DNA of 64,000 bases from Candidatus Brocadia pituitae. GTDB taxonomy: Bacteria; Planctomycetota; Brocadiia; Brocadiales; Brocadiaceae. This document shows positions 1-64,000 of this stretch, piece by piece. A program made the position numbers and the translations under genes. The stretch lies in NCBI GenBank assembly GCA_017347445.1, contig AP021856.1, positions 3,542,613 to 3,606,612 on the forward strand. Direction: 5' to 3'. A model generated the notes under the pieces. The model made no database searches. It saw only the letters and a list, made by a program, of their open reading frames with translations, and was not told the DNA's origin. Within the stretch, counting starts at the first letter, position 1. Each line of letters begins with the position of its first letter.

Positions 1-1
1 A

Positions 2-91
2 GCCACGAAGAAGACCGGTAATGCAAAAGTTAAATTCGAGGCAGCCAATGGCTTGAAGACGACGGTAACGGTGAAGGTTAAAAAGGAGTAA
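2..91 (+). CDS. C-terminal end of an Ig-like repeat surface protein (partial)
   Basis: An open frame runs in from the left edge and stops with TAA at 89-91. The 29 visible residues end in TTVTVKVKKE, a beta-strand pattern typical of the last strands of bacterial Ig-like (invasin/Big-type) domains. A related but decayed copy lies at 21927-22295, whose final residues (GQTVFTITA) would run straight into the residues seen here. Domain type is inferred from the strand pattern; the start and length are outside the window. Confidence 0.55.
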   Translation, partial: ATKKTGNAKVKFEAANGLKTTVTVKVKKE

Positions 92-261
92 TGCTCAGAA
101 TACCAAGAATCAACGAGGAAAATAATCAGAAGATAACCTTTTCTGAAATATTAATAAAACAGATTGGATGCAAAGTTGGTTGCGGCTTGCTGCGCTATGA
201 TATTAAGTCAGCATTGTTCGAATTGTTTTATTTTAAGAAATTTTAAAAGAAGGAGGCCGGT

Positions 262-1053
262 ATGATAAAAGCAAATTATCGTTTTGGTTTAAGGGCTTTG
301 GCCATTGTTTTGTCATTTGCAGCGGCACTTGTTGTAACATTCGGCTGGCGCGGTCTGTCAGGCGGCATTGCCTTGGCGCAGAATGAGGAACCCCAGTTCA
401 CCACGGAGTTTCGGTTGAAGGACTGTAAATTTGAGACTGTAGGGGCAAACTCTTACTTCATCCTCAAACCGGGCTATCGATTGATATTAGACGGGGAAGA
501 GGACGGAGAAACGGTCCGGGTCGTGATTACCGTTCTGCCTAAGACCAAAAAGATCTTCCTTCCAAATATCGGCACGGTGAGAACGAGGGTTGTCGAGGAA
601 CGGGAATCGGTAGATGGCGAATTGGTAGAGGTGTCGAGAAACTTCTTCGCAATATGCAAAAAGACAAATGACGTTTTCTATTTTGGGGAAGATGTCGATA
701 TTTTCAATGAGGATGGTACGATAAGTCATGAAGGGTCATGGCTCGCGGGAGTGGATGGCGCGGAGCCAGGCATCATTATGCCGGGTACTTTTTTGCTGGG
801 TTCGAGATACTTTCAGGAACAGGCGTCTGGCATTGCCACTGACCGTGCAGAGCACGTGGAGATGGGTCTTGAAGTAACTACGGATGCGGGCACATTCAAT
901 GAGTGCGTGAGGGTGCTGGAGACAACGCTTCTGGAACCTGGAGTGGAAAGCGAGAAGATTTACGCCCCCGGAGTTGGGCTGGTTGTAGACGATGTGGTTG
1001 AACTCGTCAAATTCGGCTTTATCAAAGATGACGACGACGATGATGACGACTAA
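262..1053 (+). CDS. secreted protein of unknown function with poly-Asp C-terminus
   Basis: 263 aa. The N-terminus has a basic segment followed by a hydrophobic stretch (residues about 10-32) and an Ala-rich cleavage region ending near ALAQ, so export is likely. The mature part contains CKKTNDVFYFGEDVD, HEGSW.AGVDGA.PGI and a closing PGVGLV.D motif; I recall these in an unnamed family of exported proteins but have no function for it. The last eight residues are all Asp, which suggests an acidic or cation-binding tail. ATG at 262 is preceded by a strong ribosome site, GAAGGAGG. It sits between the Ig-like gene end and the first GEMM riboswitch, on the same strand. Confidence 0.8.
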   Translation: MIKANYRFGLRALAIVLSFAAALVVTFGWRGLSGGIALAQNEEPQFTTEFRLKDCKFETVGANSYFILKPGYRLILDGEEDGETVRVVITVLPKTKKIFLPNIGTVRTRVVEERESVDGELVEVSRNFFAICKKTNDVFYFGEDVDIFNEDGTISHEGSWLAGVDGAEPGIIMPGTFLLGSRYFQEQASGIATDRAEHVEMGLEVTTDAGTFNECVRVLETTLLEPGVESEKIYAPGVGLVVDDVVELVKFGFIKDDDDDDDD

Positions 1054-1117
1054 GGTTATTTTTTTGTTGACATCCAACGATACTGTGTTATTTTAAATCG
1101 TTAAGCCAATGATCAAA

Positions 1118-1245
1118 AACATACGACAAAGGCAAACCCTGAGCGATTAGGGGACGCAAAGTAAAGGATCTTTCAACGCACAAGGATGTAGTTAAAGATG
1201 CGCCTTATCCTTTCGTGAAAAAGACAGCCTTACTGCCGAAGATGT
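1118..1245 (+). promoter_or_regulatory. GEMM-I (cyclic di-GMP class) riboswitch, copy 1
   Basis: The core reads AAAGGCAAACC, a CCCTGAGCGATTAGGGG hairpin, GACGCAAAG, a variable stem and then GACAGCC...TGCCGAA, which matches the GEMM-I aptamer layout. The base equivalent to position 20 of the Vibrio Vc2 aptamer is G (1131), the c-di-GMP-type residue. The 3' part overlaps a perfect terminator hairpin, so transcription termination is the likely output. Downstream on the same strand are a small ORF and the modular protein genes from 1626. Confidence 0.85.
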
Positions 1246-1276
1246 TGAAAAACATTTTTGCAGTAAGGCTTTTTTA
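1226..1276 (+). terminator. intrinsic terminator of riboswitch copy 1
   Basis: AGCCTTACTGC (1226-1236) pairs perfectly with GCAGTAAGGCT (1260-1270) and is followed by a T run. Its left arm is part of the aptamer's 3' strand, so ligand binding and termination are probably coupled. Confidence 0.85.
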
Positions 1277-1309
1277 TTTTAAGGATAGGAGAAAAGGCGT
1301 TTTGCATGA

Positions 1310-1453
1310 GATTGCCAGCTGCGCACCTTGCTTAACGAAGAGTTGTCTGATTTTTCATTGTTCAGCCTCACCGCTATCGTTATAGGCGTCATCTCCTTAT
1401 ATGCAACAACAGCATCTCTAGCCTGGCTCATTTCACCTTGTGAAAGGAGGTAA
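1310..1453 (+). other. short hydrophobic open frame, possible gene remnant
   Basis: A 47-codon frame without an ATG encodes a plausible transmembrane segment (SLTAIVIGVISLYATTASLAWLI) and ends at a TAA directly after AAAGGAGG. It lies just behind the riboswitch terminator. It may be the tail of a deleted membrane protein gene or a non-ATG-initiated small membrane peptide. Confidence 0.25.
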
Positions 1454-1459
1454 ACACAA

Positions 1460-1567
1460 ATGAATATCTTGCCTTTCATGAAAATATTACCTAATCCAAC
1501 TACCTGCACCCACTGCATTACTGCCGTCTATGTAAACGATATCGGTTTCATGCGATCTTATGTATGA
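1460..1567 (+). CDS. small ORF, 35 aa, unknown
   Basis: ATG at 1460 follows a strong ribosome site (AAAGGAGG, 1443-1450, nine bases upstream). The peptide begins MNILPFMKILP and contains a CTHC motif. It ends 58 bases before the ATG of the first modular protein. The good ribosome site is the only real support; the peptide resembles nothing I know, so it may be a leader peptide or chance. Confidence 0.35.
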   Translation: MNILPFMKILPNPTTCTHCITAVYVNDIGFMRSYV

Positions 1568-1625
1568 CCAGTCGAGACATGCGAGAGGGACAATCCCCAC
1601 ACAACTGAGGGAAGGAGGACAAAAT

Positions 1626-3002
1626 ATGGCATACCAAAAGGAATATATGTTATCCGGACTGGAAAGGGAACTGGAGCTGTATCGGGGGGCGGAATACGAA
1701 GCGCCCAGAGATTCAAACGGGAAGACGCACACTATCGCAGTTATTGATACAGCAGGAAAGCCCATGTCCTTCACGTTTAGTGTAGATCAAAATAAGAAGG
1801 GATATGTGTCTACTTCTGACCATACCTATAAAAAAAGTGCCGGGTTGACCACTAAAACTTTTAAAGTACCGGGTCTCACGCAATTAATTGTAGCGTTGAA
1901 TAAAAAAGGGAATACCGCCTTCCTTGTGTTGATGGATTTTCGACAATTCAATGAAGATTATGATGCCTCAAAACCGGCAACCGTTAATAATATGAGCTTT
2001 AATGTAGTCAAACAAAACGCTTTAACACAGTTTGAAATTCTTGAGTCCAAAACAAGTTTTAAGGTCAGTGTTTTCATTGATGGGAAATGGATGACGACTG
2101 AATATCCCATACAAGAACCAGTTGCTCGACAAATCGAGGAATTTAAAGTATTTATCAGCGGACTCCAACTCGAGGTTTTACCTGAGAAATATTTTGACGA
2201 GAAAGAATTAGAATTCAAAGATGAGGAGTACGATTATGAAGATGCATATGATAACGAGCTTGAGTACGAAGAAGTCGAGGAACCCGACGATGAATTCGAA
2301 TGGGAAAACGAGCTGAATGCCCTTGAGGACGATGGCGTTACCGAAAATTTTGCCAGGCGCTTGTACGAACTGTCAACCCGTTCCTACGAGAGCGAATACG
2401 AGCTCGATGAAGAACTGGACCGGGCGCTGGACGCCGTGGAAGATGAGTTTATGGTCAAGCGGCTGCACCGGAAGAAAAAGCGTGGAAAACGCAAAGGTCT
2501 GTTCAAAAAGATTCTCAGCACCGGGGCGAAGATCGTTGGCAAGATTGCCAGCAAAACACCGATCGGTTCCCTGATCAAGGCGGGAACCAGCCTGGTGAGA
2601 GGCGATATTAAAGGGGCGTTGGGGAATCTTGCCAAGTCGGTGGTAGGCGCTGTGTTACCGCCGGGTGTGGGCACCGTAGCCACGGCGGCGATGGATGCCC
2701 TTGGCGGTGGCGGTGAAGAAGGCGGTGAAGGCGGCGAAGAAGGAGAAGTCCGCAGAGGCGGCAGAAGGAAGCGGGCGATCAGGAGAGTTGCCCGAATCGC
2801 CCGCGATACCTACCGGGAAGTTGCCGACACACTCCCCGAAGATTTTGACCATCCGCTGGTCGCCAATGAAGTCGCCAGGAAGGCAGTGCGGAAGGCGATG
2901 GTCAAAAATGGGGTGAGACCGCCCGGCAAAGCGGAAGGTATTCCCCGGCAGAAGCGGGTTATTAGACTCAGACCCGGGGAAAGAGTGGTCATTACCGGGT
3001 AA
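1626..3002 (+). CDS. modular acidic/aromatic-rich protein, paralog 1 (no catalytic domain)
   Basis: 458 aa from ATG 1626, chosen for the GGGAAGGAGG ribosome site. In order: a conserved N-terminal tag (KEYMLSGLERELELY); an alpha/beta-looking domain to about residue 185; a Glu/Asp/Tyr-rich stretch (about 186-275); a basic run (RLHRKKKRGKRKG, about 279-291); a small-residue hydrophobic segment rich in Gly, Ala and Lys (about 292-365); an acidic GE-rich linker; and an Arg-rich tail with RRKRAIRRVARIAR. There is no signal peptide. From about residue 229 on it is nearly identical to the protein at 3201-5147, yet the N-terminal domains are strongly diverged. I recall similar E/Y-rich proteins near contractile injection systems and proteases, but no function is established here. 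Unlike its paralog it has no inserted hydrolase domain. Confidence 0.85.
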   Translation: MAYQKEYMLSGLERELELYRGAEYEAPRDSNGKTHTIAVIDTAGKPMSFTFSVDQNKKGYVSTSDHTYKKSAGLTTKTFKVPGLTQLIVALNKKGNTAFLVLMDFRQFNEDYDASKPATVNNMSFNVVKQNALTQFEILESKTSFKVSVFIDGKWMTTEYPIQEPVARQIEEFKVFISGLQLEVLPEKYFDEKELEFKDEEYDYEDAYDNELEYEEVEEPDDEFEWENELNALEDDGVTENFARRLYELSTRSYESEYELDEELDRALDAVEDEFMVKRLHRKKKRGKRKGLFKKILSTGAKIVGKIASKTPIGSLIKAGTSLVRGDIKGALGNLAKSVVGAVLPPGVGTVATAAMDALGGGGEEGGEGGEEGEVRRGGRRKRAIRRVARIARDTYREVADTLPEDFDHPLVANEVARKAVRKAMVKNGVRPPGKAEGIPRQKRVIRLRPGERVVITG

Positions 3003-3124
3003 TGCAAGACTTTCCAGCGGAGAATTGGAAGGGAATGATGAACGATATTGCACCCTGAGCCTGTCGCGAAGGGTCGGTCGAATGAAACTAGGGGACAAGG
3101 GGATTGTCAATAACCAGGGAAAAA

Positions 3125-3157
3125 CAACCCCTGAATCCCCCTTTGCTAAGGGGGACT
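3125..3157 (+). repeat. palindromic intergenic repeat (CCCCCTTTGCTAAGGGGG type)
   Basis: A short palindrome centred on CCCCCTTTGCTAAGGGGG. It is of the same general kind as the elements at 33788-33838 and inside the helicase gene near 61.3 and 63.5 kb. Confidence 0.45.
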
Positions 3158-3200
3158 TAATTTTGTGCGTTGCACGAATAAGAAATTAAGGAGGACAAAC

Positions 3201-5147
3201 ATGGCACAGCAAAAAGAATATATGTTATCCGGATTGGAGAGGGAGCTGGAGCTTTATATGGGGGAGGAGTATGAAACTGGCATAAAAACACACACAATCA
3301 AAGCGGTGAATACCGTAAATGCAAACGTTGATGTAACATTTAATATTGATGAAAGCCGCAAAACTGGTGAAATAATTACCTCTGGTCATACATATGTGGA
3401 CAAAAAGAAAATAATTCATAACGTGCCCGAAATAAAGCAAGAGGTTGAACGATTGAAAAAAAGGGGTAATACTACAATTTTAGCGTTCGCCAAAGAACGT
3501 TTTGAGTACAACGAAGAAACAAAAACGAAGTCTGTGGCTGGAACGGCAGGTAAAAATGTTGATATGAAATTTGAAATTGATGAATCTAAATCAATATTAA
3601 GGGCAAGTGTATGGTTTGTGGCAAAATGGGTTTCAAATGAGTACAGATTACAAGCACCAGTAGACCAACAAATACAGGATTTAAAGACATTTATTGACGG
3701 ATTACAGCTAGCCGAACAAGAACTTGGCGACGAATATGAACTCCATCCGGATGAAGAGTCAGGATTTAACTATGAAAAAAAGGAAGACCTGCCAGTTAAA
3801 GAAATTGACATTGGCGATCTTCAAGAAGGTGACATTATCGTCTCTACCACTCGTTACCCTCTCTCCAAGGCTATCCGTCTGCTTTCCGGCTCCCGGGTCA
3901 GTCATACCGCCCTGTATATCGGCAATGGTGAAGTTGTGGAAGCGCTTGGTGACGGTGTCACAAGACACTCTGTGGAGAAAGCTACAAAGGACGACAAGTA
4001 TGCCTATGTCTTACGATATCCGGATTTAAGTCTTGGTGCACAGGGAATCATCCGCGGTTTCGCCATCAAGCATGCCAACTTGAAGACGCCTTTCGATTCT
4101 TGGGGAATGGTTCTGCGTGCGGGACTGCGGATTCCCGGGGGAGGAGAAAAAAGATTTTACTGCTCGGAACTCGTTCTCAGATCGTATGAAGCGGCTGGAA
4201 TCCGCTTGTTCGAGACTACCCAGAAACGACCGGGCGATATTGATGAACTCCGGGGTACGAAATTAGATTATGTTGGCCACATAAAACTTACCAAAAAGCA
4301 GCTTCGCAAGCTTGATGATTCGGAATTCGAAATGGCGGATGAAGATAATGAATGGGAATTGGAAGATGTTGAAGAAGATGACGAACTTTCATATGAATAT
4401 GAGTACGAAGAAGACGAAGAACCCGATGATGAATTTGAATTCGGATTCGAAAATGAGCTGAATGCCGTTGAGGACGATGGAGTTACCGAAAATTTTGCCC
4501 GGCGCTTGTACGAACTGTCCACCCGTTCCTACGAAGGCGAATACGAGCTGGATGAAGAACTGGACCGGGCGTTGGATGCCGTGGAAGATGAGTTCATGGT
4601 CAAACGGCTGCACCGGAAGAAAAAACGCGGAAAACGCAAAGGTCTGTTTAAAAAGATTCTCGGCGCGGGGGCGAAAATCGTTGGCAAGATTGCCAACAAG
4701 ACCCCGATCGGCTCCCTGATCAAGGCAGGCACCAGTCTGGTGAGAGGCAACATTAAAGGGGCGCTGGGGAATCTTGCCAAGGCGGCGGTAGGCACTGTGT
4801 TACCACCGGGAGTGGGTACCGTAGCAACTGCAGCAATGGACGCGCTGGGCGGAGGCGAAGAAGGTGGCGAAGCCGGTGAAGAAGGAGAAGTCCGCAGAGG
4901 ATCCAGAAGGAAGCGGGCGATCAGGAGGGTTGCCCGCATCGCCAGGGATACCTACCGTGAAGTTGCGGATACCCTGCCAGAAGATTTTGATCATCCGCTG
5001 GTTGCCAATGAAGTCGCCAGGAAGGCAGTGCAAAAAGCCATGATCAAAAATGGGGTGAGGCCGCCCGGAAAAGCGGAGGGTATTCCCCGGCAGAAGCGGG
5101 TTATCAAGCTCAGGCCCGGGGAAAAAATCGTCATTATCAGGTCATAA
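3201..5147 (+). CDS. modular acidic/aromatic-rich protein, paralog 2, with permuted papain-like hydrolase domain
   Basis: 648 aa from ATG 3201, preceded by TTAAGGAGG. It has the same N-terminal tag as paralog 1, then a diverged version of the N-terminal domain. About residues 203-380 form a YiiX/YebB-type NlpC/P60-superfamily (permuted papain) domain: DLQEGDIIVS, His235 in SHTALYIG and Cys321 in FYCSELV. Such domains hydrolyse amide or acyl bonds in peptidoglycan or lipids; the substrate here is unknown. A very acidic Tyr-rich stretch follows, then the basic run, hydrophobic segment and Arg-rich tail shared with paralog 1. No signal peptide is seen. It is 18 bp upstream of the metalloprotease gene and probably cotranscribed with it. 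Confidence 0.88.
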   Translation: MAQQKEYMLSGLERELELYMGEEYETGIKTHTIKAVNTVNANVDVTFNIDESRKTGEIITSGHTYVDKKKIIHNVPEIKQEVERLKKRGNTTILAFAKERFEYNEETKTKSVAGTAGKNVDMKFEIDESKSILRASVWFVAKWVSNEYRLQAPVDQQIQDLKTFIDGLQLAEQELGDEYELHPDEESGFNYEKKEDLPVKEIDIGDLQEGDIIVSTTRYPLSKAIRLLSGSRVSHTALYIGNGEVVEALGDGVTRHSVEKATKDDKYAYVLRYPDLSLGAQGIIRGFAIKHANLKTPFDSWGMVLRAGLRIPGGGEKRFYCSELVLRSYEAAGIRLFETTQKRPGDIDELRGTKLDYVGHIKLTKKQLRKLDDSEFEMADEDNEWELEDVEEDDELSYEYEYEEDEEPDDEFEFGFENELNAVEDDGVTENFARRLYELSTRSYEGEYELDEELDRALDAVEDEFMVKRLHRKKKRGKRKGLFKKILGAGAKIVGKIANKTPIGSLIKAGTSLVRGNIKGALGNLAKAAVGTVLPPGVGTVATAAMDALGGGEEGGEAGEEGEVRRGSRRKRAIRRVARIARDTYREVADTLPEDFDHPLVANEVARKAVQKAMIKNGVRPPGKAEGIPRQKRVIKLRPGEKIVIIRS

Positions 5148-5165
5148 CCAAACGTTTCATGAGAG

Positions 5166-6440
5166 ATGCCAACGATGATTTCCCAGAATGAGCTTTACCG
5201 GCGATTTATTTCCGTCAGCAATAAAGTGAAGCTTCTTTCATCACTGCGAAAATCGATTGCTCTTCCTGTCGATTACAACATCACCGAAAGCCAGTGGTCG
5301 GCAATTGAATCGCCGTTGTTTGCAATCGAAGCGAAGCTTCGCACCTGCCTGAAAAAAGAGGGAAGAGAACATCTGCGGCTTATTCACCAGGCAGAGGCAA
5401 AGAGGGCGTTGACACTGTTGTTGGGCAAGATGGAGTTGGAACTGTCAAAGGCATTCATCTATTTTGACACCTTTGTGGACCTGTTATCGCAGCGTCATTT
5501 ACCGGAGGTGGGGCTCCTTTTGGGTGGATGTGACGCCCTTGCCTGGGATGCCCTGAAAAAAGATCACCCGGCGCTTTCCATCATTGAGAAACCGCTGGTT
5601 TCCTTTAACCGTGGCTTTGGAGCATCTATCCTCAGAGAGGGAGTGCCGCTGCCGGATGGTACACCCAACCCGCTTGCTACCATTCAAATCCCTTATACCA
5701 AGATCAAGGACAAGTACAATTTAACGTCGGTCGTTCATGAATCAGGTCATTCTGCGATGGTGCAACTGGGATTGGTAAACGTCCTGCCAAAAGCGATCGG
5801 AGATGCCCTGACACATGCCGGGGCGCCGGAGGTGATCGGGAAGCTCTTTGCCCTGTGGACCATGGAGATTGGCCCGGATTTCTGGGGGTTTTGTAATTGC
5901 GGCGCTGCCCAGGCGTCGAGCGCCATGGAAATCCTCAGCCTTCCCCCGTCGCATGTTTTCAAGGTGTCTGCCACGGATCCTCATCCCCCTCCTTTCCTGA
6001 GGGTTTTGCTCGCCTTTGAGTGGTGTCGCCACCAGTGGGGAACCGGGGATTGGGATGAATGGGAAAAACAATGGTTAACCACGTATCCGCTCGAGGCGGC
6101 ATCCGCGAGGGACCGGAAGGTGCTTGCTGCCGGCAGGCGTTATGTATCCACCGTCAGTCGGGCGCTTTTCAACACCAAATTCAGCGCCCTTGACAAGAGA
6201 ACCATCCCGTCTCTTTTTGATCTTAACAGGAGTGACCCGGCGCGGCTGGAAAGACTCGTTCGGGATGCCGAAAGCAGTGGCATCCTGAATTTATCGGAAC
6301 TTTCCCCGTGCGGCCAGTTGGCGCTGTTCAGGACGCTGAGAAACAAGAGCACCTTATCGGAACAATCGCTGGATCGCCTGATGACCGCCTGGTTAATCCG
6401 GTTAGCAAGAGGAAGTAAATTCAAAGAACACTATACTTAA
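5166..6440 (+). CDS. predicted HExxH zinc metalloprotease, family not recognised
   Basis: 424 aa. A zinc-binding HESGH motif (residues 191-195, in SVVHESGHSAM) is preceded by a beta-like stretch and followed by a helical region containing Glu residues that could give the third ligand. No export signal or membrane segment is seen, and the remaining sequence matches no protease family I can name. ATG 5166 has no good ribosome site; ATG 5175 (MISQNE) has GAGAG nine bases upstream and is the likelier start. It lies 18 bp after paralog 2 and 17 bp before the next gene, consistent with one operon. Confidence 0.7.
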   Translation: MPTMISQNELYRRFISVSNKVKLLSSLRKSIALPVDYNITESQWSAIESPLFAIEAKLRTCLKKEGREHLRLIHQAEAKRALTLLLGKMELELSKAFIYFDTFVDLLSQRHLPEVGLLLGGCDALAWDALKKDHPALSIIEKPLVSFNRGFGASILREGVPLPDGTPNPLATIQIPYTKIKDKYNLTSVVHESGHSAMVQLGLVNVLPKAIGDALTHAGAPEVIGKLFALWTMEIGPDFWGFCNCGAAQASSAMEILSLPPSHVFKVSATDPHPPPFLRVLLAFEWCRHQWGTGDWDEWEKQWLTTYPLEAASARDRKVLAAGRRYVSTVSRALFNTKFSALDKRTIPSLFDLNRSDPARLERLVRDAESSGILNLSELSPCGQLALFRTLRNKSTLSEQSLDRLMTAWLIRLARGSKFKEHYT

Positions 6441-6457
6441 CTGAAGGAGGATGTGAA

Positions 6458-7684
6458 ATGACAAATGGTAATGGTAAGACACCTGCTGAATATAAGGCAG
6501 AATTAGCCGCACACGGAGAAAAACTGATCGATCACTCGATCTATCCCAGGCTTAAGGTCCCCTTTGTGCCCTGTGCCGATCTGCTGCTTGCCCAGGCAAA
6601 GGATGATCTCGAAATAAAGGCATTTCACGATCAATATTTTGCTAATTTTGGGGACATCATTTTCACGGTTGCAGATATAAAAAAGTTTTGCAGCGAATTT
6701 AAGGAAGATGAATTAAGCGTGAAAGATTTCATGGCTGCAATGGGATGTTTACCGCCCGGCTGCACGACCCTCTCCGGAATCAGGGGGTCTGCCGGCTATA
6801 TCGATCCCCCCCCGGTTTTAAAAATACCCAGGTTGTTCATAGGTGACGTGGTATGGGCTTATTGGATTGACCGGATGGGGATATTTGAAATATTTGCTAA
6901 ACTGGTGAATGATTATGCCACGGCCGGAAAGTTTCCTATTGACAATAATATTCCTTTTGGCGACACTAATTTAACACCGGTTATCTTAGAGGTAATGGTG
7001 CGCCAATTACAGATGGGGCTTGCTTCTTTAGCCCGGGACCGGGTGAGCACGTATCGTCGCTGTCTGGGTTGGACCACCCCTGTTGGCAGGAAAATGGATA
7101 TTCAGACTGAAGTGAACACTGCATTTACCAGCCAATTCCACCTATTTATGAAAACCGCATTGGAGTATTACAAAGACCTGCGCTTAGCTCAGGCAATCCG
7201 GCAAACAACCACTGGCGGGGCGTCTGCGTCAACACGGGTTGCGGTTGCCGAGGCGTTACAATTGTTAAAGGAATCCTTCAAGGTGTTTGGTTACGGGCGA
7301 AATAACTATAATACCCTGAATGCCATTGTTTATGAAATTGCTGCGTTGGATCTGATAAGAAACCTCCGGGATGATATCGGCATACCCAGCACCTATACCA
7401 AAGCCAGTCAGTATGTTTCAGCCGCATATTCGACTTTAGTGGAAGGAAAATCTGCGTCAGAGTATAAACCCAATCGCTATATGCTGCACCTGGATTGCGC
7501 GGAAAAAGGAAGAGATTTGCTCCTGGATATTGAGGCTCTCAACACGGATGATGTGGATGCCGTAGGCACGTGGCTCGAAAATAAGATTGTTGAGGAAAAA
7601 CTGGAAACGTACCGGAAGGCATACCGGGATATTACCAAAATTGATTTGGCAGAGAGCATTCAGAATATAGAACAACAGGTTTAA
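6458..7684 (+). CDS. conserved-looking protein of unknown function
   Basis: 408 aa with a strong ribosome site (GAAGGAGG) before ATG 6458. It is soluble and mostly helical in appearance, with no signal peptide and no catalytic motif I recognise. A CLPPGCTTLSGIRGSAGYIDPPP segment near residues 96-118 has the look of a conserved core. It begins 17 bp after the metalloprotease gene and so very likely belongs to the same transcript. It could be an adaptor, immunity or regulatory partner of the neighbouring proteases, but nothing in the sequence decides this. Confidence 0.75.
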   Translation: MTNGNGKTPAEYKAELAAHGEKLIDHSIYPRLKVPFVPCADLLLAQAKDDLEIKAFHDQYFANFGDIIFTVADIKKFCSEFKEDELSVKDFMAAMGCLPPGCTTLSGIRGSAGYIDPPPVLKIPRLFIGDVVWAYWIDRMGIFEIFAKLVNDYATAGKFPIDNNIPFGDTNLTPVILEVMVRQLQMGLASLARDRVSTYRRCLGWTTPVGRKMDIQTEVNTAFTSQFHLFMKTALEYYKDLRLAQAIRQTTTGGASASTRVAVAEALQLLKESFKVFGYGRNNYNTLNAIVYEIAALDLIRNLRDDIGIPSTYTKASQYVSAAYSTLVEGKSASEYKPNRYMLHLDCAEKGRDLLLDIEALNTDDVDAVGTWLENKIVEEKLETYRKAYRDITKIDLAESIQNIEQQV

Positions 7685-7811
7685 GATGAGATACTCATGG
7701 CTTTATCCGGCACTTCCCGGGATTAAGAACTATGGCGATATTACGCATGATAAGAGAATGGTTTCATCATGGTATGACCTGTGTTTTAAGTTAATCTGCC
7801 TTTGGCAGCAA

Positions 7812-7903
7812 TGTAGGTAGTCGCAGGCCTCAGCCTGCGTGGTATTCCTGGGTAAAAGAGAATTGCGAAATGACCGTAGCGCAGACTAAAGTCTGCGGCT
7901 ACC
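7812..7903. repeat. paired-hairpin repeat
   Basis: Two palindromes, CGCAGGCCTCAGCCTGCG (7822-7839 region) and GCAGACTAAAGTCTGC, flanked by GTAG...CTAC, lie in the 341-bp gap between the unknown gene and the metacaspase. This looks like a small REP-pair or MITE. The rest of the gap holds only the metacaspase leader. Confidence 0.6.
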
Positions 7904-8025
7904 AAAGACCCGAAAATCCGTAAAAATGAAATGAAATTCCTATACAAACGACACAACGCTGATTCCGAATAAAGAATCGGTATGATCTTAATTTACCTGC
8001 AAACTTAACTTCAGAGGAGGACTTT

Positions 8026-8862
8026 ATGCCAAAAGGGATTGCACTAACCACGGGATTAAATGCCGTTAATCCAGCACATTACGGCGGCTGGTCGGGAGAA
8101 CTCAACGCGTGTGAAGCTGACGCAAAAGACATGGCGGAGATTGCTCAGTCAAAAGGTTTTGACGTAAAAACCTTGCTTACCAAAGAAGCTACCCGGAAAA
8201 ATGTTATCGATGGGATTACCAAGGCTGCCAGCGCCCTGACCTCTGGCGACATCTTTATGCTCAGCTATTCCGGTCACGGCGGCCAACTCCCAGACCTGAA
8301 CAGCGATGAAGATGATGCACAGGATGAAACGTGGTGCCTGTATGATGGTGAACTGGTAGATGATGAGATTTATGCATTGCTCGGCAAATTTGTACATGGC
8401 GTGCGTATCCTGGTCTTTTCCGACAGTTGCCACAGCGGTACAGTAACAAAGCTTGTTTATTATCAATCTGCCATGAGGGCGACGGGTCCGAAGGGAATTT
8501 CTTCTGAAATCAGATATCGTTTCATGCCAATGGAGGTTGCGGTCCGCACCTATCGTGATAACAAAAAATTTTATGACCCCATCTTAAAAGATCCCAAATT
8601 AAAGGAATCGCGTGATGCCGTGAAGGCCTCAGCGATCCTTATTTCCGGATGCCAGGACAATCAATTGTCGGCTGATGGCACGTTCAACGGATTGTTCACC
8701 GCCAATTTGTTGCAGGTGTGGAATGAAGGAAAGTTTAAGAAAGGATACCGTGCCTTTCGGCGTGCTATCGTAAACCGCATGCCGCCCGATCAGACGCCAA
8801 ACTATTTCCGGGTGGGTGAGATCAACCGCGCTTTTGAAAAACAGAAACCGTTTACCATTTAA
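8026..8862 (+). CDS. type I metacaspase (caspase-fold cysteine protease, family C14)
   Basis: 278 aa from ATG 8026 with AGAGGAGG upstream. The catalytic dyad is clear: His84 in LSYSGHGGQ and Cys135 in FSDSCHSGT. The DETWCLYDGELVDDEI stretch is typical of bacterial metacaspases. There is no prodomain, signal peptide or membrane segment, so it should be cytosolic. Metacaspases cut after Arg or Lys rather than Asp, often with calcium. It is on the same strand as the modular protein operon, 341 bp downstream of it, with a repeat in between; a separate promoter is possible. The basic runs in the two modular proteins are attractive candidate cleavage sites, but this is inference. Confidence 0.92.
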   Translation: MPKGIALTTGLNAVNPAHYGGWSGELNACEADAKDMAEIAQSKGFDVKTLLTKEATRKNVIDGITKAASALTSGDIFMLSYSGHGGQLPDLNSDEDDAQDETWCLYDGELVDDEIYALLGKFVHGVRILVFSDSCHSGTVTKLVYYQSAMRATGPKGISSEIRYRFMPMEVAVRTYRDNKKFYDPILKDPKLKESRDAVKASAILISGCQDNQLSADGTFNGLFTANLLQVWNEGKFKKGYRAFRRAIVNRMPPDQTPNYFRVGEINRAFEKQKPFTI

Positions 8863-8928
8863 CCAGCCGTGTATTTCCTCGCGTAAACACAACCTGTACC
8901 GTGGTGAACAGAAAGGCGGCATACAGAC

Positions 8929-9111
8929 TATAGCAAGCGCATAAAGAAAGTTGTCATGCGAGGGTGCTAGCCCAAAGCAATCTCTGCTATGACTGTCACT
9001 CCGGGCAAAACGGGGAATCTCATGGGTTTGCTTTGCTTGGGTTCACAATTTCGGCTTCGCTGTCGCTCGCAACGACCAGCATATGCCAACTTATTTAATA
9101 CGTTTACTATA
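8929..9111. mobile_element. 183-bp MITE-like element with imperfect ~29-bp terminal inverted repeats
   Basis: The left end begins TATAGCAAGCGCATAAAG and the right end, read backwards, begins TATAGTAAACGTATTAAA; both run into AGTTG(G/T)CAT. Inside it is the common GTCATGCGAGG...CTCGCAACGAC type palindromic repeat (about 8952-9076). No ORF is present, so it would depend on a transposase elsewhere. Confidence 0.6.
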
Positions 9112-9185
9112 ACAATACGGTATCACGAGAACTTTTAATTATTCAAATTGCTTTTAGCAAGTAGCAAGATAATGGGATAAACAAA

Positions 9186-9296
9186 ACATACATACGATAA
9201 AGGCAAACCCTGAGCGATCAGGGGACGCAAAGGAAGGGTCTCGCCAAACCGCTTAAGCCGTTTAAACGGCTTGAACGGTTTTTATTGCCGAAGATG
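9186..9296 (+). promoter_or_regulatory. GEMM-I riboswitch, copy 2 (orphan)
   Basis: The 5' half (CATACGATAAAGGCAAACC, CCCTGAGCGATCAGGGG, GACGCAAAG) is almost identical to copy 1, with G at the position-20 equivalent (9202). The variable stem is short and contains the perfect 18-bp palindrome AAGCCGTTTAAACGGCTT (9255-9272); the 3' element is reduced to TTGCCGAAGATG. No plus-strand gene follows before the convergent korB, so it has lost its target or acts on nothing visible. Confidence 0.75.
9246..9284 (+). terminator. hairpin plus T-run inside riboswitch copy 2
   Basis: AAACCG...AAGCCGTTTAAACGGCTT...CGGTTTTT forms a strong stem followed by five Ts and may itself end transcription. The usual GCAGTAAGGC terminator after the aptamer is degraded here, with only the right arm kept at 9312-9320. 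Confidence 0.45.
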
Positions 9297-9368
9297 TTTG
9301 TGGAAATTTTTGCAGTAAGCTTTTTTATTTTAACGTTAAGGAATTTCAAAGTATATGGTTTTTAGTAT

Positions 9369-9439
9369 GTCATTCCCACGAAAATGGGAATCCATGCACT
9401 TTTTTGAAGAACCTGGATTCCCGTTTACACGGGAATGAC
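9369..9439. repeat. ATTCCC/GGGAAT inverted-repeat element
   Basis: GTCATTCCCACGAAAATGGG and its complement CCCGTTTACACGGGAATGAC bracket a 71-bp unit. This resembles the widespread dRS3/Correia-like 'GTCATTCCC' palindromes of many genomes. Confidence 0.65.
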
Positions 9440-9484
9440 AAAGTAACGCAAAGTCGCTGCTACAGGCAGCCTAATTCAATAATG

Positions 9485-9575
9485 TAGGATAGCACGGACA
9501 AACTCCGTTTATTCGTGTCGAACTTGTACGACATGGTCTATAAATCACAAATTGTGCGCCTCTTGAGTATCGTTG
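9485..9575. repeat. partial copy of the GCACGGACAAACTCCGTTT repeat
   Basis: GCACGGACAAACTCCGTTT at the left and TATAAATCACAAATTGTG followed by CTTGAGTAT at the right both recur around 58264-58490. The middle of the element is missing here, leaving a short relic. Nothing coding is seen between 9320 and 9711. Confidence 0.5.
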
Positions 9576-9711
9576 AACTGTGTTCTAATGCCCTGAATTT
9601 GTGCGGCAAGCAGAAAGATACCAACTGTTTCGGTTCAATCGAGGACGATTGAACCAGCGAAACAGAACCCGGAATATACCTTTACAAGCTATTCCCGATC
9701 CGGAATTCGCA

Positions 9712-10464
9712 TCAGGATACCGGAGTGCTTTTTAAAATCCCAATCTCATTTTGGGCTAACTCTTCGGCATTATCGTTAATCTTGTAAAACTCCTTGTAGT
9801 GCAGGAGCATCTCATTGGAGTTCTTGTAACCCAGCCGGCGACCATAATTGACGATACACATGGTTCTTGCCTCCACAAAAGAAAATCCCTTGAATTTCAG
9901 CGCCTCCAGAAAGCACTTTTTCATGTGATTCAGATGATACGCCGTAGTGCGGGCAAAAAAGCAATTACGGTGCTTAAAGAGGGACTGCACATCGGTAGGA
10001 TAATCCGGATTGCCCTGGGGTGTTGTCAGGGTCTTTGTGTTGTGGGGTGTAGTAGGGGAGACCTGCCCGCCGGTCATACCGTAAATTTCATTTGCGTAAC
10101 AGATAACGGTAATATTTGTGTTGCGGCGGATTGCGTGTAATAAATGATTCCCTCCGATGCCGAGCAAATCGCCATCGCCGCTGACCACCACAACGTTAAG
10201 CGCATCATTTGCATATTTAATGCCTTCAGCGACAGGGATTGCCCTGCCATGAACTGAATGAACCGAGTCTAAATCGAAAAAACCGGCGCTCCTGCCTGAG
10301 CAGCCAATTCCGGAAACGACCACGGTTCCTGGCTTGGGAAGGTCAAGTTCGTCAAATGCCTGACATATGGTTTTCAGAGCAATCCCGTTGCCACAGCCGG
10401 GGCACCATGGCGTTGGCAGTAAATCAAGTTTCAGATAACGTTTAAAACGACTGTTATTGTCCAT
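9712..10464 (-). CDS. korB: 2-oxoacid:ferredoxin oxidoreductase, beta subunit
   Basis: 250 aa. It carries the TPP-binding signature of the beta subunit (CPGCGNGI near residue 18, GDGDLLGIGGNH near 95, YGMTGGQ.SPTT near 128). With the alpha subunit it converts 2-oxoacid plus CoA to acyl-CoA, CO2 and reduced ferredoxin, or runs in reverse to fix CO2. The length and the split alpha/beta layout fit 2-oxoglutarate rather than the four-subunit pyruvate enzyme, but substrate cannot be proven from sequence. The start overlaps korA by 11 bp, showing translational coupling. Confidence 0.9.
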   Translation of the reverse strand: MDNNSRFKRYLKLDLLPTPWCPGCGNGIALKTICQAFDELDLPKPGTVVVSGIGCSGRSAGFFDLDSVHSVHGRAIPVAEGIKYANDALNVVVVSGDGDLLGIGGNHLLHAIRRNTNITVICYANEIYGMTGGQVSPTTPHNTKTLTTPQGNPDYPTDVQSLFKHRNCFFARTTAYHLNHMKKCFLEALKFKGFSFVEARTMCIVNYGRRLGYKNSNEMLLHYKEFYKINDNAEELAQNEIGILKSTPVS

Positions 10465-11467
10465 AGATTTTTTGCTTTATTTCTTTCAGGTCAATGCGGC
10501 CACCCAGAATCGGTATAAACTCGATGTCACGATGCAGTATGCGTTCAATCTCATGTGCATATTGTCCCATATTCATTTCCATCATGAGGAGCCGTTTGTA
10601 TCGGGGTGCAATGCTCTTGATCTCTTCCACCACGGGAAACATCCGTATGGGGCGATACAGGGCAAAATCATTTTTAAAATAATAGGCAGCCCGGGAAAGT
10701 GCTCCGTAAGAGATAAGAAGCGTGTCCGTTTCTTTGCCGCACTCCAGATATTCATAATAGTTGTGTCGCCGGGCGGTCATCTGCTGCTTTTCGCGAAAGC
10801 GGGTGATCAGCCGCCGGTAATTATCAGCATCCGAGGTCTGTGGTACAGAGTCCTCGTGAGATAATCCGGTAAAATGCCGGTTTCCTGTGCCCAACGGCGG
10901 ACGACTTCTCGGCTTGATCGTAAAATCCCGGTGAGGAACGATGGTTTCGTAAAGATGGCTGATATATCCGTCACTCAGGAGGATAACCGGACTCATGGAT
11001 TCTTCTGCGGCGTTAAATGCGGCAACGGTGTATTGGTAAAGCTCCGAGACGGAATTGGGATAAAAGACGATGGGAAAATAATCTCCGTGACTGCCGTGTA
11101 TGCACTGGATAACATCTCCCTGGGCCGGGAGGGTGGGCATGCCGGTGCTGGGTCCCACTCGTTGAACATTCACAATAACCAGCGGCACTTCCATCATATG
11201 GGCAAGTCCGATGCTTTCCTGCATCAGCGAAAACCCGGGTCCTGATGTGGCTGTCATTGCCTTGAGCCCGGCCAGTGATGCGCCGATGATAGCGTTGATG
11301 GAGGCAATTTCGTCCTCCATTTGCAGAGCCTTTATGTGTTTCTTGTTGACCAGCTCATGAATAATTTCAGAAGCCGGCGTAATGGGGTATCCTGCAAAGA
11401 ATTTTAATCCGGCAACTTCTGCCGCCATTACGATGGCCTCATTTCCCTGTAGCAACTGTTTTGGCAT
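10454..11467 (-). CDS. korA: 2-oxoacid:ferredoxin oxidoreductase, alpha subunit
   Basis: 337 aa. The N-terminus (QGNEAIVMAAEVAGLKFFAGYPITPASEI) is the pyrimidine-binding domain of the alpha subunit, followed by the TSGPGFSLMQESIGLAHM motif. The gamma domain found fused in some KorA proteins is absent, so this is the short form. It overlaps the ferredoxin gene by 29 bp upstream and korB by 11 bp downstream, so the three form one operon. In autotrophs with reductive carbon metabolism this enzyme supplies 2-oxoglutarate for biosynthesis. Confidence 0.9.
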   Translation of the reverse strand: MPKQLLQGNEAIVMAAEVAGLKFFAGYPITPASEIIHELVNKKHIKALQMEDEIASINAIIGASLAGLKAMTATSGPGFSLMQESIGLAHMMEVPLVIVNVQRVGPSTGMPTLPAQGDVIQCIHGSHGDYFPIVFYPNSVSELYQYTVAAFNAAEESMSPVILLSDGYISHLYETIVPHRDFTIKPRSRPPLGTGNRHFTGLSHEDSVPQTSDADNYRRLITRFREKQQMTARRHNYYEYLECGKETDTLLISYGALSRAAYYFKNDFALYRPIRMFPVVEEIKSIAPRYKRLLMMEMNMGQYAHEIERILHRDIEFIPILGGRIDLKEIKQKIYGQ

Positions 11468-11672
11468 CTATCTCCTCAATTTCAATGGCTATATCCGGGC
11501 AATATCGTTGACACATCCTGCAGGCGATGCATCTTTCCAATTCCATCAGCTTCTGTTGCCGAATCTCCAGATTTTTCACCGGACAAAAATTCACACAGAT
11601 ACCGCAGCGTTTACAGTATTCATGGTTAATATGCACGATCCCTTTTCGCTTTGGAGTCTTTTCTTCAGGCAC
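11439..11672 (-). CDS. 2x[4Fe-4S] ferredoxin, delta-like subunit of the 2-oxoacid oxidoreductase
   Basis: 77 aa with two full cluster motifs, CKRCGICVNFCPV and CIACRMCQRYCPD. Its position as first gene of the operon with korA and korB indicates it is the electron-carrying delta subunit (KorD type). The start is GTG at 11672; an internal ATG would remove the N-terminal cluster region, so GTG is preferred although the ribosome site (GGAGAG) is rather far upstream. Confidence 0.88.
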   Translation of the reverse strand: MPEEKTPKRKGIVHINHEYCKRCGICVNFCPVKNLEIRQQKLMELERCIACRMCQRYCPDIAIEIEEIDAKTVATGK

Positions 11673-12088
11673 GTAGTATTCTTACTCTCCTGTCATAAAA
11701 GGACATGATAATGCTGAATACCCCATAGGGGCTTCGTAGTACGTATCTTCAAAGCAGCAAGACGCCCCCCTTCAAAGGCTGCAATGGCTTTCTTGCTCAA
11801 ACGAGCGTCTTCGGTAAATAGCATGGCAATAAATAGGTATCGGTATACACACCTCAACGAGATGTATAAGAAAAGAGGAGTTTTTTGGCCTCAAAGAACG
11901 ATGACTCTTTGATACGGCTTCATTCCAGAGTTCTTTCAAAGAGCCTGTCGATGTTTGATAGCCCTTTTTTTCTCAGAAGACATTGCAAGGACTTCTGATG
12001 TCTTCTGCGTTTCAGGCTTTTCAAAAGTTCAAGCACCCCGTTGTGAGATATCCTTTTATTGCATCCATGTTAATACCTCGAATTTTTA
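11673..12088. other. non-coding stretch upstream of the kor operon
   Basis: About 400 bp without a convincing gene. It should hold the kor promoter on the minus strand, though no clear -35/-10 pair stands out. The segment near 11745-11800 resembles a short dispersed repeat. Confidence 0.4.
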
Positions 12089-12252
12089 CCTAAATCCTGC
12101 AAGCAAGACGAAGTATTTTTGCAGGAATAATCTGGAAATGGTAGAATCTCCAAGCGAAATGAGACAAAGAAACATTTTTGAGGAGGTTCACCTTTTCTAT
12201 GAAGAAGAATATACCACAAGAAGCAGCAAGAAGACAACCGAAAACCAAGACG
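12089..12252 (+). repeat. IS remnant (5' flank of an ISL3-type element)
   Basis: From CCTAAATCCTGCAAGCA through GGAAATGGTAGAATCTCC, GGAGGTTCACCTTTTC and GAATATACCACAAGAAG this stretch matches, on the opposite strand, 33582-33746, which lies just upstream of an ISL3-type transposase fragment. No transposase remains here, so this is a solo end of the same element. A 126-codon frame through it is not a real gene. Confidence 0.6.
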
Positions 12253-12819
12253 GGGGATGGCAGGATGGGACGTGGTGCCTGCAGACACCACGTCCGTATC
12301 TAATAAAAAACACTTTTACATTTTTGGAAAACTGAGCCAGGCAAATTCGAGCCTATAAAAGGGTTGGCCGTAGAGCCACAGGTTTGTGACAAACCATTGG
12401 ACACAGCATGGTACCAACGATTTTCTGGGGCAGAAACTTGCCAGGGGCAACGAGAGCGATCACAAAAAACGATCTTGAAACAATGCCTTGAACCGGATGG
12501 GTGACTGGTGCGGATTTCTCTAATCCGTAACTAAAAATACCTGAAAATACGGGTGCGATCAATGGGATAAATGCTTTTAGACATTATCATTTTTTTATTT
12601 GATAAGGCAAAAAATCTGCGATTTTTTGCTAAAGGGAGTCTTTTTCGCTTGACAAAAGCCTTCTAATGGGAGACCCCTCTGCTTCTGTGCTTCTGTGTTC
12701 TATGGAGAATTAAAGAAAAAATTTAACAACAAAAATCTATTTAAATTGTTGACACATTGGTGACGGTATTTTGGGAGGTTAAAAAGTTGCAAGTGTTTGT
12801 AATTTATATTGTTAAAAAA
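12253..12819. other. stretch without a recognisable gene
   Basis: Short frames on both strands lack ribosome sites and protein-like composition. There is an inverted repeat near 12505-12525 (GCGGATT...AATCCG) and A/T-rich sequence from 12570 onwards. It may be further IS debris. Confidence 0.35.
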
Positions 12820-12903
12820 TGCCGAAGCAGGGAGTTGAACCCTGACCCCGTTGCCGGGACTAGACCCTGAATCTAGCGCGTCTGCCAATTCCGCCACTTC
12901 GGC
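12820..12903 (-). tRNA. tRNA-Leu(CAG)
   Basis: The reverse strand folds as a type II tRNA: acceptor GCCGAAG...CTTCGGC with discriminator A, D-arm GGCGGAATTGGCAGACGCG, anticodon stem CTAGA-TTCAGGG-TCTAG with anticodon CAG, long variable arm (TCCCGGCAACGGGG region) and T-arm ending GGGTTCAACTCCC. CCA is not encoded; a T run follows the 3' end and may terminate transcription. Confidence 0.96.
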
Positions 12904-13296
12904 CTTTATTTTAAATGTTAAGGAATTCAATGCGAAATTGTAGCGCTGGGGCTTATCCCCTAGCAATTGACAGGCCATAATGGACTTCGTCGTGAGCTTA
13001 GTCGAACGATCGGCGCTACGTCTCACAAGATGCATTCAAAGAAAAAAGTCGTTTGGTTTTTGTCTTTTAAAACCTAACCTCATTTGAGGACATCTTTAAC
13101 GCAAATGTTTCCTTCGGTTCTTATTTTACAGTACAGCTTATGACACATAAACCATGCAATATCTTATAAATTGTAAAGGATAAAAATAAGCAAGTCAAAG
13201 GAATTTTAAAAATTGACCTTGCATTAATATTGACAATTTGTTACGATTTTCCATCGATTTTTGGTTATTTGGCAAATAATTTAATTCCTTTTATCT
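12904..13296. other. intergenic stretch before smpB
   Basis: No gene is seen. It contains GTAGCGCTGGGGCTTATCCCC near 12941, a sequence that recurs in related form near 35031, and an A/T-rich region with two TTGAC boxes (13213 and 13229) that may belong to the smpB promoter. Confidence 0.35.
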
Positions 13297-13734
13297 ATGG
13301 AAATTATTGCAAAGAATAGAAAAGCATATTTCCAATACGAAATCCTGGAAAAGTTTGAAACGGGTATTGTCCTTACTGGAACTGAGGTTAAATCAATACG
13401 CAATAAGGATGTAAGTATTAACGAGAGTTTCGCACATATCGATCATGGAGAGGTTTTTATCCATGAAATGCATATTGGACAATATAAACAGGGAAATAGA
13501 CAAAACCATGAGCCTAAAAGGTTAAGAAAGCTACTTTTGCATAAAAGAGAAATAAATAAGATCGTGGGGAAGGTTAAACAAAAAGGATATACGATGGTTC
13601 CTTTGTCTCTTTATTTTAAGGAAGGTCGTGTAAAAGTAGAACTTGCCCTTGTGAGAGGGAAAACGACTATTGATAAAAGGGATGATATTAAGAAACGCAC
13701 CATTGAGAGGGAAATCCAGAGGGCGATGAGGTAA
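13297..13734 (+). CDS. smpB: SsrA-binding protein SmpB
   Basis: 145 aa, the usual length. The N-terminal KNRKAYFQYEILEKFETGIVL, the GTEVKSIR motif, the HEPKRLRKLLLHK segment and the KGYTMVPL motif are all characteristic of SmpB, as is the basic C-terminal tail that enters the ribosomal A site. It binds tmRNA and carries it to stalled ribosomes for trans-translation. The tmRNA gene itself was not found in this window. Confidence 0.96.
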   Translation: MEIIAKNRKAYFQYEILEKFETGIVLTGTEVKSIRNKDVSINESFAHIDHGEVFIHEMHIGQYKQGNRQNHEPKRLRKLLLHKREINKIVGKVKQKGYTMVPLSLYFKEGRVKVELALVRGKTTIDKRDDIKKRTIEREIQRAMR

Positions 13735-13783
13735 AATTCAGAAGTTTCTCTGAAAATTCGTCGAACAAAGTGAAAGGGAGAAT

Positions 13784-14203
13784 ATGCCTTCTGCAAGAAT
13801 ATTGATCGTAGAAGACGAACGTCAAACCGTAGATACCCTGAGGGATCTGTTTGAGCAGAACGGTTATGAAACGGAGGTGGCACTTAGTAAACAAGTGGCA
13901 TTAACCATTCTTCAGGAAAGAAAAATGGATCTTGCGATCATGAGCACAACGGTTCAGGAGATTTCTGGTATAGAAATTTTACATGAGATGAGAAAAATCA
14001 TTCCCAACATACCTGTTATCGTGATTGGCAACCAAAAATCAAAGCGTATTGAATCTTCTTTTATGAAGACAGGGTCAGCGATTTTTGTTGTAAAGCCTTT
14101 CGAACCACTATTTGTTTTGCAAATGATTGATAAATTGCTGAAGGCGCGATTTGCATCCCCCGTGATAAAAAAAATAAAACCCTACTCAAAGGGTAAGAAA
14201 TAA
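13784..14203 (+). CDS. stand-alone receiver-domain protein lacking the phosphoacceptor Asp
   Basis: 139 aa, a single CheY-like receiver fold. The acidic pair (VEDE, residues 9-12), the T/S position and the conserved Lys (VVKPFEP, near residue 109) are present, but the residue at the phosphorylation site is Ser54 (DLAIMSTTV) in place of Asp. It therefore probably cannot be phosphorylated in the normal way and may act as a constitutive or ligand-gated interaction module. The short Lys-rich tail (KKIKPYSKGKK) is not a DNA-binding domain. It sits 50 bp after smpB and 25 bp before dacB; a functional link is not evident. Confidence 0.85.
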   Translation: MPSARILIVEDERQTVDTLRDLFEQNGYETEVALSKQVALTILQERKMDLAIMSTTVQEISGIEILHEMRKIIPNIPVIVIGNQKSKRIESSFMKTGSAIFVVKPFEPLFVLQMIDKLLKARFASPVIKKIKPYSKGKK

Positions 14204-14227
14204 TTACTTTCTCGTCACAGCAACTTT

Positions 14228-15718
14228 ATGCGGTATCGCAGATTTACATTCAAATTATGTTTCAATACCTTTGCATTGCTCCTGGTTTTGTGTGCGTTGT
14301 TTGCCGGCCTTCTTGATGCAGGGATCACAGGCTCTCAAGCGCTAAAGAATCGCCTGCAGCTTTTTTTGAAAAATCCATCCCTGAAAAATGTATCGTGTGG
14401 TATCAGCATTGTGTCCGTTCATAAAAACGTCTCCTTATTCACTTATCGGAACAATGATTTATTTAGTGTTGCTTCGAACATGAAACTCCTTACCGCCTCT
14501 GCTGCATTAAAATGTCTCGGTCCTGATTTTGAATACAAAACGAGCATTATTGCCCGTGGTAAAATAACAACCTCAGGAGAGCTTCGCGGGGATATTGTTA
14601 TGAAAGGTAGCGGCGACCCAAATATCTCGGGACGATTTTATCAGGGAAATATCCTTGCCATTCCTGAGGCATGGGCAGAGGCTACCAGAAGGAAAGGCAT
14701 TCAGTCAATTACGGGAGATATAATAGCAGATGACAGGATATTTGATCGCATCTCTACAAACCCAAATTGGCCGGAAAACCAATTGTCGGAATGGTATTGT
14801 GCTCCAAGTTGTGGGTTATCATTTAATGATAACTGTGTTGATATTACCCTGGTTCCTGACAGAAAACCAGGTAGTCTTGTAAAGCTTCTGGTTGAACCGC
14901 GTACCTCCTATTTTACTATTAACAATAGCTGTGTCTATACCTCAAAGAAGAAAGAACATCTCTATTCAATCAGGAGAAAACCAGAGACGAATGAAATATC
15001 GATCAAGGGGAAGTTCTGGGTCAATTCAGCTCCTGAGAAGGCATGGGTTAGTGTTCACAATCCTGCCCTATATCTTGCGACAGTCTTTAAGGAGACCCTT
15101 GAAAAAAATGGTATTCCGGTGTATGGGAGTGTCCGTTTAATTGATGAGGGTGATTTTGTCAGCTCTGAGGAAAACGTAATCACGGAAACCACATCTACCA
15201 TGGAACAAACCATCCAGGTAATGAATAAACAAAGCCAGAACTTTTATGCAGAACAGATAATGAAAACGTTAGGGGCACAGATGAAAGGCAGGGGGACTTT
15301 GGAAGCCGGGATAGAGGTAGTCCAGGATTTTATGGATGAAATAGGGTTTCAACCTGAAGAATATCATATCGATGATGGATGTGGTTTGTCAAAAGAGAAC
15401 CGGCTTTCGCCGAAAATGATAACTGCACTTCTTGCGTATATGAGCAAGCAACCACACGGAAAAGTATTATGGGATTCTTTACCCATATCAGGAGTAGACG
15501 GAGGATTACGGCGCCGAATGCATGCGTCAAAATATAAAAGTAAAATTCGTGCAAAGACAGGATACATTGCAAGGACGTCTGCGCTTTCCGGATATGTTGA
15601 TACCACACACGGAGAGGTGCTTGCATTTTCAATTCTCATGAATAATTTTCAGAACCTCACAGTAGTGCGAAAAATACAGGATGATATTTGCCAGGCAATA
15701 GTGGACTATTATCAGTAA
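14228..15718 (+). CDS. dacB: D-alanyl-D-alanine carboxypeptidase/endopeptidase (PBP4, family S13)
   Basis: 496 aa with an N-terminal membrane/signal segment (residues about 11-35). The active-site triad of penicillin-binding proteins is complete: SxxK at Ser83-Lys86 (ASNMK), SQN in MNKQSQNFYAEQ, and KTG in RAKTGYIARTSALSGY. The large insert between SxxK and SxN is typical of the S13 (DacB/PBP4) family. It trims stem peptides or cleaves cross-links in the periplasm. This implies a peptidoglycan wall, now accepted for planctomycetes. The start at ATG 14228 lacks a strong ribosome site. Confidence 0.93.
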   Translation: MRYRRFTFKLCFNTFALLLVLCALFAGLLDAGITGSQALKNRLQLFLKNPSLKNVSCGISIVSVHKNVSLFTYRNNDLFSVASNMKLLTASAALKCLGPDFEYKTSIIARGKITTSGELRGDIVMKGSGDPNISGRFYQGNILAIPEAWAEATRRKGIQSITGDIIADDRIFDRISTNPNWPENQLSEWYCAPSCGLSFNDNCVDITLVPDRKPGSLVKLLVEPRTSYFTINNSCVYTSKKKEHLYSIRRKPETNEISIKGKFWVNSAPEKAWVSVHNPALYLATVFKETLEKNGIPVYGSVRLIDEGDFVSSEENVITETTSTMEQTIQVMNKQSQNFYAEQIMKTLGAQMKGRGTLEAGIEVVQDFMDEIGFQPEEYHIDDGCGLSKENRLSPKMITALLAYMSKQPHGKVLWDSLPISGVDGGLRRRMHASKYKSKIRAKTGYIARTSALSGYVDTTHGEVLAFSILMNNFQNLTVVRKIQDDICQAIVDYYQ

Positions 15719-15726
15719 AAAACGGT

Positions 15727-16344
15727 ATGAGTGAACATATTAAAAAAGTGTATTCTTTTTATTCCTGGATTTATGACGCCTTCTTTGGGAAAATTTTTGA
15801 ACATGGCCGATATGTTGCTTTTCAAATGATGGATGTAAAAGCGAATGAAACTATCCTTGAAGTTGGCGTGGGAACGGGATTGTCGTTACCGCTCTATGCA
15901 AGAAATGTCAAGGTCATTGGCATAGACATTAGCCAGGAAATGCTGGAAAAAGCGGAACGGAAAAAACAGTATTATCATTTATCCAATGTAGATCTCTACA
16001 ACATGGATGCGTCATCCATGACCTTTGCAAGTAATACGTTTGACAAGGTTATCGCCTCTCATGTTATCACAGTAGTGACGGATCCCTTACGGACGTTAAA
16101 CGAGATAAAAAGGGTATGCAAAAAGGATGGTGAAATTTTTATATTAAATTATACCGGGTGTAACAATAACATTATCTCCAGCTTTGAAAAATTCATTTCT
16201 CCGTTCAGAGATAAAGTGGGATTAGGAAAGCATGTCGATTTGAACGAACTCCTGAGGGGTGTCAACCTTTCAGTAATCAGCGAACGGCGAGTCAATTTTT
16301 TAGAGATGTGTCGGCTGCTAAAATGTAAAAACAATCCTGCTTAA
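15727..16344 (+). CDS. class I SAM-dependent methyltransferase, PmtA-like
   Basis: 205 aa from ATG 15727, eight bases after dacB; an upstream TTG inside dacB is less likely. Motif I is LEVGVGTGLSLPLY, followed by GIDIS and the post-motif DASSMTF. The overall form (YSFYSWIYDAFFGKIFEHGR at the N-terminus) resembles bacterial phosphatidylethanolamine N-methyltransferases, but ubiquinone/menaquinone-type methyltransferases look similar, so the substrate is uncertain. Likely cotranscribed with dacB. Confidence 0.8.
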   Translation: MSEHIKKVYSFYSWIYDAFFGKIFEHGRYVAFQMMDVKANETILEVGVGTGLSLPLYARNVKVIGIDISQEMLEKAERKKQYYHLSNVDLYNMDASSMTFASNTFDKVIASHVITVVTDPLRTLNEIKRVCKKDGEIFILNYTGCNNNIISSFEKFISPFRDKVGLGKHVDLNELLRGVNLSVISERRVNFLEMCRLLKCKNNPA

Positions 16345-16490
16345 TCCACGAGTATTTTTCCGCTAGTACAGAAGTAGTTAAGTCTTAGTTTTCCCATCCA
16401 CTTTTTCCCATGACCCGCCTTAGAGAAAAGGTAACAATTTAGTCGTTTAAAAAATCCCAATGATAGCGACGTTTGCCATACGGTGTAAGA

Positions 16491-16556
16491 GCGAAGCATT
16501 TGCCAGTTCGGGCATGAGCGTAGTTATGACAATTCCAGCAAATGCTTCGCCCCTAC
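16491..16556. repeat. GCGAAGCATTTGC palindromic repeat, copy A
   Basis: GCGAAGCATTTGC at the left pairs with GCAAATGCTTCGC at the right, ending in CCCCTAC. Related copies lie at 40710-40781, 41972-42045, 49815-49886 and 59929-59990. Confidence 0.75.
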
Positions 16557-16604
16557 TTTTTCAAAAGATTAAATTGTTACGAGAGAAGACATTTTCTGAA
16601 AAAT

Positions 16605-16653
16605 AAAAAAGCAGTAAGATAAATGTGGTACCCATTCATCATTACTGCTTTTT
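16605..16653. terminator. bidirectional terminator
   Basis: AAAAAGCAGTAA and TTACTGCTTTTT form a stem with A and T runs on either side, placed between the ends of the convergent genes ending at 16344 and 16679. It can serve both strands. Confidence 0.8.
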
Positions 16654-16678
16654 AAAACTTCTAAGAAAGACCTGCTGT

Positions 16679-17401
16679 TTATTGTAAAGGATTTTTTATT
16701 AACTTTGTACGGAAGGCATTTGCAGTTTTTCCAATGCGGTATTCACCATCCACAGCTATAATAACTTCCTTAACCATGCTATTCGATGACACGTTTTCTT
16801 GTTCACCATCACTCAATATGGCGTAGTACGATAAAGACCAGTCTTTTATATCTTTATCGGGATCGACGAACAAAGACCCGATTTTATTCGCAAGCTCGTT
16901 AACCTTTCCCGTAACAAAGATAAGGCGAATGTTGTTAAAATTAATCAACTTTTCTTGAAATACCTTGGGTGCCTGGTAAGCATGTTTAAACTCGGGAATA
17001 AAATCAGTAACTTTTCCTAAAGGAACAGGGCTGTTAAGAAATTTTATGGTGCATTCCTTTACACGGTAGGTCTTTTTTCCTTCGGACATGTCCTCGCCGT
17101 AGTAAAACCGGTACTCAACGTCACTGCCATTTTTCTTAAGATAATAAAAGTCGTGAATTACAACGTCATACAAAAACGTTGCCCTAAGGCTATTTTCGTC
17201 TTCTGGTATAACGATCATATACCGCCGAAAAGGTTCCTCTTCGCAATACAAATAGGTTGGTTTTCCAAACTTTTCATTAATTTCTGCCTTTGTTGACCAT
17301 AGGATACCATCATCAAGGCCTTCACTTGCATGAAGATTATTTGCCTGAAAAAGACATGCACTAAATAAACCAAAAAGAACAAACTTCAATTTCCTCTTCA
17401 T
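16679..17401 (-). CDS. exported protein of unknown function
   Basis: 240 aa from ATG 17401. The N-terminus (MKRKLKFVLFGLFSACLFQANNLHASEG) is a classic signal peptide with cleavage after HAS. A longer frame extending to 17542 would bury this signal and is rejected. The mature protein has a WSTKAEINEKFGKP segment typical of small periplasmic SmpA/OmlA-like repeats, but no family can be assigned. It is followed by the bidirectional terminator. Confidence 0.75.
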   Translation of the reverse strand: MKRKLKFVLFGLFSACLFQANNLHASEGLDDGILWSTKAEINEKFGKPTYLYCEEEPFRRYMIVIPEDENSLRATFLYDVVIHDFYYLKKNGSDVEYRFYYGEDMSEGKKTYRVKECTIKFLNSPVPLGKVTDFIPEFKHAYQAPKVFQEKLINFNNIRLIFVTGKVNELANKIGSLFVDPDKDIKDWSLSYYAILSDGEQENVSSNSMVKEVIIAVDGEYRIGKTANAFRTKLIKNPLQ

Positions 17402-17706
17402 AAAATTCTCGTCCTTCCCAAATTTCTTGTCTAATACTTGCCAGAATGTGCCCATACTATCTACAAGACAGCAATAAAACAAAAACGAAAGTATATAGAC
17501 AGGTACAATGTTTGTCAATGAAATAAATTCGGGGTTTTTCACTAAAATGCGTCAAATCAAAAAAAACGTATCGGGGTAGGATAAAAAGCACTGTTTTTAA
17601 GTGTTTGACAAATATGCCTATAATTTGTTAAAGATAGGAATAGTGTTTTTTCAAAATACAATACAATAAACCCCTGATAAACATTAATAAAAGGAATAGA
17701 GAAATC

Positions 17707-18432
17707 ATGGTGAGAAAAATTGGTGTTTCTGTAGCGGTTCTTTTTTTCGCTTTAAAGACCTTATACGCCTTTGAAAGTGGTACCCTTCGAGGAAGGGTTA
17801 TTGATGGTTTTGGCAAACCCATTCCATTGGCAAATATTGAGGCCTTATCCGATGGGTCAAAATCAAAAACTACTTCCGACCAAACAGGGGCATTTTCCGT
17901 TAATTATAATGCGGGTAATATTAGACTTACCTTTGCTAAGGAAGGGTATGTTCCCGCGTATATACCATTTTCCCTTGATGAAAAAACAGATTTTTCCATA
18001 GATGATATTACTTTGTGGAGGATACCTCCTCATGGTGGGCTTTTTTTTGTGGGTGAAAGTGATTATACAAAAATTGAGAAGGCTGAATATTATTTTGAAA
18101 GCAGCAGTAAAGAAAGACGCTTTTACGTAAAAGGTACACCTACGGTGTTTAAAGGCCAAGCCTTGCGGATCATCGATTTTCAGGTAGATAACCCTCTTGT
18201 AATAGGAAAGACGCTGTATCAGGTGGATTCAAAAGATTCGGTGGGAAGTATACTCTTTTACCCCTCACAAAAATATGTACTCAACAAAGAGGAGGATTCC
18301 TACACAAAGATTGCCGACAATATGGGCATGAGGAAGGTGAGTTTGCCGCCGGGACGTTATTTTTATTGCATCGGGGAGATTACCATACGATCAAAAGTTG
18401 GGAGCGGGTTCTTTTTTGAAATAAAACAATAA
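17707..18432 (+). CDS. exported protein with carboxypeptidase-regulatory-like domain
   Basis: 241 aa. A signal peptide (MVRKIGVSVAVLFFALKTLYAF) precedes a CarboxypepD_reg-like beta domain: GTLRGRVIDGFGKPIPLANI, TTSDQTGAFSV and RLTFAKEGYVP. The C-terminal part (about 110-241) is unassigned. Such domains usually act as small beta-sandwich modules on surface or periplasmic proteins. It is convergent with ftsH. Confidence 0.8.
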   Translation: MVRKIGVSVAVLFFALKTLYAFESGTLRGRVIDGFGKPIPLANIEALSDGSKSKTTSDQTGAFSVNYNAGNIRLTFAKEGYVPAYIPFSLDEKTDFSIDDITLWRIPPHGGLFFVGESDYTKIEKAEYYFESSSKERRFYVKGTPTVFKGQALRIIDFQVDNPLVIGKTLYQVDSKDSVGSILFYPSQKYVLNKEEDSYTKIADNMGMRKVSLPPGRYFYCIGEITIRSKVGSGFFFEIKQ

Positions 18433-18480
18433 CGCTGTAACCAAAAAAGTTTAAACACGAAGGGTCTTTTCGTGCCAATA

Positions 18481-20316
18481 CTATGGAGAGGAGGGTTGTT
18501 TCTGGGTTATGAACTTTCCGGAAATGATTTTTCTCAGCTCTTCCCCTTCAACGACCTCCTTTTCCAGGAGAAGTTTTGCGAGGATTTCTAAACGGTCTCT
18601 GTTTTCCGTGAGGAGCCCTTTTACTCTTGTGTGCGTGTCAAATATAATCTTCTTGACCTCATTGTCGATGTCCTTTGAGACATCTTCACTCAACTCACGG
18701 TTTGTGCGATATCCAAGATCCAGGAATTGAGGTCTCCTGCCATTTTGAAAGGTCATGGGACCAAGTTTTTCGCTCATGCCGTACTCCCGAACCATGCTCA
18801 TGGCGATGTCCGTCGCCCGTTCCAAATCATTTTGGGCTCCCGTAGAGATTTCATGAAAGGTAATTTCTTCTGCTACGCGGCCACCCAGAAGCACGGCAAG
18901 GCGATCTAATAATTCTGATCGCGTTAATAAATAACGATCTTCAGTAGGTAATTGCAAGGTATATCCGAGGGCAGAAATCCCGCGTGGAATAATCGAAATT
19001 CTGTGGACTTTATCGGCGCCCGGAACTGATTCCGCTACCAGGGCGTGACCAGACTCATGATAGGCAATGATCTCCTGCTCCTTCCTGCTCATAACCTTTT
19101 TTTTCTTTTCGAGTCCGGCAATTACTCGATTAATAGCCTCTTCAAAACTCTCCATTCCTACGGCGTCTTTACCCACGCGTGCGGCAAGCAGCGCAGCTTC
19201 ATTGACGACATTGGCCAGGTCTGCGCCGACAAACCCGGGTGTGCGGGCGGCAATAATCTTTATGTCAACGGCTTTTCCCAATTTTACATTTTTGCAGTGT
19301 ACCTTGAGTATCTCTTCACGACCCTTGATATCCGGTCTATCGACCAGAATATGCCGGTCAAACCTGCCGGGTCTTAGTAATGCCGGATCCAATATTTCTG
19401 GCCTGTTCGTAGCCGCCATGAGGATAACTCCTTTTCTCGTGTCAAATCCATCCATTTCAACGAGAAGCTGATTCAGGGTGTGTTCGCGTTCTTCATGGCC
19501 TCCCGATACCGGCGACGCTGCCCTTACCTTCCCCAGGGCGTCCATTTCATCGATAAAAATAATGCAAGGCGCCTTTTCCTGCGCCTGGGCGAATAAATCC
19601 CTTACCCGGGCGGCGCCTACTCCCACAAACATTTCAACAAACCCCGACCCGCTAATGGAAAAAAACGGCACCTTTGCCTCCCCTGCGACCGCCTTGGCAA
19701 GCAAGGTCTTCCCCGTACCCGTGGGTCCAACCAGCAATACTCCCTTGGGAATCTTTCCGCCCAATCGCTGGTATTTTTGTGGGTTTTGCAAATAATCGAT
19801 GACCTCTTTCAATTCTTCCTTGGCTTCATCAACACCAGCCACATCATTAAAGGTGACGCCGGTATCTTTGTCTATATAAAGGTTGGCCCGGCTCTTGCCG
19901 ATGGACATAAGTCCTGTCCCTGGCGCAACGCGCCTCATACGCGTCATCATAATTAAAAAGATAATCATAGGGATGAACCAGAGTAAAAACAGGCTCTGAC
20001 CCCATCCGCCATTGGTTGTTGCAGAAAATTTTATCTTATGCGCTATTAATTCCTTGATCAGTTCCGGGTCGTCGACCTTTACCGTTGTAATACTTTTCTT
20101 TACCTTCTGTCCTTCTTCCGGTTTCAAAATGCCTCTGATCGTCGTGGGGCCTATAATCACTTCTTCCAGACTGTTCTGTTGGATGAGCCCCTTAAAATCG
20201 CTGTAAGGAATTTTTTCCGTCGCAGAGAATACAGCAAAGGCATTACGGTGTATTATGAGAACCGTCAGGAATACTAGGAACAAGAGAGGGATGTGTGAGA
20301 TGTGTCGTTTTGTCAT
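18481..20316 (-). CDS. ftsH: ATP-dependent zinc metalloprotease FtsH
   Basis: 611 aa from ATG 20316; a TTG six codons upstream is possible, but GAGAGAAATT before the ATG fits better. Two N-terminal membrane segments flank a periplasmic domain. The AAA+ module has Walker A GPTGTGKT, Walker [12 protein letters not shown] and the second region of homology with [20 protein letters not shown]. The peptidase site is [12 protein letters not shown] with a downstream Asp ligand in [10 protein letters not shown]. It degrades unstable or misassembled membrane and cytosolic proteins at the inner membrane. The pore-loop [10 protein letters not shown] is present. Confidence 0.96.
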
Positions 20317-20637
20317 TTTGCCAATTTCTCTCAATCACGCTACTTTGAAAATAAAACGTCGCACGTCAAACAGTTATCATATTTGAGTAAGTATATCAAA
20401 GGATACATGCCATTGGCAACGCATAATTTATTCGTTTGCAGGTAAAGTTGGAATTCTATTTGTCATTTCGTATTTTAAATTTTATCAGTATAATGATGAA
20501 CAAGCTGCAATGTTTTTATCAATGAACCGGGTTTGTGGTTAAGATTGGCTAAAAGAGAAAGAAAGGTTTTTGAAAGTCAAAAAGGGGGTTTTCGTTTGAG
20601 ACCTGAAGGGCATATCGTACGGGAAAGATTATAAGGT

Positions 20638-21543
20638 ATGTTTGAGCCAAAGTATATCAGTTTGTACAGAACCGGCGAGCTTGGTGAAAGAATTGAAAAG
20701 GCGCAAGGACTATTGCGTGAATGCAATATATGTCCGCGGCGATGCAGGGTCAACCGGCTTGAAAATAAATTAGGGGTGTGCAAGGTTGGCAAATTACCGA
20801 AGGTTGCCAGTTATAATCCGCACTTTGGTGAAGAATCACCGTTGGTAGGTACTCATGGTTCCGGAACGATCTTTATAACCTCGTGCAATTTAGGCTGCGT
20901 ATTCTGTCAAAATTATGATATCAGCCATCTGGGAAAAGGGTATGAGGTCTCTTTTAAACGGTTTGCAGAGATGATGATCGAATTACAAGACCTGGGCTGC
21001 CATAACATCAATTTCGTTACGCCAACCCACGTTGTACCACACATACTCGAAGCGCTTTCTATTGCCATCAGGGAAGGTTTATCCATTCCGTTAGTTTATA
21101 ATACCGGCGGCTACGACCTCGTGGAAACCCTGCAATTATTAGAAGGGATTTTTGATATTTATATGCCAGATTTTAAATTTTTTGATAGTGACGTTGCCGC
21201 CAAATGGTGCAAGACCGGGGATTATCCTCATGTGGCAATGAAAGCCATCAGAGAGATGCACCGGCAGGTAGGAGACCTGGTGGTAAACGACCGTGGCATT
21301 GCGGAACGGGGGCTTATTGTCCGGCATCTTGTCATGCCGCACGGATTGGCGGGCACCCGCAAGGTTATGCAATTTCTTGCCAAAGATATTTCTTCCAATA
21401 CCTATGTAAATATTATGGATCAATATCATCCCTGTGGTCTTGCTCATAAATATGCAGAGATCAATCGGCGTATTCGTGATAAGGAATTTGAGGAAGCCCT
21501 TCAAATAGCACATGAAGAAGGTATCTCCAGGTTGGCAGATTAG
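20638..21543 (+). CDS. radical SAM protein, PflA/AmrS-like
   Basis: 301 aa. The radical SAM cluster motif is CNLGCVFCQN (CxxxCxxC). An N-terminal CNICPRRCRVNR...GVCKVG segment provides extra cysteines, as in the family annotated as pyruvate formate-lyase activating-like or AmmeMemoRadiSam-related proteins. The MDQYHPCGLAH region near the C-terminus is typical of this family. The true substrate is unknown; there is no glycyl radical enzyme next to it. It is divergent from ftsH. Confidence 0.88.
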   Translation: MFEPKYISLYRTGELGERIEKAQGLLRECNICPRRCRVNRLENKLGVCKVGKLPKVASYNPHFGEESPLVGTHGSGTIFITSCNLGCVFCQNYDISHLGKGYEVSFKRFAEMMIELQDLGCHNINFVTPTHVVPHILEALSIAIREGLSIPLVYNTGGYDLVETLQLLEGIFDIYMPDFKFFDSDVAAKWCKTGDYPHVAMKAIREMHRQVGDLVVNDRGIAERGLIVRHLVMPHGLAGTRKVMQFLAKDISSNTYVNIMDQYHPCGLAHKYAEINRRIRDKEFEEALQIAHEEGISRLAD

Positions 21544-21619
21544 GCAATTTAACATGGTTTTTATATTTTTTATTTGACAAAAATATCAAAAATGCTACAA
21601 ATGCGCTGATTTTCACAAT

Positions 21620-21866
21620 AAAAACATACGATAAAAGCAAACCCTGAGTGATCAGGGGACGCAAAGCAAAGGGTCTTTACAAACCACCACAAAGACGCTA
21701 AGGTCGCAAAGAAATTCAAGAAGTTTGGACTTAAGAGAATGGGAAATTATGATGCTCGTCTTCTTACTTTTTCTCATTCTTAAGTTCTTTCTCTGCGTTT
21801 TTTGCGTACTCTGCGGTGAATTATCACTGCAAAAGCAGTAAAATAAAGATAGCCTTACTGCCGAAG
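21620..21866 (+). promoter_or_regulatory. GEMM-I riboswitch, copy 3, with A at position 20
   Basis: AAACATACGATAAAAGCAAA, the CCCTGAGTGATCAGGGG hairpin and GACGCAAAGC match copies 1 and 2, and the 3' part (GATAGCC...CTGCCGAAGATG) is intact. The base equivalent to Vc2 G20 is A (21636); copies 1 and 2 have G. In known GEMM-I RNAs A20 marks the Ib type that accepts 3',3'-cGAMP. The variable stem is lengthened by an inserted repeat (21684-21820). Downstream is a decayed Ig-like gene. Confidence 0.75.
21684..21820. repeat. palindromic repeat inserted in the riboswitch variable stem
   Basis: The left arm (CCACCACAAAGACGCTAAGG...GCAAAGAAATTCAAG) is an imperfect inverse of the right arm (CTTAAGTTCTTTCTCTGCGT...CTCTGCGGTGAA). 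This is the common 'ccacagagacgcagag' type dispersed repeat and accounts for the extra length of this GEMM copy. Confidence 0.65.
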
Positions 21867-21903
21867 ATGTTTAGTAACAATCTTTACAGTAAGGTTTTTT
21901 TGT
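21853..21903 (+). terminator. intrinsic terminator of riboswitch copy 3
   Basis: CCTTACTG (21853-21860) pairs with CAGTAAGG (21887-21894), followed by a run of seven Ts. As in copy 1, the left arm overlaps the aptamer. Confidence 0.75.
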
Positions 21904-21926
21904 TTTACGTGATAAAAATAATTTGA

Positions 21927-22295
21927 GCGCGGGGGTTTGTTCCCATTGGCGCTAAAACTAAATTTATTTGGATCCCCACAGATGAAGATATTGGAACTCA
22001 TTATGTCCAGATTAAGGACATTGATGCTGACGGACAGGTGCGTTATGATTACCTGCTCAACAAGTGACTGACTATCAGCCGGACGGACATAAAAGCATCC
22101 CCAAAAACTCTCACGCTCAAGACGAAAGAGAGTGATGATGTAACGGTGACGGTAACAGGCAGTAAAGGTCGCCCGAATGTAGACGAAACGGTAACTGCCA
22201 CGATTCTTAAGTCGGGTGCGAAGTATATATCGATCTCACCGCAAAATGCAGACACAGACACGAACGGTCAGACCGTATTTACCATTACGGCTTAA
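21927..22295 (+). pseudogene. decayed Ig-like repeat protein gene
   Basis: One frame runs from 21927 to TAA 22293-22295 with an internal TGA at 22065-22067 and no start codon. The second part (ASPKTLTLKTKESDDVTVTV ... TNGQTVFTITA) has the Thr/Val-rich beta pattern of Ig-like adhesin domains and ends where the sequence at the start of this window would continue. It lies directly behind riboswitch copy 3, as expected for a cyclic-dinucleotide-controlled adhesin, but is no longer functional. Confidence 0.65.
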
Positions 22296-22398
22296 AATCC
22301 AAAGTTAAAGTAGAGAACACAACAGTGCTTCTGTGCCTTTTAAAAGGTGGGTTCAAGTTGCAATGAGTGAACCCGCGAAGTACTATCGGAGATTTTTA

Positions 22399-22554
22399 AT
22401 GGATAAAAATAAATGGATAAGAACGGGAATAATAATCACCGTGGTTATATTCTCGATTCTCATTTCCAGTGCTATCTTGAAACACGCCACCATCCATCAG
22501 GTTTATTCCTATTATGTAGATTCTATCCATCGTCTTACCGGATTAAATGGTTGC
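22399..22554 (+). pseudogene. membrane protein gene, 5' part, interrupted by IS element
   Basis: ATG 22399 follows CGGAG. The 52 codons before the IS encode a transmembrane helix (IIITVVIFSILISSAIL) and a short extracytoplasmic stretch ending LTGLNGCY. The frame then enters the IS end and stops. The likely continuation is at 24153-25324. Confidence 0.65.
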
Positions 22555-22610
22555 TATCATAACATCGTGAACTGATTTTTAATGCTCAGAAATATCATAA
22601 CATCGTGAAC
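22555..22610. repeat. left IS end: two direct copies of the 18-bp terminal repeat
   Basis: TATCATAACATCGTGAAC occurs at 22555-22572 and again at 22593-22610, spaced by 20 bases. Confidence 0.9.
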
Positions 22611-22765
22611 ATAATCAGATAAAGGGCAGGCATGGTTAACGGAAGGAGTCCGTAGGACGACTGGAGTTAACCATGCCTGCCCGCCAAAAAAATTAAACAA
22701 TGTGTAACGAAAACAAACTCGTACTCTCTCTACAATAATCTGTTGTGTCCCCTGAGAAATAGGTT

Positions 22766-24055
22766 TTATAAGGTTTGTCGTTTCTTTTTGTCTTTCCGTA
22801 AGGAATCGATTATATGACCCTTTATGGGAAAAGAAAAAGTCTTGATCGTCTTACCCTCGTGTTTTACCACCAGTTTCTTGTGTTGCGTAAAAATGGTTGC
22901 AACAAGGTACTGCCCTTCAAGCTTCTTCCTGATAAAGTATTGATTACCGTTAATTTCAACTTTACCATGCGTGCCTACCTTCCTTATAAAGGAGATATTC
23001 CCTTTTGCAACGGGAATATCCAAACAACCCCGTGCATCCAGGTAAGGTTCGAGATTGAACCCTATGGGTATCTGTTTCAGAGACTCCCACAAAGAGTCTC
23101 TCAGTACTCCAGGAAACCGCGTACCATGGTCTTTTTGAGTAAGTCCTCGGTGCGGTTTTTTATACTGATAGTACCTCAGAAACCGCTCATTGACTTTCTT
23201 CAATCGTGCAAGGGAGAGACACCTATGTCTTCTCAGTACCCTTTCCTGCCAAAGATCGTTAAAACTCTCAACCGTGGCATTTCTTCCCGGCTCGCCTTGT
23301 GGAATAAATACCACGTGAATACCCAAAAGCAGATGAAGGCGAATAACCTGAGAAATACTGTACGGATATCTCCCACCTCCCGTGGCAGCCATTTCATTGT
23401 CCATCTGCGATGCCTCTGGGATTCCAAGGTTTCTCCATGCCTCAAGCAGATGTTTGCACAGAGAAATCGACTGTTTGTCGGTAAACTGACTCGCCCAGAC
23501 AGTACGTCCTGCAACATCAACCGTATGAAACGTATAAAACCGGATAACCTTGTCAGTACCCCTGAGATATCTTGGCCCCACAAGATCAGTCTGGTGGAGT
23601 TCTCCCATCTTTTCAGCTTTAAAGTAAGGGTAGGGGTGTTTTTTCCCCTTTTCCTTACGTCCTTGTTTATTGCCTGTTTTCCCATATCGAGAAAGTATTC
23701 GTGCAATAGTAGGTATCGATGGAATATCCCGTATCTTCTTCTGTTCGAGTTCCCAGTGGATAACTTCCGCTCCTATCCCAGAAAAAGCAGAACGGCGTGT
23801 CTTGTGAGTCTCCAGTTCTTCCCGAAGAGAAAGTATTTTCTTTATCAATCGCCCAGATATTTTTCTCCAAATTCGTCTCGGTGCACGACTGCGATCTTTG
23901 AGACCTTTATTCCCGTATTCTTTGTATCTTCTAAGCCATTTATGCAGCCATCCACGACTCCTTTGTACCAACTGAAGTATCTTATTGAATCCGTGCCCCT
24001 TTTTATACAACTGAATCGCTTGGTGCCGTTTCTCATATTCTCTATGATTCTCCAT
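22766..24055 (-). CDS. IS481-family-like DDE transposase
   Basis: 429 aa from ATG 24055, preceded by GGAGGAGGAG; a TTG five codons earlier overlaps the ribosome site. The N-terminal third is a helix-turn-helix region (IQLYKKGHGFNKILQLVQRS.GWLHKWLRRY). The catalytic core shows the rve-type acidic residues: HQTDLVG, ASQMDNEMA and ATVESFNDLWQERVL. The C-terminal part is a beta-rich Mu-C-like domain. The frame is intact, so the element may still be mobile. Confidence 0.88.
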   Translation of the reverse strand: MENHREYEKRHQAIQLYKKGHGFNKILQLVQRSRGWLHKWLRRYKEYGNKGLKDRSRAPRRIWRKISGRLIKKILSLREELETHKTRRSAFSGIGAEVIHWELEQKKIRDIPSIPTIARILSRYGKTGNKQGRKEKGKKHPYPYFKAEKMGELHQTDLVGPRYLRGTDKVIRFYTFHTVDVAGRTVWASQFTDKQSISLCKHLLEAWRNLGIPEASQMDNEMAATGGGRYPYSISQVIRLHLLLGIHVVFIPQGEPGRNATVESFNDLWQERVLRRHRCLSLARLKKVNERFLRYYQYKKPHRGLTQKDHGTRFPGVLRDSLWESLKQIPIGFNLEPYLDARGCLDIPVAKGNISFIRKVGTHGKVEINGNQYFIRKKLEGQYLVATIFTQHKKLVVKHEGKTIKTFSFPIKGHIIDSLRKDKKKRQTL

Positions 24056-24108
24056 CGTCTCCTCCTCCAAAAATGTTTTTGGAGAAAGTTTAGACGATCT
24101 TCTACAAA

Positions 24109-24152
24109 GTTCACGATGTTATGATATTTTTTAAGTTCACGATGTTATGATA
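24109..24152. repeat. right IS end: two direct copies of the 18-bp terminal repeat
   Basis: GTTCACGATGTTATGATA occurs at 24109-24126 and 24135-24152, spaced by 8 bases, as the inverse of the left-end copies. Confidence 0.9.
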
Positions 24153-25324
24153 TAAACCCATTAAATAAATACCTTACGAAAACCGCTGTACTATTATCGA
24201 TCATCCCTTTTATCCTCGGTTTAAAATGGTACTTCTTTTCTCCATTCAATAAAAAGCGCCGATATAGAGGGGCGGCCATTCTCATTGCAATTATGATTCT
24301 GTACAACCTCAGTCTTTATTACTTTACCAGGAGCTCGTATTTTGCCTTTTCCGAGGGCAAGGTTCTGAAATGGTACGCAGATACCCCGGAGGGGGTCAGA
24401 TTCTTTGATGCCCCTGGTTTTGACCCTAAATATGGGATGGAGTTGAAACAAGCAACACCTGAGTTAATAGCAAATTTAGAAAAGACAAAGAGGGGAATGC
24501 AATCCAAAAGACTGGCTTATGATTCAATAAATGAGATAGAGTTTTTTGATCCCATAACGGGTGAAAACAAGGTTTGGTACTTTATAGATCGATCTGGCAA
24601 CTACGAGCTTTTTGATAGCGCGGGAGTACATCCTGTTTATGGAGAAGTGTTAATTCCTATAACAAGGCAAGTGATTTCCCAAATAAAAACAAAACTCGAT
24701 GAAGATGCGAGAAAAAAGCAGGAAGAAGCCTTGAAGATCGAACAACAGCGCCAGGAAGATGCGAAAAGACAGGAAGAACAAAGGTTAGCACAAGAACATG
24801 AAGCCTTTCTCAATCGTTATCTCACGACACGTTCCTTCACCAATAATCCTGAATCTCTGGAGGTTTCAGTTCTTGTTATTGATGAAGATAATACCATAAG
24901 TCAGGATGTAACCCGGGAAATTGCCTTATCACTTAAGAGCGAGAGGCTTAATGTAACATCATCCCTTTTTACCAGTGCATTTGTTTCGGATGGAATATTT
25001 GAGAAGATTTTTGGGGGAGATGCAGATTATGTAAAAAAATTGGAATTATTGAAATATTGCGACCAGGGAATCTTTGGCAAAAAGGCGGTCGATTTTACTG
25101 AAAATCCTGAACTGCAAAATATGACAACAGCAAAAATTTCCATTGAAATCCATATCGTTTCTTCAGAAGCGGGGACGATTGAAGACAATTTCAGACTAAC
25201 AGAGACAGGTGCTGGATTCTCCAAAGCAACCGCAGAGGAGATGGCGATGGAAAGGATTCTTCAAGTAATGTCCCAAAAAATATTAGAAACTTTTCATAAG
25301 GAGGTAACTGCTCGTGAGAAATAA
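24153..25324 (+). pseudogene. membrane protein gene, 3' part, downstream of IS element
   Basis: The frame starting at the IS border encodes two further hydrophobic helices (AVLLSIIPFILGLKWYFF and GAAILIAIMILYNLSLYYF), then a soluble domain, a charged coiled-coil segment rich in QE/KR (about residues 190-225), and a C-terminal domain ending in TAREK. It seems to be the rest of the gene begun at 22399, although the two frames differ by one base if the IS is simply removed with a TA duplication. A shortened protein from ATG 24293 could still be made. It overlaps the next gene by 11 bp. Confidence 0.6.
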
Positions 25325-26333
25325 AATTTTAAAGAGATTCTTTTATATTTGTGTTGTATCAACGGCCTTTTCCCTATTTTATTCTAAACATATCATAGCT
25401 TATGAACAGGAGATAAATAGCCTTTCTACTGCTATGGCTGAGAAGATCGCTGCCGCAGGCAAAAAGACGATAGCCGTCGTTGATTTTACTGACCTTCAAG
25501 GGAACGTAACCGAGCTTGGAAGATTTCTTGCAGAGGAATTCTCTGTCGCTCTTGCTGGCACAAGTAAAGGCTTTGAGGTCGTTGACAGAACCCATTTAAA
25601 AAGCATACTTGTAGAGCACAAACTTTCTTCTACAGGCATAATAGACCCTCAGACTGCGAGAAAATTGGGACAGATTGTGGGTGTAGATGCCCTTATAACG
25701 GGAACAATAACGCCTTTTGGAGATAGTATAAGAATTTCCGTTAAGGTGCTGGACACTGCCACGGCAAAGGTAGTTAGCGCGTCTACGGGAAATATTGCAA
25801 AGACAAAGGCAATAGAAGAACTCCTTGCGCGAGGTGTAGAATCTGCGCAATCATCAAGCCAACAGGTGCCTGCTACAGGCTATGTTCCATCTGCCAGCAG
25901 TCCAAAATCCAAGAAGGTTGGAGATTTAATGGTAACCATGAAAAATGTGGTAGTTTCATCAAAAGATAGGATTGCTGTAATCATGGACTTTTTAAATCAG
26001 TCAGATAAGGAACTTAAATTAGCTGCATCATCTGGTAACCCACGGTTGACAGATGAAAGGGGTAATATTTTTGAATTTAAAGGATACAACGGAGGTCTTA
26101 AATATGGTAGTTGGGGCGGTCAAACTTTCAGGTGGGAAAAAGACGGTATAGGTTTAAATGCCAAATCAAAAGGTACCGTAGTACTTTATTTTGAACCTAG
26201 AGGTATCGATAACATCAACAAGATAGGATCAGATTTTGCAGTTTCTTTTGATTATGTACTCTATGATTTAAAAGATAAAACAGAATCCCATCATTCTGTT
26301 TCATTTACAGACATTAAGGCTCAGAAGAATTAA
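25314..26333 (+). CDS. CsgG/FlgO-like outer membrane-associated protein
   Basis: 339 aa from GTG 25314, after AAGGAGG. A signal peptide (residues about 1-30) precedes a CsgG/FlgO-type domain: KKTIAVVDFTDLQGNVTELGRFLAEEFSVAL, VVDRTHLKSIL, ARKLGQIVGVDALITGTITP and SVKVLDTATAKVV. The last 140 residues form a separate beta-rich domain like those of DUF4352-type exported proteins. Family members assemble in or at the outer membrane for curli or flagellar functions; none of those partners is nearby. The start overlaps the preceding gene. Confidence 0.83.
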   Translation: MRNKILKRFFYICVVSTAFSLFYSKHIIAYEQEINSLSTAMAEKIAAAGKKTIAVVDFTDLQGNVTELGRFLAEEFSVALAGTSKGFEVVDRTHLKSILVEHKLSSTGIIDPQTARKLGQIVGVDALITGTITPFGDSIRISVKVLDTATAKVVSASTGNIAKTKAIEELLARGVESAQSSSQQVPATGYVPSASSPKSKKVGDLMVTMKNVVVSSKDRIAVIMDFLNQSDKELKLAASSGNPRLTDERGNIFEFKGYNGGLKYGSWGGQTFRWEKDGIGLNAKSKGTVVLYFEPRGIDNINKIGSDFAVSFDYVLYDLKDKTESHHSVSFTDIKAQKN

Positions 26334-26414
26334 GCAAATGATGGAAACAATGTTTTGCTCATCACGGGAATTGACAAATTTTGTAAATAATATTTAGACG
26401 AAAGGGAGGTGATT

Positions 26415-26906
26415 ATGCATTGCCCAAGTTGTAGCAAAGAGGTTGTGGCAGATAAGCTATTCTGTAATTGGTGTGATGCCTTTATGCCAAACAAAACCGT
26501 TGGGAAAAAGGCGGATCTGTTTAGAAGAGGGTTAGCAAGTGCCATAGATCCGTTTATTGTAATGATCCTATACTTGATTTTGGGTTCGATTTTGGGGGCA
26601 ATCTTTGGTAGAGGCATTAAAGGTTTTGCGTTCGTTATTGTTACGACGGGATACGTGTACTTCTTATCTCAGCTCTTAAGCAAGGGAATGACGCTGGGTA
26701 AGTGGTTGCTTGGCGTTAAAGTAGTAGAGAAACTTACCGGTAACAGTCCTGGTTTTTGGCGGATGATCCTACGCGAAACCATTGGCAAATTTGTAAGTGG
26801 ATTAGTATTCAGTCTTGGTTATTTCTGGGCTATTTGGGATAAGGATGGCCAGGCATGGCACGACAAAATTGCGGGTACGGTTGTTGTAAAAGAACAGAAA
26901 CAATAA
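26415..26906 (+). CDS. RDD family membrane protein with N-terminal zinc ribbon
   Basis: 163 aa from ATG 26415, placed six bases after GGGAGG. The first residues form a zinc ribbon (HCPSCSKEVVADKLFCNWCDAF, two CxxC pairs). An RDD domain follows with RRGLASAIDPFIVMILYLI, a second membrane helix, and GMTLGKWLLGVKVV, ending with WHDKIAGTVVV. RDD proteins are small multi-pass membrane proteins; some act as Na+/H+ antiporters, but function here is unproven. Confidence 0.87.
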   Translation: MHCPSCSKEVVADKLFCNWCDAFMPNKTVGKKADLFRRGLASAIDPFIVMILYLILGSILGAIFGRGIKGFAFVIVTTGYVYFLSQLLSKGMTLGKWLLGVKVVEKLTGNSPGFWRMILRETIGKFVSGLVFSLGYFWAIWDKDGQAWHDKIAGTVVVKEQKQ

Positions 26907-27098
26907 CCGTTGTCAAAACATTAAAAAAAGCTATCATAATGCCCAACAGATATGCTTCGCTATGCCCTTAACACGGATTTTGCGACTACTTCGTCTATAA
27001 AAGGATCGGTATTCGGTAAGTGGACGTTTCACCCTTACTCAACGCAGCTATATGTCATTGCGCGGCGAAAGCCTAATCTGTATCGAAAGGGAAATTAT

Positions 27099-27467
27099 AT
27101 GAATTTTAAAAAATTGGCGATATGTATCATGGCGTTTGGGCTTTTTGTTCTCATAGGTGGTGGGGTAAGATATTTGAGTAACTTGCCATTAGAGTACAAG
27201 CCGAAAAAGCCTTCTGTTACAAAAACATCATCCCCTCCAAAACATGTTGGTAAAGACGGCAAAGTATACTACTATGGAGCTGAAATATGGGAAAAGAACG
27301 CACCCGGTGGGAAATATTTGCAAGAAAGCAATGATCGGATGAATTTAAGTTTCATAAATATGGAACGTGCGGTCTGCAGGGAAGGCGCAAAAAAGACGAT
27401 ATCTACAGGTCTAATCATCACTATCGTCGGTTTGATTATCTTCTCGTCTCGGCTAAGAAAGAAATAA
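27099..27467 (+). CDS. small two-helix membrane protein, unknown
   Basis: 122 aa from ATG 27099; the longer frame to 26952 has no ribosome site and odd composition, so the internal ATG is chosen. One helix lies at residues 6-25 (ICIMAFGLFVLIGGGVRYL) and another at 101-116 (GLIITIVGLIIFSS); between them is a charged extracytoplasmic loop. No family recognised. Confidence 0.6.
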   Translation: MNFKKLAICIMAFGLFVLIGGGVRYLSNLPLEYKPKKPSVTKTSSPPKHVGKDGKVYYYGAEIWEKNAPGGKYLQESNDRMNLSFINMERAVCREGAKKTISTGLIITIVGLIIFSSRLRKK

Positions 27468-27553
27468 GAAATTCTTAGTCTATGTGTGTCGCCAACAAGG
27501 TATGAGGCAAAATATTTTCACACAAATTTCGAAAAATCCAGAAAGGAAGAGGC

Positions 27554-28747
27554 ATGAAACGCAACTTGTTTCAACTGTTTTGCATTAGACAGCCGTTACG
27601 TATCACGGCAGCCTGTGTATTGTTGATCGTATTACTCATTTATACCAATACAGAGTCCAAAGCAGCTGCATCGTTACCTGAGTTTTACGGGGTTTACATC
27701 ACAGACCGTGGAAAGTTGATTGAGCTTGGGCCAACTACACCGGAGAAGGACAAACGAAACTTTAGCGGCAGCTTAAATATTATCTATTTTGGTGAACCGC
27801 CCATAACACCTGGTATTGAGTTGCACAGGCGTGCATTTGTTCGCTCACAAATCGAATATTTGGTCGATAAACCGGAACAGAAGCCGAAAGAGGTCAGGGT
27901 GAAACGTGTCGAAAACTTCATAGTCCTTAATGAAAAATTGCATCTCAGATTCAAACCGGTCAGAGAGCAGCCAGGAATGGTTATCGCTGTACCAGCGCAA
28001 ACTCTGGTACCTGGCTTATATGCAGTCACAATAACAGGATTGGCAGAAGTGTATAAGTTTCCATTTTCGGTCGGCCTAGACAATACCTCGGAGAAAGATA
28101 GCCCTTATAACAACTGCCTCGATGAACACATTAGAAAAGTGAATAGATATCCCTCTCTGGAATCTTCCTACATTCCGTGTTCCGTGCTTGATCAAATGGT
28201 TGTTGATTGGAGGATGGCAACTCTCAATGCCATCGACCAGGAGCAGTGGGAAGACGCTATCACTAACGCTCGTCTAGTCTTGGCAGTAAATCCAGGAGAT
28301 AATGAGCTCTCCTCACTCGTGCACAATCGGCTTGTGAACGCTGCTCTTCAGGCTCTGGACCACAAGGACTGGGAGACCGTGATTTCATTTGCAACAAAAG
28401 CTCTTAAAATTAAACCTGGCGAGCAGCAGGCAACCGCCATCTTGCAACAAGCGAAACAATCACAGGTCGCAGCGGAGCGTTCCGGAATAATAGCAGCTCT
28501 TCAAAGCAGCTATTCATTCTTCGGTGCAGCAGAATCATCGAACAAAAAGAAATACCCTTTCAAGATTACATTCGAATCCTTCGATGAACACTCGAACCGC
28601 GTCATCGGTAAGATGGACTACTATTCACCAGATAACAAAGCCATCCTCAGTTTTGAGGGCTCCCTTGCTGGCTCCACTCTTCGACTCCAACATACGGGGG
28701 TAGTAAGGAAAGGGGGGTTCCACGCCGAATTTCCAATACATGCTTAG
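27554..28747 (+). CDS. exported protein with TPR-like helices, possibly frameshifted
   Basis: 397 aa with a signal or anchor segment (ITAACVLLIVLLIYTN). Residues about 215-300 contain two TPR-like repeats (QEQWEDAITNARLVLAVNPGDNE, HKDWETVISFATKALKIKPGEQQ). The last 70 residues look like strands of a beta barrel cut off at PIHA. The next gene starts inside the last codons and continues with LSLSQDDRLKGEYMRLG, which reads like the next strand. The two may be one gene split by a frameshift near 28740. Confidence 0.7.
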   Translation: MKRNLFQLFCIRQPLRITAACVLLIVLLIYTNTESKAAASLPEFYGVYITDRGKLIELGPTTPEKDKRNFSGSLNIIYFGEPPITPGIELHRRAFVRSQIEYLVDKPEQKPKEVRVKRVENFIVLNEKLHLRFKPVREQPGMVIAVPAQTLVPGLYAVTITGLAEVYKFPFSVGLDNTSEKDSPYNNCLDEHIRKVNRYPSLESSYIPCSVLDQMVVDWRMATLNAIDQEQWEDAITNARLVLAVNPGDNELSSLVHNRLVNAALQALDHKDWETVISFATKALKIKPGEQQATAILQQAKQSQVAAERSGIIAALQSSYSFFGAAESSNKKKYPFKITFESFDEHSNRVIGKMDYYSPDNKAILSFEGSLAGSTLRLQHTGVVRKGGFHAEFPIHA

Positions 28748-29270
28748 CCTCAGTCAGGATGATAGGCTCAAAGGTGAGTACATGCGACTAGGGTCTGAAG
28801 AAAAACTTGGCAGCGTGTGGATTGATTTGAATGAGGGTCGGAGAAAGGCAAAGGAAATTAGTGTCGCAGAGCTTGTCAGAAAAGAAAAGATTAGGGAAGA
28901 GTCGTGTACACCAACTAGGGTAATTGCTACAATAATTGAAAAGCACGGCTTTGACAAACCAAGGAAAATAACGCTCACGGACGTAAGTATAAAGGGAATT
29001 AGAGGGAGCAATGAGGTACCTTTTATTAGGATTACTGCGGTTGATAAAGTTGAATATTCCGGTATAAGTAAGTTTTATGTTAATCCAAAGTCTCTTATGT
29101 GGCGTATCGTAATTGAGATGCCAAGTGAAAGTGGTCCATATAAAGCCTGGTTTGATATCGAGTTCCAGAAGAACAAGGAGGAATGTGACGCTTTCTACGA
29201 TACCCTAATGAATGCATGGGAAGCATGGAAGAAGAAGTATGCTGAGATCTTGGCAATTAATCCAAAATAG
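28740..29270 (+). CDS. unknown protein, possibly the C-terminal half of the preceding gene
   Basis: 176 aa. ATG 28740 overlaps the stop of the preceding gene by 8 bp and has no ribosome site of its own. The start resembles a continuation of the upstream beta-rich domain. The middle (PFIRITAVDKVEYSGISKFYVN) suggests a PH-like or beta-sandwich fold. No family recognised. Either translational coupling or a frameshift explains the junction. Confidence 0.5.
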   Translation: MLSLSQDDRLKGEYMRLGSEEKLGSVWIDLNEGRRKAKEISVAELVRKEKIREESCTPTRVIATIIEKHGFDKPRKITLTDVSIKGIRGSNEVPFIRITAVDKVEYSGISKFYVNPKSLMWRIVIEMPSESGPYKAWFDIEFQKNKEECDAFYDTLMNAWEAWKKKYAEILAINPK

Positions 29271-29339
29271 GCAAATAAACCTTCAGAAAGCAAGAAGGAT
29301 GAAGAATTTTCACCAGAATAAAAACACGCTTAAAATAGA

Positions 29340-29579
29340 CAATATGAGAAAGCTAGTGCTGAATGGTTGAAAGCAGTAAGAAGTGATAAGGTTAATATAA
29401 AGATCTATTACAATTTTGGTATTGCATACACAAAAGTAAGGAAATTGGACAATGCCATATGGCAGAAGGCGTTGACTATAAATCTTGAAAGTCATTTAAA
29501 TATTGATATTTTCATTTTAAATCATAATTTCGCAACCTTATATGAATTTCATCAAAGTAATTTCAGTATAAAGAAATAA
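29340..29579 (+). pseudogene. TPR-protein fragment
   Basis: The frame from 29340 contains a TPR unit (YYNFGIAYTKVRKLDNAIWQKALTINLE) without a start codon and then runs into non-TPR sequence. It looks like a leftover of a larger TPR gene. Confidence 0.4.
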
Positions 29580-29590
29580 AGGCACTCACC

Positions 29591-30262
29591 ATGATTACAA
29601 AACAAGGATATCTTTTATTTTTGTTGATTTTGTTTGTCATTTTCGAGGGTTGTGCAACAAGATATCCTCTTGGCCTGAAAGAAGAACAATGGCAAGCATT
29701 AAGCCCACAACAGCAGGCGGAATACACCACAAAGCAATATCAGATAGATGAAGAAAGAAGAAAAAGACAGGAAGAATACCGGCAACAAAAGGAAAGAGAA
29801 GCGGTGGAGGCGACAAGAGTAGAAAAAGACCGCATTCTACAGCTTTATAGGAATGCACGTTACGGCGATATTATTCAGGTGAACATATCAGGCGGCAGCA
29901 TTGCCTTTATTGGAGAAAGAAAAGGGTATGAACCTTTGTCCTTCGATCTGGTAAGAGGCGAGAGGAAAAGGATTCCATTCTACCACCACGATAGACACGT
30001 AACATACCAAACAGATATCTGGGTAGCGTATGATAATAATGCCTTTTATTTTGACATTGGAGATGACCAGAAATATGAACATAGTACAGATAAGATAGTT
30101 ATTTTAGACAATGGACGCTGGGATGAAGGAAAGACATATCATCCAAAAACACTCGACAAGACCACCTATAGTCAGGCACAGGGTATAGAGGTTTTTATAA
30201 GATACAAACTATTGCCTGGTATGCAACGGAAAGGATCGCATCATTATTACCCATCTCAATGA
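29591..30262 (+). CDS. lipoprotein of unknown function
   Basis: 223 aa. The N-terminal signal ends in a lipobox, FEGC (Cys at about residue 21), so the protein should be lipid-anchored. A charged QE/KR coiled-coil segment follows (residues about 45-80), then a beta-rich domain of unknown type. ATG 29591 has only a weak ribosome site. It closes the envelope-protein group that starts at 22399. Confidence 0.72.
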   Translation: MITKQGYLLFLLILFVIFEGCATRYPLGLKEEQWQALSPQQQAEYTTKQYQIDEERRKRQEEYRQQKEREAVEATRVEKDRILQLYRNARYGDIIQVNISGGSIAFIGERKGYEPLSFDLVRGERKRIPFYHHDRHVTYQTDIWVAYDNNAFYFDIGDDQKYEHSTDKIVILDNGRWDEGKTYHPKTLDKTTYSQAQGIEVFIRYKLLPGMQRKGSHHYYPSQ

Positions 30263-30327
30263 AATGAAGAAATTGTTTCCAAAGAGGAATCGGTTTTGTA
30301 AAAATTAAGACACAGGAGGAATTAAAA

Positions 30328-30552
30328 ATGCCTAAGCTTACCTTTGAAATTCCGGCAGATATAAAAGATATCATAAAGAGACATGGGGAGGTTGACTGGA
30401 ACAAGGTTGTCAACAAGGCAATCTGGGATTATGCAAAAAAGATAAAATTGCTGGAGTCTATCACAGCAAAAAGCAGACTCACAGAAAGTGATATTGACGA
30501 TTTAGACCATGAAATAAAGGTTGCTTTGTCAAAAAGGTATCAAAAAGCCTGA
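30328..30552 (+). CDS. antitoxin of a PIN-domain toxin-antitoxin pair
   Basis: 74 aa after CACAGGAGG. The sequence (LTFEIPADIKDIIKRHGEVDWNKVVNKAIWDYAKK) has the ribbon-helix-helix look of VapB-like antitoxins, with a C-terminal toxin-binding tail. The stop overlaps the toxin start by one base (TGATG), as is usual for such pairs. It would neutralise the toxin and repress the operon. Confidence 0.78.
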   Translation: MPKLTFEIPADIKDIIKRHGEVDWNKVVNKAIWDYAKKIKLLESITAKSRLTESDIDDLDHEIKVALSKRYQKA

Positions 30553-30974
30553 TGAGATTAGTAATAGATACTGGCATCCTTATTTCAGCGATTCTTAAAG
30601 ATTCTGCAACAAGGGAAATTCTGCTGTTTCCAGATATAGAGTTTCTCCTGCCTGAATACGCATTGGAAGAATACGAAAAGCACCGAAAAGTTATTTCCAA
30701 CCGGAGTGGTTTGAGTGAGAAAGAATTGAATATAATACTATCTCTGCTTTTGGATAACATTAGAATTGTCTCTGTTTCTGAAATAAAACCATATTTAGAA
30801 AATGCTTATAAAATTATCGGCTCAACTGATCCGTTTGACGTCCCTTTTGTAGCTCTTGCCTTAGCAACAGAGAATAATGGTATCTGGTCAAATGACAAAC
30901 ATTTTGAAAACATAAAAGAAGTAAAAATCTGGAAAACTTCTGAACTTATGAGTTACTTTAAAAAACGAGGTTAA
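30552..30974 (+). CDS. PIN-domain toxin (predicted ribonuclease)
   Basis: 140 aa. The acidic active-site positions of the PIN fold are present: Asp6 (VIDTGILISAIL), Glu near residue 39-41 (ALEEY), Asp in STDPFDVPFVALAL and Asp in IWSNDKHF. It likely cleaves RNA when not held by the antitoxin. A 220-bp stretch after it, up to the IS1634 remnant, has a short frame (PQWGEKVVKAEVGRWVTELI) that may be an old gene end. Confidence 0.82.
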   Translation: MRLVIDTGILISAILKDSATREILLFPDIEFLLPEYALEEYEKHRKVISNRSGLSEKELNIILSLLLDNIRIVSVSEIKPYLENAYKIIGSTDPFDVPFVALALATENNGIWSNDKHFENIKEVKIWKTSELMSYFKKRG

Positions 30975-31193
30975 AACAACCGGTGTCCTCAATGGGGAGA
31001 AAAAGTTGTTAAAGCAGAAGTTGGAAGATGGGTTACAGAATTGATAAAAAATTCTGCCAGGATCGCCAAAGCGCCAAGAGTCTCTGTTAGGAGCAGCATA
31101 TTAATAAAAAAAGAATTTATCCCTAACTTAACCTAAGTTACGCATTCAAGAGCTTAAGTACTTGATATTCAAGGGTCTTCAAATAGATCCTCA

Positions 31194-32957
31194 CTACAAA
31201 GCTGCTTTTTTGAAGGTTATCCGCTTCCTTGTTATCGCCTGTGGATCAATTCCGAGTTTTTTGTATATCTCCCCTTGTGCTGCCTCCACTTCGGTTGCTA
31301 CCCGAACATGGTGTACATGGATACCATCTGCATCGGGCAGGACTACGGTTACTACCTGATGCGTCTGTAAGAGTTGTTTTATGGTATTCTAACTTCTTGT
31401 TTCTCCCTTCTCTTTCAAGGTGTGCTCAATTGCATGCAAGAGATGGTATGCAAGTACTGAGATAAATAGGTGTGCATCTACCCGGTGTTCCTTCTGATGA
31501 TAGATCGGCCGCAAACCGAGATTGCTCTTGAGATCCCTGAACGCCCTCTCTACTCTCGTCAACATGATGTAAAGACTCCATATCTCCTGCTCGGTTAAAT
31601 CCTTCCGGTTCGTCCTCAACAAATAGGTCCCGTCGTACTTTCCTTCGTCTTCCGTAACATTTCTCCACTGCAAATGTATCACTCCATTCGACTGTGTCGT
31701 CTCTATCGTATAATGTCTCGCTACCCTCCGGTATCTCTCCTTGATCCTCCCTATCTTCTGCTCTATCTTCCCTATGTCCTTGAGTCGTCCACTCTCAATA
31801 TTCTTTCCTAACTTCCCCAGCGCCTCTTCTATCCTCTCCTTGAACCGTTCTCGTATCCCTTTGTCCTTCTCCCCACGCTCTTCACTCCTGCAAAGCACAT
31901 AGACGTCGCCTTCGATCTCTTTCGTCTCCAACCCTTCAAACTCGCCAAATCTCCTCTCCCGCTCTGAATGCCTTGCTGCAACGATGTACTTCATCCCCAT
32001 CCCCCTGATTGACTCAAGCTTTTCCTCTGACACCATTCCCCGATCCACAACAATGGTCGGCTCTTTGGTCTTATCTCTCATCCTTTCCCTGAGCCTTTCT
32101 ACCGTATCCTTCATGGTCGTTATATCTGTCCTGTCTCCTTCATACACCTCATGCCCCTTCACAAATCCTTCCTCATCGACCACCTGCTTGCAATCCCCGC
32201 GTCCGTCCCGGCAATACCCATACTTCGCCTTGCTGTTTGACTCTGCTGCCCCTTTAAAGTAACTGCCCGTCAAATCGTACAGAGAGATCTTCTCCTCGAG
32301 TCGAAACAACCTCCGCTCCTTCTCTCTCAACGCCTCTTCTATCTTCTCCTTACCCTCCAGCATCCGGTCGCTTACCCGATACAGCGCATCTCGTCGTACC
32401 GACACCGACTCATTGCCCGGCAGGTCACATAACGCCGTCCTCTTTACCCAGTCTACCGTTGCATTCTCACTCATCGGCTCTACTAATCTCCCAAACACCT
32501 CCACCTTCGCCCTCTCAATCTCCTTCTTGCTCATTTCGCACCCCTTCAACACCTCGGCCATTCCCGGACGCTTCCAGTACTCCTCTGCCACCAATACCGG
32601 ACCCAGCATCCGAGGCTCTTCCACCTTCAGTTCACCGACATCCGTCCTTATGACATCCTCTGGACTTCCTTCTTCCCGTGCTGCCCTGAGCTTCCCCTTT
32701 CGCCTGAGTCGCGCTACAATCGATTCCGTCACCGCTTGCAGCCCTTCCGGCTCATCCGGGAACATGCTCCGCTGTCCCGAAAGCCTCCGCCTGAGCATTT
32801 CTGTCAGCAGCGCCCACTGCTCTCTCGGCACATCGATATTGCCCAGCGTAAGAATGGTCTTCTGACGTGGACCTTTCTTCGTCGTTATGGTCTCAACCAG
32901 GACCAGACAGGAATATTTCTTGTCACCTCTCTTTTTGTATGCATCTCTGATATACAT
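31194..32957 (-). pseudogene. IS1634-type DDE transposase broken by a TAG codon
   Basis: A 522-codon frame starts at 32957 and stops at TAG 31389-31391 after KGETRS. The same frame continues without interruption for 64 further codons (NTIKQLLQTHQVVTVVLPDADG ... ITRKRITFKKAAL) to a natural stop at 31194-31196. IS1634-family transposases normally carry this tail, with Trp at the position of the TAG. Family features include ILTLGNIDVPREQW at the N-terminus, VVDRGMVSEEKL in the core and VERAFRDLKSNLGLRPIYH near the C-terminus. No sharp terminal inverted repeat was found. Confidence 0.8.
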
Positions 32958-33047
32958 ACCATAATTATACCAGAGAAGACGAAAATGTCAGCACAACCTT
33001 ACTATTCATACACTACATCGCCGGCAAAAATTCTCGACCTTTATTAT

Positions 33048-33398
33048 TCAACCACTTACGACTTGCTCACTATGCAAAAGTGCGGCTTCGTCTACACTTT
33101 TTGCGTAAGTTCGGTTAACTCCTCCCGTTTTCACCTTCCCATATCTCCGACATTGGACACGCCGAATCTCCACCTCCAGGTAAATCCGCATCTCTCCGCA
33201 GGATAAGTCTCGTACCCACCGCACCTTCTTGTCGTAATAGCTCCGGTGTGCCACACCACAACAACCGCATACCGTTTTTTGACTCCGAACAAATCGGATA
33301 ACACGCGCCTTTGCATCTCCAAATATCCCCTTTATCTCGGCCTTCGGACGAAACCCGGGGAAACGGTATTCGTTCAGCAACCGCTTCTTTTTTTCCAT
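33048..33398 (-). pseudogene. ISL3-type transposase, N-terminal fragment
   Basis: About 110 codons match the start of ISL3-family transposases: a zinc-finger with VCGCCG and a degenerate second pair (CRRYG), then VRWVRDLSCGEMRIYLEVEIRRVQC. The frame ends soon after in unrelated sequence, and the DDE core is missing. It lies directly beside the IS1634 remnant. Confidence 0.7.
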
Positions 33399-33581
33399 CC
33401 CATTATCATGTCATCTTTTCCCATCGTCTTCAATTCTTTTTCGCCTTATTTACGGCCTCTTTGCAATATCTTTCCCTTAAATTTCGCCCACTCGTTTCCA
33501 CGATGACCCCAATAACTTACCCATGAAAGTGAGTGCCGGCAATAGCCCTGCATGTACCACCAATCCCTTCCCATTCATTTT

Positions 33582-33746
33582 CGTCTCGATTTTCGGTTGT
33601 CTTCTTGTCTCTTCTTGTGGTATATTCTTCCTTCGTCGAAAAGGTGAACCTCCTTAAAGATGTTCCATGGTCTCCATTCCCCCGGAGATTCTACCATTTC
33701 CTGCTTATTCCTGCGATAAGGCTTCACCGTGCTTGCAGGATTTAGG
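33582..33746 (-). repeat. 5' flank of the ISL3-type element
   Basis: On the minus strand this stretch matches 12089-12252 over most of its length, including GGTAGAATCTCC, GGAGGTTCACCTTTTC and ATATACCACAAGAAG. Here it precedes the transposase fragment, which identifies both copies as the upstream part of the same IS. Confidence 0.6.
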
Positions 33747-33787
33747 TGGTATTATGATAAATTTTGGTAACAAACTACTTTTTTAAA

Positions 33788-33838
33788 AAGAGGGAGAGTT
33801 TCCTTGCCCCCTTGTAGGAGAGGGTTGGGGTAAGGAGA
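33788..33838. repeat. palindromic repeat (CTTGCCCCCTTGTAGGAG type)
   Basis: A short element with GAGGGAGAG ... GGAGAGGGTTGGGGTAAGG. Its sequence type also appears, in frame, inside the helicase gene at 61.3 and 63.5 kb. Confidence 0.5.
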
Positions 33839-33866
33839 TTTTTTGTATCAAACCTATAATTTTGCC

Positions 33867-35033
33867 ATGAAGATTGCATTGGTGGTATATCAATTTATCA
33901 AGGAAAAGGGGGGAGTGGAAAGTTACGTATGGAATGCATCCCGGCAGCTCCTTGGTTACGGTTACGAAGTGCATATCTTTGCTCATAGATTTAGTCAGGA
34001 TCAGGATAAGAGATTGTTTTTTCATCATGTTCCTGCGTTCACGTTCTGGTCTCCATTAAGATACTGGACGTTTGCCGTAAACGCCCCTAAGATTATTAAA
34101 AAATCTGAGGTAGCATTCGATCTCATTCACGGATTCACTCAGACATTATCTCAGGATATTTATCGTGTCGGCGGTGGATGTCATTGGGACTACATGATGC
34201 ATACCTACCCCTTGATGCAATCAAGGCTGGGTAAAATGCTTATGTGCCTGAATCCACGACATTTTTCCCTCTTGCTTTTAGAGAAAATTATCCTCCAAAA
34301 AAAATGTTATAAACGCATTACCTGCATCTCAGAACAATGCAAGAAAGAACTGATACGACATTACCATTTGTCTCCCGATGATATTGAAGTAATTCACAAT
34401 GGTGTGGACATCAGGGTATTTACCCCACACAACAGACGGACATACAGGGACATGGTAAGGGCGCAATACGCTATTGCGCCGGACGACGTGCTGGTGTTGT
34501 TTGTCGGTTCCGGATTTAAGAGAAAAGGGCTGCGGCATGCTATCATTGCCTTATCGCTGATGGATACCTCTCAGAAAGTGAAAGTACTCGTTGTGGGGAA
34601 AGGAAACGTTCGGGAATACCAGAGATTTGCCCAAAAAAAAGGTGTGCTTGACAAACTATTCTTTGCCGGCGTATGCAAACAGATCCACGAAATATATGCA
34701 GCGGGGGATATCTTTGTTTTTCCCAGTGAGTATGATGCCTTTGGCACGGCGTGCCTTGAAGCTATGGCGTCGGGGCTTCCGGTCATTGTTAGCAAGACAA
34801 GCGGCGCATCAGAGATTGTTACGCACGGAGAAGATGGTTTCATCGTTAACCATCCCATTGATGCACATGAAATTGCAAAGTATCTGCAGGCGCTTTTAGA
34901 AAAGGGAATGAGGGAGCAGATGGGGGCCGTTGCCAGGCAAAAAGCAGAGAGGTATTCCTTTCAGGCAAATATTGAAAAGACGCTTCAGGTTTATCGAAAG
35001 GTAGTGGCTTGCTGCATACATCGGAATGCATAG
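33867..35033 (+). CDS. glycosyltransferase family 4
   Basis: 388 aa from ATG 33867 (MKIALVVYQFIKEKGGVESYV); a frame starting 24 bases earlier lacks support. The GT-B fold is clear: an N-terminal GGVES acceptor loop, ISEQCK, IHNGVDIRVF, and the C-terminal donor site VFPSEYDAFGTACLEAMASGLPVI. It resembles WaaG-type LPS core glucosyltransferases, but donor and acceptor sugars cannot be read from sequence. First gene of the glycan cluster that runs to 46377. Confidence 0.88.
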   Translation: MKIALVVYQFIKEKGGVESYVWNASRQLLGYGYEVHIFAHRFSQDQDKRLFFHHVPAFTFWSPLRYWTFAVNAPKIIKKSEVAFDLIHGFTQTLSQDIYRVGGGCHWDYMMHTYPLMQSRLGKMLMCLNPRHFSLLLLEKIILQKKCYKRITCISEQCKKELIRHYHLSPDDIEVIHNGVDIRVFTPHNRRTYRDMVRAQYAIAPDDVLVLFVGSGFKRKGLRHAIIALSLMDTSQKVKVLVVGKGNVREYQRFAQKKGVLDKLFFAGVCKQIHEIYAAGDIFVFPSEYDAFGTACLEAMASGLPVIVSKTSGASEIVTHGEDGFIVNHPIDAHEIAKYLQALLEKGMREQMGAVARQKAERYSFQANIEKTLQVYRKVVACCIHRNA

Positions 35034-35201
35034 CGCTGGCGGTTTATCCCCGGCCTGGGTCAGCCCTGCCAGGGTCTTAAACCCTTGACAGAGTTAATTG
35101 CCTGGAATGGCAAAGAACCAACAGGGAAAACGGGCAGACGAGCAGACGGAAAGCCCCTGAAGGGATAACATGATTATAGAATTAAGAAGGCTCTAATTCT
35201 T

Positions 35202-36842
35202 ATGGTGGGTAACAGTTATAGCAGAAATGGTATTCGATGGTTGGTAAACGGTATACCGCCGGAGGTACTCAGCGCGATATGCGATGCGATTCATGAAAAC
35301 ACCGGTGAGGTTATACGCAATGGGTATTATAAAAAAGTAATGCGATACACATATCACGAAGGTTCTTTCTTCATCAAGCAATACACAACACGGAATTTCC
35401 TGGAAGGCGTTAAGTCATTGTTTTCATTGTCAAAGGCACACAAGGAATGGATTTGCAGTCACCGGCTGCAGAGGAATCAGTTGCTTACGGCAGAATCTGT
35501 TGCCATGGGTGAGAAGAGGCGCTTCGGGGTGCTGAAGGATTGTTATATCATCTCAAAGGCCATACCAAACAGCATAACGGTAAAGGCATTTTTGAACACA
35601 ATACAGCAATCATCTGCACTGGTATCGGGGAAAAACAGATTCCTTAGCGATCTTATCTCTTATGTGAAAACGGTGCATGATCGAGGTATCTTCCATGGAG
35701 AGCTCCACGCTGAAAATGTACTTGTAGATACAGATAATCCTGCATCCTTTTCCCTATTAGACGTTGGACGGGCATGCTTTAAGAAGGACTCTCCGTTATC
35801 TTTCAGAAGGAATGAGCTATCGAGACTCTTATACTCTATCATGGATGTCTGTACCCATGATGAAATAACGGGATTAATCCATACGTATACAAACCAACTG
35901 TTGAAATCCAAAGACGGGGAGGTTTTCTGTAAGGCCGTTTTAAAGGAAATCTACAAGACCAAAAAGAGATTCTGGCGCAGCAGGACAAGGAAGTGCTTGA
36001 AGACGAACAACGTCTTCAGGGTTACCACTCATGACGGCTATACCATTCATATGCGAAATGAATGGGATGTCAGCACCCTGGCCTCCTTGATCAGGAAACA
36101 TATGCTTTTTCTAAACGAACGGTCTGATATGACGGTAAAATCATCCGCAAAAACAGCTATTACGTGCGTTCCTGTCTCTCATGCAGACATGAGAAGTGTC
36201 TGTATCAAAGAATACCGTTATCCGTCTGTCTGGAAGAGGTTTTTCTCTTTCTTCCGGGGTTCTTCTGCACGAAGGGCATGGGTGGCTGCACATGGTTTAG
36301 TGGCGGCACACTTTCGGACTCCCCAACCCATTGCATTGTTTGAGGAAAAAAGAACCGGCATCCTCAAAAAGAGTTTTATTATTATGGAAGACATTTCCGT
36401 CTGTCTGCCGTGCAACACCTATGTCAGTGAAGCGTTTCGTGATTCGCTTGATAAAATTGCTTCCGCGAAGAAGAGGAGATTTCTTGCCTGCCTGGCGTTG
36501 TTGCTTCGGCAGCTTTGTGACTCCGGAATTCATCACGGTGATTTGAAGGCGAATAACCTGATGGTCAGGGAATCACAAGGCACCTGGGATTTCTTTTGTT
36601 TAGATCTGGACCGGTTGTCTTTTCACAAAGAAATCCCTCTCAAAAAGAAGATGAAAACCTTGTCCCAATTAAATGCATCACTTCCTCATTGCATTACGTA
36701 CACCGACCGGTTACGATTTTACCGATTGTATTCAGGCATGAGAGGGTTTACCAGGGCGGACAAACGCATAGTAGGGGAAATTATCCGGCTAAGCATACAG
36801 CGGAATCACGTATGGAACCCGAAAAGATCTGCTTTAAAATAA
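35202..36842 (+). CDS. tandem LPS-kinase-like protein with two kinase folds
   Basis: 546 aa. Two kinase-like domains follow one another. In the first (about 40-270) the catalytic-loop motif reads FHGELHAENVLV, with Glu where Asp is expected, and LLDVGRA as the metal site. In the second (about 290-545) the loop is intact (HHGDLKANNLMV) with CLDLDR. Both resemble the Kdo/heptose kinases (WaaP/KdkA type) that phosphorylate LPS core sugars. The first domain may be inactive or altered. The gene lies among glycosyltransferases, consistent with a core-modifying role. Confidence 0.75.
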   Translation: MVGNSYSRNGIRWLVNGIPPEVLSAICDAIHENTGEVIRNGYYKKVMRYTYHEGSFFIKQYTTRNFLEGVKSLFSLSKAHKEWICSHRLQRNQLLTAESVAMGEKRRFGVLKDCYIISKAIPNSITVKAFLNTIQQSSALVSGKNRFLSDLISYVKTVHDRGIFHGELHAENVLVDTDNPASFSLLDVGRACFKKDSPLSFRRNELSRLLYSIMDVCTHDEITGLIHTYTNQLLKSKDGEVFCKAVLKEIYKTKKRFWRSRTRKCLKTNNVFRVTTHDGYTIHMRNEWDVSTLASLIRKHMLFLNERSDMTVKSSAKTAITCVPVSHADMRSVCIKEYRYPSVWKRFFSFFRGSSARRAWVAAHGLVAAHFRTPQPIALFEEKRTGILKKSFIIMEDISVCLPCNTYVSEAFRDSLDKIASAKKRRFLACLALLLRQLCDSGIHHGDLKANNLMVRESQGTWDFFCLDLDRLSFHKEIPLKKKMKTLSQLNASLPHCITYTDRLRFYRLYSGMRGFTRADKRIVGEIIRLSIQRNHVWNPKRSALK

Positions 36843-36938
36843 TACTTTTTTGCAGCATAGAGGTAACACCTTGTGGTATATTGATTATTATTTTCTGTTT
36901 TTCGTCGTATGCTTTTGCTTGATGAAAGGGTCTTTCGT

Positions 36939-37658
36939 ATGGGTTTCAAGACATTCCTCGGCATTAAAAAACGCTCATGGAAAAGGTCGGCTAAGAAATT
37001 TATTGCTAAGGTAAAAAGGACTTTTCCCCAATATCCATGGGAAGACTTCCTGCGTATTTCTGAACATTTCCGGGGGAGAGAATTATCCTCATTGCCGGAA
37101 CGTGCTTTCTTATTTCGTTTGTCTCACGACCTTCCATCAGACGCAAAAGTTGTAGAAATTGGTAGTTGGCTAGGTGCTTCGTCATGTCTCCTGGCATGGG
37201 GGTTAAAAGGCACAAAGGCGAAGATGTATGCAATTGACAATTTCAGGGGAAACGCCAGTGACGGTTCAGCAAGAGTCAGGTATCAGGAAAGAATGTCGAA
37301 GCTAAAAACAGATACGACAAAAGATATCTTTGACAGAAACATTGCTTATTTTAACATGGAAAACCGTGTTACCGCCATCGTGAATGACTCCCTTCAGGCT
37401 GCGAAGAATTTTTGTGAACCACCTCATTCCATAGACCTTGTGTTTATTGACGGTGACCACTCGGAAGAAGCTACAAAAAACGATATTACCGCGTGGCTTC
37501 CTTTTGCCAAACCTTGCGGGATTGTGGTATTCCATGATTTTACATCAAATCATGGAGTGCCACAGGCAGTCTGGTGGGCAATAAAGCAATCTTATTTTTC
37601 TGAACTCATTGGAATTTATGGATCAACAATTGCCTTTAAAGTCAATAAAGGGGCATAA
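36939..37658 (+). CDS. SAM-dependent methyltransferase (Methyltransf_24-like)
   Basis: 239 aa from ATG 36939 (an ATG ten codons upstream is possible). Motif I is VVEIGSWLGASSCLL, then AIDNF and LVFIDGDHSEEATKNDI, typical of the class I family often found in glycan clusters, where they methylate sugars. The C-terminal GIVVFHDF motif fits as well. Confidence 0.8.
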   Translation: MGFKTFLGIKKRSWKRSAKKFIAKVKRTFPQYPWEDFLRISEHFRGRELSSLPERAFLFRLSHDLPSDAKVVEIGSWLGASSCLLAWGLKGTKAKMYAIDNFRGNASDGSARVRYQERMSKLKTDTTKDIFDRNIAYFNMENRVTAIVNDSLQAAKNFCEPPHSIDLVFIDGDHSEEATKNDITAWLPFAKPCGIVVFHDFTSNHGVPQAVWWAIKQSYFSELIGIYGSTIAFKVNKGA

Positions 37659-37680
37659 GCGTAATAGAGAAGAAAGATAC

Positions 37681-38508
37681 ATGAAAGAAAGGCAAACCGT
37701 GGGCACACAAAGAAAAGGTGAAACAGACTGTTGTATGGCAATGAAAAATACCGTCAAAAAACTTACTCATCTGACGAAATATTTTTTCAGAATAGAGCAA
37801 GCACATAACATTGATAATTTGAAATTAGATAAACTACACTTGATAGATTATGCATGCCGGAACGCGAAGATCGAGTCATTTGCCGACCTGGGAGGAGTGT
37901 GGGGTGTAAATGGCGGATATACGTTTTACGGTATAAAGAAACACAAAATCAAAACTGCATTTTTAGTTGATACCGATTTTACAAAGGAAGTATTGAAAAA
38001 AAGCAAAAAACACCGCGGTCTGACCCTTATTAATGCAAACTTTGGGGACAGAAACGTTATTCCTCAAATTGGTAAAGTCGATGCGATATTTCTGTTTGAT
38101 GTGCTCCTGCATCAGGTTAATCCTGACTGGGATGAAATTTTACAGATGTATGCCGCATCCACGAGGTGCTTTGTCATATATAATCAGCAATTCATTGCAT
38201 CAGAAAAGACCGTCAGGCTGCTCGATCTTGGCTATGAGGAGTTCTTCCAGAACGTTCCGCGCGCAAAAGACAATCCATTGTACAATGAAGTGTTTGAAAA
38301 AATGTACGAGATACACCCGCGGCACAACCGCATATGGAGGGATATTCATAATATCTGGCAATGGGGTATTGTCGACGAGGACCTTTTTGCCAAAATGAAG
38401 GAACTGGGATTTACTTTACAGTATTATAAAAACTGCGGTCAATTTTATAATCTGAAAAATTTTGAAAACCATGCTTTTGTATTTAAAAAGAATCGGTATG
38501 CCGTGTGA
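37681..38508 (+). CDS. probable methyltransferase-fold protein in glycan cluster
   Basis: 275 aa from ATG 37681, after AGAGAAGAAAG. FADLGGVWGVNGGYTFYGI resembles a SAM-binding glycine-rich motif; VDTDFTKEVLK may be the acidic ribose-binding position; and DAIFLFDVLLHQVNP the post-motif. No known subfamily. The stop overlaps the start of the next gene by 4 bp (GTGA), so they are coupled. Confidence 0.65.
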   Translation: MKERQTVGTQRKGETDCCMAMKNTVKKLTHLTKYFFRIEQAHNIDNLKLDKLHLIDYACRNAKIESFADLGGVWGVNGGYTFYGIKKHKIKTAFLVDTDFTKEVLKKSKKHRGLTLINANFGDRNVIPQIGKVDAIFLFDVLLHQVNPDWDEILQMYAASTRCFVIYNQQFIASEKTVRLLDLGYEEFFQNVPRAKDNPLYNEVFEKMYEIHPRHNRIWRDIHNIWQWGIVDEDLFAKMKELGFTLQYYKNCGQFYNLKNFENHAFVFKKNRYAV

Positions 38509-39545
38509 AAACCGTAATCTTAATGGAGGCCATGAAAAAGGTTTATTTTCTTATACAAGAATGGAACCACCCTGCCAGCAGATACAGGGTATTGCAGTAC
38601 CTTCCTTATCTTAAAGAGTCGTACATAGAGTCCAGGGTAGCGCTTTTCCCGGATTCTTTCTGGCAGTGGATGAAATTGTTTTCGGAACTCAAGGAGTACC
38701 ATACCGTGTTTGTTCAGAAAAAGCGGTTGTGGCGCTGGCAACTCTGGTATCTGAAAAGGAAGCGCGTCAGGATTATCTACGACTTCGACGATGCGGTCAT
38801 GTTTAAAAGTCCGGTAGATGGAGGTGTCCGGTCTTTTAAACGGCAAAGGACGTTTGCAAGAATGGTGCGATACAGTGATCAGGTTATTGCTGGAAATCAG
38901 TACTTGGAATTGCAAGCATTGCCGTATAACAAAAATATAACCATCATACCGACTGCAATTGATACCCGCCGGTATACCGCAATAGATTACTGCAGGAATA
39001 AAAAAAATGTTACGATTGGGTGGATTGGGAGTAAATCTTCACTCCCCTTTTTAAAAGAATTGACCACAGCCTTTGATCAATTAGCAGCACAGGACAATTC
39101 GCTGGAGCTCAAGATTATCTGCAACGATTTTTTTGACTGCAGGAAAATGCCCGTTGTGAAAAAAATGTGGGCGCTGGAGGATGAAAATGCTGATCTACAG
39201 GAGATTGACATTGGGCTTGCGCCTTTACCAAATCACGAATGGACAAAAGGCAAATGTGCAACAAAGCTGCTGCAATATCTTGCTGCGGGAATTCCCGTTG
39301 TCTGTTCCCCGGTTGGCGTGCATAATGAGATTATCCGGGAAGGAGTGAACGGCTTCTTTGCTGCTTCCCCGCAGGACTGGATCGAAAAGATCGGTCTTCT
39401 GGCAAAGGATAAGGCCCTTCGGGAACGTATCGGACGGGAAGGAAAGAAAACGGTGGAATCCTCTTATTCCCTGCAGGCAAATATACCGAAATTTATTGAT
39501 ATCATATTTTTCGAAAAGGCCAGAGAGTCAGGGGAAAACCTGTGA
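38505..39545 (+). CDS. glycosyltransferase, GT4-like
   Basis: 346 aa from GTG 38505, or ATG 38523/38532. RIIYDFDDAVMF, NVTIGWIGSKSSLPFL and the C-terminal donor-site region IDIGLAPLPNHEWTKGKCATKLLQYLAAGIPVV are features of GT-B enzymes of family 4. The short length suggests a compact N-terminal domain. Confidence 0.83.
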   Translation: MKTVILMEAMKKVYFLIQEWNHPASRYRVLQYLPYLKESYIESRVALFPDSFWQWMKLFSELKEYHTVFVQKKRLWRWQLWYLKRKRVRIIYDFDDAVMFKSPVDGGVRSFKRQRTFARMVRYSDQVIAGNQYLELQALPYNKNITIIPTAIDTRRYTAIDYCRNKKNVTIGWIGSKSSLPFLKELTTAFDQLAAQDNSLELKIICNDFFDCRKMPVVKKMWALEDENADLQEIDIGLAPLPNHEWTKGKCATKLLQYLAAGIPVVCSPVGVHNEIIREGVNGFFAASPQDWIEKIGLLAKDKALRERIGREGKKTVESSYSLQANIPKFIDIIFFEKARESGENL

Positions 39546-39649
39546 TCTTAGCAAAATCGGGCAAGAGATCTATGTGCTCTATGAGAAACAATTAAAAATA
39601 AAAGCAGAGAATTTTTTATAACACAGCAGTATTTCTGAGATGGATAACC

Positions 39650-40537
39650 ATGCATGAAAATTCATCCTTAGTCAGTGTAATATTACCTACGTATAACAGT
39701 GCCCGTTTCTTGCAGGAATCTGTCGGATCAATCTTGTCGCAGACTTACCACCCGTACGAGATTATTGTCGTTAATGATGGATCAACAGATAACACAAAAG
39801 AAGTCTTACAACCGTTTATGCCACGGATAAAGTACCTTCCTTTTGAACAAAATAAGGGATTGCCCAAGGCAAGAAATATTGGCATACAGTCAGCCCGGGG
39901 CGCCTATATTGCCTTTATCGATGCGGACGACCTGTGGTTCCCGGAAAAGTTACAAACGGACATTGAATATTTTACCCAGCATCCCGATACCGGCATGCTC
40001 TATTCAAAGCATCTTAATATCGATGAAAAAGGGGCAGTATTCGATGGAACAACAAAGAACCGGTTGCCATCCGGCAACATTTTTCTTCAACTCTTTTCTG
40101 AACAGAATTTTATTATTTCATCATCCGTGGTAGCCCGGAAGGAAGTATTTGAAACGACGGGTTTGTTCGACGAACAATTTGTCAATTGCCAGGACTGGGA
40201 TATGTGGCTGCGGATCGCCTTCTCTTTTAAGGTTGCAGGCATCAATAAACCGCTGGTGAAATATCGCCACAATCCGCATTCTTTGAGCAAGAACAGGGAG
40301 AACGTCTTGAAATATCAAAGACAGGTTATCGATAAAACTTACGCTGCATTCAAAGACGCAACGGGTGGAATAAGTGAAAAGCTTTACCACAAGCGGCTTG
40401 CTTTGCATTATGCGAAGGCCGGCCGGTATTATGTGCGGATTGGGAATAAGCGTCTGGCGCATGAAAATTTTCGTATGGCTTTGAAATATGATCCGTTCAA
40501 TCTCAGGACGGTGAGATATTATTTCCGGTTATGGTAA
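39650..40537 (+). CDS. glycosyltransferase family 2
   Basis: 295 aa. GT-A fold start VSVILPTYNSARFLQESVGS, nucleotide-sugar site IVVNDGSTDNT, the DXD-like motif FIDADDLW and NCQDWDMWLRIAF near residue 183. The C-terminus has a helical segment with TPR character (HYAKAGRYYVRIGNKRLAHENF). Donor and acceptor unknown. Confidence 0.88.
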   Translation: MHENSSLVSVILPTYNSARFLQESVGSILSQTYHPYEIIVVNDGSTDNTKEVLQPFMPRIKYLPFEQNKGLPKARNIGIQSARGAYIAFIDADDLWFPEKLQTDIEYFTQHPDTGMLYSKHLNIDEKGAVFDGTTKNRLPSGNIFLQLFSEQNFIISSSVVARKEVFETTGLFDEQFVNCQDWDMWLRIAFSFKVAGINKPLVKYRHNPHSLSKNRENVLKYQRQVIDKTYAAFKDATGGISEKLYHKRLALHYAKAGRYYVRIGNKRLAHENFRMALKYDPFNLRTVRYYFRLW

Positions 40538-40709
40538 CCACCTAATCAAGACGAATCGGGGGTGTAAAGCGAAAAGGTATAAGTAAGGATGAATTATTGC
40601 CCTGCTTTCACAACGGATACGCCTTTGCTCTATTTGTACATGGTGGAGTGCTTTGTGTAACCCTACTCTGCCATAAATTTTGTTTGTAACAATATAATAT
40701 TTTGAAAAA

Positions 40710-40781
40710 GTAGGGGCGAAGCATTTGCTATAATCGGTGTAAATGTACTCATGCCCAATTGTGCAAATGCTCCGCCCCTAC
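40710..40781. repeat. GCGAAGCATTTGC palindromic repeat, copy B
   Basis: GTAGGGGCGAAGCATTTGC at the left and GCAAATGCTCCGCCCCTAC at the right form an almost perfect inverted repeat. It fills the 315-bp gap before the GT9 gene, which holds nothing else recognisable. Confidence 0.8.
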
Positions 40782-40852
40782 ACGGTTTTGTCATTTACGA
40801 TAAATAGCCAGGAACTCATGGTCGAAACAGATAAAAAGGGGGATCAGGCCGG

Positions 40853-41932
40853 ATGAAACATCCTCTCCCATATTTTTTGAATAAGAAAATCCGCTGTCTG
40901 TCGATGCGGATAATAAAGCTGTTTCTGCCTGAGGCAAAGAAAGAGCATGATGGTATCCCAAAAGACCAGATAAAAAAGATCTTATTGGTGCGCGCCAACT
41001 TTCGCATTGGGAATGTTATCCTTGCAACGCCCTCCATCATTATCTTCCGGGAAAATTTTCCTCATGCTACTCTTGACTTTGCCGGCTACCCGGTATCGGG
41101 ATTGCTCTATAAACATTTGCCGGTGAATCAGCACTACAGCATAACCCGCAGTTTTCCTGGTGTTTTATGGGCATATTTCTTTCTCTTATACAAAATCCGG
41201 TCTGTGAAATATGATCTGGCAGTTGATGTGAGTTGTTCACAGTCAACAATCAGCTCATGTATTGTGGGATTTTCCGGGGCGCGTTTTCGCGTTGGAGCAC
41301 GTGGGAAATGGGACCGATGGTTTAACATTGCCATTCAGAGGCCGGCGGAAACCAACAAGTACAAAGCACTGTCTCTTTTTTTACGTAACATGGGAATGGA
41401 CACCCATCAGACGCTTCCTCAACTCATATTATCTCCCGAAGAAAAAGAGACGGGAAGGAGGAAGTTAACTACCCTGATTGGCGGGAATCAAGTGCGCATT
41501 ATCGGGGTTTTTGTTGGGGGCAGGAGGTTAAAAGGAAAAAAATGGCCTGAAGGGAATTTTGTAAAACTGATAATAGCCCTTCGTGCACAGGAAATACCCG
41601 TTGTCGTTTTTTTTGGGCCTGATGAAAAAAGACGGATGGGGTTTTTTGAACAATCATTGGGCAAGGATATTCCCCTCGTCTTTGAACCCTCCCTGCGGGC
41701 ATTTGCTTCTTTGGTTTCACATTGTACGCTCTTTATTACCTGTGATAGTGGTCCCATGCACATGGCCTGTGCCTTGGGTGTGCGTACCCTCGCGCTGTTT
41801 CTCAAGCGTAATTTTAATCGCTGGGGTCCTCCCTCAACTATTGCGCAGATCTTATATTGTTCTGAAGGAATCGAGATTGAAGATGTTATGAAAGCTGCTG
41901 TGTCAGAGTTGTGTAATGCCTCCTCTGCTTAA
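40853..41932 (+). CDS. heptosyltransferase-type glycosyltransferase (GT9)
   Basis: 359 aa. ILLVRANFRIGNVILATPSI is the N-terminal GT9 motif, where LPS heptosyltransferases have R..GD; here the usual Asp is Asn (IGN). The C-terminal half has VGGRRLKGKKWPEGNF and LFITCDSGPMHMACALGVRTLALF, both classic. Such enzymes add ADP-heptose to the LPS inner core. The Asp to Asn change at the catalytic region leaves activity open. Confidence 0.85.
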   Translation: MKHPLPYFLNKKIRCLSMRIIKLFLPEAKKEHDGIPKDQIKKILLVRANFRIGNVILATPSIIIFRENFPHATLDFAGYPVSGLLYKHLPVNQHYSITRSFPGVLWAYFFLLYKIRSVKYDLAVDVSCSQSTISSCIVGFSGARFRVGARGKWDRWFNIAIQRPAETNKYKALSLFLRNMGMDTHQTLPQLILSPEEKETGRRKLTTLIGGNQVRIIGVFVGGRRLKGKKWPEGNFVKLIIALRAQEIPVVVFFGPDEKRRMGFFEQSLGKDIPLVFEPSLRAFASLVSHCTLFITCDSGPMHMACALGVRTLALFLKRNFNRWGPPSTIAQILYCSEGIEIEDVMKAAVSELCNASSA

Positions 41933-41971
41933 TTTTATTAGTTTTTCATGACAATACCGTTTTTTGAAAAA

Positions 41972-42045
41972 GCAGGGGCAAAGCATTTGTCCAAGTGAAT
42001 AGGAGTGCTTTTCCACCTGTTCTAACACATGCTACGCCTCTATGC
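41972..42045. repeat. GCGAAGCATTTGC palindromic repeat, copy C (degenerate)
   Basis: GCAGGGGCAAAGCATTTGTCC at the left and ACATGCTACGCCTC at the right resemble copies A and B but are diverged. Confidence 0.55.
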
Positions 42046-42110
42046 TGAGCGGTAAACGTCGCTGTCGTGGTGATTTTTCTAAAAAACTCAATTGTTATCT
42101 TTTTCCCATA

Positions 42111-43088
42111 ATGATACTGAGCTTTATTATTGTAAACTGGAATACCAGACAGTTATTGCTCGATTGTATACGTTCCATTTATGCAACGGTGACGGCCCTT
42201 ACGCACCAAATATACGTTGTCGATAATGGTTCTCAGGATGACAGTGTGAAGGCGGTGCGTGAGCGATTTCCTCAGGTTCTTGTGATAGAAAACCGGGAAA
42301 ACAGGGGATTTGCTGCTGCCGTGAATCAGGCATTAGAGAACAATATTACCACCTATAGGTATAGCATATTACTCAACACCGATACGCTCTTACTGAAAGA
42401 TGCCATATCAGTAATGTATTCATTCATGGAATATCATAAAGACGCCGGAATCGTTGGCGCACAATTACAAAAACCCGACGGTACACGGCAGCACAGTTAT
42501 GATAATCATCCTACCCTTGCAACGGAACTTTTTAACAAAAGTTTATTGCGGTGGCTCTTTCCCGGAAAATATCCCAGTAAAAAGATGCGGACAACACAAC
42601 CCGTGGAGGTAGAATCAGTTATCGGGGCGTGTATAATGGTAAGGAATACGGCAATAGATGTTGTCGGGACATTGGATGAAGATTACTTTTTTTTTCTTGA
42701 GGAAACCGATTGGTGTTTTCGCATGCAAAAAGCTGGCTGGAAGGTGTATCACATACCGGATGCCAGGGTCGTTCATCTGGGCGGACAAAGCAAGAAGATG
42801 GCTCCATGGCAATCGCAGGTAGAATATTGCCGTTCTTTGTACACTTTTTTCAGAAAAAACCGCTCTGCTTTTTCGTATATCATGCTCCGAATCTTCTATC
42901 TGGCAAAAATTTGTCTGAATTTAGTCACAAATCTTGTTGGCAATACGTTTGTTTTTTTTCTCAATAAAAAATTGCGTTATCGGCTGTCCATATACCACAA
43001 ACTCCTTCTGTGGCATCTTTTCTTATGTCCTGATTGGATGGGGCTGAAACTGGTAAAAAAGAAAAAGCACGGGAACCCTTCTCGTTAA
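42111..43088 (+). CDS. glycosyltransferase family 2, rhamnosyltransferase-like
   Basis: 325 aa from ATG 42111 (MILSFIIVNWNTRQLLLDCI); the longer frame begins within a repeat. VVDNGSQDDS, LLNTDTLLL (DXD), GACIMVRNTAIDVVG and FFLEETDWCFRMQKAGWKVY are the typical motifs of the WbbL/dTDP-rhamnosyltransferase group. Seven bases separate it from the ligase gene. Confidence 0.87.
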   Translation: MILSFIIVNWNTRQLLLDCIRSIYATVTALTHQIYVVDNGSQDDSVKAVRERFPQVLVIENRENRGFAAAVNQALENNITTYRYSILLNTDTLLLKDAISVMYSFMEYHKDAGIVGAQLQKPDGTRQHSYDNHPTLATELFNKSLLRWLFPGKYPSKKMRTTQPVEVESVIGACIMVRNTAIDVVGTLDEDYFFFLEETDWCFRMQKAGWKVYHIPDARVVHLGGQSKKMAPWQSQVEYCRSLYTFFRKNRSAFSYIMLRIFYLAKICLNLVTNLVGNTFVFFLNKKLRYRLSIYHKLLLWHLFLCPDWMGLKLVKKKKHGNPSR

Positions 43089-43094
43089 TTTAAG

Positions 43095-44408
43095 ATGAAA
43101 AAGTATACGATACCGTACCCAAGTCTTATCTCAGAATACACCGTTATTGCTTATTTTTTTATCTTCTCTTTTTTTCCCTTTAGCGCAGACACGTTAAAAT
43201 TGTTGAGTCTTTTGACTATGATCGGGTGTTGGACGGCGAGGATGCTGTTCGAAAAAAAGATACTCTTCGTAAAAACAGCGCTCAATGTACCTATCTTATT
43301 ATTTCTTTTGTGTTCGTTTATGGCTTCATTTCATTCGGCGCATATCCGATACAGCCTTGGGACGATATTTCATGATTATCTCAGCTACTTTATCCTCTTT
43401 TTCTGCATGGTGAATACCATTCAAACTCAGGAACAAGTACAACGAATCGTAAAGGCCATGCTCATTACGTATGGCCTTGTATGCGCATACGGTTTATATG
43501 GATATTACACAGGAATCGCTGTCCGTGACGAGCGGCTTGTGGCCACATTCGAATACCATTCCCGAATTGCAAAATATATATCATTATTATTGCCTTTTGC
43601 GCTCTGTTTCTTTTTCTATTGTAAAAGCACCGTGAGCCGCCTCTCTCTGGTATGTCTTATTTCTGTGGCCACCGTTTCTTTGATCCTGACGATGAGCAGG
43701 ACGAGCTGGGTAGCAGTTTTCGTTACGGTGATTTTTATTGGGTTTGCTGCCCGAAAGAAGTACCTGATATTTGGGTTGATCGGCATGGGTGCATTGCTGA
43801 TCTGCATTTTACCCTCCAAATTTATCACCCAGGTAAAGACGATTACGCAGGTTAACAAATTTTTTATGTCTGAGGAAATTTTGGGCGAACGGTTATTATG
43901 CTGGAAGGCATCAATCGCTATTATTAAAGATCATCCTGTGTTAGGCATTGGCCCGGGCAAAAAAAACTTTCGGGACGTCTACCAACAATATGCAAATAAA
44001 GTTCAGAACGCGCAAAAATCGATAAATAAAGAGACGGTCGCCGGGCAACCTCAGGAAAGAAAGACAAAAAAAAAGATTCGGGCAGAACTTATTGAACGAC
44101 TGTCTCATCCCCACAATCTTTTTTTACAAATATGGGCAGATACTGGTATTGTGGGGCTATTGTCCTTCCTGTGGTTATTCTCGACAGTGTTTTACGGGGC
44201 AATAACATCGTGGCGGCTTTCAAAAGTGGGCTATGAAAAGACGCTCCTCATGAGCATAGTGGCAAGTCTCGTTTCCCTCTTTTCTCATAGCTTAACGGAT
44301 ACCTTCTGGAAAAAACCCGACGCGTGGTTTCTTTGGTATATCATAGGGATATTATTTGTTGTTATTCGCACCGCAAAACCGCAATTAACTGAGTCCTCGC
44401 TCACATGA
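43095..44408 (+). CDS. O-antigen ligase/polymerase-like membrane protein
   Basis: 437 aa with about ten to twelve hydrophobic helices. A large loop with ERLLCWKASIAIIKDHPVLGIGPGKKNF and LSHPHNLFLQIWADTGIVGLLSF is the signature of the Wzy_C/WaaL family, including the conserved His in HPHN. It probably joins or polymerises polysaccharide on the periplasmic face. The stop overlaps the next gene by 4 bp. Confidence 0.88.
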   Translation: MKKYTIPYPSLISEYTVIAYFFIFSFFPFSADTLKLLSLLTMIGCWTARMLFEKKILFVKTALNVPILLFLLCSFMASFHSAHIRYSLGTIFHDYLSYFILFFCMVNTIQTQEQVQRIVKAMLITYGLVCAYGLYGYYTGIAVRDERLVATFEYHSRIAKYISLLLPFALCFFFYCKSTVSRLSLVCLISVATVSLILTMSRTSWVAVFVTVIFIGFAARKKYLIFGLIGMGALLICILPSKFITQVKTITQVNKFFMSEEILGERLLCWKASIAIIKDHPVLGIGPGKKNFRDVYQQYANKVQNAQKSINKETVAGQPQERKTKKKIRAELIERLSHPHNLFLQIWADTGIVGLLSFLWLFSTVFYGAITSWRLSKVGYEKTLLMSIVASLVSLFSHSLTDTFWKKPDAWFLWYIIGILFVVIRTAKPQLTESSLT

Positions 44409-45229
44409 AGGTATCTATTATTTTGGTAAATTACAATTCTGTTGCACTCATCCGGCAATGTCTGCGATCCATTTACGAACACACAAAGGAAATATCCTTT
44501 GAGATCATTGTAGTTGATAACGCATCCACTGACAACAGCAGGCAGGTCGTTCATTCAGAATTTTCCGGCGTAAACCTGATCGAAAGCCCGGTGAATCTCG
44601 GATTTAGCCGAGGAAACAATCTTGGCGCTAGCAAAGCAAGGGGGACATATTTCTTGTTCCTCAATACCGACACTATTCTTTTTGAAAATTCGATCAGGAT
44701 GTTAGCGGAATATCTTGATGCGCATCCGGGGGTTGGTGCAATTGGCCCTAAGATCCTTTTTGAGGATGGATATTTTCAACTTTCTGCGGGACGGCTTCCC
44801 GGTCTGGCGAGAGAATTCATTGACAAGATCGTCTATTCCCTTGCCCGGAAATGGCGTAAGGTTATCTGCCCTTTCCTGGAATACCGCTATAAAACAACAA
44901 AGGAGGTTGGCTGGTTAACTGGCGCCTGCATGATGGTTCGCCGCAACGTTTTTTCAGAGGTCAATGGCTTTGACGAAAATATTTTCATGTACTTTGAAGA
45001 TAAAGACCTCTGCAAGCGGATCAACGTGTCCGGCTGTCAAATTATGTACTATCCCTTAACATCCATGATCCACTTACTTGCGGGAAGTTCCAGCAAGGTT
45101 GATACACGAAAAATCAATGAGCTTTATCGCACCAGCCAGCTCTACTACTATCGCAAGCACTTGGGAAGGCTGCAAAATGCCATGGTCGGATGGTATCTCC
45201 GTATGACGGGAAAATTGCAATGCCGATAA
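44405..45229 (+). CDS. glycosyltransferase family 2
   Basis: 274 aa. VSIILVNYNSVALIRQCL, VVDNASTDNS, LFLNTDTILF and LTGACMMVRRNVFSEVNGFDENIFMYFEDKDLCKRI show a GT2 enzyme of the rhamnosyltransferase-like type. It overlaps the ligase gene at its start and the next GT4 gene at its end, so the block is tightly coupled. Confidence 0.88.
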   Translation: MKVSIILVNYNSVALIRQCLRSIYEHTKEISFEIIVVDNASTDNSRQVVHSEFSGVNLIESPVNLGFSRGNNLGASKARGTYFLFLNTDTILFENSIRMLAEYLDAHPGVGAIGPKILFEDGYFQLSAGRLPGLAREFIDKIVYSLARKWRKVICPFLEYRYKTTKEVGWLTGACMMVRRNVFSEVNGFDENIFMYFEDKDLCKRINVSGCQIMYYPLTSMIHLLAGSSSKVDTRKINELYRTSQLYYYRKHLGRLQNAMVGWYLRMTGKLQCR

Positions 45230-46377
45230 AGAAACTCCGCGTTTTAGAGATGATTGATGATGCAAGCATTGGAGGCGGTCAGGTCCATGTACTGATGCTT
45301 GCAAAGCATCTTAACCGTGAAGCATTTGAGGTCAGTATTGCATGTGCGGGACAGGGATTCCTGGCAGATGAGGCCAGAAAATTGGGCATTGGGGTAATTC
45401 CCGTCTCCATGGATAATCGTATCCGTCTCAAAACCTTCCGCGAAGTTACCCGGATATTTCGTACGTCAGATTTTGATATCCTCCATACCCATGGCGGAAC
45501 GGCCGGTTTTTGGGGGCGGATTGGATCCTTTTTTACCGGCAAACCCATCGCCCGTATCCATAGTTATCATGGCATGCATTATCTGACGAAAAATTACTCA
45601 TTCCCCCGACGGCTGCGCATGATGGATCAACTTCTGCTGTGCCTTACCGGCAAGGTCATTTGTGTTTGTCCGTCCGATTACCGGAAAGGATTAGATGCAG
45701 GCATCGTAAGCAAAAAGAAAGGCGTTATTATCCACTACGGAATTGAGGTAGAAAAATTCCAGACTTCCAGGCAGAGGAAGGTACTGAGAAGCGAATTTGG
45801 AATGGACGAATTTGACATATTGTTTGGTAACGTGGGGCGTCTCCACGTACAAAAGGGTCAATGCTACCTCTTTGAGGCATTTCAATTGGTAAGAAATAGA
45901 CACCCGCGCACCCGGTTATGGGTTATCGGGGAAGGAGAACTGAAAGGTGAGTTAGAGAAGCTGGCGCAAGACTTAGGGATACATGAATCTATGCATTTTT
46001 TGGGTGCAAGAACGGATGTCCATGAGCTTTTGTCCGCCATAGATATCTTTATTTTACCCTCCCTGTGGGAGGGACAACCCATCTCAATTATGGAGGCAGG
46101 TGCTGCCGGAAAATCCGTAATTGCCACAAGCATTGATGGCATTGCAGACCTTTTGGATACCGAAAAAAACGCACTCCTAGTGCCGGTAAAAGACCCAAAT
46201 GCCCTCGCAAGGGCAATGATGCGGTTGATTGAGGATGCCAGGTTACGAAACCGCCTTTCTCTGTCAATAAAAGCCACCGTATCCGAAAGCTTTACCGCTG
46301 AAAAGATGGCAAAAAAAATAGGCGACCTTTATCAGGAGACATACTCATCTATGAAACGCACCCTTTTTATGCCTTAA
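45220..46377 (+). CDS. glycosyltransferase family 4
   Basis: 385 aa from ATG 45220, inside the end of the preceding gene. IGGGQVHVLMLAKHL, ILHTHGGTAGFWGR, GNVGRLHVQKGQCYLFEAF and FILPSLWEGQPISIMEAGAAGKSVIAT give a complete GT4 signature with the EX7E-like region. Last gene of the glycan cluster; it converges with dprA and overlaps its end by 11 bp. Confidence 0.9.
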   Translation: MPIKKLRVLEMIDDASIGGGQVHVLMLAKHLNREAFEVSIACAGQGFLADEARKLGIGVIPVSMDNRIRLKTFREVTRIFRTSDFDILHTHGGTAGFWGRIGSFFTGKPIARIHSYHGMHYLTKNYSFPRRLRMMDQLLLCLTGKVICVCPSDYRKGLDAGIVSKKKGVIIHYGIEVEKFQTSRQRKVLRSEFGMDEFDILFGNVGRLHVQKGQCYLFEAFQLVRNRHPRTRLWVIGEGELKGELEKLAQDLGIHESMHFLGARTDVHELLSAIDIFILPSLWEGQPISIMEAGAAGKSVIATSIDGIADLLDTEKNALLVPVKDPNALARAMMRLIEDARLRNRLSLSIKATVSESFTAEKMAKKIGDLYQETYSSMKRTLFMP

Positions 46378-47467
46378 CAAATCTTTTGCCCGAAAGCTGT
46401 TTTACTAACTTCTTTATTTCCAGAATGAGCAACGTGCTTGAGACAACCGAGGGAGGGAGTTGTGCGATGTGGATAATTTCATCTATATCTTTCGGGCTGC
46501 TGGACAGGAGTGAGAATATCTTTTTTTCCTGGGAGTTAAGCGCCAGGTTCCTTGGGTCATTTGCCAAAGATGTATCACCGTCGCTCAAGGTTTCTGCAAG
46601 AGGGCCCAACTCCTGAAGAATATCGGAAATATCCTCAACAAGCTTGGCTCCTTCCTTAATCAGCTTGTGGGTGCCCCGGCTGTAAATGTTGTCGATAGCG
46701 CCCGGGATGGCAAAAACCTCTTTCCCTTGTTCGAGCGCCCATTGTGCCGTTATCAGAGAGCCACTCTTCAATGATGATTCGACCACAAGCACCCCCAGGG
46801 ACAAGCCACTGATCAGACGGTTTCGCGGCGGAAAATTACGAAAGTCGGGTGGTGTCTTCATGGGAAATTCGGAGACAAGAGCGCCATGTTGAACAATCTG
46901 TTCTGCCAGTTCCATATTTTCCCGCGGATAAATGACCCCCAGGCCACAGCCGAGCACCGCAAGGGTGCGTCCCTTGGAGCTCATGGCGCCACGATGGGCA
47001 GCAGCATCGATGCCGCGCGCCATGCCGCTGACGATGCAAAGCCCCTTTTGCGCAAGGAGCCGGGCAAAACGTTCCGCCTGCGATAACCCATAATAAGTGC
47101 AACGCCTCGCTCCTACAATAGCAAGGGCAAGGATATCGGTTTCCCGGATGGTGCCCCTGACGTAGAGAACCAGGGGAGGATCGTAGATGGTTTTAAGATG
47201 CTTCGGGTATTGTTCGCTGGTATACGGCAGGATCTGAACCCCCTTCTCCTTTGCCAAGTCAATTTCTGCTGCAATATCGATAGTTCTCGATTCCTCAACA
47301 ATAGCGTTTGCGAGCTTTGGACCAATGCCTGGCACTGCCTCTAATTCTGCCCTTGAAGCGTCAAGAATTGCCTCTGAAGAACCGAATCTTTCGACAAGTG
47401 TTTTGTATGTCCTTATCCCGATCCCCTTCGTCATATTGAGACGCAAGAGGGCTTCGAATTCTGTCAC
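46367..47467 (-). CDS. dprA: DNA-processing protein DprA
   Basis: About 366 aa from GTG 47467, after AGAGGA; a TTG five codons earlier is also possible. An N-terminal helix-hairpin-helix region (LEAVPGIGPKLANAI) precedes the Rossmann-like core: ALAIVGARRCTYYGLSQAERF, IVSGMARGIDAAAHRGAM, TLAVLGCGLGVIYPREN and GSLITAQWALEQGKEVFAIPG. The C-terminal winged-helix part is present. It loads RecA on incoming single-stranded DNA during natural transformation. Confidence 0.95.
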   Translation of the reverse strand: MTEFEALLRLNMTKGIGIRTYKTLVERFGSSEAILDASRAELEAVPGIGPKLANAIVEESRTIDIAAEIDLAKEKGVQILPYTSEQYPKHLKTIYDPPLVLYVRGTIRETDILALAIVGARRCTYYGLSQAERFARLLAQKGLCIVSGMARGIDAAAHRGAMSSKGRTLAVLGCGLGVIYPRENMELAEQIVQHGALVSEFPMKTPPDFRNFPPRNRLISGLSLGVLVVESSLKSGSLITAQWALEQGKEVFAIPGAIDNIYSRGTHKLIKEGAKLVEDISDILQELGPLAETLSDGDTSLANDPRNLALNSQEKKIFSLLSSSPKDIDEIIHIAQLPPSVVSSTLLILEIKKLVKQLSGKRFVKA

Positions 47468-47529
47468 AGTTTTTCCTCTCAAAGATAAAACGGAGATGAT
47501 CGCATTTGTTCCCAGACAGATGCCATTTG

Positions 47530-48609
47530 CTACAAAGGTTTTTCTAATATGTGATATATAATTTCTTCCGTTACCTGATCCGAAATGACAACCTCGCCGA
47601 TTTTTATGGGGAGGATAAAACGGAGCCGGCCGGCAATAGTCTTTTTATCGGTGTACAGTGCCCTTACCATATCATCAGGTGATAATCCGGTATGAAGCGG
47701 CAACCCCAGTCTGCTGATCAGGGAAAGTTGTCGTTCCAGCACCGAAGGGCTGGTTAATCCCATTTCCATGGCAATCTTCGTTGCATACAACATCCCCATG
47801 GCTACGGCCTCACCATGCCGGTATTTTTTGTACCCGGTGAGGGTCTCAATGGCATGCCCTATGGTATGCCCATAGTTTAGTATGGCTCTCAGGTGTGTTT
47901 CTTTTTCATCTTGCTCAACAACATTTGCCTTGATTGTACAGGAGGTGGCAATGATATTCACGAGGGCAGCATAGTTCAATTGCAAGATATCGTAGAGGGA
48001 ATTTTCCAGAAAAGCAAACAATCCAGCATCCCGAATGACCCCATATTTGATAACCTCTACCAGTCCCGCTACCAGTTCAACGTTTGGTAAGGTTGAGAGG
48101 GTGTCGGTATCAATAAACACTGCTCTGGGCTGATAAAAACTTCCAATCATATTTTTCCCCTTCGGATGATTCACCGCTACCTTGCCGCCGATACTGCTGT
48201 CGACCTGAGCAAGGAGCGATGTGGGGACCTGAATAAACGGAATACCCCGCATGAAGGTTGCGGCAATAAAACCACTGATGTCGCCTACGACACCTCCACC
48301 TAACGCAACAATGAGGGAATTTCTATCCAGCTTATGATCAAAACATGCATCATAAAGCATAAACGCAGTATTCAGGGTTTTTTGCTCTTCGCCCGGTTTT
48401 AATGCGATAAGACGGACATCAAACTTTTTCCGTGAGAGACTTTCAGAGACAATGCCGCCATACACCCTTTCGATGTTTTTGTCTGTTATCAGGAGTGTCT
48501 TGCAGGGGCTTTTTTCCTGAACCAGGATATCCCCCATTCGGTGGAGAAGGCCCTTGTCTATTGAGATGTTGTAACTCTGGGAGGACAGGTTAACACGTAT
48601 GTTTTTCAT
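47530..48609 (-). CDS. aroB: 3-dehydroquinate synthase
   Basis: 359 aa. NAD-binding ALGGGVVGDISGFIAATFMRGI, the VPTSLLAQVDSSIGGKVAVNHPKGKNMIG segment, and the zinc-ligand motifs NYGHTIGHAIE and HGEAVAMGM. It converts DAHP into 3-dehydroquinate, step two of the shikimate pathway. ATG 48609 is confirmed by the family start KNIRVNL. Confidence 0.97.
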   Translation of the reverse strand: MKNIRVNLSSQSYNISIDKGLLHRMGDILVQEKSPCKTLLITDKNIERVYGGIVSESLSRKKFDVRLIALKPGEEQKTLNTAFMLYDACFDHKLDRNSLIVALGGGVVGDISGFIAATFMRGIPFIQVPTSLLAQVDSSIGGKVAVNHPKGKNMIGSFYQPRAVFIDTDTLSTLPNVELVAGLVEVIKYGVIRDAGLFAFLENSLYDILQLNYAALVNIIATSCTIKANVVEQDEKETHLRAILNYGHTIGHAIETLTGYKKYRHGEAVAMGMLYATKIAMEMGLTSPSVLERQLSLISRLGLPLHTGLSPDDMVRALYTDKKTIAGRLRFILPIKIGEVVISDQVTEEIIYHILEKPL

Positions 48610-48689
48610 ACTTCAGATCAATAGGTACCATAGATTCAGCTTGGTTTACAGAAAAAAATATTTCACGACTGTTAACTGAATGTGGTTGT

Positions 48690-49628
48690 TTACTTTGGGG
48701 TAAGTGCCCATATACGGCACTGTCCTTCTGATCCCCCTTCAATTTTGATAGGTGCAACGATAAGCGTAAACCCTCTGGGTGGTAGCTTGTCAAGATTGGC
48801 TACGTTTTCAAGAATAAATTTTCCCGCACGATTCATTACATGATGAACCTGAAAGGTTGAGCAGTTTCCGCAATCACCGCTCATGGTGTCAATGCCAATA
48901 CCCTTAACATTCCTTTTTTCTACCAGGAAGACGGCGGCCTCTTTTGAATACCCGGGAAAATGCATACACCCATACGTATCGTTGTTTTTATAATCATCAA
49001 AATTTTGCCACCGTTTACTCCAGCCGGTATACAATAATATTATCGACCTGTCAGGTATCCGCCCGTGCACCTTTTCCCACTGCTCAACATCTGACAACAA
49101 GAGCACATAGTCAGGCTCCAGATTCGTCTTGTCGGTTATATCAATCATGACCGCTGGCCCAACCAATTGTTCAAAAGGAATTTGATCCACCGAAGGCTGG
49201 TTCAGTTCAAAATGGTTGGGGGCATCGATATGAGTCCCCAGATGTTCAGGGGTACTGTACCGGCCGGAAAATACCATGTCTTTTTTTATATTCGCAATGA
49301 CCTCATACCTGAATGGGACGTAGTTTCCCACCGGCCAGTAAGGATTCTTTTCATTTAGGGGATAAGTCAGGTCAACAACTGCTGCTTTGCCTTCCATCAC
49401 ATCTTCAAGGATACCTCCCTGCAGGCGTTGTACCCAGAAAATCAACATAATTCCCAGTATCGCCGTTCTCAGAAAAATTTTCACTTCAGGTATCTTCTTT
49501 ATGCTGAGGCTATCAGCCTGTGGAGGACGAGGACTCAAGCGATTCTTCATTGCAATGGCTATGCGTTTCATCTTTTGTCCTTGCGCAGTTTTATTTCCAT
49601 TTCTACGAGTTCCTTTTACTGCTTTCAT
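48690..49628 (-). CDS. membrane-anchored cyclase family protein (kynurenine formamidase-like)
   Basis: 312 aa. The long basic N-terminus is followed by a membrane helix (FLRTAILGIMLIFWV, about residues 52-66) and then a cyclase domain (PF04199 type): VVDLTYPLNEKNPYWP and the metal-binding HLGTHIDAPNHF. GIGIDTMSGD near the C-terminus is also typical. Family members hydrolyse amides or lactones; the substrate here is unknown. GGGAGG lies just before ATG 49628. It is 80 bp upstream of aroB. Confidence 0.86.
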   Translation of the reverse strand: MKAVKGTRRNGNKTAQGQKMKRIAIAMKNRLSPRPPQADSLSIKKIPEVKIFLRTAILGIMLIFWVQRLQGGILEDVMEGKAAVVDLTYPLNEKNPYWPVGNYVPFRYEVIANIKKDMVFSGRYSTPEHLGTHIDAPNHFELNQPSVDQIPFEQLVGPAVMIDITDKTNLEPDYVLLLSDVEQWEKVHGRIPDRSIILLYTGWSKRWQNFDDYKNNDTYGCMHFPGYSKEAAVFLVEKRNVKGIGIDTMSGDCGNCSTFQVHHVMNRAGKFILENVANLDKLPPRGFTLIVAPIKIEGGSEGQCRIWALTPK

Positions 49629-49814
49629 CTGTTTCCTCCCGGTTTATTATGCAAAATAATCGAGACTTAGTATATAGCCCTACTTTCTCTTATGTCAACT
49701 TGTTTATTGCAAAAACAATTTCATGTTTGAAAAAAAGTTAAAAAATTGAGATTATACAGTGTATGCGATACATTCCATCAGTTTGTTTTATGTTAATGAA
49801 TTTTCATGCTTGTT

Positions 49815-49886
49815 GCAGGGGCGAAGTATTTGCCTGATCGGGCTTGAATGTATGTATATTAATTATAGCACATGCTTTCCCCCCAC
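49815..49886. repeat. GCGAAGCATTTGC palindromic repeat, copy D (degenerate)
   Basis: GCAGGGGCGAAGTATTTGCC at the left and GCACATGCTTTCCCCCC at the right. It lies in the 330-bp gap between the cyclase and phoB, which otherwise appears empty. Confidence 0.6.
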
Positions 49887-49959
49887 TCATAATCAGGCAA
49901 CGCTGATTGTAAGCCATAGAGAGGGGCAACAATTTTTTCAGTGAAAACAGGATGCTTCC

Positions 49960-50643
49960 GTGCCTAAAGAAAAAATTCTTGTTGTAGATGATGAACAGGA
50001 TCTTGTAAGGTTAATCCGTTATCACCTGGAAAAGGAAGGCTATAAAGTACCCTGTGCCTATAACGGAGAAGAGGCATTGTTCCTGGCCAAAACAGAGAGA
50101 CCGGAGCTTATCCTCTTAGACCTCATGTTGCCCAGGATTGATGGTCTGGAGGTATGTAAGAAAATAAAAGCGGATCAGGAACTTGCTCACACCGCCATTG
50201 TAATGCTGACAGCAAAAGGCGAGGAATCTGACATCACCATGGGTTTGAAATTGGGCGCCGACGATTATATAACAAAACCCTTTAGTCTGAGAGAACTCGT
50301 AGCGCGTGTACAGGCAGTCCTCAGACGAACAAAAAACGCTTCGGTAGTCCAAGAATATATTACCATAGACGACCTTACGATCGATCTGTCTAAACACGAG
50401 GTAATGATAATGAATGAACCCATCCGGCTGACCCTTGCAGAATTCAAGCTTCTTCATTATCTTGCCAGCAGGCCAGGACGGGTATTTGCCCGGGACCAAT
50501 TGCTTGACGCAGTTTCAGGACCTGAAACCTTCGTCATTGACCGGACGATTGATGTACATATTGCATCCCTGAGAAAAAAGTTAAAGACCTACGCAAACCG
50601 TATCACGACAATCCGCGGGATTGGGTATAAATTTAAGGAATAG
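49960..50643 (+). CDS. phoB: OmpR/PhoB-family response regulator
   Basis: 227 aa from GTG 49960. The receiver domain has the acidic triad DD (10-11), phosphoacceptor Asp54 (LILLDLMLP) and Lys in YITKPF. A winged-helix DNA-binding domain follows (LTLAEFKLLHYLASRPGRVFARDQLLDAV, RTIDVHIASLRKKL, RGIGYKF). The sequence and the adjacent PhoR-like kinase suggest phosphate control, though no pst genes are visible here. Four bases separate it from the kinase gene. Confidence 0.9.
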   Translation: MPKEKILVVDDEQDLVRLIRYHLEKEGYKVPCAYNGEEALFLAKTERPELILLDLMLPRIDGLEVCKKIKADQELAHTAIVMLTAKGEESDITMGLKLGADDYITKPFSLRELVARVQAVLRRTKNASVVQEYITIDDLTIDLSKHEVMIMNEPIRLTLAEFKLLHYLASRPGRVFARDQLLDAVSGPETFVIDRTIDVHIASLRKKLKTYANRITTIRGIGYKFKE

Positions 50644-50646
50644 CAG

Positions 50647-52074
50647 ATGTTTAAAAAGAGCCTCTTTTGGAAAGTTTTTACCAGTTATGCCGGCCTTTTG
50701 TGTTTCTGCCTGCTTCTCACGGCATATTTTATCAACAAGGTCATAAAAGGACACTACCTGCACCCATTTGCCAGAACCATGGAATCCGATATGAAATCGA
50801 TTGCCGGCTACATGCTCCTGACCTTTACGATTACGATGGTTATTGGTTTTATCCTTATCAGGGTCAATACCTTTTCCCTCGTAAATATTACTCAAATAGC
50901 GAAGAATTTTGCGCGAGGCAATTTTGCACGAAAGGCGGAGATCGCCTCCTCGGATGAGATGGGAGACCTGGCAAATGCGATTAATGTCATGGGCGTTGAA
51001 CTTCAATCCAGGATGCAAATGATCCTAGACGATAAAAACAAACTGGATGCCATCATGGCAAACATGAATGATGCGGTTATTGCCACCGACTTACAGGAAA
51101 GGATCATGCTTATTAATAATGCGGCAAAAACGATGTTTGATATATCTACCGCTGTTTTGAACAGGGATTATTTGTGGGAAAAGATAAGAAACGAGAAACT
51201 CCACAATCTGGTCAGAGAAACCATTAGGACGCAGGCGATCAGGACATCTGAAATCGAGATTCCTGCACCTGAAAAAAAATTATTGCACATCCATCTTTCT
51301 CCTCTTCAGGTTGAAAAAAATAGCCAGGGTGTTCTCCTCGTATTTCACGATATTACCGAATTGCGCAAACTGGAAAACACCCGCAGAGACTTTGTTGCCA
51401 ATGTTTCTCATGAATTGAGAACCCCGCTGGCTTCTATTAAGGGGTATGTGGAAACTCTGCTCGAAAACGATTCCCTCAGGCAAGAAGACTCTCAAGAATT
51501 TCTTCATATTATTATGAAACATTCACAGCGGCTTGATAACCTCATCAAGGATATATTAGAATTATCAAGGCTTGATTCGCACGATTTAAAGACAGAACTT
51601 ACCCCGATGGACATTCTTCCCTGCATAGAGAATGTTTTTGCTCAGTACCAGGAACACTGTGGGAAAAAAAACCAGGTGCTCGATCTGAATATTCCCCAGC
51701 AGATACCTTTCGTGGAAACGAACGAGTATCTTCTCCGCCAACTGCTGACGAATTTGCTTGATAACGCAATAAAATACACGGCAGACGGCGGCAGAATTAT
51801 CTTGAAGGTTGAACCGGTCAATCAATCCATCCGTTTTGAAATATCAGACACGGGGATTGGCATTCCACAAGAACACGTCCCACGTATTTTTGAGAGATTT
51901 TACCGTGTTGATCCTGCCCGCTCACGGGAAATGGGCGGGACAGGGCTAGGGCTTTCCATTGTCAAGCATATTGTGCTTCTCCACCATGGACATATTCAGG
52001 TTGAAAGCACGGTAAACGTTGGGACAAGATTCATTATTACCATGCCTCTGCAACAGTCGAAGCATATAACATAA
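50647..52074 (+). CDS. phoR: PhoR-like sensor histidine kinase
   Basis: 475 aa. Two membrane helices (about 11-30 and 53-72) frame a short periplasmic loop, followed by a HAMP segment (to about 125), a PAS domain (about 130-235), the HisKA box with His255 (NVSHELRTPLASIKGY) and an ATPase domain (NLLDNAIKYT, ISDTGIGIPQEHV, GGTGLGLSIVKHI). The small periplasmic loop fits PhoR, which senses through partner proteins rather than a large domain. Operon with phoB. Confidence 0.9.
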   Translation: MFKKSLFWKVFTSYAGLLCFCLLLTAYFINKVIKGHYLHPFARTMESDMKSIAGYMLLTFTITMVIGFILIRVNTFSLVNITQIAKNFARGNFARKAEIASSDEMGDLANAINVMGVELQSRMQMILDDKNKLDAIMANMNDAVIATDLQERIMLINNAAKTMFDISTAVLNRDYLWEKIRNEKLHNLVRETIRTQAIRTSEIEIPAPEKKLLHIHLSPLQVEKNSQGVLLVFHDITELRKLENTRRDFVANVSHELRTPLASIKGYVETLLENDSLRQEDSQEFLHIIMKHSQRLDNLIKDILELSRLDSHDLKTELTPMDILPCIENVFAQYQEHCGKKNQVLDLNIPQQIPFVETNEYLLRQLLTNLLDNAIKYTADGGRIILKVEPVNQSIRFEISDTGIGIPQEHVPRIFERFYRVDPARSREMGGTGLGLSIVKHIVLLHHGHIQVESTVNVGTRFIITMPLQQSKHIT

Positions 52075-52265
52075 ATGAGACGGCAATCCTTAAATAAGAA
52101 AGGATTATACCGAATGTCACATAAAATTCATTTCACCTTTTTAGGATAACTGTTACCGCAAATCGAAATCTTTCAAAAGTGGTAATAATTTGGCTTACTG
52201 AAAATATAGTACAGTTTATTTTCGTTCTTATTTGGACATCATCTAAATGATTTTAATTTATTGTT

Positions 52266-52949
52266 ATGGAATTTTTTCGTCAGTTCATTGAAAGCCTGCT
52301 GTATATTAACGAAGAGGTATTTTGGCTGAAGGAATGCCTCATTGCATTCAAATCCCTGTTAATTTTTCTCTTTTTCTGGTGGGTTATCAGCTGGAATTCA
52401 AGACAGGTAGTGCTTGCGTGCCTGTCTACTGTTATCGGCGTCACCTGTATTTTCTTGGGCGACATCGGTTATTTGAGTGACAACGATGTGCTCAAACTCA
52501 TAGCACCTATTTCTTTCTACCTTCTTGTTCGCCGAAAAGAGCAGCAAGATGATGTATTGTTGCTTCTATTTCTTATACCATACTTTGTTACCTCATACGA
52601 ATTTTACCGGCATTTTATTGCCTTGATGGAATCCATAGGATCACACACACTAACTATATTTTGTATCACCCTTGTCAAGGAAAACAAATACCTTTCTTTG
52701 GTTGTTAGTACGGCAATAGGGATACTCATTAATTACATTGGCATTCAAACGCCGCCAGGAACGAATGATATTATCATGAATCCTGCGCTTATTACGCTGG
52801 TTGTAAAAGGTCTTGAATTTTATACAAAAAATAACAACTATACCACTTTTTTAAAATCCTTCTGGGCTACACTCTTATGCTTTGCCTTTTGCGGCAGCTG
52901 GATCTTTCACTTCATAAAACCGATTTGTCCCTGGTACCTGAATTATTAA
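52266..52949 (+). CDS. multi-pass membrane protein, unknown
   Basis: 227 aa with about six hydrophobic helices and few soluble loops. A RRKEQQDD segment follows the third helix on the likely cytoplasmic side. No family motif was recognised. It is not coupled to phoR (192 bp gap). Confidence 0.65.
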   Translation: MEFFRQFIESLLYINEEVFWLKECLIAFKSLLIFLFFWWVISWNSRQVVLACLSTVIGVTCIFLGDIGYLSDNDVLKLIAPISFYLLVRRKEQQDDVLLLLFLIPYFVTSYEFYRHFIALMESIGSHTLTIFCITLVKENKYLSLVVSTAIGILINYIGIQTPPGTNDIIMNPALITLVVKGLEFYTKNNNYTTFLKSFWATLLCFAFCGSWIFHFIKPICPWYLNY

Positions 52950-53169
52950 AAACTATGGCAGCAAGACAGGGAGAAACATTTCCCTGATATGATGACCGTT
53001 GATAGAAAAAGACCCGCGAAGACCATTTCCGGATTGCCTGTTGTGCTGTAACATAAATTCCCTTGCATTTGCCTTGACATAACCTCGCTCCTTTCCTATA
53101 ATTCACACGCAGGTGGCATCTCAAGTATTATCTGTATGCATCGAGATTACCTAAGTCAAATGCCGTGCT

Positions 53170-53664
53170 ATGACAAACATGCAAACCTTACATAAGGATA
53201 CTGCAAATACAGAAAACACGATTGTTCATTCTTTTAAACCAAGCATATATCAGCATTGGTTCGTGTTTACGGTTTCTTTGTTCGCCATTTTTTTGGCATT
53301 CAGAAAATTTGGTATAGCAACCATTACAGGATTGAGCATACTGTCTGTGAGTGGCCTGCTGGTTATCCATCATATTCTTTCTGTTTTCACAACCCGATAT
53401 ATAATCACCCATCGGGGAATTCAGTTTCGAAAAGGCCCCTTTTCAAGAACACTGAAGGAAGTAACCTACGGTGACATTAATAATATTTCAGTGATGCAGG
53501 GAAGTATGCAAAGGCGGTTCAAAATTGGCAATCTTATGATAAGCACGAATCACACCAGTCATGTGTTCGGTGGGGTAAAAAATCCTCACAAAACGAAAGA
53601 GCTCATCAGTAAAGAAAAGTACCTGGAGCATGAAAGGCGTACCTTATTGAGAAAAATATTATAA
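53170..53664 (+). CDS. bacterial PH-domain membrane protein
   Basis: 164 aa. Two hydrophobic helices (about 30-46 and 52-68) are followed by a bPH2-like domain: FTTRYIITHRGIQFRKGPFSRTLKEVTYGDINNISVMQGSMQRRFKIGNLMI. This TTRYxIT...G pattern is typical of YdbT/YdbS-like proteins. The role is unknown. Confidence 0.8.
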   Translation: MTNMQTLHKDTANTENTIVHSFKPSIYQHWFVFTVSLFAIFLAFRKFGIATITGLSILSVSGLLVIHHILSVFTTRYIITHRGIQFRKGPFSRTLKEVTYGDINNISVMQGSMQRRFKIGNLMISTNHTSHVFGGVKNPHKTKELISKEKYLEHERRTLLRKIL

Positions 53665-53778
53665 ATTGTTACTATAACTCAAAGTAAGCCTTACTCTCTG
53701 CAAATATTGTAAAATGCACACTTGCAACGCCAAACTCATCCCATTGCGGCTTCCTGAAACAAGGAGAAATGAATTGTT

Positions 53779-55191
53779 ATGATGAAACTGTTTTTGCATG
53801 GGGATGCTTTCAGAAGGTATCAGTATTTTGGAATGCTTGGTATATCAGTCCTTTTCTCTTTTCAAATCACCATTGCTTCTTTCGGCGAACCTCATGATCT
53901 TCCGGATAAGGAAATCATAAAAAAATATCAAAAAATACTCTTACAGGAACCTTCCAATCTGAACGCACACTTTAATCTTGGCATTCTTTATTACAAGAAT
54001 GCACACTTTGATGAAGCCATTCGTGAGTTCAATAAGGTCACCGACATTGATCCAAAGGACGCAGAGGCATATTACAATCTGGGAAATATCTATAATAGAA
54101 AGTCTCAGTATGACGAAGCTATTCGCACGTATAAAAAAGCCTTAGCAATTAATCCCCGCGATGCGGTGGTATTCCATAATATCGGGAATGCATATACTAA
54201 TAAAGGCATGATTGACGATGCAATTACCTCTTATCAGATGGCGGTTGAAATTGATCCAAACATTGCAGAAAGTCATAAAAATATGGCATATCTCTACAGA
54301 AAAAAAGGGGAGGTCTCAAAATCTATTTCTGCCTTCGAAAAAGCAGCCGAATTCAATCCGAAAGACACCGGACTTCTTTTTGACCTTGCTTCTCTTTATG
54401 AATCAAACGGGTTGCAGGATAACGCCATTCTCACGTATAAGAAATTGCTCTCTGCTGACCCCTCACATAAAGAAACGAAAAACAGACTTGCTATGCTCTA
54501 TAACAATAAAGGGGTGTCTTGCGCGCTCGAGGGAAAAAAGGACGATGCGGTCGCTGCTTATAAAGAGGCTTTACTCCACAAAGAAGATTTTAGTGAAGTA
54601 TACAATAACCTGGGCGCCGTTTATGTTGATAAAGGAATGATCGATGATGCTATCGCTACGTATAAAAAAGCGCTTAAAATCAGCCCAAACTTTGGAGAGG
54701 TTTATAACAACCTGGGCGTGGCTTACACAAAAAAAAAGGCGTATGATGATGCAATTGCTGTATTTAAAAAGGCGCTGTCTTTTAACAAAAATCACGCAGG
54801 CGCACATTTTAATCTTGGAGTTATTTACTCTGAAAAGGGAATGACAAGAGAAGCCATCAGCGAATACAACGAGGTTTTAAAACTTACCCCTGAGGATCTT
54901 TCAGCACGGTATAACCGGGGGGTGCTTTATTTGGAAAATGGCAGGTTGGATGATGCCGCTGCAGACATGAAAAAAATAATCGAGCGTAACCCAAGGCTAG
55001 CTGCTGCACATTACAAACTTGGCGATATTCATCAAAAACAAGGATCTATTGATGATGCAATTGCCGAGTATAAGCGGGCATTAGAACTATCGCCGGAGAT
55101 GAAAGATGCCTTTCAGAAACTGGAGGATACCTACCGGATAAAAGAACGGCGGACAAAAAAACTGGTGGATGAGAAAAAAGAACCACCGTAA
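53779..55191 (+). CDS. exported TPR-repeat protein
   Basis: 470 aa. After a signal peptide (about 1-35) it consists of eleven or twelve 34-residue TPR units (for example YNLGNIYNRKSQYDEAIRTYKKALAINP and VYNNLGVAYTKKKAYDDAIAVFKKAL), ending in a charged tail. One unit around residue 235-270 carries an insertion. TPR arrays form protein-protein scaffolds; the partner is unknown. AAGGAGAAATG upstream supports the start. Convergent with the next gene. Confidence 0.87.
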   Translation: MMKLFLHGDAFRRYQYFGMLGISVLFSFQITIASFGEPHDLPDKEIIKKYQKILLQEPSNLNAHFNLGILYYKNAHFDEAIREFNKVTDIDPKDAEAYYNLGNIYNRKSQYDEAIRTYKKALAINPRDAVVFHNIGNAYTNKGMIDDAITSYQMAVEIDPNIAESHKNMAYLYRKKGEVSKSISAFEKAAEFNPKDTGLLFDLASLYESNGLQDNAILTYKKLLSADPSHKETKNRLAMLYNNKGVSCALEGKKDDAVAAYKEALLHKEDFSEVYNNLGAVYVDKGMIDDAIATYKKALKISPNFGEVYNNLGVAYTKKKAYDDAIAVFKKALSFNKNHAGAHFNLGVIYSEKGMTREAISEYNEVLKLTPEDLSARYNRGVLYLENGRLDDAAADMKKIIERNPRLAAAHYKLGDIHQKQGSIDDAIAEYKRALELSPEMKDAFQKLEDTYRIKERRTKKLVDEKKEPP

Positions 55192-55217
55192 GGCCGTAGC
55201 CTCGAAAAAGTGTCATG

Positions 55218-56609
55218 TCATTTTCCACTTCCAAAGAGAACGACCTGTATCGTTTTCAAGAATACCACGAAATCCAGCAGAAAAGACATATTTTTGATGT
55301 AGTAAAGATCGTATTGTAACTTTTCTTCGGTTTGTTCTATTGAAGACGCGTAAGGATATTTTACTTGCGCCCAGCCTGTTAAACCTGGCTTGACGGCGAG
55401 TCTTTGGGTATAAAAAGGGATTTTTTCCTCAAATTCCCTGATAAAGACATGCCTCTCTGGGCGCGGTCCCATCAAACTCATCTCCCCCCTGATCACATTG
55501 AGTAATTGCGGGATCTCATCCAGCCGCCACTTTCTCAGAAATTTCCCAATCTTTGTAATCCTGGGGTCGTTATCTGATGTATATACTGCACCAGTAGTTA
55601 ATTCTGCATTCTCCACCATGGTGCGAAATTTTATTATCGTAAATTCTTTTCCATCTTTTCCAACGCGTTCCTGCGTATAAAAGATACGCCCTTGTGAATC
55701 CATTTTTATCAGGAGTGCAATGATCATCATAGCGGGTAGCAACAGCACAAACAAGATCAATGCAAATAATATTTCGACAAGAGGCTTCACCAATTTACCA
55801 TATAATTTTGGTTTACTAATAACGACATGCAGCATCCACATATCATTAATGTGCTTGAAAGGTATCTTGCCTGTGAGTTGTTCATAAAGGGTGGGCATAT
55901 CGACGATCTCTATCCCATTCCAGGAACAATTAATCAATGTCTTAATAAGATCGGCATGTTTCTCGTGGGTAATGGCATTTACAATCAGGCTAATGTCGTT
56001 TTGACGAATCACCACAGGCAACGTATACCGGTCACCGAATACCGGAAGCCCTTCAATGCTGCTTTCCTTTTTTTGCGGGTTATCGTCAACGAAGCCTGCT
56101 ACCTTTAAGCCGGCTTTCTTCGCCTTGTTTATTTCCTGTAAAATCGTTTTTCCTGCCCAGCCGGCGCCTACAATTAAAACGTTTTTTTTAAAAAGCGGCT
56201 GATCCAGCAGATAACTGTACAACGTCCTCCATCCAATGATAAAAACAGCAATCAACAAACCATTGATAATAAATACACCACGGCCTATCCTCAGAGACCA
56301 GTTTATGTAAAAGAGGAATGTCGTAATAATAAGGGCGCTGGCGGATGCAAAGGTAATACTCATGATATTCCCGATAGATTTGAAATCCTTTCGGGTATCA
56401 TACAGCTCGGCAAATAAGAAGGTGAAAATAAAGACAATGCCGGTTAATACAAACGATACAGGATTATTTCTTATATAATCCCATCCGTCGCTCAAGCCCA
56501 GACGAAGTATCGCTGACAAGAAAACCGATCCATTTACGATAATCAGGTCTCCTGCAATAAGGATGAGCAGTCGCCTTGAGACGGGGGAATTAAAAATTTT
56601 GGTTGTCAT
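55218..56609 (-). CDS. polyprenyl glycosylphosphotransferase (WbaP/WcaJ-like)
   Basis: 463 aa. Four N-terminal helices, a Rossmann-like CoA-binding region (VLIVGAGWAGKTILQEI...VAGFVDD), a fifth helix and the catalytic domain: FYTQERVGKDGKEFTIIKFRTM, RKWRLDEIPQLLNVIRGEMSLMGPRPE and KPGLTGWAQV. It moves a sugar-1-phosphate onto undecaprenyl phosphate, the first step in building a polysaccharide repeat. It lies 12 bp after the radical SAM gene on the same strand, and may start the glycan made by the cluster at 33.8-46.4 kb. Confidence 0.93.
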   Translation of the reverse strand: MTTKIFNSPVSRRLLILIAGDLIIVNGSVFLSAILRLGLSDGWDYIRNNPVSFVLTGIVFIFTFLFAELYDTRKDFKSIGNIMSITFASASALIITTFLFYINWSLRIGRGVFIINGLLIAVFIIGWRTLYSYLLDQPLFKKNVLIVGAGWAGKTILQEINKAKKAGLKVAGFVDDNPQKKESSIEGLPVFGDRYTLPVVIRQNDISLIVNAITHEKHADLIKTLINCSWNGIEIVDMPTLYEQLTGKIPFKHINDMWMLHVVISKPKLYGKLVKPLVEILFALILFVLLLPAMMIIALLIKMDSQGRIFYTQERVGKDGKEFTIIKFRTMVENAELTTGAVYTSDNDPRITKIGKFLRKWRLDEIPQLLNVIRGEMSLMGPRPERHVFIREFEEKIPFYTQRLAVKPGLTGWAQVKYPYASSIEQTEEKLQYDLYYIKNMSFLLDFVVFLKTIQVVLFGSGK

Positions 56610-56621
56610 TTGCGTCTCGCA

Positions 56622-58112
56622 TTACCGTAGCCATCCTAAAAATTTTTCAACATCGTTAAAAAAAATCCTCGGATTATGGAGATAAATATTGCTTCTGGCC
56701 TTTGCCCTTTCAAGGATACGCCCTATGCCCTTATTATAATCATGGAAGACATCTTTTGCCTCGTTTTCCATGGTTGTGAAATTCTCATAATCCATGGTAT
56801 CTACCCTTCGTTTAATATCCTTGAGGTAATAATCACTTGGAATATGGGTAAAAAAGTCTTCGTATGACATTTCTTGCTTTACTAACCCACGTTCTACGCC
56901 TATCTCAAAAAGCCTCGTTCCGGGAAATGGCTCGTATACACCGATGGATGCGAAACTTGGCCGTATTTTATGCAATAAATCCAAGGTCTTCTTCACGTCT
57001 TCTCTGGTCTCCGTCGGTATGCCCATCATAAAATAGGTAGTCCAATGAATGCCTGTTTCCCGGAAAAGTCTTGCCGCATCACAGATGCGTTCCAGGGTAA
57101 TACCTTTGTCCATCAATTCCAATATTCTTTCGCTCCCTGATTCTATTCCCACCTTGATGCTATTGCAGCCCGCCTTTTTCATCACCTTCAGAAGTTCCTG
57201 GTCCACTAAGTCCACCCGCGTATTGCAGTCCCAGTTGATCTTTAAGTCCTCATCATGCAGCGCATGGCAAAATTCCATGACTCTTTTTCTGTTAACCGTA
57301 AAGGAATCGTCCTTAAAGGTGAACTGCCGGGTTCCAAAACGGCGGTGCACATACCTGATTTCTTCTAAGATATTTGCCAGCGACCGATACCGTACTTTCC
57401 TCGTCCATATTTGTGTTGCACAATAGGAGCAACGATATGGGCAACCACGGCTTCCCATGAGCAACCCCATATCCTCAGAAGTATAGGTATCCAGGCCTAA
57501 CAACCCTTCTCTGTCCGGAAACGGAAGACAATCTAAATCATCAATAAAACTTCGTGTGGCATTATGGACAAGGTCATCACCCTTGCGGTACGAAAGTCCT
57601 CGTATCTCACTGAAACTATTATTATCCGCACGTAAGCTATTTATCAGTTCAAGGAATACGGTCTCACCCTCTCCGTTTATCACGAAATCAACATCCCGGC
57701 TGTTTTTCAGTATTTCAGAGGGCTGTAATGTCGCATGAGGACCGCCAACGATAACGGAACAACCCCTGTTGTATTGTTTAGCCAGAGAGGCGACGGTAAA
57801 GGCTGAAGCCATCTTCGGGGTCATAACCGTTATTCCGACGATATCCGGTTGATAGTTTTGAAAAGTTTCAGAAATCTCTTTTATGATGGGGTTCCCAGGA
57901 TTCTTCAGTTCTTTCAAATAGATACGATATTTTTCAGGCAATCGTGTATAATCCATCCCCTTTGCATTTTTATTACAGTCGGCGTCATAGATCATTACCT
58001 CGTGCCCCGCTTTTTTCAGTGTAGAGGCAAGGTAGCCTAATCCCAAAGGGAAATAACGATTGTAATAATTGAAAAATCGGTAAAAAGGCGGGTCGATAAG
58101 AAGGATGTTCAT
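56622..58112 (-). CDS. B12-binding domain radical SAM enzyme
   Basis: 496 aa. The N-terminal domain (NILLIDPPFYRFFNYYNRYFPLGLGYLASTLKKAG, VGGPHATLQPSEIL) is a cobalamin-binding fold. The radical SAM cluster motif is GCPYRCSYC near residue 228. Family members (BchE-like) methylate or rearrange unreactive carbon atoms in lipids, hopanoids, pigments or antibiotics. Cotranscription with a polyprenyl glycosylphosphotransferase points to an envelope or lipid-linked substrate, but this is inference. Confidence 0.9.
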   Translation of the reverse strand: MNILLIDPPFYRFFNYYNRYFPLGLGYLASTLKKAGHEVMIYDADCNKNAKGMDYTRLPEKYRIYLKELKNPGNPIIKEISETFQNYQPDIVGITVMTPKMASAFTVASLAKQYNRGCSVIVGGPHATLQPSEILKNSRDVDFVINGEGETVFLELINSLRADNNSFSEIRGLSYRKGDDLVHNATRSFIDDLDCLPFPDREGLLGLDTYTSEDMGLLMGSRGCPYRCSYCATQIWTRKVRYRSLANILEEIRYVHRRFGTRQFTFKDDSFTVNRKRVMEFCHALHDEDLKINWDCNTRVDLVDQELLKVMKKAGCNSIKVGIESGSERILELMDKGITLERICDAARLFRETGIHWTTYFMMGIPTETREDVKKTLDLLHKIRPSFASIGVYEPFPGTRLFEIGVERGLVKQEMSYEDFFTHIPSDYYLKDIKRRVDTMDYENFTTMENEAKDVFHDYNKGIGRILERAKARSNIYLHNPRIFFNDVEKFLGWLR

Positions 58113-58263
58113 GAAATTCTCTTCAATTCCCTCGTCAGGTCGTTATGCCGAGTTTGGAATCGTCCTTGTCGGTTTCTCCCGATGTAGTGTGTTACATGAT
58201 GGAAGTTGGAAGAAAGTCTATACTCAAGATGCTCATAAAAGGTGAATTTTAAATTGGTATCAG

Positions 58264-58426
58264 GGTGGCACGGACAAACTCCGTTTGTCCGTGTTGGACT
58301 TGCACGACATTGTTTACGATGTATTCGTTTTAACATTTGGATAGACAATACAAGGCAGACCGCGCAAGCACAAGGCATTAAGCAGTATTGCAAAAACACG
58401 GACAAGCATAGCTTGTCCGTGCCACC
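58264..58426. mobile_element. 163-bp MITE-like element with GGTGGCACGGACAA termini
   Basis: The left end GGTGGCACGGACAAACT and right end ...TTGTCCGTGCCACC form terminal inverted repeats, each also containing its own hairpin (CACGGACAAACTCCGTTTGT and CACGGACAAGCATAGCTTGT). No ORF. A relic of the same type lies at 9485-9575. The rest of 58113-58555 holds only this and the TATAAATCACAAATTGTG flank. Confidence 0.65.
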
Positions 58427-58555
58427 TGTTAGATTATGGCGACTCTGTGTCAAGTTTATAAATCACAAATTGTGAGCCGCTTGAGTATATCTGCTCGTTT
58501 TTCAGGAAACACCCTTTATGAAGATGTAACGTCTGAGGATCAATTCACAGATGTC

Positions 58556-59707
58556 TTACCCCTGTTTTTTACTGACAAGCAAAAACTGCACCGTGGAAAG
58601 CCCTCGCCCTAATTCAAAGCGGTACCCTGCATCATAGAGGCCCTTTTCCAGGGCAGCGATAGCGACAATAACATCGAAATCATTCACATAGCCCATGTGG
58701 CCAATCCTGACAATCATTCCTTTTAACTCATCCTGGCCGCCCGTGAAGGTTACCCCGGTTTCATCCCTTAGTTTTTTAATAATCTTATCGATATCGATCC
58801 CTTTTGGCGACTTGATGGCGGTCAATACATTGCTTGCATATTCCCCTGCAAAGAGCTCCAGGCCAAGTGCTTTTGCACCCTCCCGTGTGGCGTGAGCAAG
58901 GCGTGCATGTCTCTTCCAGACATTCTCAATTCCTTCTTTCTTGATCATATCCATTGCCGTTTTCATTGCCATGACCAGTGAAACTGCAGGGGTGAAAGGT
59001 GTTGTTTTGTCTTTTAAATCTTTTCTCATCTTCCTGAAATCCCAATAATATCTAGGTAAGTCTGTTTTCTCAATAACCGCCCAGGCGCTGCTGTTCACAC
59101 AAACGAAAGCAAGCCCCGGCGGCATCATGCACCCCTTTTGAGAACCGGTAATAGCGACGTCAATATTCCATTCGTCCATCATGAACTGGTGAACGCCAAT
59201 GCCCGTGATGGAATCAACAACCATGAGCGCCCCGTATTTCTTCACGATGGAAGAAATCGATTTTATATCATGCACAACACCCGTAGAAGTCTCGCATTGG
59301 GTAGTAAATACCGCGGTAATTCCCGGTGTCTTTTTCAGTGCCGCCTCAATATCCTCCGGATTTACCGCCTTGCCGTTTTCAACGCAAATGGTGATTAATT
59401 CAATGCCGAAACAGGTGCATAATTCTGCCCAACGTTCACCGAATTTTCCACTAACTACCACCAATGCCTTGTTGCCGCGTGACAAAACATTCGCAACACA
59501 AGCCTCCATTGCACCCGTACCTGAAGACATAAGGGTAAATACTTCCCCCGTCTTTGTCTGGAATAAATACTTTAAATCCTCACTTAATTCATAAAAGATT
59601 TGCGAGAACTGCGGTGTCCGGTGATGGATCATCGTTTGTGCTTCGGCCAAGGCAACTTCTGGCGGTACCATCGTCGGGCCGGGCGTAAAGAGGTAGTTTT
59701 TTTTCAT
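58556..59707 (-). CDS. class V aminotransferase (serine/alanine-glyoxylate aminotransferase-like)
   Basis: 383 aa from ATG 59707, after AAAGGATAA. LFTPGPTMVPPEVALA at the N-terminus, LMSSGTGAMEACV, VVDSITGIGVHQFMMDEW and the PLP-lysine motif AITGSQKGCMMPPGLAF identify the family. It transfers an amino group between alanine or serine and glyoxylate or pyruvate, so it may serve glycine or serine metabolism. Substrate choice is not readable. Confidence 0.92.
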   Translation of the reverse strand: MKKNYLFTPGPTMVPPEVALAEAQTMIHHRTPQFSQIFYELSEDLKYLFQTKTGEVFTLMSSGTGAMEACVANVLSRGNKALVVVSGKFGERWAELCTCFGIELITICVENGKAVNPEDIEAALKKTPGITAVFTTQCETSTGVVHDIKSISSIVKKYGALMVVDSITGIGVHQFMMDEWNIDVAITGSQKGCMMPPGLAFVCVNSSAWAVIEKTDLPRYYWDFRKMRKDLKDKTTPFTPAVSLVMAMKTAMDMIKKEGIENVWKRHARLAHATREGAKALGLELFAGEYASNVLTAIKSPKGIDIDKIIKKLRDETGVTFTGGQDELKGMIVRIGHMGYVNDFDVIVAIAALEKGLYDAGYRFELGRGLSTVQFLLVSKKQG

Positions 59708-60026
59708 AGATATTATCCTTTCGCTTATCTTGCAACAACCAGCACGAGAGCCGATCAACGGTTGAAAAGAACTCTATCGTGCTTACGATAATAAACACAA
59801 AAAGAACGATGCCATTGCGGGCATATTCACCTTGCTCATGAGATGCCCCCCCCTTATAGAGGCAAAGTCACATAAAAAAATAAAAAATTATTATATGAAA
59901 ATGAGAAAAAGAGTCAAGGATTAAAACGTGCAGGAACGAAGCATTTGCTCTAATCGACACAAGATATAACAAACATGCATGCAAACACGATTGCAGTTAC
60001 CCTTTGCTGCTATTGCCTACAACGAT
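59708..60026. other. intergenic stretch, A/T-rich
   Basis: Contains the leader of the aminotransferase gene and half of a dispersed repeat (59929-59990). No gene is seen. Confidence 0.4.
59929..59990. repeat. GCGAAGCATTTGC palindromic repeat, half copy E
   Basis: GTGCAGGAACGAAGCATTTGCTC matches the left half of copies A-D; the right half is unrecognisable. Confidence 0.45.
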
Positions 60027-60098
60027 AGCATTGAGTTAAACCCAAATATTACGGCTGAGTTGAATGAAGGTGGTGAATTAATTGGCATAGAAATATGA
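60027..60098 (+). pseudogene. fragment resembling the C-terminus of a DUF2283 protein
   Basis: The frame ends ELNEGGELIGIEI, a pattern found at the C-terminus of small DUF2283 proteins (a Gly-rich turn followed by GIEI). No start codon or N-terminal half is present. Confidence 0.4.
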
Positions 60099-60245
60099 GA
60101 AACAATTTCTTTTCTCCGCAATTCAATATTGGAATCATCACAAGCAAAAATAATTAAATTAAAAAATCGAATAACAATCAAATCCAGCGGACGGTAAAAG
60201 ACGCCGCCACGGTTTTAAACCATTATCCTAACAACACGATGATAA

Positions 60246-63200
60246 TTAAATCGTTACCGCCTTACCCAATCTGAGAAAGATGAGCTTGAATTCCGGGTTG
60301 TCTATTTTCAGGCAGCGTTTGACGGCCTCTCTATATACCGATTTTTGATGCCGGTACTTTTCTGCCCTCGCAGGGAGGCCGGTTATGGTAATCTGATCTG
60401 TCTTATAATCAGCAACAATGAGATGGCCGTCTATCTTATAAAGGATATCAATTATACCTCGCATGATCTGACCATCCCAGTTTAGCAGGATGGGTACCTC
60501 ACGTCCGAGGATCTGTGCGACCTGCAGTTCCTTATGTACCTCTGAACCGATAAATTCTGCGAATATCTTTATCACCTCTGCCTTTATGCATTTCACGTCC
60601 TGATTTTGCATTGCTTCGAAGGACACTTCCTGTTGTTTTAACGCTGCACCTCTTTCAAGGGCGATCGCCCATTTTATGACTGAATCGACCAACTTTTCCA
60701 ATCCTTCTTTTGTTCCTTGAAAATCCCATTCCTCCAGTACACGGTGGCAGATAGAACCAACTAAAGCAGTCTGGTCTGAATTTGGTTGTTCAGTATCAGG
60801 TTGGAGTCCTTTGGGTTTTATTACCTCGCATCCTTCAGAAAGAGGTGACGAAGGAGTGGCAAAATGAGAGGCCTTCCTCGTTCCTCCGTTATGTTTTTCA
60901 AATTCATCCGGACGAAGATGTTGCATCCCTACCGTTTTACCAGATGTGTCAGAAATGCCTTCTTTCATTGCCTCTTCAAGCGCTATCGTCGTTGGAGAGG
61001 CAAAGAGGGGTTTCCTGACGGCCTCAGACATTACAGCATATCTTTTCTTTCTTACTTCAATAAAGGCCGACCAGTCGATATCCCAGGTCTGTTCTGTGAG
61101 CGATTGCTGAGGGTGATATGTCCCATCAAATCTGAAGTTTTCTACCAAGACCTCGGCACGTCCCAAAGTAAATTTTCCTTTGGAAACACCCCTCGCCCTG
61201 TCCTTCTCCCTTAAGGGAAGAAGGAATTTTTCTGTACCCAGCTTATCTTCCTCACCGGTTTTATTTCCATCGTATGTTTTATTCTCATCTCCTGACGTAG
61301 ATTCTTCACTATTTCCTCTCCCTTGATGAGAGAGGTTAGGGGAGGGCAATGGTTTATCCTCCCTTGTGTAACCAGGATTTGTAAATACTTCTTCTTCGAG
61401 CTTTATACCGGCAGCATCTCTTAGCGATTGCGCAATGAGCCCCATATACGATTTATCGTCATCTTTCAATGAACCCGTAAGGATCAACCGCTCCTTTGCC
61501 CTGGTGGTAGCCACATACAAGACACGCTTCTCTTCTTCCCACGAACGGTCATTGAGCTTCTTTTCAATCACCATGCTCTGCAGATTCCTCACTTGTTGAT
61601 CTCCCCGGCCAACCACGATACCCGTTGTAGACGTAGACCAGTCAAACACCGCACCGTCTAGCGGCTCCCGGTCGTTTCTTACTTCACCGTGCAGATTGCC
61701 TAAAATAACAACGGGGAATTCCAGTCCCTTCGACTTATGAATGGTAAGAATTTTCACAATATCCAGCGTCTCATCCGAAAGGGGGCTCTCGCCTTCCTCT
61801 CTGCCTTCCTTGACGCGCACCTTAATACGATTAATAAAAGTCCTCAGTGAAATGCCCGCCGACTCTTCCATATCGCAAGCCATCTGGCAGAGTTTCCAGA
61901 GGTTAGCCAGCTTCTGCTCACCATGCCAGGCACCGGCGGTAATCTCGGCAATATGAGTGTTATCCAGAATCTCTGCAATAAGTTGAGAAACGGGAATGAT
62001 ACCTGCCCGTGCATGGTATTCTCTTAAAAAACCGTAGAATGCCTCTACAATACCATTAAAATCAGGCAAAGAATTTCCCATTTCTTCTTTGCTAATTTCC
62101 CTGAATCTTTCCTTAGTAAAGCGGAATTGAGGGGAATCATTTTCATTGTCTTTTGGAGCACGACACGACAGAGGCGTCTCATTTAAAATCTCTTTGCGGT
62201 AATCTAAGAGATGATTGGTGCGAAGCGAGTATATCTCCCGATCGGTTAAGCCTACGAGAGGTGAGCGCAGGACACCCACCAATGCAATCAGATCGTGAGG
62301 ATTCTCGATGATGCGCAGGAGATTGATGAAGTCAAGAATTTCCTGCGTGGAATAGAAGTATTTTTCGCCTTCCACGATATAAGGGATATCGTATCTTTTA
62401 AGCGCTTCAACATAAGGTCTCACCTGGGTAAACGCACGCAACAGCAATGCAACATCCTTATATGCGAGCTTGCGAATCCTGTTTTCAGCCAAGGGATCTT
62501 CCATAGTTTCATGATTCACGTGTCTGGCAATCCATCGTGCAATCCACTCTGCCTCTGCCTCCCTTGCCTCGTCTGCCTTTAGTTCTTTGCCTTCCTTATC
62601 GGAAACCAGGACGATATCAACGTTCTGAAAGGGGTGTCTCTTTTGTCTCTGTGCATGGATAGGAATATAGCATGCTTGTAAGCCAGGCTGTTCTACCATG
62701 ATTCTTCCGTCAAAGAGCTGGTTTACCACCTCAATGATGCCGGAATGACTCCTGAAATTTTCCTGTAATTTCAACGGTCCATCTGGTCCGCACACCTGAT
62801 TAACCACCTGTTCATACGCCTCAATGTCCGCCCTGCGAAATGCATAAATGGACTGCTTGGGGTCACCCACGATGAAGAGTTTTCCCTCTTCAAGTGTTAT
62901 CTTTCTGACGTCTGTGCTGTAATGTCCCAGCTCCTCAGAGAGAAAAAGGACGATTTCGTACTGGACAGGATCCGTGTCTTGGAACTCATCAACAAGCATT
63001 ACCCGGAAATCGTTCTTCAGCTTCTCACGGATATAACGATGCTCTTTCCTTTGCAATAAATCCCTGGTAAGGGCAAGCAGTCCGTCAAAAGAGACGTATC
63101 CCTGAGAAAGATACGATTGCCGAAAGGCCTTTGCGAACGACAGGATGAGGCTTGTCGTAGCCGAGATGAAGCCATCATCGACCTTTTTTAATTTCTTTAG

Positions 63201-64000
63201 GAAGGCATGACACTCTTTTACCACTTCCTGTGCGATTTCAAATCCTTCGTCTGCCCAACCATTCTTTGCTTCGGAAGCTTTTTTATCGAGATCATATTCT
63301 AACGCATGCAGATACCCGATACCCTGCTTTTTTATTGCATCAAGGATCTTCGATAGTTCATGTAATTGTGAGAGGAGATTGTTATTGGGCTTTTCACAAT
63401 GCGGAATAATCTTAAGGATTTTGGTTTGTATGGGTTCAATTAGGGTTGTGAGGGTTGATGTTTTCCCCGGTACAACGCCCCCTAACCCTCCTCCACCAAG
63501 GGAGGGAAGTATGTGCGGGGATGATCTAGAGTACTGGTGAGCTGTTACAGATGTATCATCCATCTCCGGTGTAAGGGATTCCAGAGGAATCGTAAACCCT
63601 GACAATTTCTTTGCAAGGTCTTTGAGATATGCAAGATCTAATCGCCTCAATACGTCCTTCCAGAGGTGTGCACGGGGAGAAGTCAGCGTAAGTTCTTCCG
63701 CGATCCAGATATTCCATTCTTTATCAAAGAGTTCCTCAAAGGCATCGCCTTCATCCACGATAAATCCTGGTACCACGCCCGATTCGATAGGATACAGTCG
63801 TAATATATGGGCGGCAAAGCTGTGAATCGTCCCGATAAGGGCCTTGTCCATGTCTTCCAGCGATTTCCTTGCACGGCATTCAATCTCGGCATGAGTCGTA
63901 TGATACACATCGCGGATATGCGCAAGAAATTTCTCTCTCTTTTTCAGCTCTTCTGGTGAAGCGTTCCCATTGATTGCGGCTACAACCCCTTCCAGCTCCC
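60246..64000 (-). CDS. AddA/UvrD-like helicase-nuclease (5' end outside window)
   Basis: At least 1250 codons; the frame stays open to the right edge, so the N-terminal Walker A is outside the window. Visible motifs are GTIHSFAAHIL (Ia/Ic type), VMLVDEFQDTDPVQ (Walker B), FIVGDPKQSIYAFRRAD, LQENFRS, ILTIHKSKGLEFPVVIL and YVATTRAKERLILTG. The C-terminus has a RecB-type nuclease core (RGIIDILYKIDGHLIVADYKTDQ). It would process double-strand breaks with a partner subunit that is not seen here. Several low-complexity stretches encoded by palindromic repeats are inserted in frame (about 61187-61230, 61312-61352 and 63476-63520). Confidence 0.9.
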   Translation of the reverse strand, partial: ELEGVVAAINGNASPEELKKREKFLAHIRDVYHTTHAEIECRARKSLEDMDKALIGTIHSFAAHILRLYPIESGVVPGFIVDEGDAFEELFDKEWNIWIAEELTLTSPRAHLWKDVLRRLDLAYLKDLAKKLSGFTIPLESLTPEMDDTSVTAHQYSRSSPHILPSLGGGGLGGVVPGKTSTLTTLIEPIQTKILKIIPHCEKPNNNLLSQLHELSKILDAIKKQGIGYLHALEYDLDKKASEAKNGWADEGFEIAQEVVKECHAFLKKLKKVDDGFISATTSLILSFAKAFRQSYLSQGYVSFDGLLALTRDLLQRKEHRYIREKLKNDFRVMLVDEFQDTDPVQYEIVLFLSEELGHYSTDVRKITLEEGKLFIVGDPKQSIYAFRRADIEAYEQVVNQVCGPDGPLKLQENFRSHSGIIEVVNQLFDGRIMVEQPGLQACYIPIHAQRQKRHPFQNVDIVLVSDKEGKELKADEAREAEAEWIARWIARHVNHETMEDPLAENRIRKLAYKDVALLLRAFTQVRPYVEALKRYDIPYIVEGEKYFYSTQEILDFINLLRIIENPHDLIALVGVLRSPLVGLTDREIYSLRTNHLLDYRKEILNETPLSCRAPKDNENDSPQFRFTKERFREISKEEMGNSLPDFNGIVEAFYGFLREYHARAGIIPVSQLIAEILDNTHIAEITAGAWHGEQKLANLWKLCQMACDMEESAGISLRTFINRIKVRVKEGREEGESPLSDETLDIVKILTIHKSKGLEFPVVILGNLHGEVRNDREPLDGAVFDWSTSTTGIVVGRGDQQVRNLQSMVIEKKLNDRSWEEEKRVLYVATTRAKERLILTGSLKDDDKSYMGLIAQSLRDAAGIKLEEEVFTNPGYTREDKPLPSPNLSHQGRGNSEESTSGDENKTYDGNKTGEEDKLGTEKFLLPLREKDRARGVSKGKFTLGRAEVLVENFRFDGTYHPQQSLTEQTWDIDWSAFIEVRKKRYAVMSEAVRKPLFASPTTIALEEAMKEGISDTSGKTVGMQHLRPDEFEKHNGGTRKASHFATPSSPLSEGCEVIKPKGLQPDTEQPNSDQTALVGSICHRVLEEWDFQGTKEGLEKLVDSVIKWAIALERGAALKQQEVSFEAMQNQDVKCIKAEVIKIFAEFIGSEVHKELQVAQILGREVPILLNWDGQIMRGIIDILYKIDGHLIVADYKTDQITITGLPARAEKYRHQKSVYREAVKRCLKIDNPEFKLIFLRLGKAVTI
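61187..61230. repeat. in-frame palindromic repeat in helicase gene (1)
   Basis: CACCCCTCGCCCTGTCCTTC followed by TCCCTTAAGGGA encodes LPLREKDRARGVSKG, unlike any helicase motif. This sequence type is common between genes. Confidence 0.55.
61312..61352. repeat. in-frame palindromic repeat in helicase gene (2)
   Basis: CTCTCCCTTGATGAGAGAGG followed by TTAGGGGAGGG encodes PLPSPNLSHQGRGN, the translation expected of a common CCCTCTCC/GGAGAGGG intergenic palindrome. Confidence 0.6.
63476..63520. repeat. in-frame palindromic repeat in helicase gene (3)
   Basis: CCCCCTAACCCTCCTCCACC followed by AAGGGAGGG encodes LPSLGGGGLGGVVPG in the helicase's N-terminal half. Related elements lie between genes at 3125 and 33788. 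Confidence 0.6.

Follow-up and report, generated by a model that had tools for sequence, protein, structure and literature searches.

A c-di-GMP riboswitch-headed gene cluster of Candidatus Brocadia pituitae as the likely Brocadiales version of a widespread cassette that combines constant and variable modules

The window considered here, i.e. the whole 64,000-nucleotide stretch of DNA that was analysed, belongs to the complete 4.08 Mb genome of the anammox planctomycete Candidatus Brocadia pituitae (genome G000) and carries, downstream of nadC and kdsB, five genes designated A to E together with several RNA elements, all on the forward strand:

1122-1241, forward strand: c-di-GMP-I (GGC type) aptamer (Rfam RF03167, 59.4 bits, E 1.7e-11)
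1226-1280, forward strand: intrinsic terminator, a stem of -28.4 kcal/mol then a T run, with its 5' arm at 1226-1236
1626-3002, forward strand: A, a 458 aa mosaic modular protein with an N-terminal tag, a variable domain, an acidic stretch, a basic run, a Gly/Ala/Lys-rich stretch and a charged tail
2460-2498, forward strand: basic run RLHRKKKRGKRKG of A (from the ORF translation and the A/B comparison)
3201-5147, forward strand: B, a 648 aa mosaic modular protein with ends as in A
3819-4211, forward strand: permuted papain-like domain of the Peptidase_C92 / NlpC-P60 type inside B (PF05708, E 2.9e-10), with SHTALY and YCSEL motifs
5166-6440, forward strand: C, a predicted gluzincin-like metallopeptidase and the marker gene of the cassette
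6458-7684, forward strand: D, a 408-aa protein predicted to be all-helical, with a fold without known match
8026-8862, forward strand: E, a metacaspase orthologous to GSU0716, a neighbour outside the conserved cassette
9192-9292, forward strand: a second, weaker c-di-GMP-I aptamer (Rfam) with a weakened terminator and no gene behind it on the same strand

All the parts named in a preliminary description of this DNA were recovered on the forward strand from the open reading frames and by Pfam and Rfam matches, with two amendments to its inventory. While A, B, C and E are present as described, D, encoded between C and E, had been left unnamed, and the papain-like hydrolase, confirmed as a C92 domain, turned out to be a domain of B and no separate gene. 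Besides, an exported protein ending in a run of eight aspartates is encoded upstream of the cluster (262-1053), the gene preceding it has an aptamer upstream (L013:18728-18851), and a palindromic, repeat-like sequence lies between D and E (7800-7910).

Regarding the modular proteins, the longest frame of A in the ORF list spans 1560-3002; its real start is most likely at 1626, since a 25-residue start, MAxQKEYMLSGLERELELY, is common to A, B and their relatives in other genomes. A and B are mosaics in which the N-terminal tag and the C-terminal module are constant and the middle diverges. At the DNA level, the first 75 nt are 84% identical and the last 812 nt 85.6%, the middle falling outside the DNA match; between the translated sequences, identity is 39% over the N-terminal part and 92% over the C-terminal 233 aa, with the C92 domain (also matched by Pfam as NlpC/P60) additional in B. 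Across six copies from G000 and the genomes G005 and G046, the C-terminal module is 84-93% identical and the middles differ, the A/B-type copies of G005 and G046 carrying other middles. A short A/B-type form with an LSxLEREFELE-like start is found in genome G008 and at loci L047, L048 and L050. No Sec signal is visible on A-D. Screening with PADLOC and PHROGs returned nothing for A, C and D; the peptidase domain of B matches a phage family and E a generic caspase model. Of note, the first A/B-type gene of G046 (locus L005) contains two in-frame TGA codons.

A and B have the same basic run, RLHRKKKRGKRKG, which sits between two stretches of opposite charge, namely an acidic one (residues 188-278 of A, with 39 D/E per 91 residues and a net charge of -31) and the Gly/Ala/Lys-rich one (net +16 in 81 residues). 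The order acidic region, basic run, hydrophobic region proposed in the preliminary description is thus borne out in both proteins, except that the last part is merely mildly hydrophobic, the best 19-residue Kyte-Doolittle mean being 1.44 in A and 1.32 in B, under the usual transmembrane cut-off. Near-identity of the run is confined to this genus and Scalindua; relatives have instead GLKKRWKQFKKRG, GLWKKVKKAG or only a few Lys/Arg. Among the Pfam and PADLOC models, which may lack a bacterial gasdermin, none identified A or B as a gasdermin.

The metacaspase identity of E, claimed from the start, is well founded: the protein matches Peptidase_C14 (E 7e-27 in Pfam), keeps the catalytic His-Cys motifs SGHGG and DSCHSG intact, and aligns over its full length with PDB 3bij, the structure of GSU0716 (403 bits, E 5.9e-120). 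Its place in the cluster is another matter. Orthologs 89-94% identical occur in genomes G002, G003, G004 and G005; in the first three, all of the same genus, E adjoins nadC and kdsB, which also lie upstream of the cluster in the window, and A-D are absent there, G003 having a distant cassette elsewhere in the genome, away from E. Conversely, A-D are present and an E ortholog absent in G008 and G046, so that E and A-D are apart in five of the seven relevant genomes. Even where both occur the order flips, with A-D preceding E in the window and following it in G005, and of the C-bearing loci collected across genomes, the window and the G005 contig alone encode E, the other 80-odd loci having none. 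The co-occurrence of the five genes, which had been put forward as a check, therefore splits: the A-D neighbourhood is conserved together with its riboswitch, and E is not kept with it. Because E orthologs stand at nadC-kdsB in genomes without A-D, and A-D stand elsewhere without E, E is, as judged from these neighbourhoods, an older resident beside which A-D lie and not their activating protease. An aptamer of its own precedes E in G002, G003 and G005, and E may share c-di-GMP regulation with A-D.

These data bear directly on the mechanism initially favoured, in which E would cut A and B at the basic run and free a membrane-active C-terminus in a gasdermin-like manner. In its favour are the adjacency of E on the same strand in the window, and beside A-D in G005, the c-di-GMP aptamers upstream of E in three genomes, and the preference of metacaspases for cutting after Arg/Lys, residues offered by a run lying between acidic and Gly/Ala-rich parts. 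With a protease that comes and goes independently of its supposed substrates and changes sides, a basic run not kept in distant relatives and a Gly/Ala-rich part below transmembrane hydropathy, such a metacaspase-gated pore is highly improbable.

The metalloprotease assignment of C is a prediction supported by its sequence. C has a single HExxH (residues 191-195), and H191, E192, G194, H195, E234, D238 and H273 are invariant among 44 aligned relatives, so that the gluzincin signature, HExxH plus a downstream Glu ligand, is present throughout. In the predicted model (pLDDT 92.8), the VIA-align rows over the catalytic region are M48 and M1 peptidases, namely 6ait (Z 7.5, rmsd 5.2, 170 aligned), 3c37 (Z 5.9, rmsd 4.7, 158 aligned) and 1gw6 (Z 5.7, rmsd 5.3, 180 aligned), all in a Z range where chance matches occur. 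Neither core protein, C or D, belongs to a Pfam or NCBIfam family, and Foldseek searches of C and D against the PDB, and of C against viral models, brought up nothing below E 0.001. The predicted model of D is helical, with modest confidence (pLDDT 69); all its VIA-align rows stay below Z 5, and the alpha-pore toxins ClyA, AhlB and MakE among them were not counted as evidence. In G005, C is split over two frames (L014:8032-9305), by mutation or assembly error.

That the cluster begins behind a c-di-GMP-class switch, as first noticed, is supported by the RF03167 match at 1122-1241, which at 59.4 bits lies just above the gathering score of 59, and by the presence of a c-di-GMP-I aptamer before A in each of the four Brocadiales genomes that carry A-D (G000, G005, G046 and G008), in G008 directly before the A-type gene. 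The window aptamer is of the GGC type, and the G at its ligand-selecting position presumably denotes c-di-GMP rather than cGAMP. It stands 385 nt ahead of A, with the terminator directly on its 3' side. The terminator 5' arm, AGCCTTACTGC (window positions 1226-1236), is the 3' strand of P3 in the aptamer structure line, which makes the folded aptamer and the terminator mutually exclusive, and from this exclusion the ligand is expected to switch transcription on. The same aptamer-terminator arrangement recurs in G005, G046 and G008. A-D would accordingly be placed under c-di-GMP ON control, as we infer from the overlap of the two RNA structures. About 44 c-di-GMP-I aptamers score above the family cut-off in G000, i.e. 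a large riboswitch regulon, and the ORFs downstream of the others include a pseudopilin-like protein, glycosyltransferases and exported proteins; with so many in this genome, the presence of one aptamer is not rare in itself, and the evidence is its conservation at A in four genomes. At the seven loci with other cassette forms that were checked, no aptamer lies directly before the cassette. The aptamer at 9192-9292 of the window may be a relic, given that G005 has a subtilase gene headed by an aptamer located after D (L014:6294-6412). The segment from the terminator to A (1281-1625) looks similar in the window, G005 and G046 with no obvious common open frame, and may represent a degenerate gene or another RNA element.

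Beyond the Brocadiales, relatives of C were sought in 84,980 species genomes with a seven-sequence alignment of C, an 11-protein alignment being too divergent. The scan gave 208 C relatives, of which 80 were kept as loci, in Planctomycetota, Proteobacteria, Bacteroidota, Nitrospirota, Acidobacteriota and others. The A-D form itself is patchy, being found in four of 59 relative genomes. Among some 90 clustered loci (counts slightly inflated by the near-duplicates L014/L051, L015/L049 and L034/L091, and including metagenome-derived entries with possible bin contamination), 89 encode C and 83 a D relative. Acidic/Gly-Ala-rich or acidic-tagged proteins occur at 67 loci, with 126 copies altogether, a PLP aminotransferase-like enzyme at 57, an amidohydrolase at 46 and, as read from sequence, a putative sigma-54/Fis-type regulator at 57. 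The typical order is one or two acidic/Gly-Ala-rich proteins, C, D, the PLP enzyme, an effector-like protein, an M20 peptidase, the amidohydrolase and, on the opposite strand, the regulator. In the Brocadiales form, as in its nearest relatives (one bin each of Methanoperedens, a deltaproteobacterium and Saprospiraceae), an A/B-type protein is accompanied by C and D, and proteins bearing VanY, M15 or DUF2272 mostly come next. Two further genera of the family have distant cassettes (L035 and L036) in which DUF4438, trypsin and LuxR-type genes lie next to the C relative, and in Bradyrhizobium quebecense (L045) the C relative is accompanied by two CHAT-domain proteins, PLD-like proteins, a patatin and an S8/S53 peptidase. 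Small unassigned ORFs occur in some loci.

In the wider acidic/Gly-Ala-rich proteins, an acidic-aromatic start is followed by the helix ELAAELLEVSxEAELDQFLG, then by a Gly/Ala-rich stretch and the tail SGRWxRxGxxIIxxG. The A/B module is linked to them by an hhalign match (probability 94% over 62 columns, a moderate, remote likeness), by its position directly before C and by the same layout. In the accessory slot, 67 proteins display a broad range of domains: PG_binding_1 in 19, trypsin in 9, Amidase_2 and OmpA in 5 each, VanY in 4, M15 in 2, an APOBEC/SNAD4-like deaminase in 2, single matches to M23, M74, C1, CHAP, S8 and PhoD, and one weak GIY-YIG match below the curated cut-off. An acidic-aromatic start is enriched in cassette effector-like proteins, being seen in 20 of 71 as compared with 57 among the 631 remaining proteins of these loci, with a cut-off picked after inspection. 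The possibility of a double-glycine bacteriocin leader was rejected because, at the FLGx site, constancy is limited to the first Gly. No immunity gene was identified among the cassette loci, no export machinery could be assigned, and viral contigs held no relatives of B or C; in the open-licence PMC literature, no description of the cassette was found. The better-supported reading of the locus is that A-D and their riboswitch form a variant of a widespread, apparently undescribed cassette of constant and variable modules; the initial idea of a riboswitch-headed cluster survives as a conserved unit of modular proteins and hydrolases, to which the metacaspase had been wrongly joined.

As the alternative to a gated pore, cargo of a contractile injection or other export system had been suggested. 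The proteins do resemble described cargo of extracellular contractile injection systems (eCIS; PMC11297309) in their effector-like domains, their polar N-terminal tag and their lack of signal peptides, and two T6SS sheath (VipB) genes exist in G000, far from the window (G000:C1:1902276-1912973). Yet the phage-type sheath PF04984, present in 14 of the 59 relative genomes, is absent from all four A-D genomes, and also from G003, G018 and G025, which have distant cassettes; VipB, present in G000, is absent from G005, G008 and G046. Among 20 wider carriers, 15 are without PF04984, 9 without VipB and 7 without both; three of the genomes without VipB are drafts. Because the phage-type sheath is missing in the A-D genomes and both sheath types in seven wider carriers, the cassette is, on gene content, independent of a contractile machine, and cargo of either eCIS or T6SS is very unlikely. 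Of the earlier alternative, the contractile particle is not supported, and an export or effector role in a broad sense is the preferred reading.

Two further readings take the same genes in other directions. In the first, c-di-GMP would induce secreted acidic adhesion or gel proteins, together with peptidoglycan hydrolases fitting them into the envelope, during aggregate (granule) formation. The predicted c-di-GMP control of A-D, a regulon of about 44 aptamers whose other downstream genes include some that look like a pseudopilin, glycosyltransferases and exported proteins, and the abundance of PG_binding_1, OmpA and amidase domains in relatives all agree with such surface, matrix or wall remodelling; it accounts poorly for an accessory slot that also holds deaminases, trypsins and a possible GIY-YIG nuclease, for mosaic, fast-changing middles typical of conflict proteins, for A-D devoid of a visible Sec signal and for the patchy distribution, and is best regarded as possible without being probable. 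In the second, A/B-type proteins would be precursors, present in one to three copies per cassette, whose cationic Gly/Ala-rich stretch, set after an acidic helical leader, is released by the dedicated peptidase C as a bacteriocin-like peptide, which the PLP enzyme and the amidohydrolase encoded in fuller cassettes would modify. About 100 more conserved residues follow the Gly/Ala-rich part, however, including a conserved tail, the Brocadiales A-D cassettes are without PLP and amidohydrolase genes, and a constant cleavage motif was not found, making a peptide or small-molecule pathway improbable.

The explanation preferred here, to which about an even chance is given, is that A-D represent the Brocadiales form of a widespread, c-di-GMP-induced polymorphic effector cassette. 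c-di-GMP is a signal of aggregated growth. At high c-di-GMP, i.e. in sessile, aggregated growth, the aptamer would fold and hold the terminator 5' arm, and A-D would be transcribed. A and B would then act as signal-peptide-less effector carriers, the variable domain, in B a C92/NlpC-type hydrolase, acting on the envelopes of other cells, and the acidic/aromatic start and constant module serving packaging, export or surface binding. C would process both carriers, D could be a scaffold or chaperone, and E would be an old neighbour under the same second messenger. Pointing this way are the conserved gene order, the varied accessory domains, the A/B mosaic, the enrichment of the acidic-aromatic start, the riboswitch in four of four genomes with its terminator/P3 overlap, and the active-site pattern and model of C; effector function, processing by C and a scaffold role of D are inferred. 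As a counterpoint, peptidoglycan hydrolases, trypsins and an amidohydrolase would equally suit nutrient scavenging or wall remodelling. A bolder and rather doubtful proposition is that acidic/Gly-Ala-rich proteins, C and D constitute a self-contained, undescribed assembly or export route for signal-peptide-less effectors, which would recognise the acidic-aromatic tag, work independently of contractile machines and be switched by c-di-GMP in anammox bacteria. Should the cassette turn out to be an effector system, environmental and wastewater bacteria would commonly use it as a weapon or for remodelling, which could be tested in culturable carriers such as Janthinobacterium, Duganella, Nitrosomonas and Runella, and in anammox bacteria effector production would be tied to c-di-GMP and so to granule formation.

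With respect to known systems, E is a full-length close homolog of the Geobacter sulfurreducens metacaspase GSU0716 (PDB 3bij), for which, to our knowledge, no link to a cassette of the A-D kind is known. C shares HExxH and a downstream Glu with the M48/M1 gluzincins (BepA 6ait, 3c37 and LTA4H 1gw6) and aligns structurally over 158-180 residues, but differs by the lack of a sequence match, and the Z of 5.7-7.5 is within the chance range for helical proteins. As with bacterial gasdermins and their adjacent caspase-like protease (reviewed in PMC9612521), a caspase-fold protease lies beside a possible membrane-active protein; here, in contrast, E is not conserved with the cassette and the proposed active part is C-terminal, Gly/Ala-rich and without family match. 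The likeness to eCIS cargo (PMC11297309) extends to signal-peptide-less effectors, a polar N-terminal tag, a nearby HExxH protein and peptidoglycan-binding domains, whereas the four A-D genomes are without sheath genes and C is without a DUF4157 match. Compared with polymorphic toxin systems (Zhang et al., 2012, PMC3482391), A and B have constant parts at both ends and the variable domain in the middle, no known trafficking module or immunity gene is seen, and the core proteins C and D are without Pfam family; those systems likewise combine a constant region with variable effector domains, such as peptidases and deaminases, and recombine at one locus, and a constant region with variable effector domains at one locus is what the A/B mosaic and the varied accessory slot display.

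Follow-up and report, generated by a model that had tools for sequence, protein, structure and literature searches.

The locus described here lies in a window of 64,000 nucleotides (the whole stretch of DNA that was analysed) from a Brocadia-like anammox genome, G000, and its features are collected in Table 1. Two modular genes, A and B, each encode an N-terminal tag, a domain that we call X, an acidic linker and a C-terminal module (C-module), and B has a papain domain between X and linker. We find that these two genes are the first of a conserved unit that continues with gene C, which encodes an HExxH protein, and gene D, which encodes a helical protein, an arrangement first recognised in this analysis.

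Table 1. Features of the locus in window coordinates; the lengths of A and B are those of the open reading frame forms that start at the tag.
Feature	Position	Strand	Description
c-di-GMP-I-GGC riboswitch aptamer (RF03167)	1122..1241	+	heads the unit; 59.4 bits, gathering 59
Intrinsic terminator	1226..1282	+	5' arm 1226-1236 is the aptamer 3' strand; stem -28.2 kcal/mol, z -6.6
Gene A	1626..3002	+	458 aa: tag, X domain, acidic linker, C-module
N-terminal tag of A	1626..1700	+	LSGLERELELY
X domain of A	1701..2177	+	beta-rich, C-terminal helix; model pLDDT about 64-90 by block
Acidic linker of A	2178..2465	+	residues 186-280, net charge -31; overlaps C-module start
C-module of A	2311..2999	+	helices, basic patch (+10), glycine/hydrophobic stretch, C-terminal helices, tail
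Gene B	3201..5147	+	648 aa: tag, X domain, papain, acidic linker, C-module
N-terminal tag of B	3201..3275	+	
X domain of B	3276..3716	+	
Permuted papain (C92/YaeF-like) domain	3795..4295	+	in B; H of SHTALYIGNG and C of FYCSELV present
C-module of B	4456..5144	+	
Gene C	5166..6440	+	HExxH metallopeptidase-like; no Pfam/NCBIfam match
Gene D	6458..7684	+	conserved helical partner; no named family
Caspase-family (C14) protein	8026..8862	+	

Mosaic structure of the A and B proteins

The first-pass annotation described A and B as a mosaic pair with near-identical C-termini, and this is borne out. Three direct repeats link the genes (1622-1700/3197-3275, 84% identity; 2291-2590/4436-4735, 91%; 2706-3003/4848-5145, 87%), while amino acid identity is 88% over the 25 residues of the tag, 38% over 146 residues of the N-domain, 52% over 31 residues of the linker and 92% over 241 codons of the C-module (about 225 residues, with residues 217-458 of A compared). 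The rise in identity is abrupt, at about residue 215 of A and residue 403 of B, and the gap between N- and C-terminal identity is larger than in all 10000 permutations. Changes in the C-module are mostly silent, with 162 codons identical, 59 synonymous and 20 nonsynonymous (dN 0.047, dS about 0.47-0.49, dN/dS about 0.1). Two explanations had been offered for this uniformity. Strong selection is upheld, in the form of purifying selection, and recent gene conversion between A and B in this genome is rejected because their C-module dS of 0.47 is not below that between A and the copies in another anammox genome, G005 (0.33 and 0.35). The N-domains are indeed diverged, but they share more than the scattered residues first described, since at 36-38% identity they are, judged by sequence, two members of one beta-rich family, the X domain.

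That a permuted papain domain is inserted in one copy only also holds, as it is present in B and missing from A. Residues 207-337 of B match Pfam Peptidase_C92 at 40.9 bits (cut-off 27), and SHTALY precedes FYCSELV, which places His before Cys, an order that we take to be the mark of permuted papain (C92). The domain matches the YiiX structure 2if6 with an E-value of 0.0017. It is like the C92 family (YaeF/YiiX) in scoring above the Pfam cut-off, but differs in being embedded in a mosaic protein, and it falls below the cut-off of the NCBIfam YaeF equivalog (76.6 against 279).

At the thresholds used, the C-module, X, C and D families were without a name in Pfam, NCBIfam, PHROG and PADLOC. A search of 392 genomes found no X domain outside three loci, and the domain shows no sign of enzymatic activity. 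The search for a solved relative of X gave one chance-level match, Foldseek against the PDB gave none at an E-value of 0.001 or better, and the best fold match had a Z of 6.6, under the tool's noise level of about 8. One match in a viral fold library (6.7e-4) had a TM of 0.09 and was taken as noise.

Domain exchange among close homologues

There are seven close homologues, two each in G000 (A and B themselves), G005 and the Scalindua genome G046, and one in a further anammox genome, G008; the copies are therefore paired in three anammox genomes and the fourth has a short single copy. Between tag and C-module these seven proteins have four arrangements, namely X, X-X, X-papain and none, and papain lies in slot B in two genomes and in slot A in the third. 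Frameshifts occur within the unit in the G005 and Scalindua assemblies, and the Scalindua papain copy is itself frameshifted.

The same full domain set in all homologues had been named beforehand as the finding that would refute exchange, and the four arrangements show that the set is not uniform. The varied middles, together with the different slots of papain, mean that central domains have been exchanged between copies, as had been proposed. An old tandem duplication without exchange, in which the C-module evolved slowly and the N-domain fast and the differing middles reflect lineage losses or draft assembly errors, would be in keeping with the purifying selection on the C-module and with the frameshifts, but it does not account for the change of papain slot. 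Moreover, the slot-A X domains of three genomes group as orthologues (63-70% identity against at most 39%) but the Scalindua C-modules pair within their genome (dS 0.128, support 1.000 in FastTree and 100 in UFBoot), so that different parts have different trees, and we consider descent by duplication alone very improbable. By C-module, no pair other than the Scalindua one groups clearly within its own genome, and for this pair (dS 0.13) gene conversion is a compatible explanation.

The conserved unit and its transfer

The HExxH gene is present in all four close loci. Its residues H191-E192-xx-H195, E234-xxx-D238 and H273-P274 are invariant in 13 of 13 homologues, so the predicted protein fits the HExxH zinc metallopeptidases, with HExxH and a downstream acidic ligand, zinc binding being putative; the mean pLDDT of its structure model is 35.6. 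A gene for an acidic, glycine-zipper protein lies directly 5' of the HExxH gene at 12 of the 14 loci examined, the exceptions without an acidic partner being L032 in Bradyrhizobium and L050 in G171. The operon range extends to rhizobia and Paraburkholderia, as at locus L030 of P. phymatum STM815, and operons of this type encode a protein with PG_binding, DUF2272 and glucosaminidase domains in Rhizobium and one with PG_binding and a GIY-YIG nuclease in Ensifer. The Rhizobium CCGE531 match duplicates CCGE532 and was not counted, and gene C matches with internal stops (G345, G168, G137) and weak rows (G094, G312, G359) were left out as support. For gene C of G005, distances come only from the part before the frameshift.

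Of 392 genomes sampled from the phylum, six have a C-module match; those in G346 and G147 (E 1e-4 and 5e-4) are weak and were left out as support. Between G000 and Scalindua, gene C is 87% identical in amino acids (dS 0.49) and gene D 84% (dS 0.45), against 73% with saturated dS for the core gene pyrG. Between G000 and its near relative G008, pyrG is 96% identical but genes C and D only 55% and 42%. These sequence comparisons, made for the first time here, show that the unit has moved across anammox family boundaries by transfer. A phage origin was considered and rejected: gene C matched nothing in the phage collection, viral contigs yielded no relative of it or of the C-module, and for A, C and D no PHROG was better than E 0.08. 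Integration borne by a tRNA was also rejected, as there is no tRNA near the site; the window has a single tRNA, at 12820-12903.

A c-di-GMP riboswitch at the head of the unit

A c-di-GMP-I riboswitch lies upstream of the unit in four of the four close loci, with terminators that overlap the aptamer 3' strand; the covariance model matches at gathering score in the window and at the heads of three related units. In none of 10 distant operon loci was such a riboswitch found. From this layout, newly reported here, the element is predicted to be a ligand-ON switch. It is like known c-di-GMP-I riboswitches (RF01051/RF03167) in aptamer and expression platform, but differs in standing at the head of mobile cassettes. 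In G008 a CARDB protein is a second cargo at the same riboswitch position.

The tag motif [LF]ERE[LIF] has 10 matches among 240 open reading frames (A is counted twice, in overlapping stretches). Besides A/B-type genes, its carriers are limited to the short homologue in G008 and two peptidoglycan peptidases adjoining that homologue, an M15 protein with PG_binding and a VanY. In these two peptidases, as first noted here, the tag again stands at the start of the protein.

Discussion

Polymorphic toxins, as set out by Zhang et al. (2012; PMC3482391), have a constant N-terminus, a variable C-terminus and a small adjacent immunity gene. A and B resemble them in joining constant trafficking-type regions to exchangeable activity domains, in being patchy and transferred and in their associated peptidases, but they are constant at both ends and variable in the middle. 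Thus, of the polymorphic-effector pattern first proposed, recombining exchangeable cassettes are retained and the classical layout, with the toxin domain C-terminal-most, is not. No immunity gene varying with the middle domain was seen; the adjacent genes, C and D (about 400 aa), are conserved and do not change with the cargo. A and B are at most candidate polymorphic effectors, and the C-module a putative delivery or membrane module.

A further comparison is with effectors of the X-T4SS that have a conserved C-terminal XVIPCD domain (PMC6536674, PMC6759196). They likewise have a constant C-terminal domain behind variable N-terminal envelope-acting enzymes. However, A and B have an extra constant N-terminal tag, and the VirD4 coupling protein is missing from G000, G005 and G046 (it is present in 3 of 8 genomes searched), and this route was rejected. 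Cargo of a contractile injection system was rejected too, the sheath gene (PF04984) being found in 0 of 8 genomes by a search that was positive in 3 of 14 control genomes. We found no description of the present system in the open-licence literature.

We tentatively hypothesise, putting it somewhat below an even chance, that A-B-C-D is a mobile, c-di-GMP-switched cassette of modular envelope-acting proteins, with antagonism perhaps as its role. c-di-GMP would turn the cassette on in aggregated or sessile cells, and the constant tag probably causes A and B, which would be exported, to be handled like the peptidoglycan hydrolases encoded nearby. In all 11 of the partners computed, an acidic first part (-7 to -54) precedes a basic, Ala/Gly-rich rest (+9 to +47), and in the C-module this acidic arm may mask a cationic segment of glycine-zipper-like character, whose probable role is membrane insertion or anchoring. 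The exchangeable cargo would be one or two X domains, perhaps ligand- or peptide-binding, or X with the permuted papain amidase or peptidase. Gene C, being zinc-metallopeptidase-like, probably processes the A/B proteins, and the outcome might be antagonism or killing of neighbours. In favour of this reading are the exchange of domains between constant ends, the transfer of the unit, the riboswitch with its overlapping terminator, the tag common to A, B and peptidoglycan peptidases, the PG_binding proteins of the distant operons, the charge segregation and the invariant HExxH motif. Against it, no secretion signal came to light, sheath and VirD4 genes are missing as stated above, no immunity gene follows the cargo, the C-module model is poor, X has no confident fold match and no sign of enzymatic activity, the distant operons have no c-di-GMP riboswitch, and the Scalindua papain copy is frameshifted.

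Strict charge segregation would also suit self-killing triggered by a protease, which would resemble gasdermins in logic only. In such a system, A and B are latent membrane disruptors held by the acidic arm until cleavage between the arms, by the caspase or the HExxH protein, lets the cationic, glycine-rich segment permeabilise the membrane of the cell itself. The caspase C14 gene, which the PADLOC caspase model matches, recurs in the G005 locus upstream of A5 and behind its own riboswitch, an S8 subtilisin-family gene lies in that locus, and gene C relatives adjoin CHAT-annotated genes in Bradyrhizobium. Yet among the four close loci the caspase is confined to G000 and G005, with no caspase-like open reading frame seen at the Scalindua or G008 loci, A-D match nothing in PADLOC and the associated domains target peptidoglycan. 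To our knowledge, anti-phage systems are not typically under c-di-GMP control. As to a gasdermin fold, Pfam gave no match, and the structure model of the C-module is of low confidence (pLDDT mostly below 50). Self-killing is, in our judgement, quite unlikely.

A non-antagonistic surface or matrix system, in which X binds ligands or matrix and the producing cell's envelope is remodelled by papain and gene C, aiding aggregation under c-di-GMP control, would agree with the c-di-GMP-I riboswitch matches counted in G000 (45) and G008 (37) and with the wider riboswitch set of these genomes, which takes in type IV prepilin-like and exported-looking proteins. The best, though weak, fold matches of X are calycin and PH-like binding barrels, which also suits such a role. 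However, the unit is patchy (as the few C-module matches in the phylum indicate), transferred and mosaic, and the Ensifer protein that joins a PG-binding domain to a GIY-YIG nuclease fits it poorly, and we regard a matrix role as rather doubtful.

A wider extension of the antagonism cassette, which we consider unlikely, is that near-identical c-di-GMP riboswitches are plug-in sites for exchangeable antagonism cassettes in anammox bacteria. The LERE tag and charge-segregated C-module would then form an undescribed system of delivery and insertion. Cargo would be reshuffled between slots through the conserved 5' and 3' ends, acting as recombination arms.

Anammox bacteria live in dense granules and drive much nitrogen loss and wastewater treatment, yet their molecular dealings with neighbours are poorly known. 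If the hypothesis is true, a mobile unit under the messenger of sessile life would be a concrete antagonism or aggregation factor, and since rhizobia and Paraburkholderia carry the operon and are culturable, it is one that can be tested.

Architecture of proteins A and B

Genes A and B encode proteins with a constant N-terminus (the tag) and a constant C-terminus (the C-module), with a beta-rich domain, X, in the middle. Aligned segment by segment, A and B are 88% identical over the 25 residues of the tag, 38% over the 146 residues of the N-domain and 52% over a 31-residue linker, and their C-terminal 241 codons are 92% identical, differing by 59 silent and 20 amino-acid-changing codons (dN 0.047, dS 0.49). 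The jump in identity, at about residue 215 of A, was equalled in 0 of 10,000 permutations. B alone of the pair carries a permuted papain domain (Pfam C92, 40.9 bits against a cut-off of 27), the sole such match in the whole genome (G000, a single contig of 4.08 Mb). The first-pass annotation had described a mosaic pair and these segments bear it out, but its view that the N-domains share only scattered residues was wrong, as they are homologous.

The structural model of A shows a beta-rich domain and a final helix over residues 31-185, where most blocks are confident (block means 64-90), and the remainder is mostly below a confidence of 50. Structure comparison places this domain nearest to small-ligand beta-barrels and PH-like domains (Z ≤6.6, a 'common arrangement' according to the tool), and X might, with low confidence, be binding-like.

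The tag pattern, [LFMIVWY]E[RK]E plus a hydrophobic residue, searched for in residues 1-45 of each ORF, gave 10 matches in 240 ORFs drawn from 15 stretches, two of which overlap so that A is counted twice. Its carriers are the six A and B genes, a short G008 protein and two adjoining G008 peptidoglycan enzymes (M15/PG_binding and VanY), and within G000 the pattern SGLEREL is confined to A and B, a distribution which suggests that carrier proteins may be sorted together by the tag.

Distribution and exchange of middle domains

Protein A was matched in four of 197 relatives, its own genome included: G000, two genomes of the same genus (G005 and G008) and G046, a Candidatus Scalindua from another family of the same taxonomic order. 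This kinship makes G000 very probably an anammox bacterium, and presumably a Brocadia species. Among 392 genomes of the phylum the C-module profile found six, two of them weakly, and X was found in three.

Between tag and C-module, A and B carry X and X-papain in G000, X-X and X-papain in G005, and X-papain (frameshifted in the assembly) and X-X in G046, G005 and G046 being draft assemblies; G008 has no middle, only a short protein of 255 aa. G005 A and G046 B each have a second X domain that shares 10-28% identity with other X domains; because of this strong divergence, its identity as X rests on a profile built with both included. X domains of slot A, the first gene of the pair, are 63-70% identical among three genomes and at most 39% identical to the remaining X domains, and the papain DNA in G046 slot A shares 83-85% identity with that in slot B of G000 and G005. 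In the C-module tree the two Scalindua copies pair (support 1.000 by FastTree, 100 by UFBoot; dS 0.128). The G000 copies do not, with a dS of 0.47 between them, while A differs from the G005 copies by 0.33 and 0.35, and therefore recent gene conversion, as had been proposed, does not explain the pair in G000.

The conserved unit and its transfer

B is followed, after an 18-base gap, by gene C and then by gene D. Gene C homologues in all 13 loci keep HExxH, then ExxxD (beginning 43 residues past the first His, 191 to 234), then HP, which as a motif set is of metallopeptidase type and presumably gluzincin-like. A gene for an acidic/basic-zipper protein lies directly upstream of gene C in 12 of 14 loci examined (exceptions: Bradyrhizobium L032 and L050 of G171), and all 11 partners computed show a charge split, with -7 to -54 in the first part and +9 to +47 in the rest; the Ensifer partner was read by frame only. 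With P 4e-6 and a probability of 87%, profile-profile comparison linked the anammox C-module to glycine-zipper proteins found in Rhizobium, in Paraburkholderia and in other Planctomycetota. Sigma-54-type activator genes behind distant operons suggest different control there.

The G000 and G046 versions share 87% amino-acid identity in gene C (dS 0.49) and 84% in gene D (dS 0.45), against 73% with saturated dS for the core gene pyrG. G008 is nearest to G000 by pyrG (96%), yet its gene C is only 55% and its gene D 42% identical. This reversal shows that the unit has moved between families. Synteny between G008 and G000 extends to window position 1286, just past the riboswitch and terminator, where a CARDB protein gene comes next in G008; in Scalindua a CARDB protein also lies downstream of gene D.

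Coordinates of the features discussed
Feature	Sequence	Position	Strand	Remarks
Gene A	window	1626-3002	plus	458 aa, translated ORF
Gene B	window	3201-5147	plus	648 aa, translated ORF; adjoins A
Unit-head riboswitch, G000	window	1122-1241		
Unit-head riboswitch, G005	L015	13787-13884		
Unit-head riboswitch, G046	L016	6987-7105		
Unit-head riboswitch, G008	L017	7781-7903		
Weaker c-di-GMP-I match	window	9192-9292		39.2 bits; downstream of caspase gene
Weaker c-di-GMP-I match	window	21626-21710		35.4 bits
Tandem-riboswitch-like matches	G000 C1	2195100-2195293		two, ~110 bases apart
c-di-GMP-I riboswitch	L018	9116-9239		precedes Ig-like-domain gene
Aspartate-tailed protein gene	window	262-1053		just downstream of Ig-like-domain gene
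Transposase-like ORF	window	22766-24070		
Transposase-like ORF	window	31389-32957		
Scalindua slot-A gene	L016	7476-9452		papain region out of frame, both ends in one frame (assembly)
G005 gene C	L015	8032-9305		two overlapping ORFs, apparent frameshift; assembly error or decay
Sigma-54-type activator gene	L030	14268-15650		Pfam match
Sigma-54-type activator gene	L046	11845-13161		by eye
Sigma-54-type activator gene	L047	11669-12991		Pfam match
PG_binding/GIY-YIG gene, Ensifer	L028	14261-15193		beside operon

Putative riboswitch control

Each of the four close loci has a c-di-GMP-I riboswitch ahead of the unit, and none was found in ten more distant loci. At each unit head the 3' strand of the aptamer doubles as the 5' arm of a terminator, whose arms are exact over 10-11 bases in three; the G008 hairpin, for which the script detected no exact arms, folds with a G-U pair at its one mismatch. 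Since ligand binding should block termination, a ligand-ON switch is predicted. Genome-wide counts, for which up to 150 candidates per genome were scored and some matches fell short of the gathering score, were 45 (G000), 24 (G005), 37 (G008) and 10 (G046), against 0 in 14 control genomes. An ORF beginning almost identically to the transposase-like ORFs of the window lies close to another G000 riboswitch (L096). The aspartate-tailed protein has a signal-peptide-like start and eight C-terminal aspartates (six in its G008 counterpart). The caspase and S8 genes of G005 each have their own riboswitch copy.

Proposed role

The domains found with the unit (papain amidase/peptidase, M15, VanY, glucosaminidase and, in Ensifer, PG_binding joined to a GIY-YIG nuclease) point to envelope action, and the Ensifer protein points to antagonism as well. 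A surface system without antagonism is a rather doubtful alternative, and a self-killing system with the caspase or the HExxH protein as trigger is unlikely. The riboswitch, for its part, suggests the aggregated state. Because of these envelope-directed domains and the riboswitch we tentatively favour a mobile, c-di-GMP-switched set of modular proteins that would act on the envelope, in which export, membrane action and processing are all putative.
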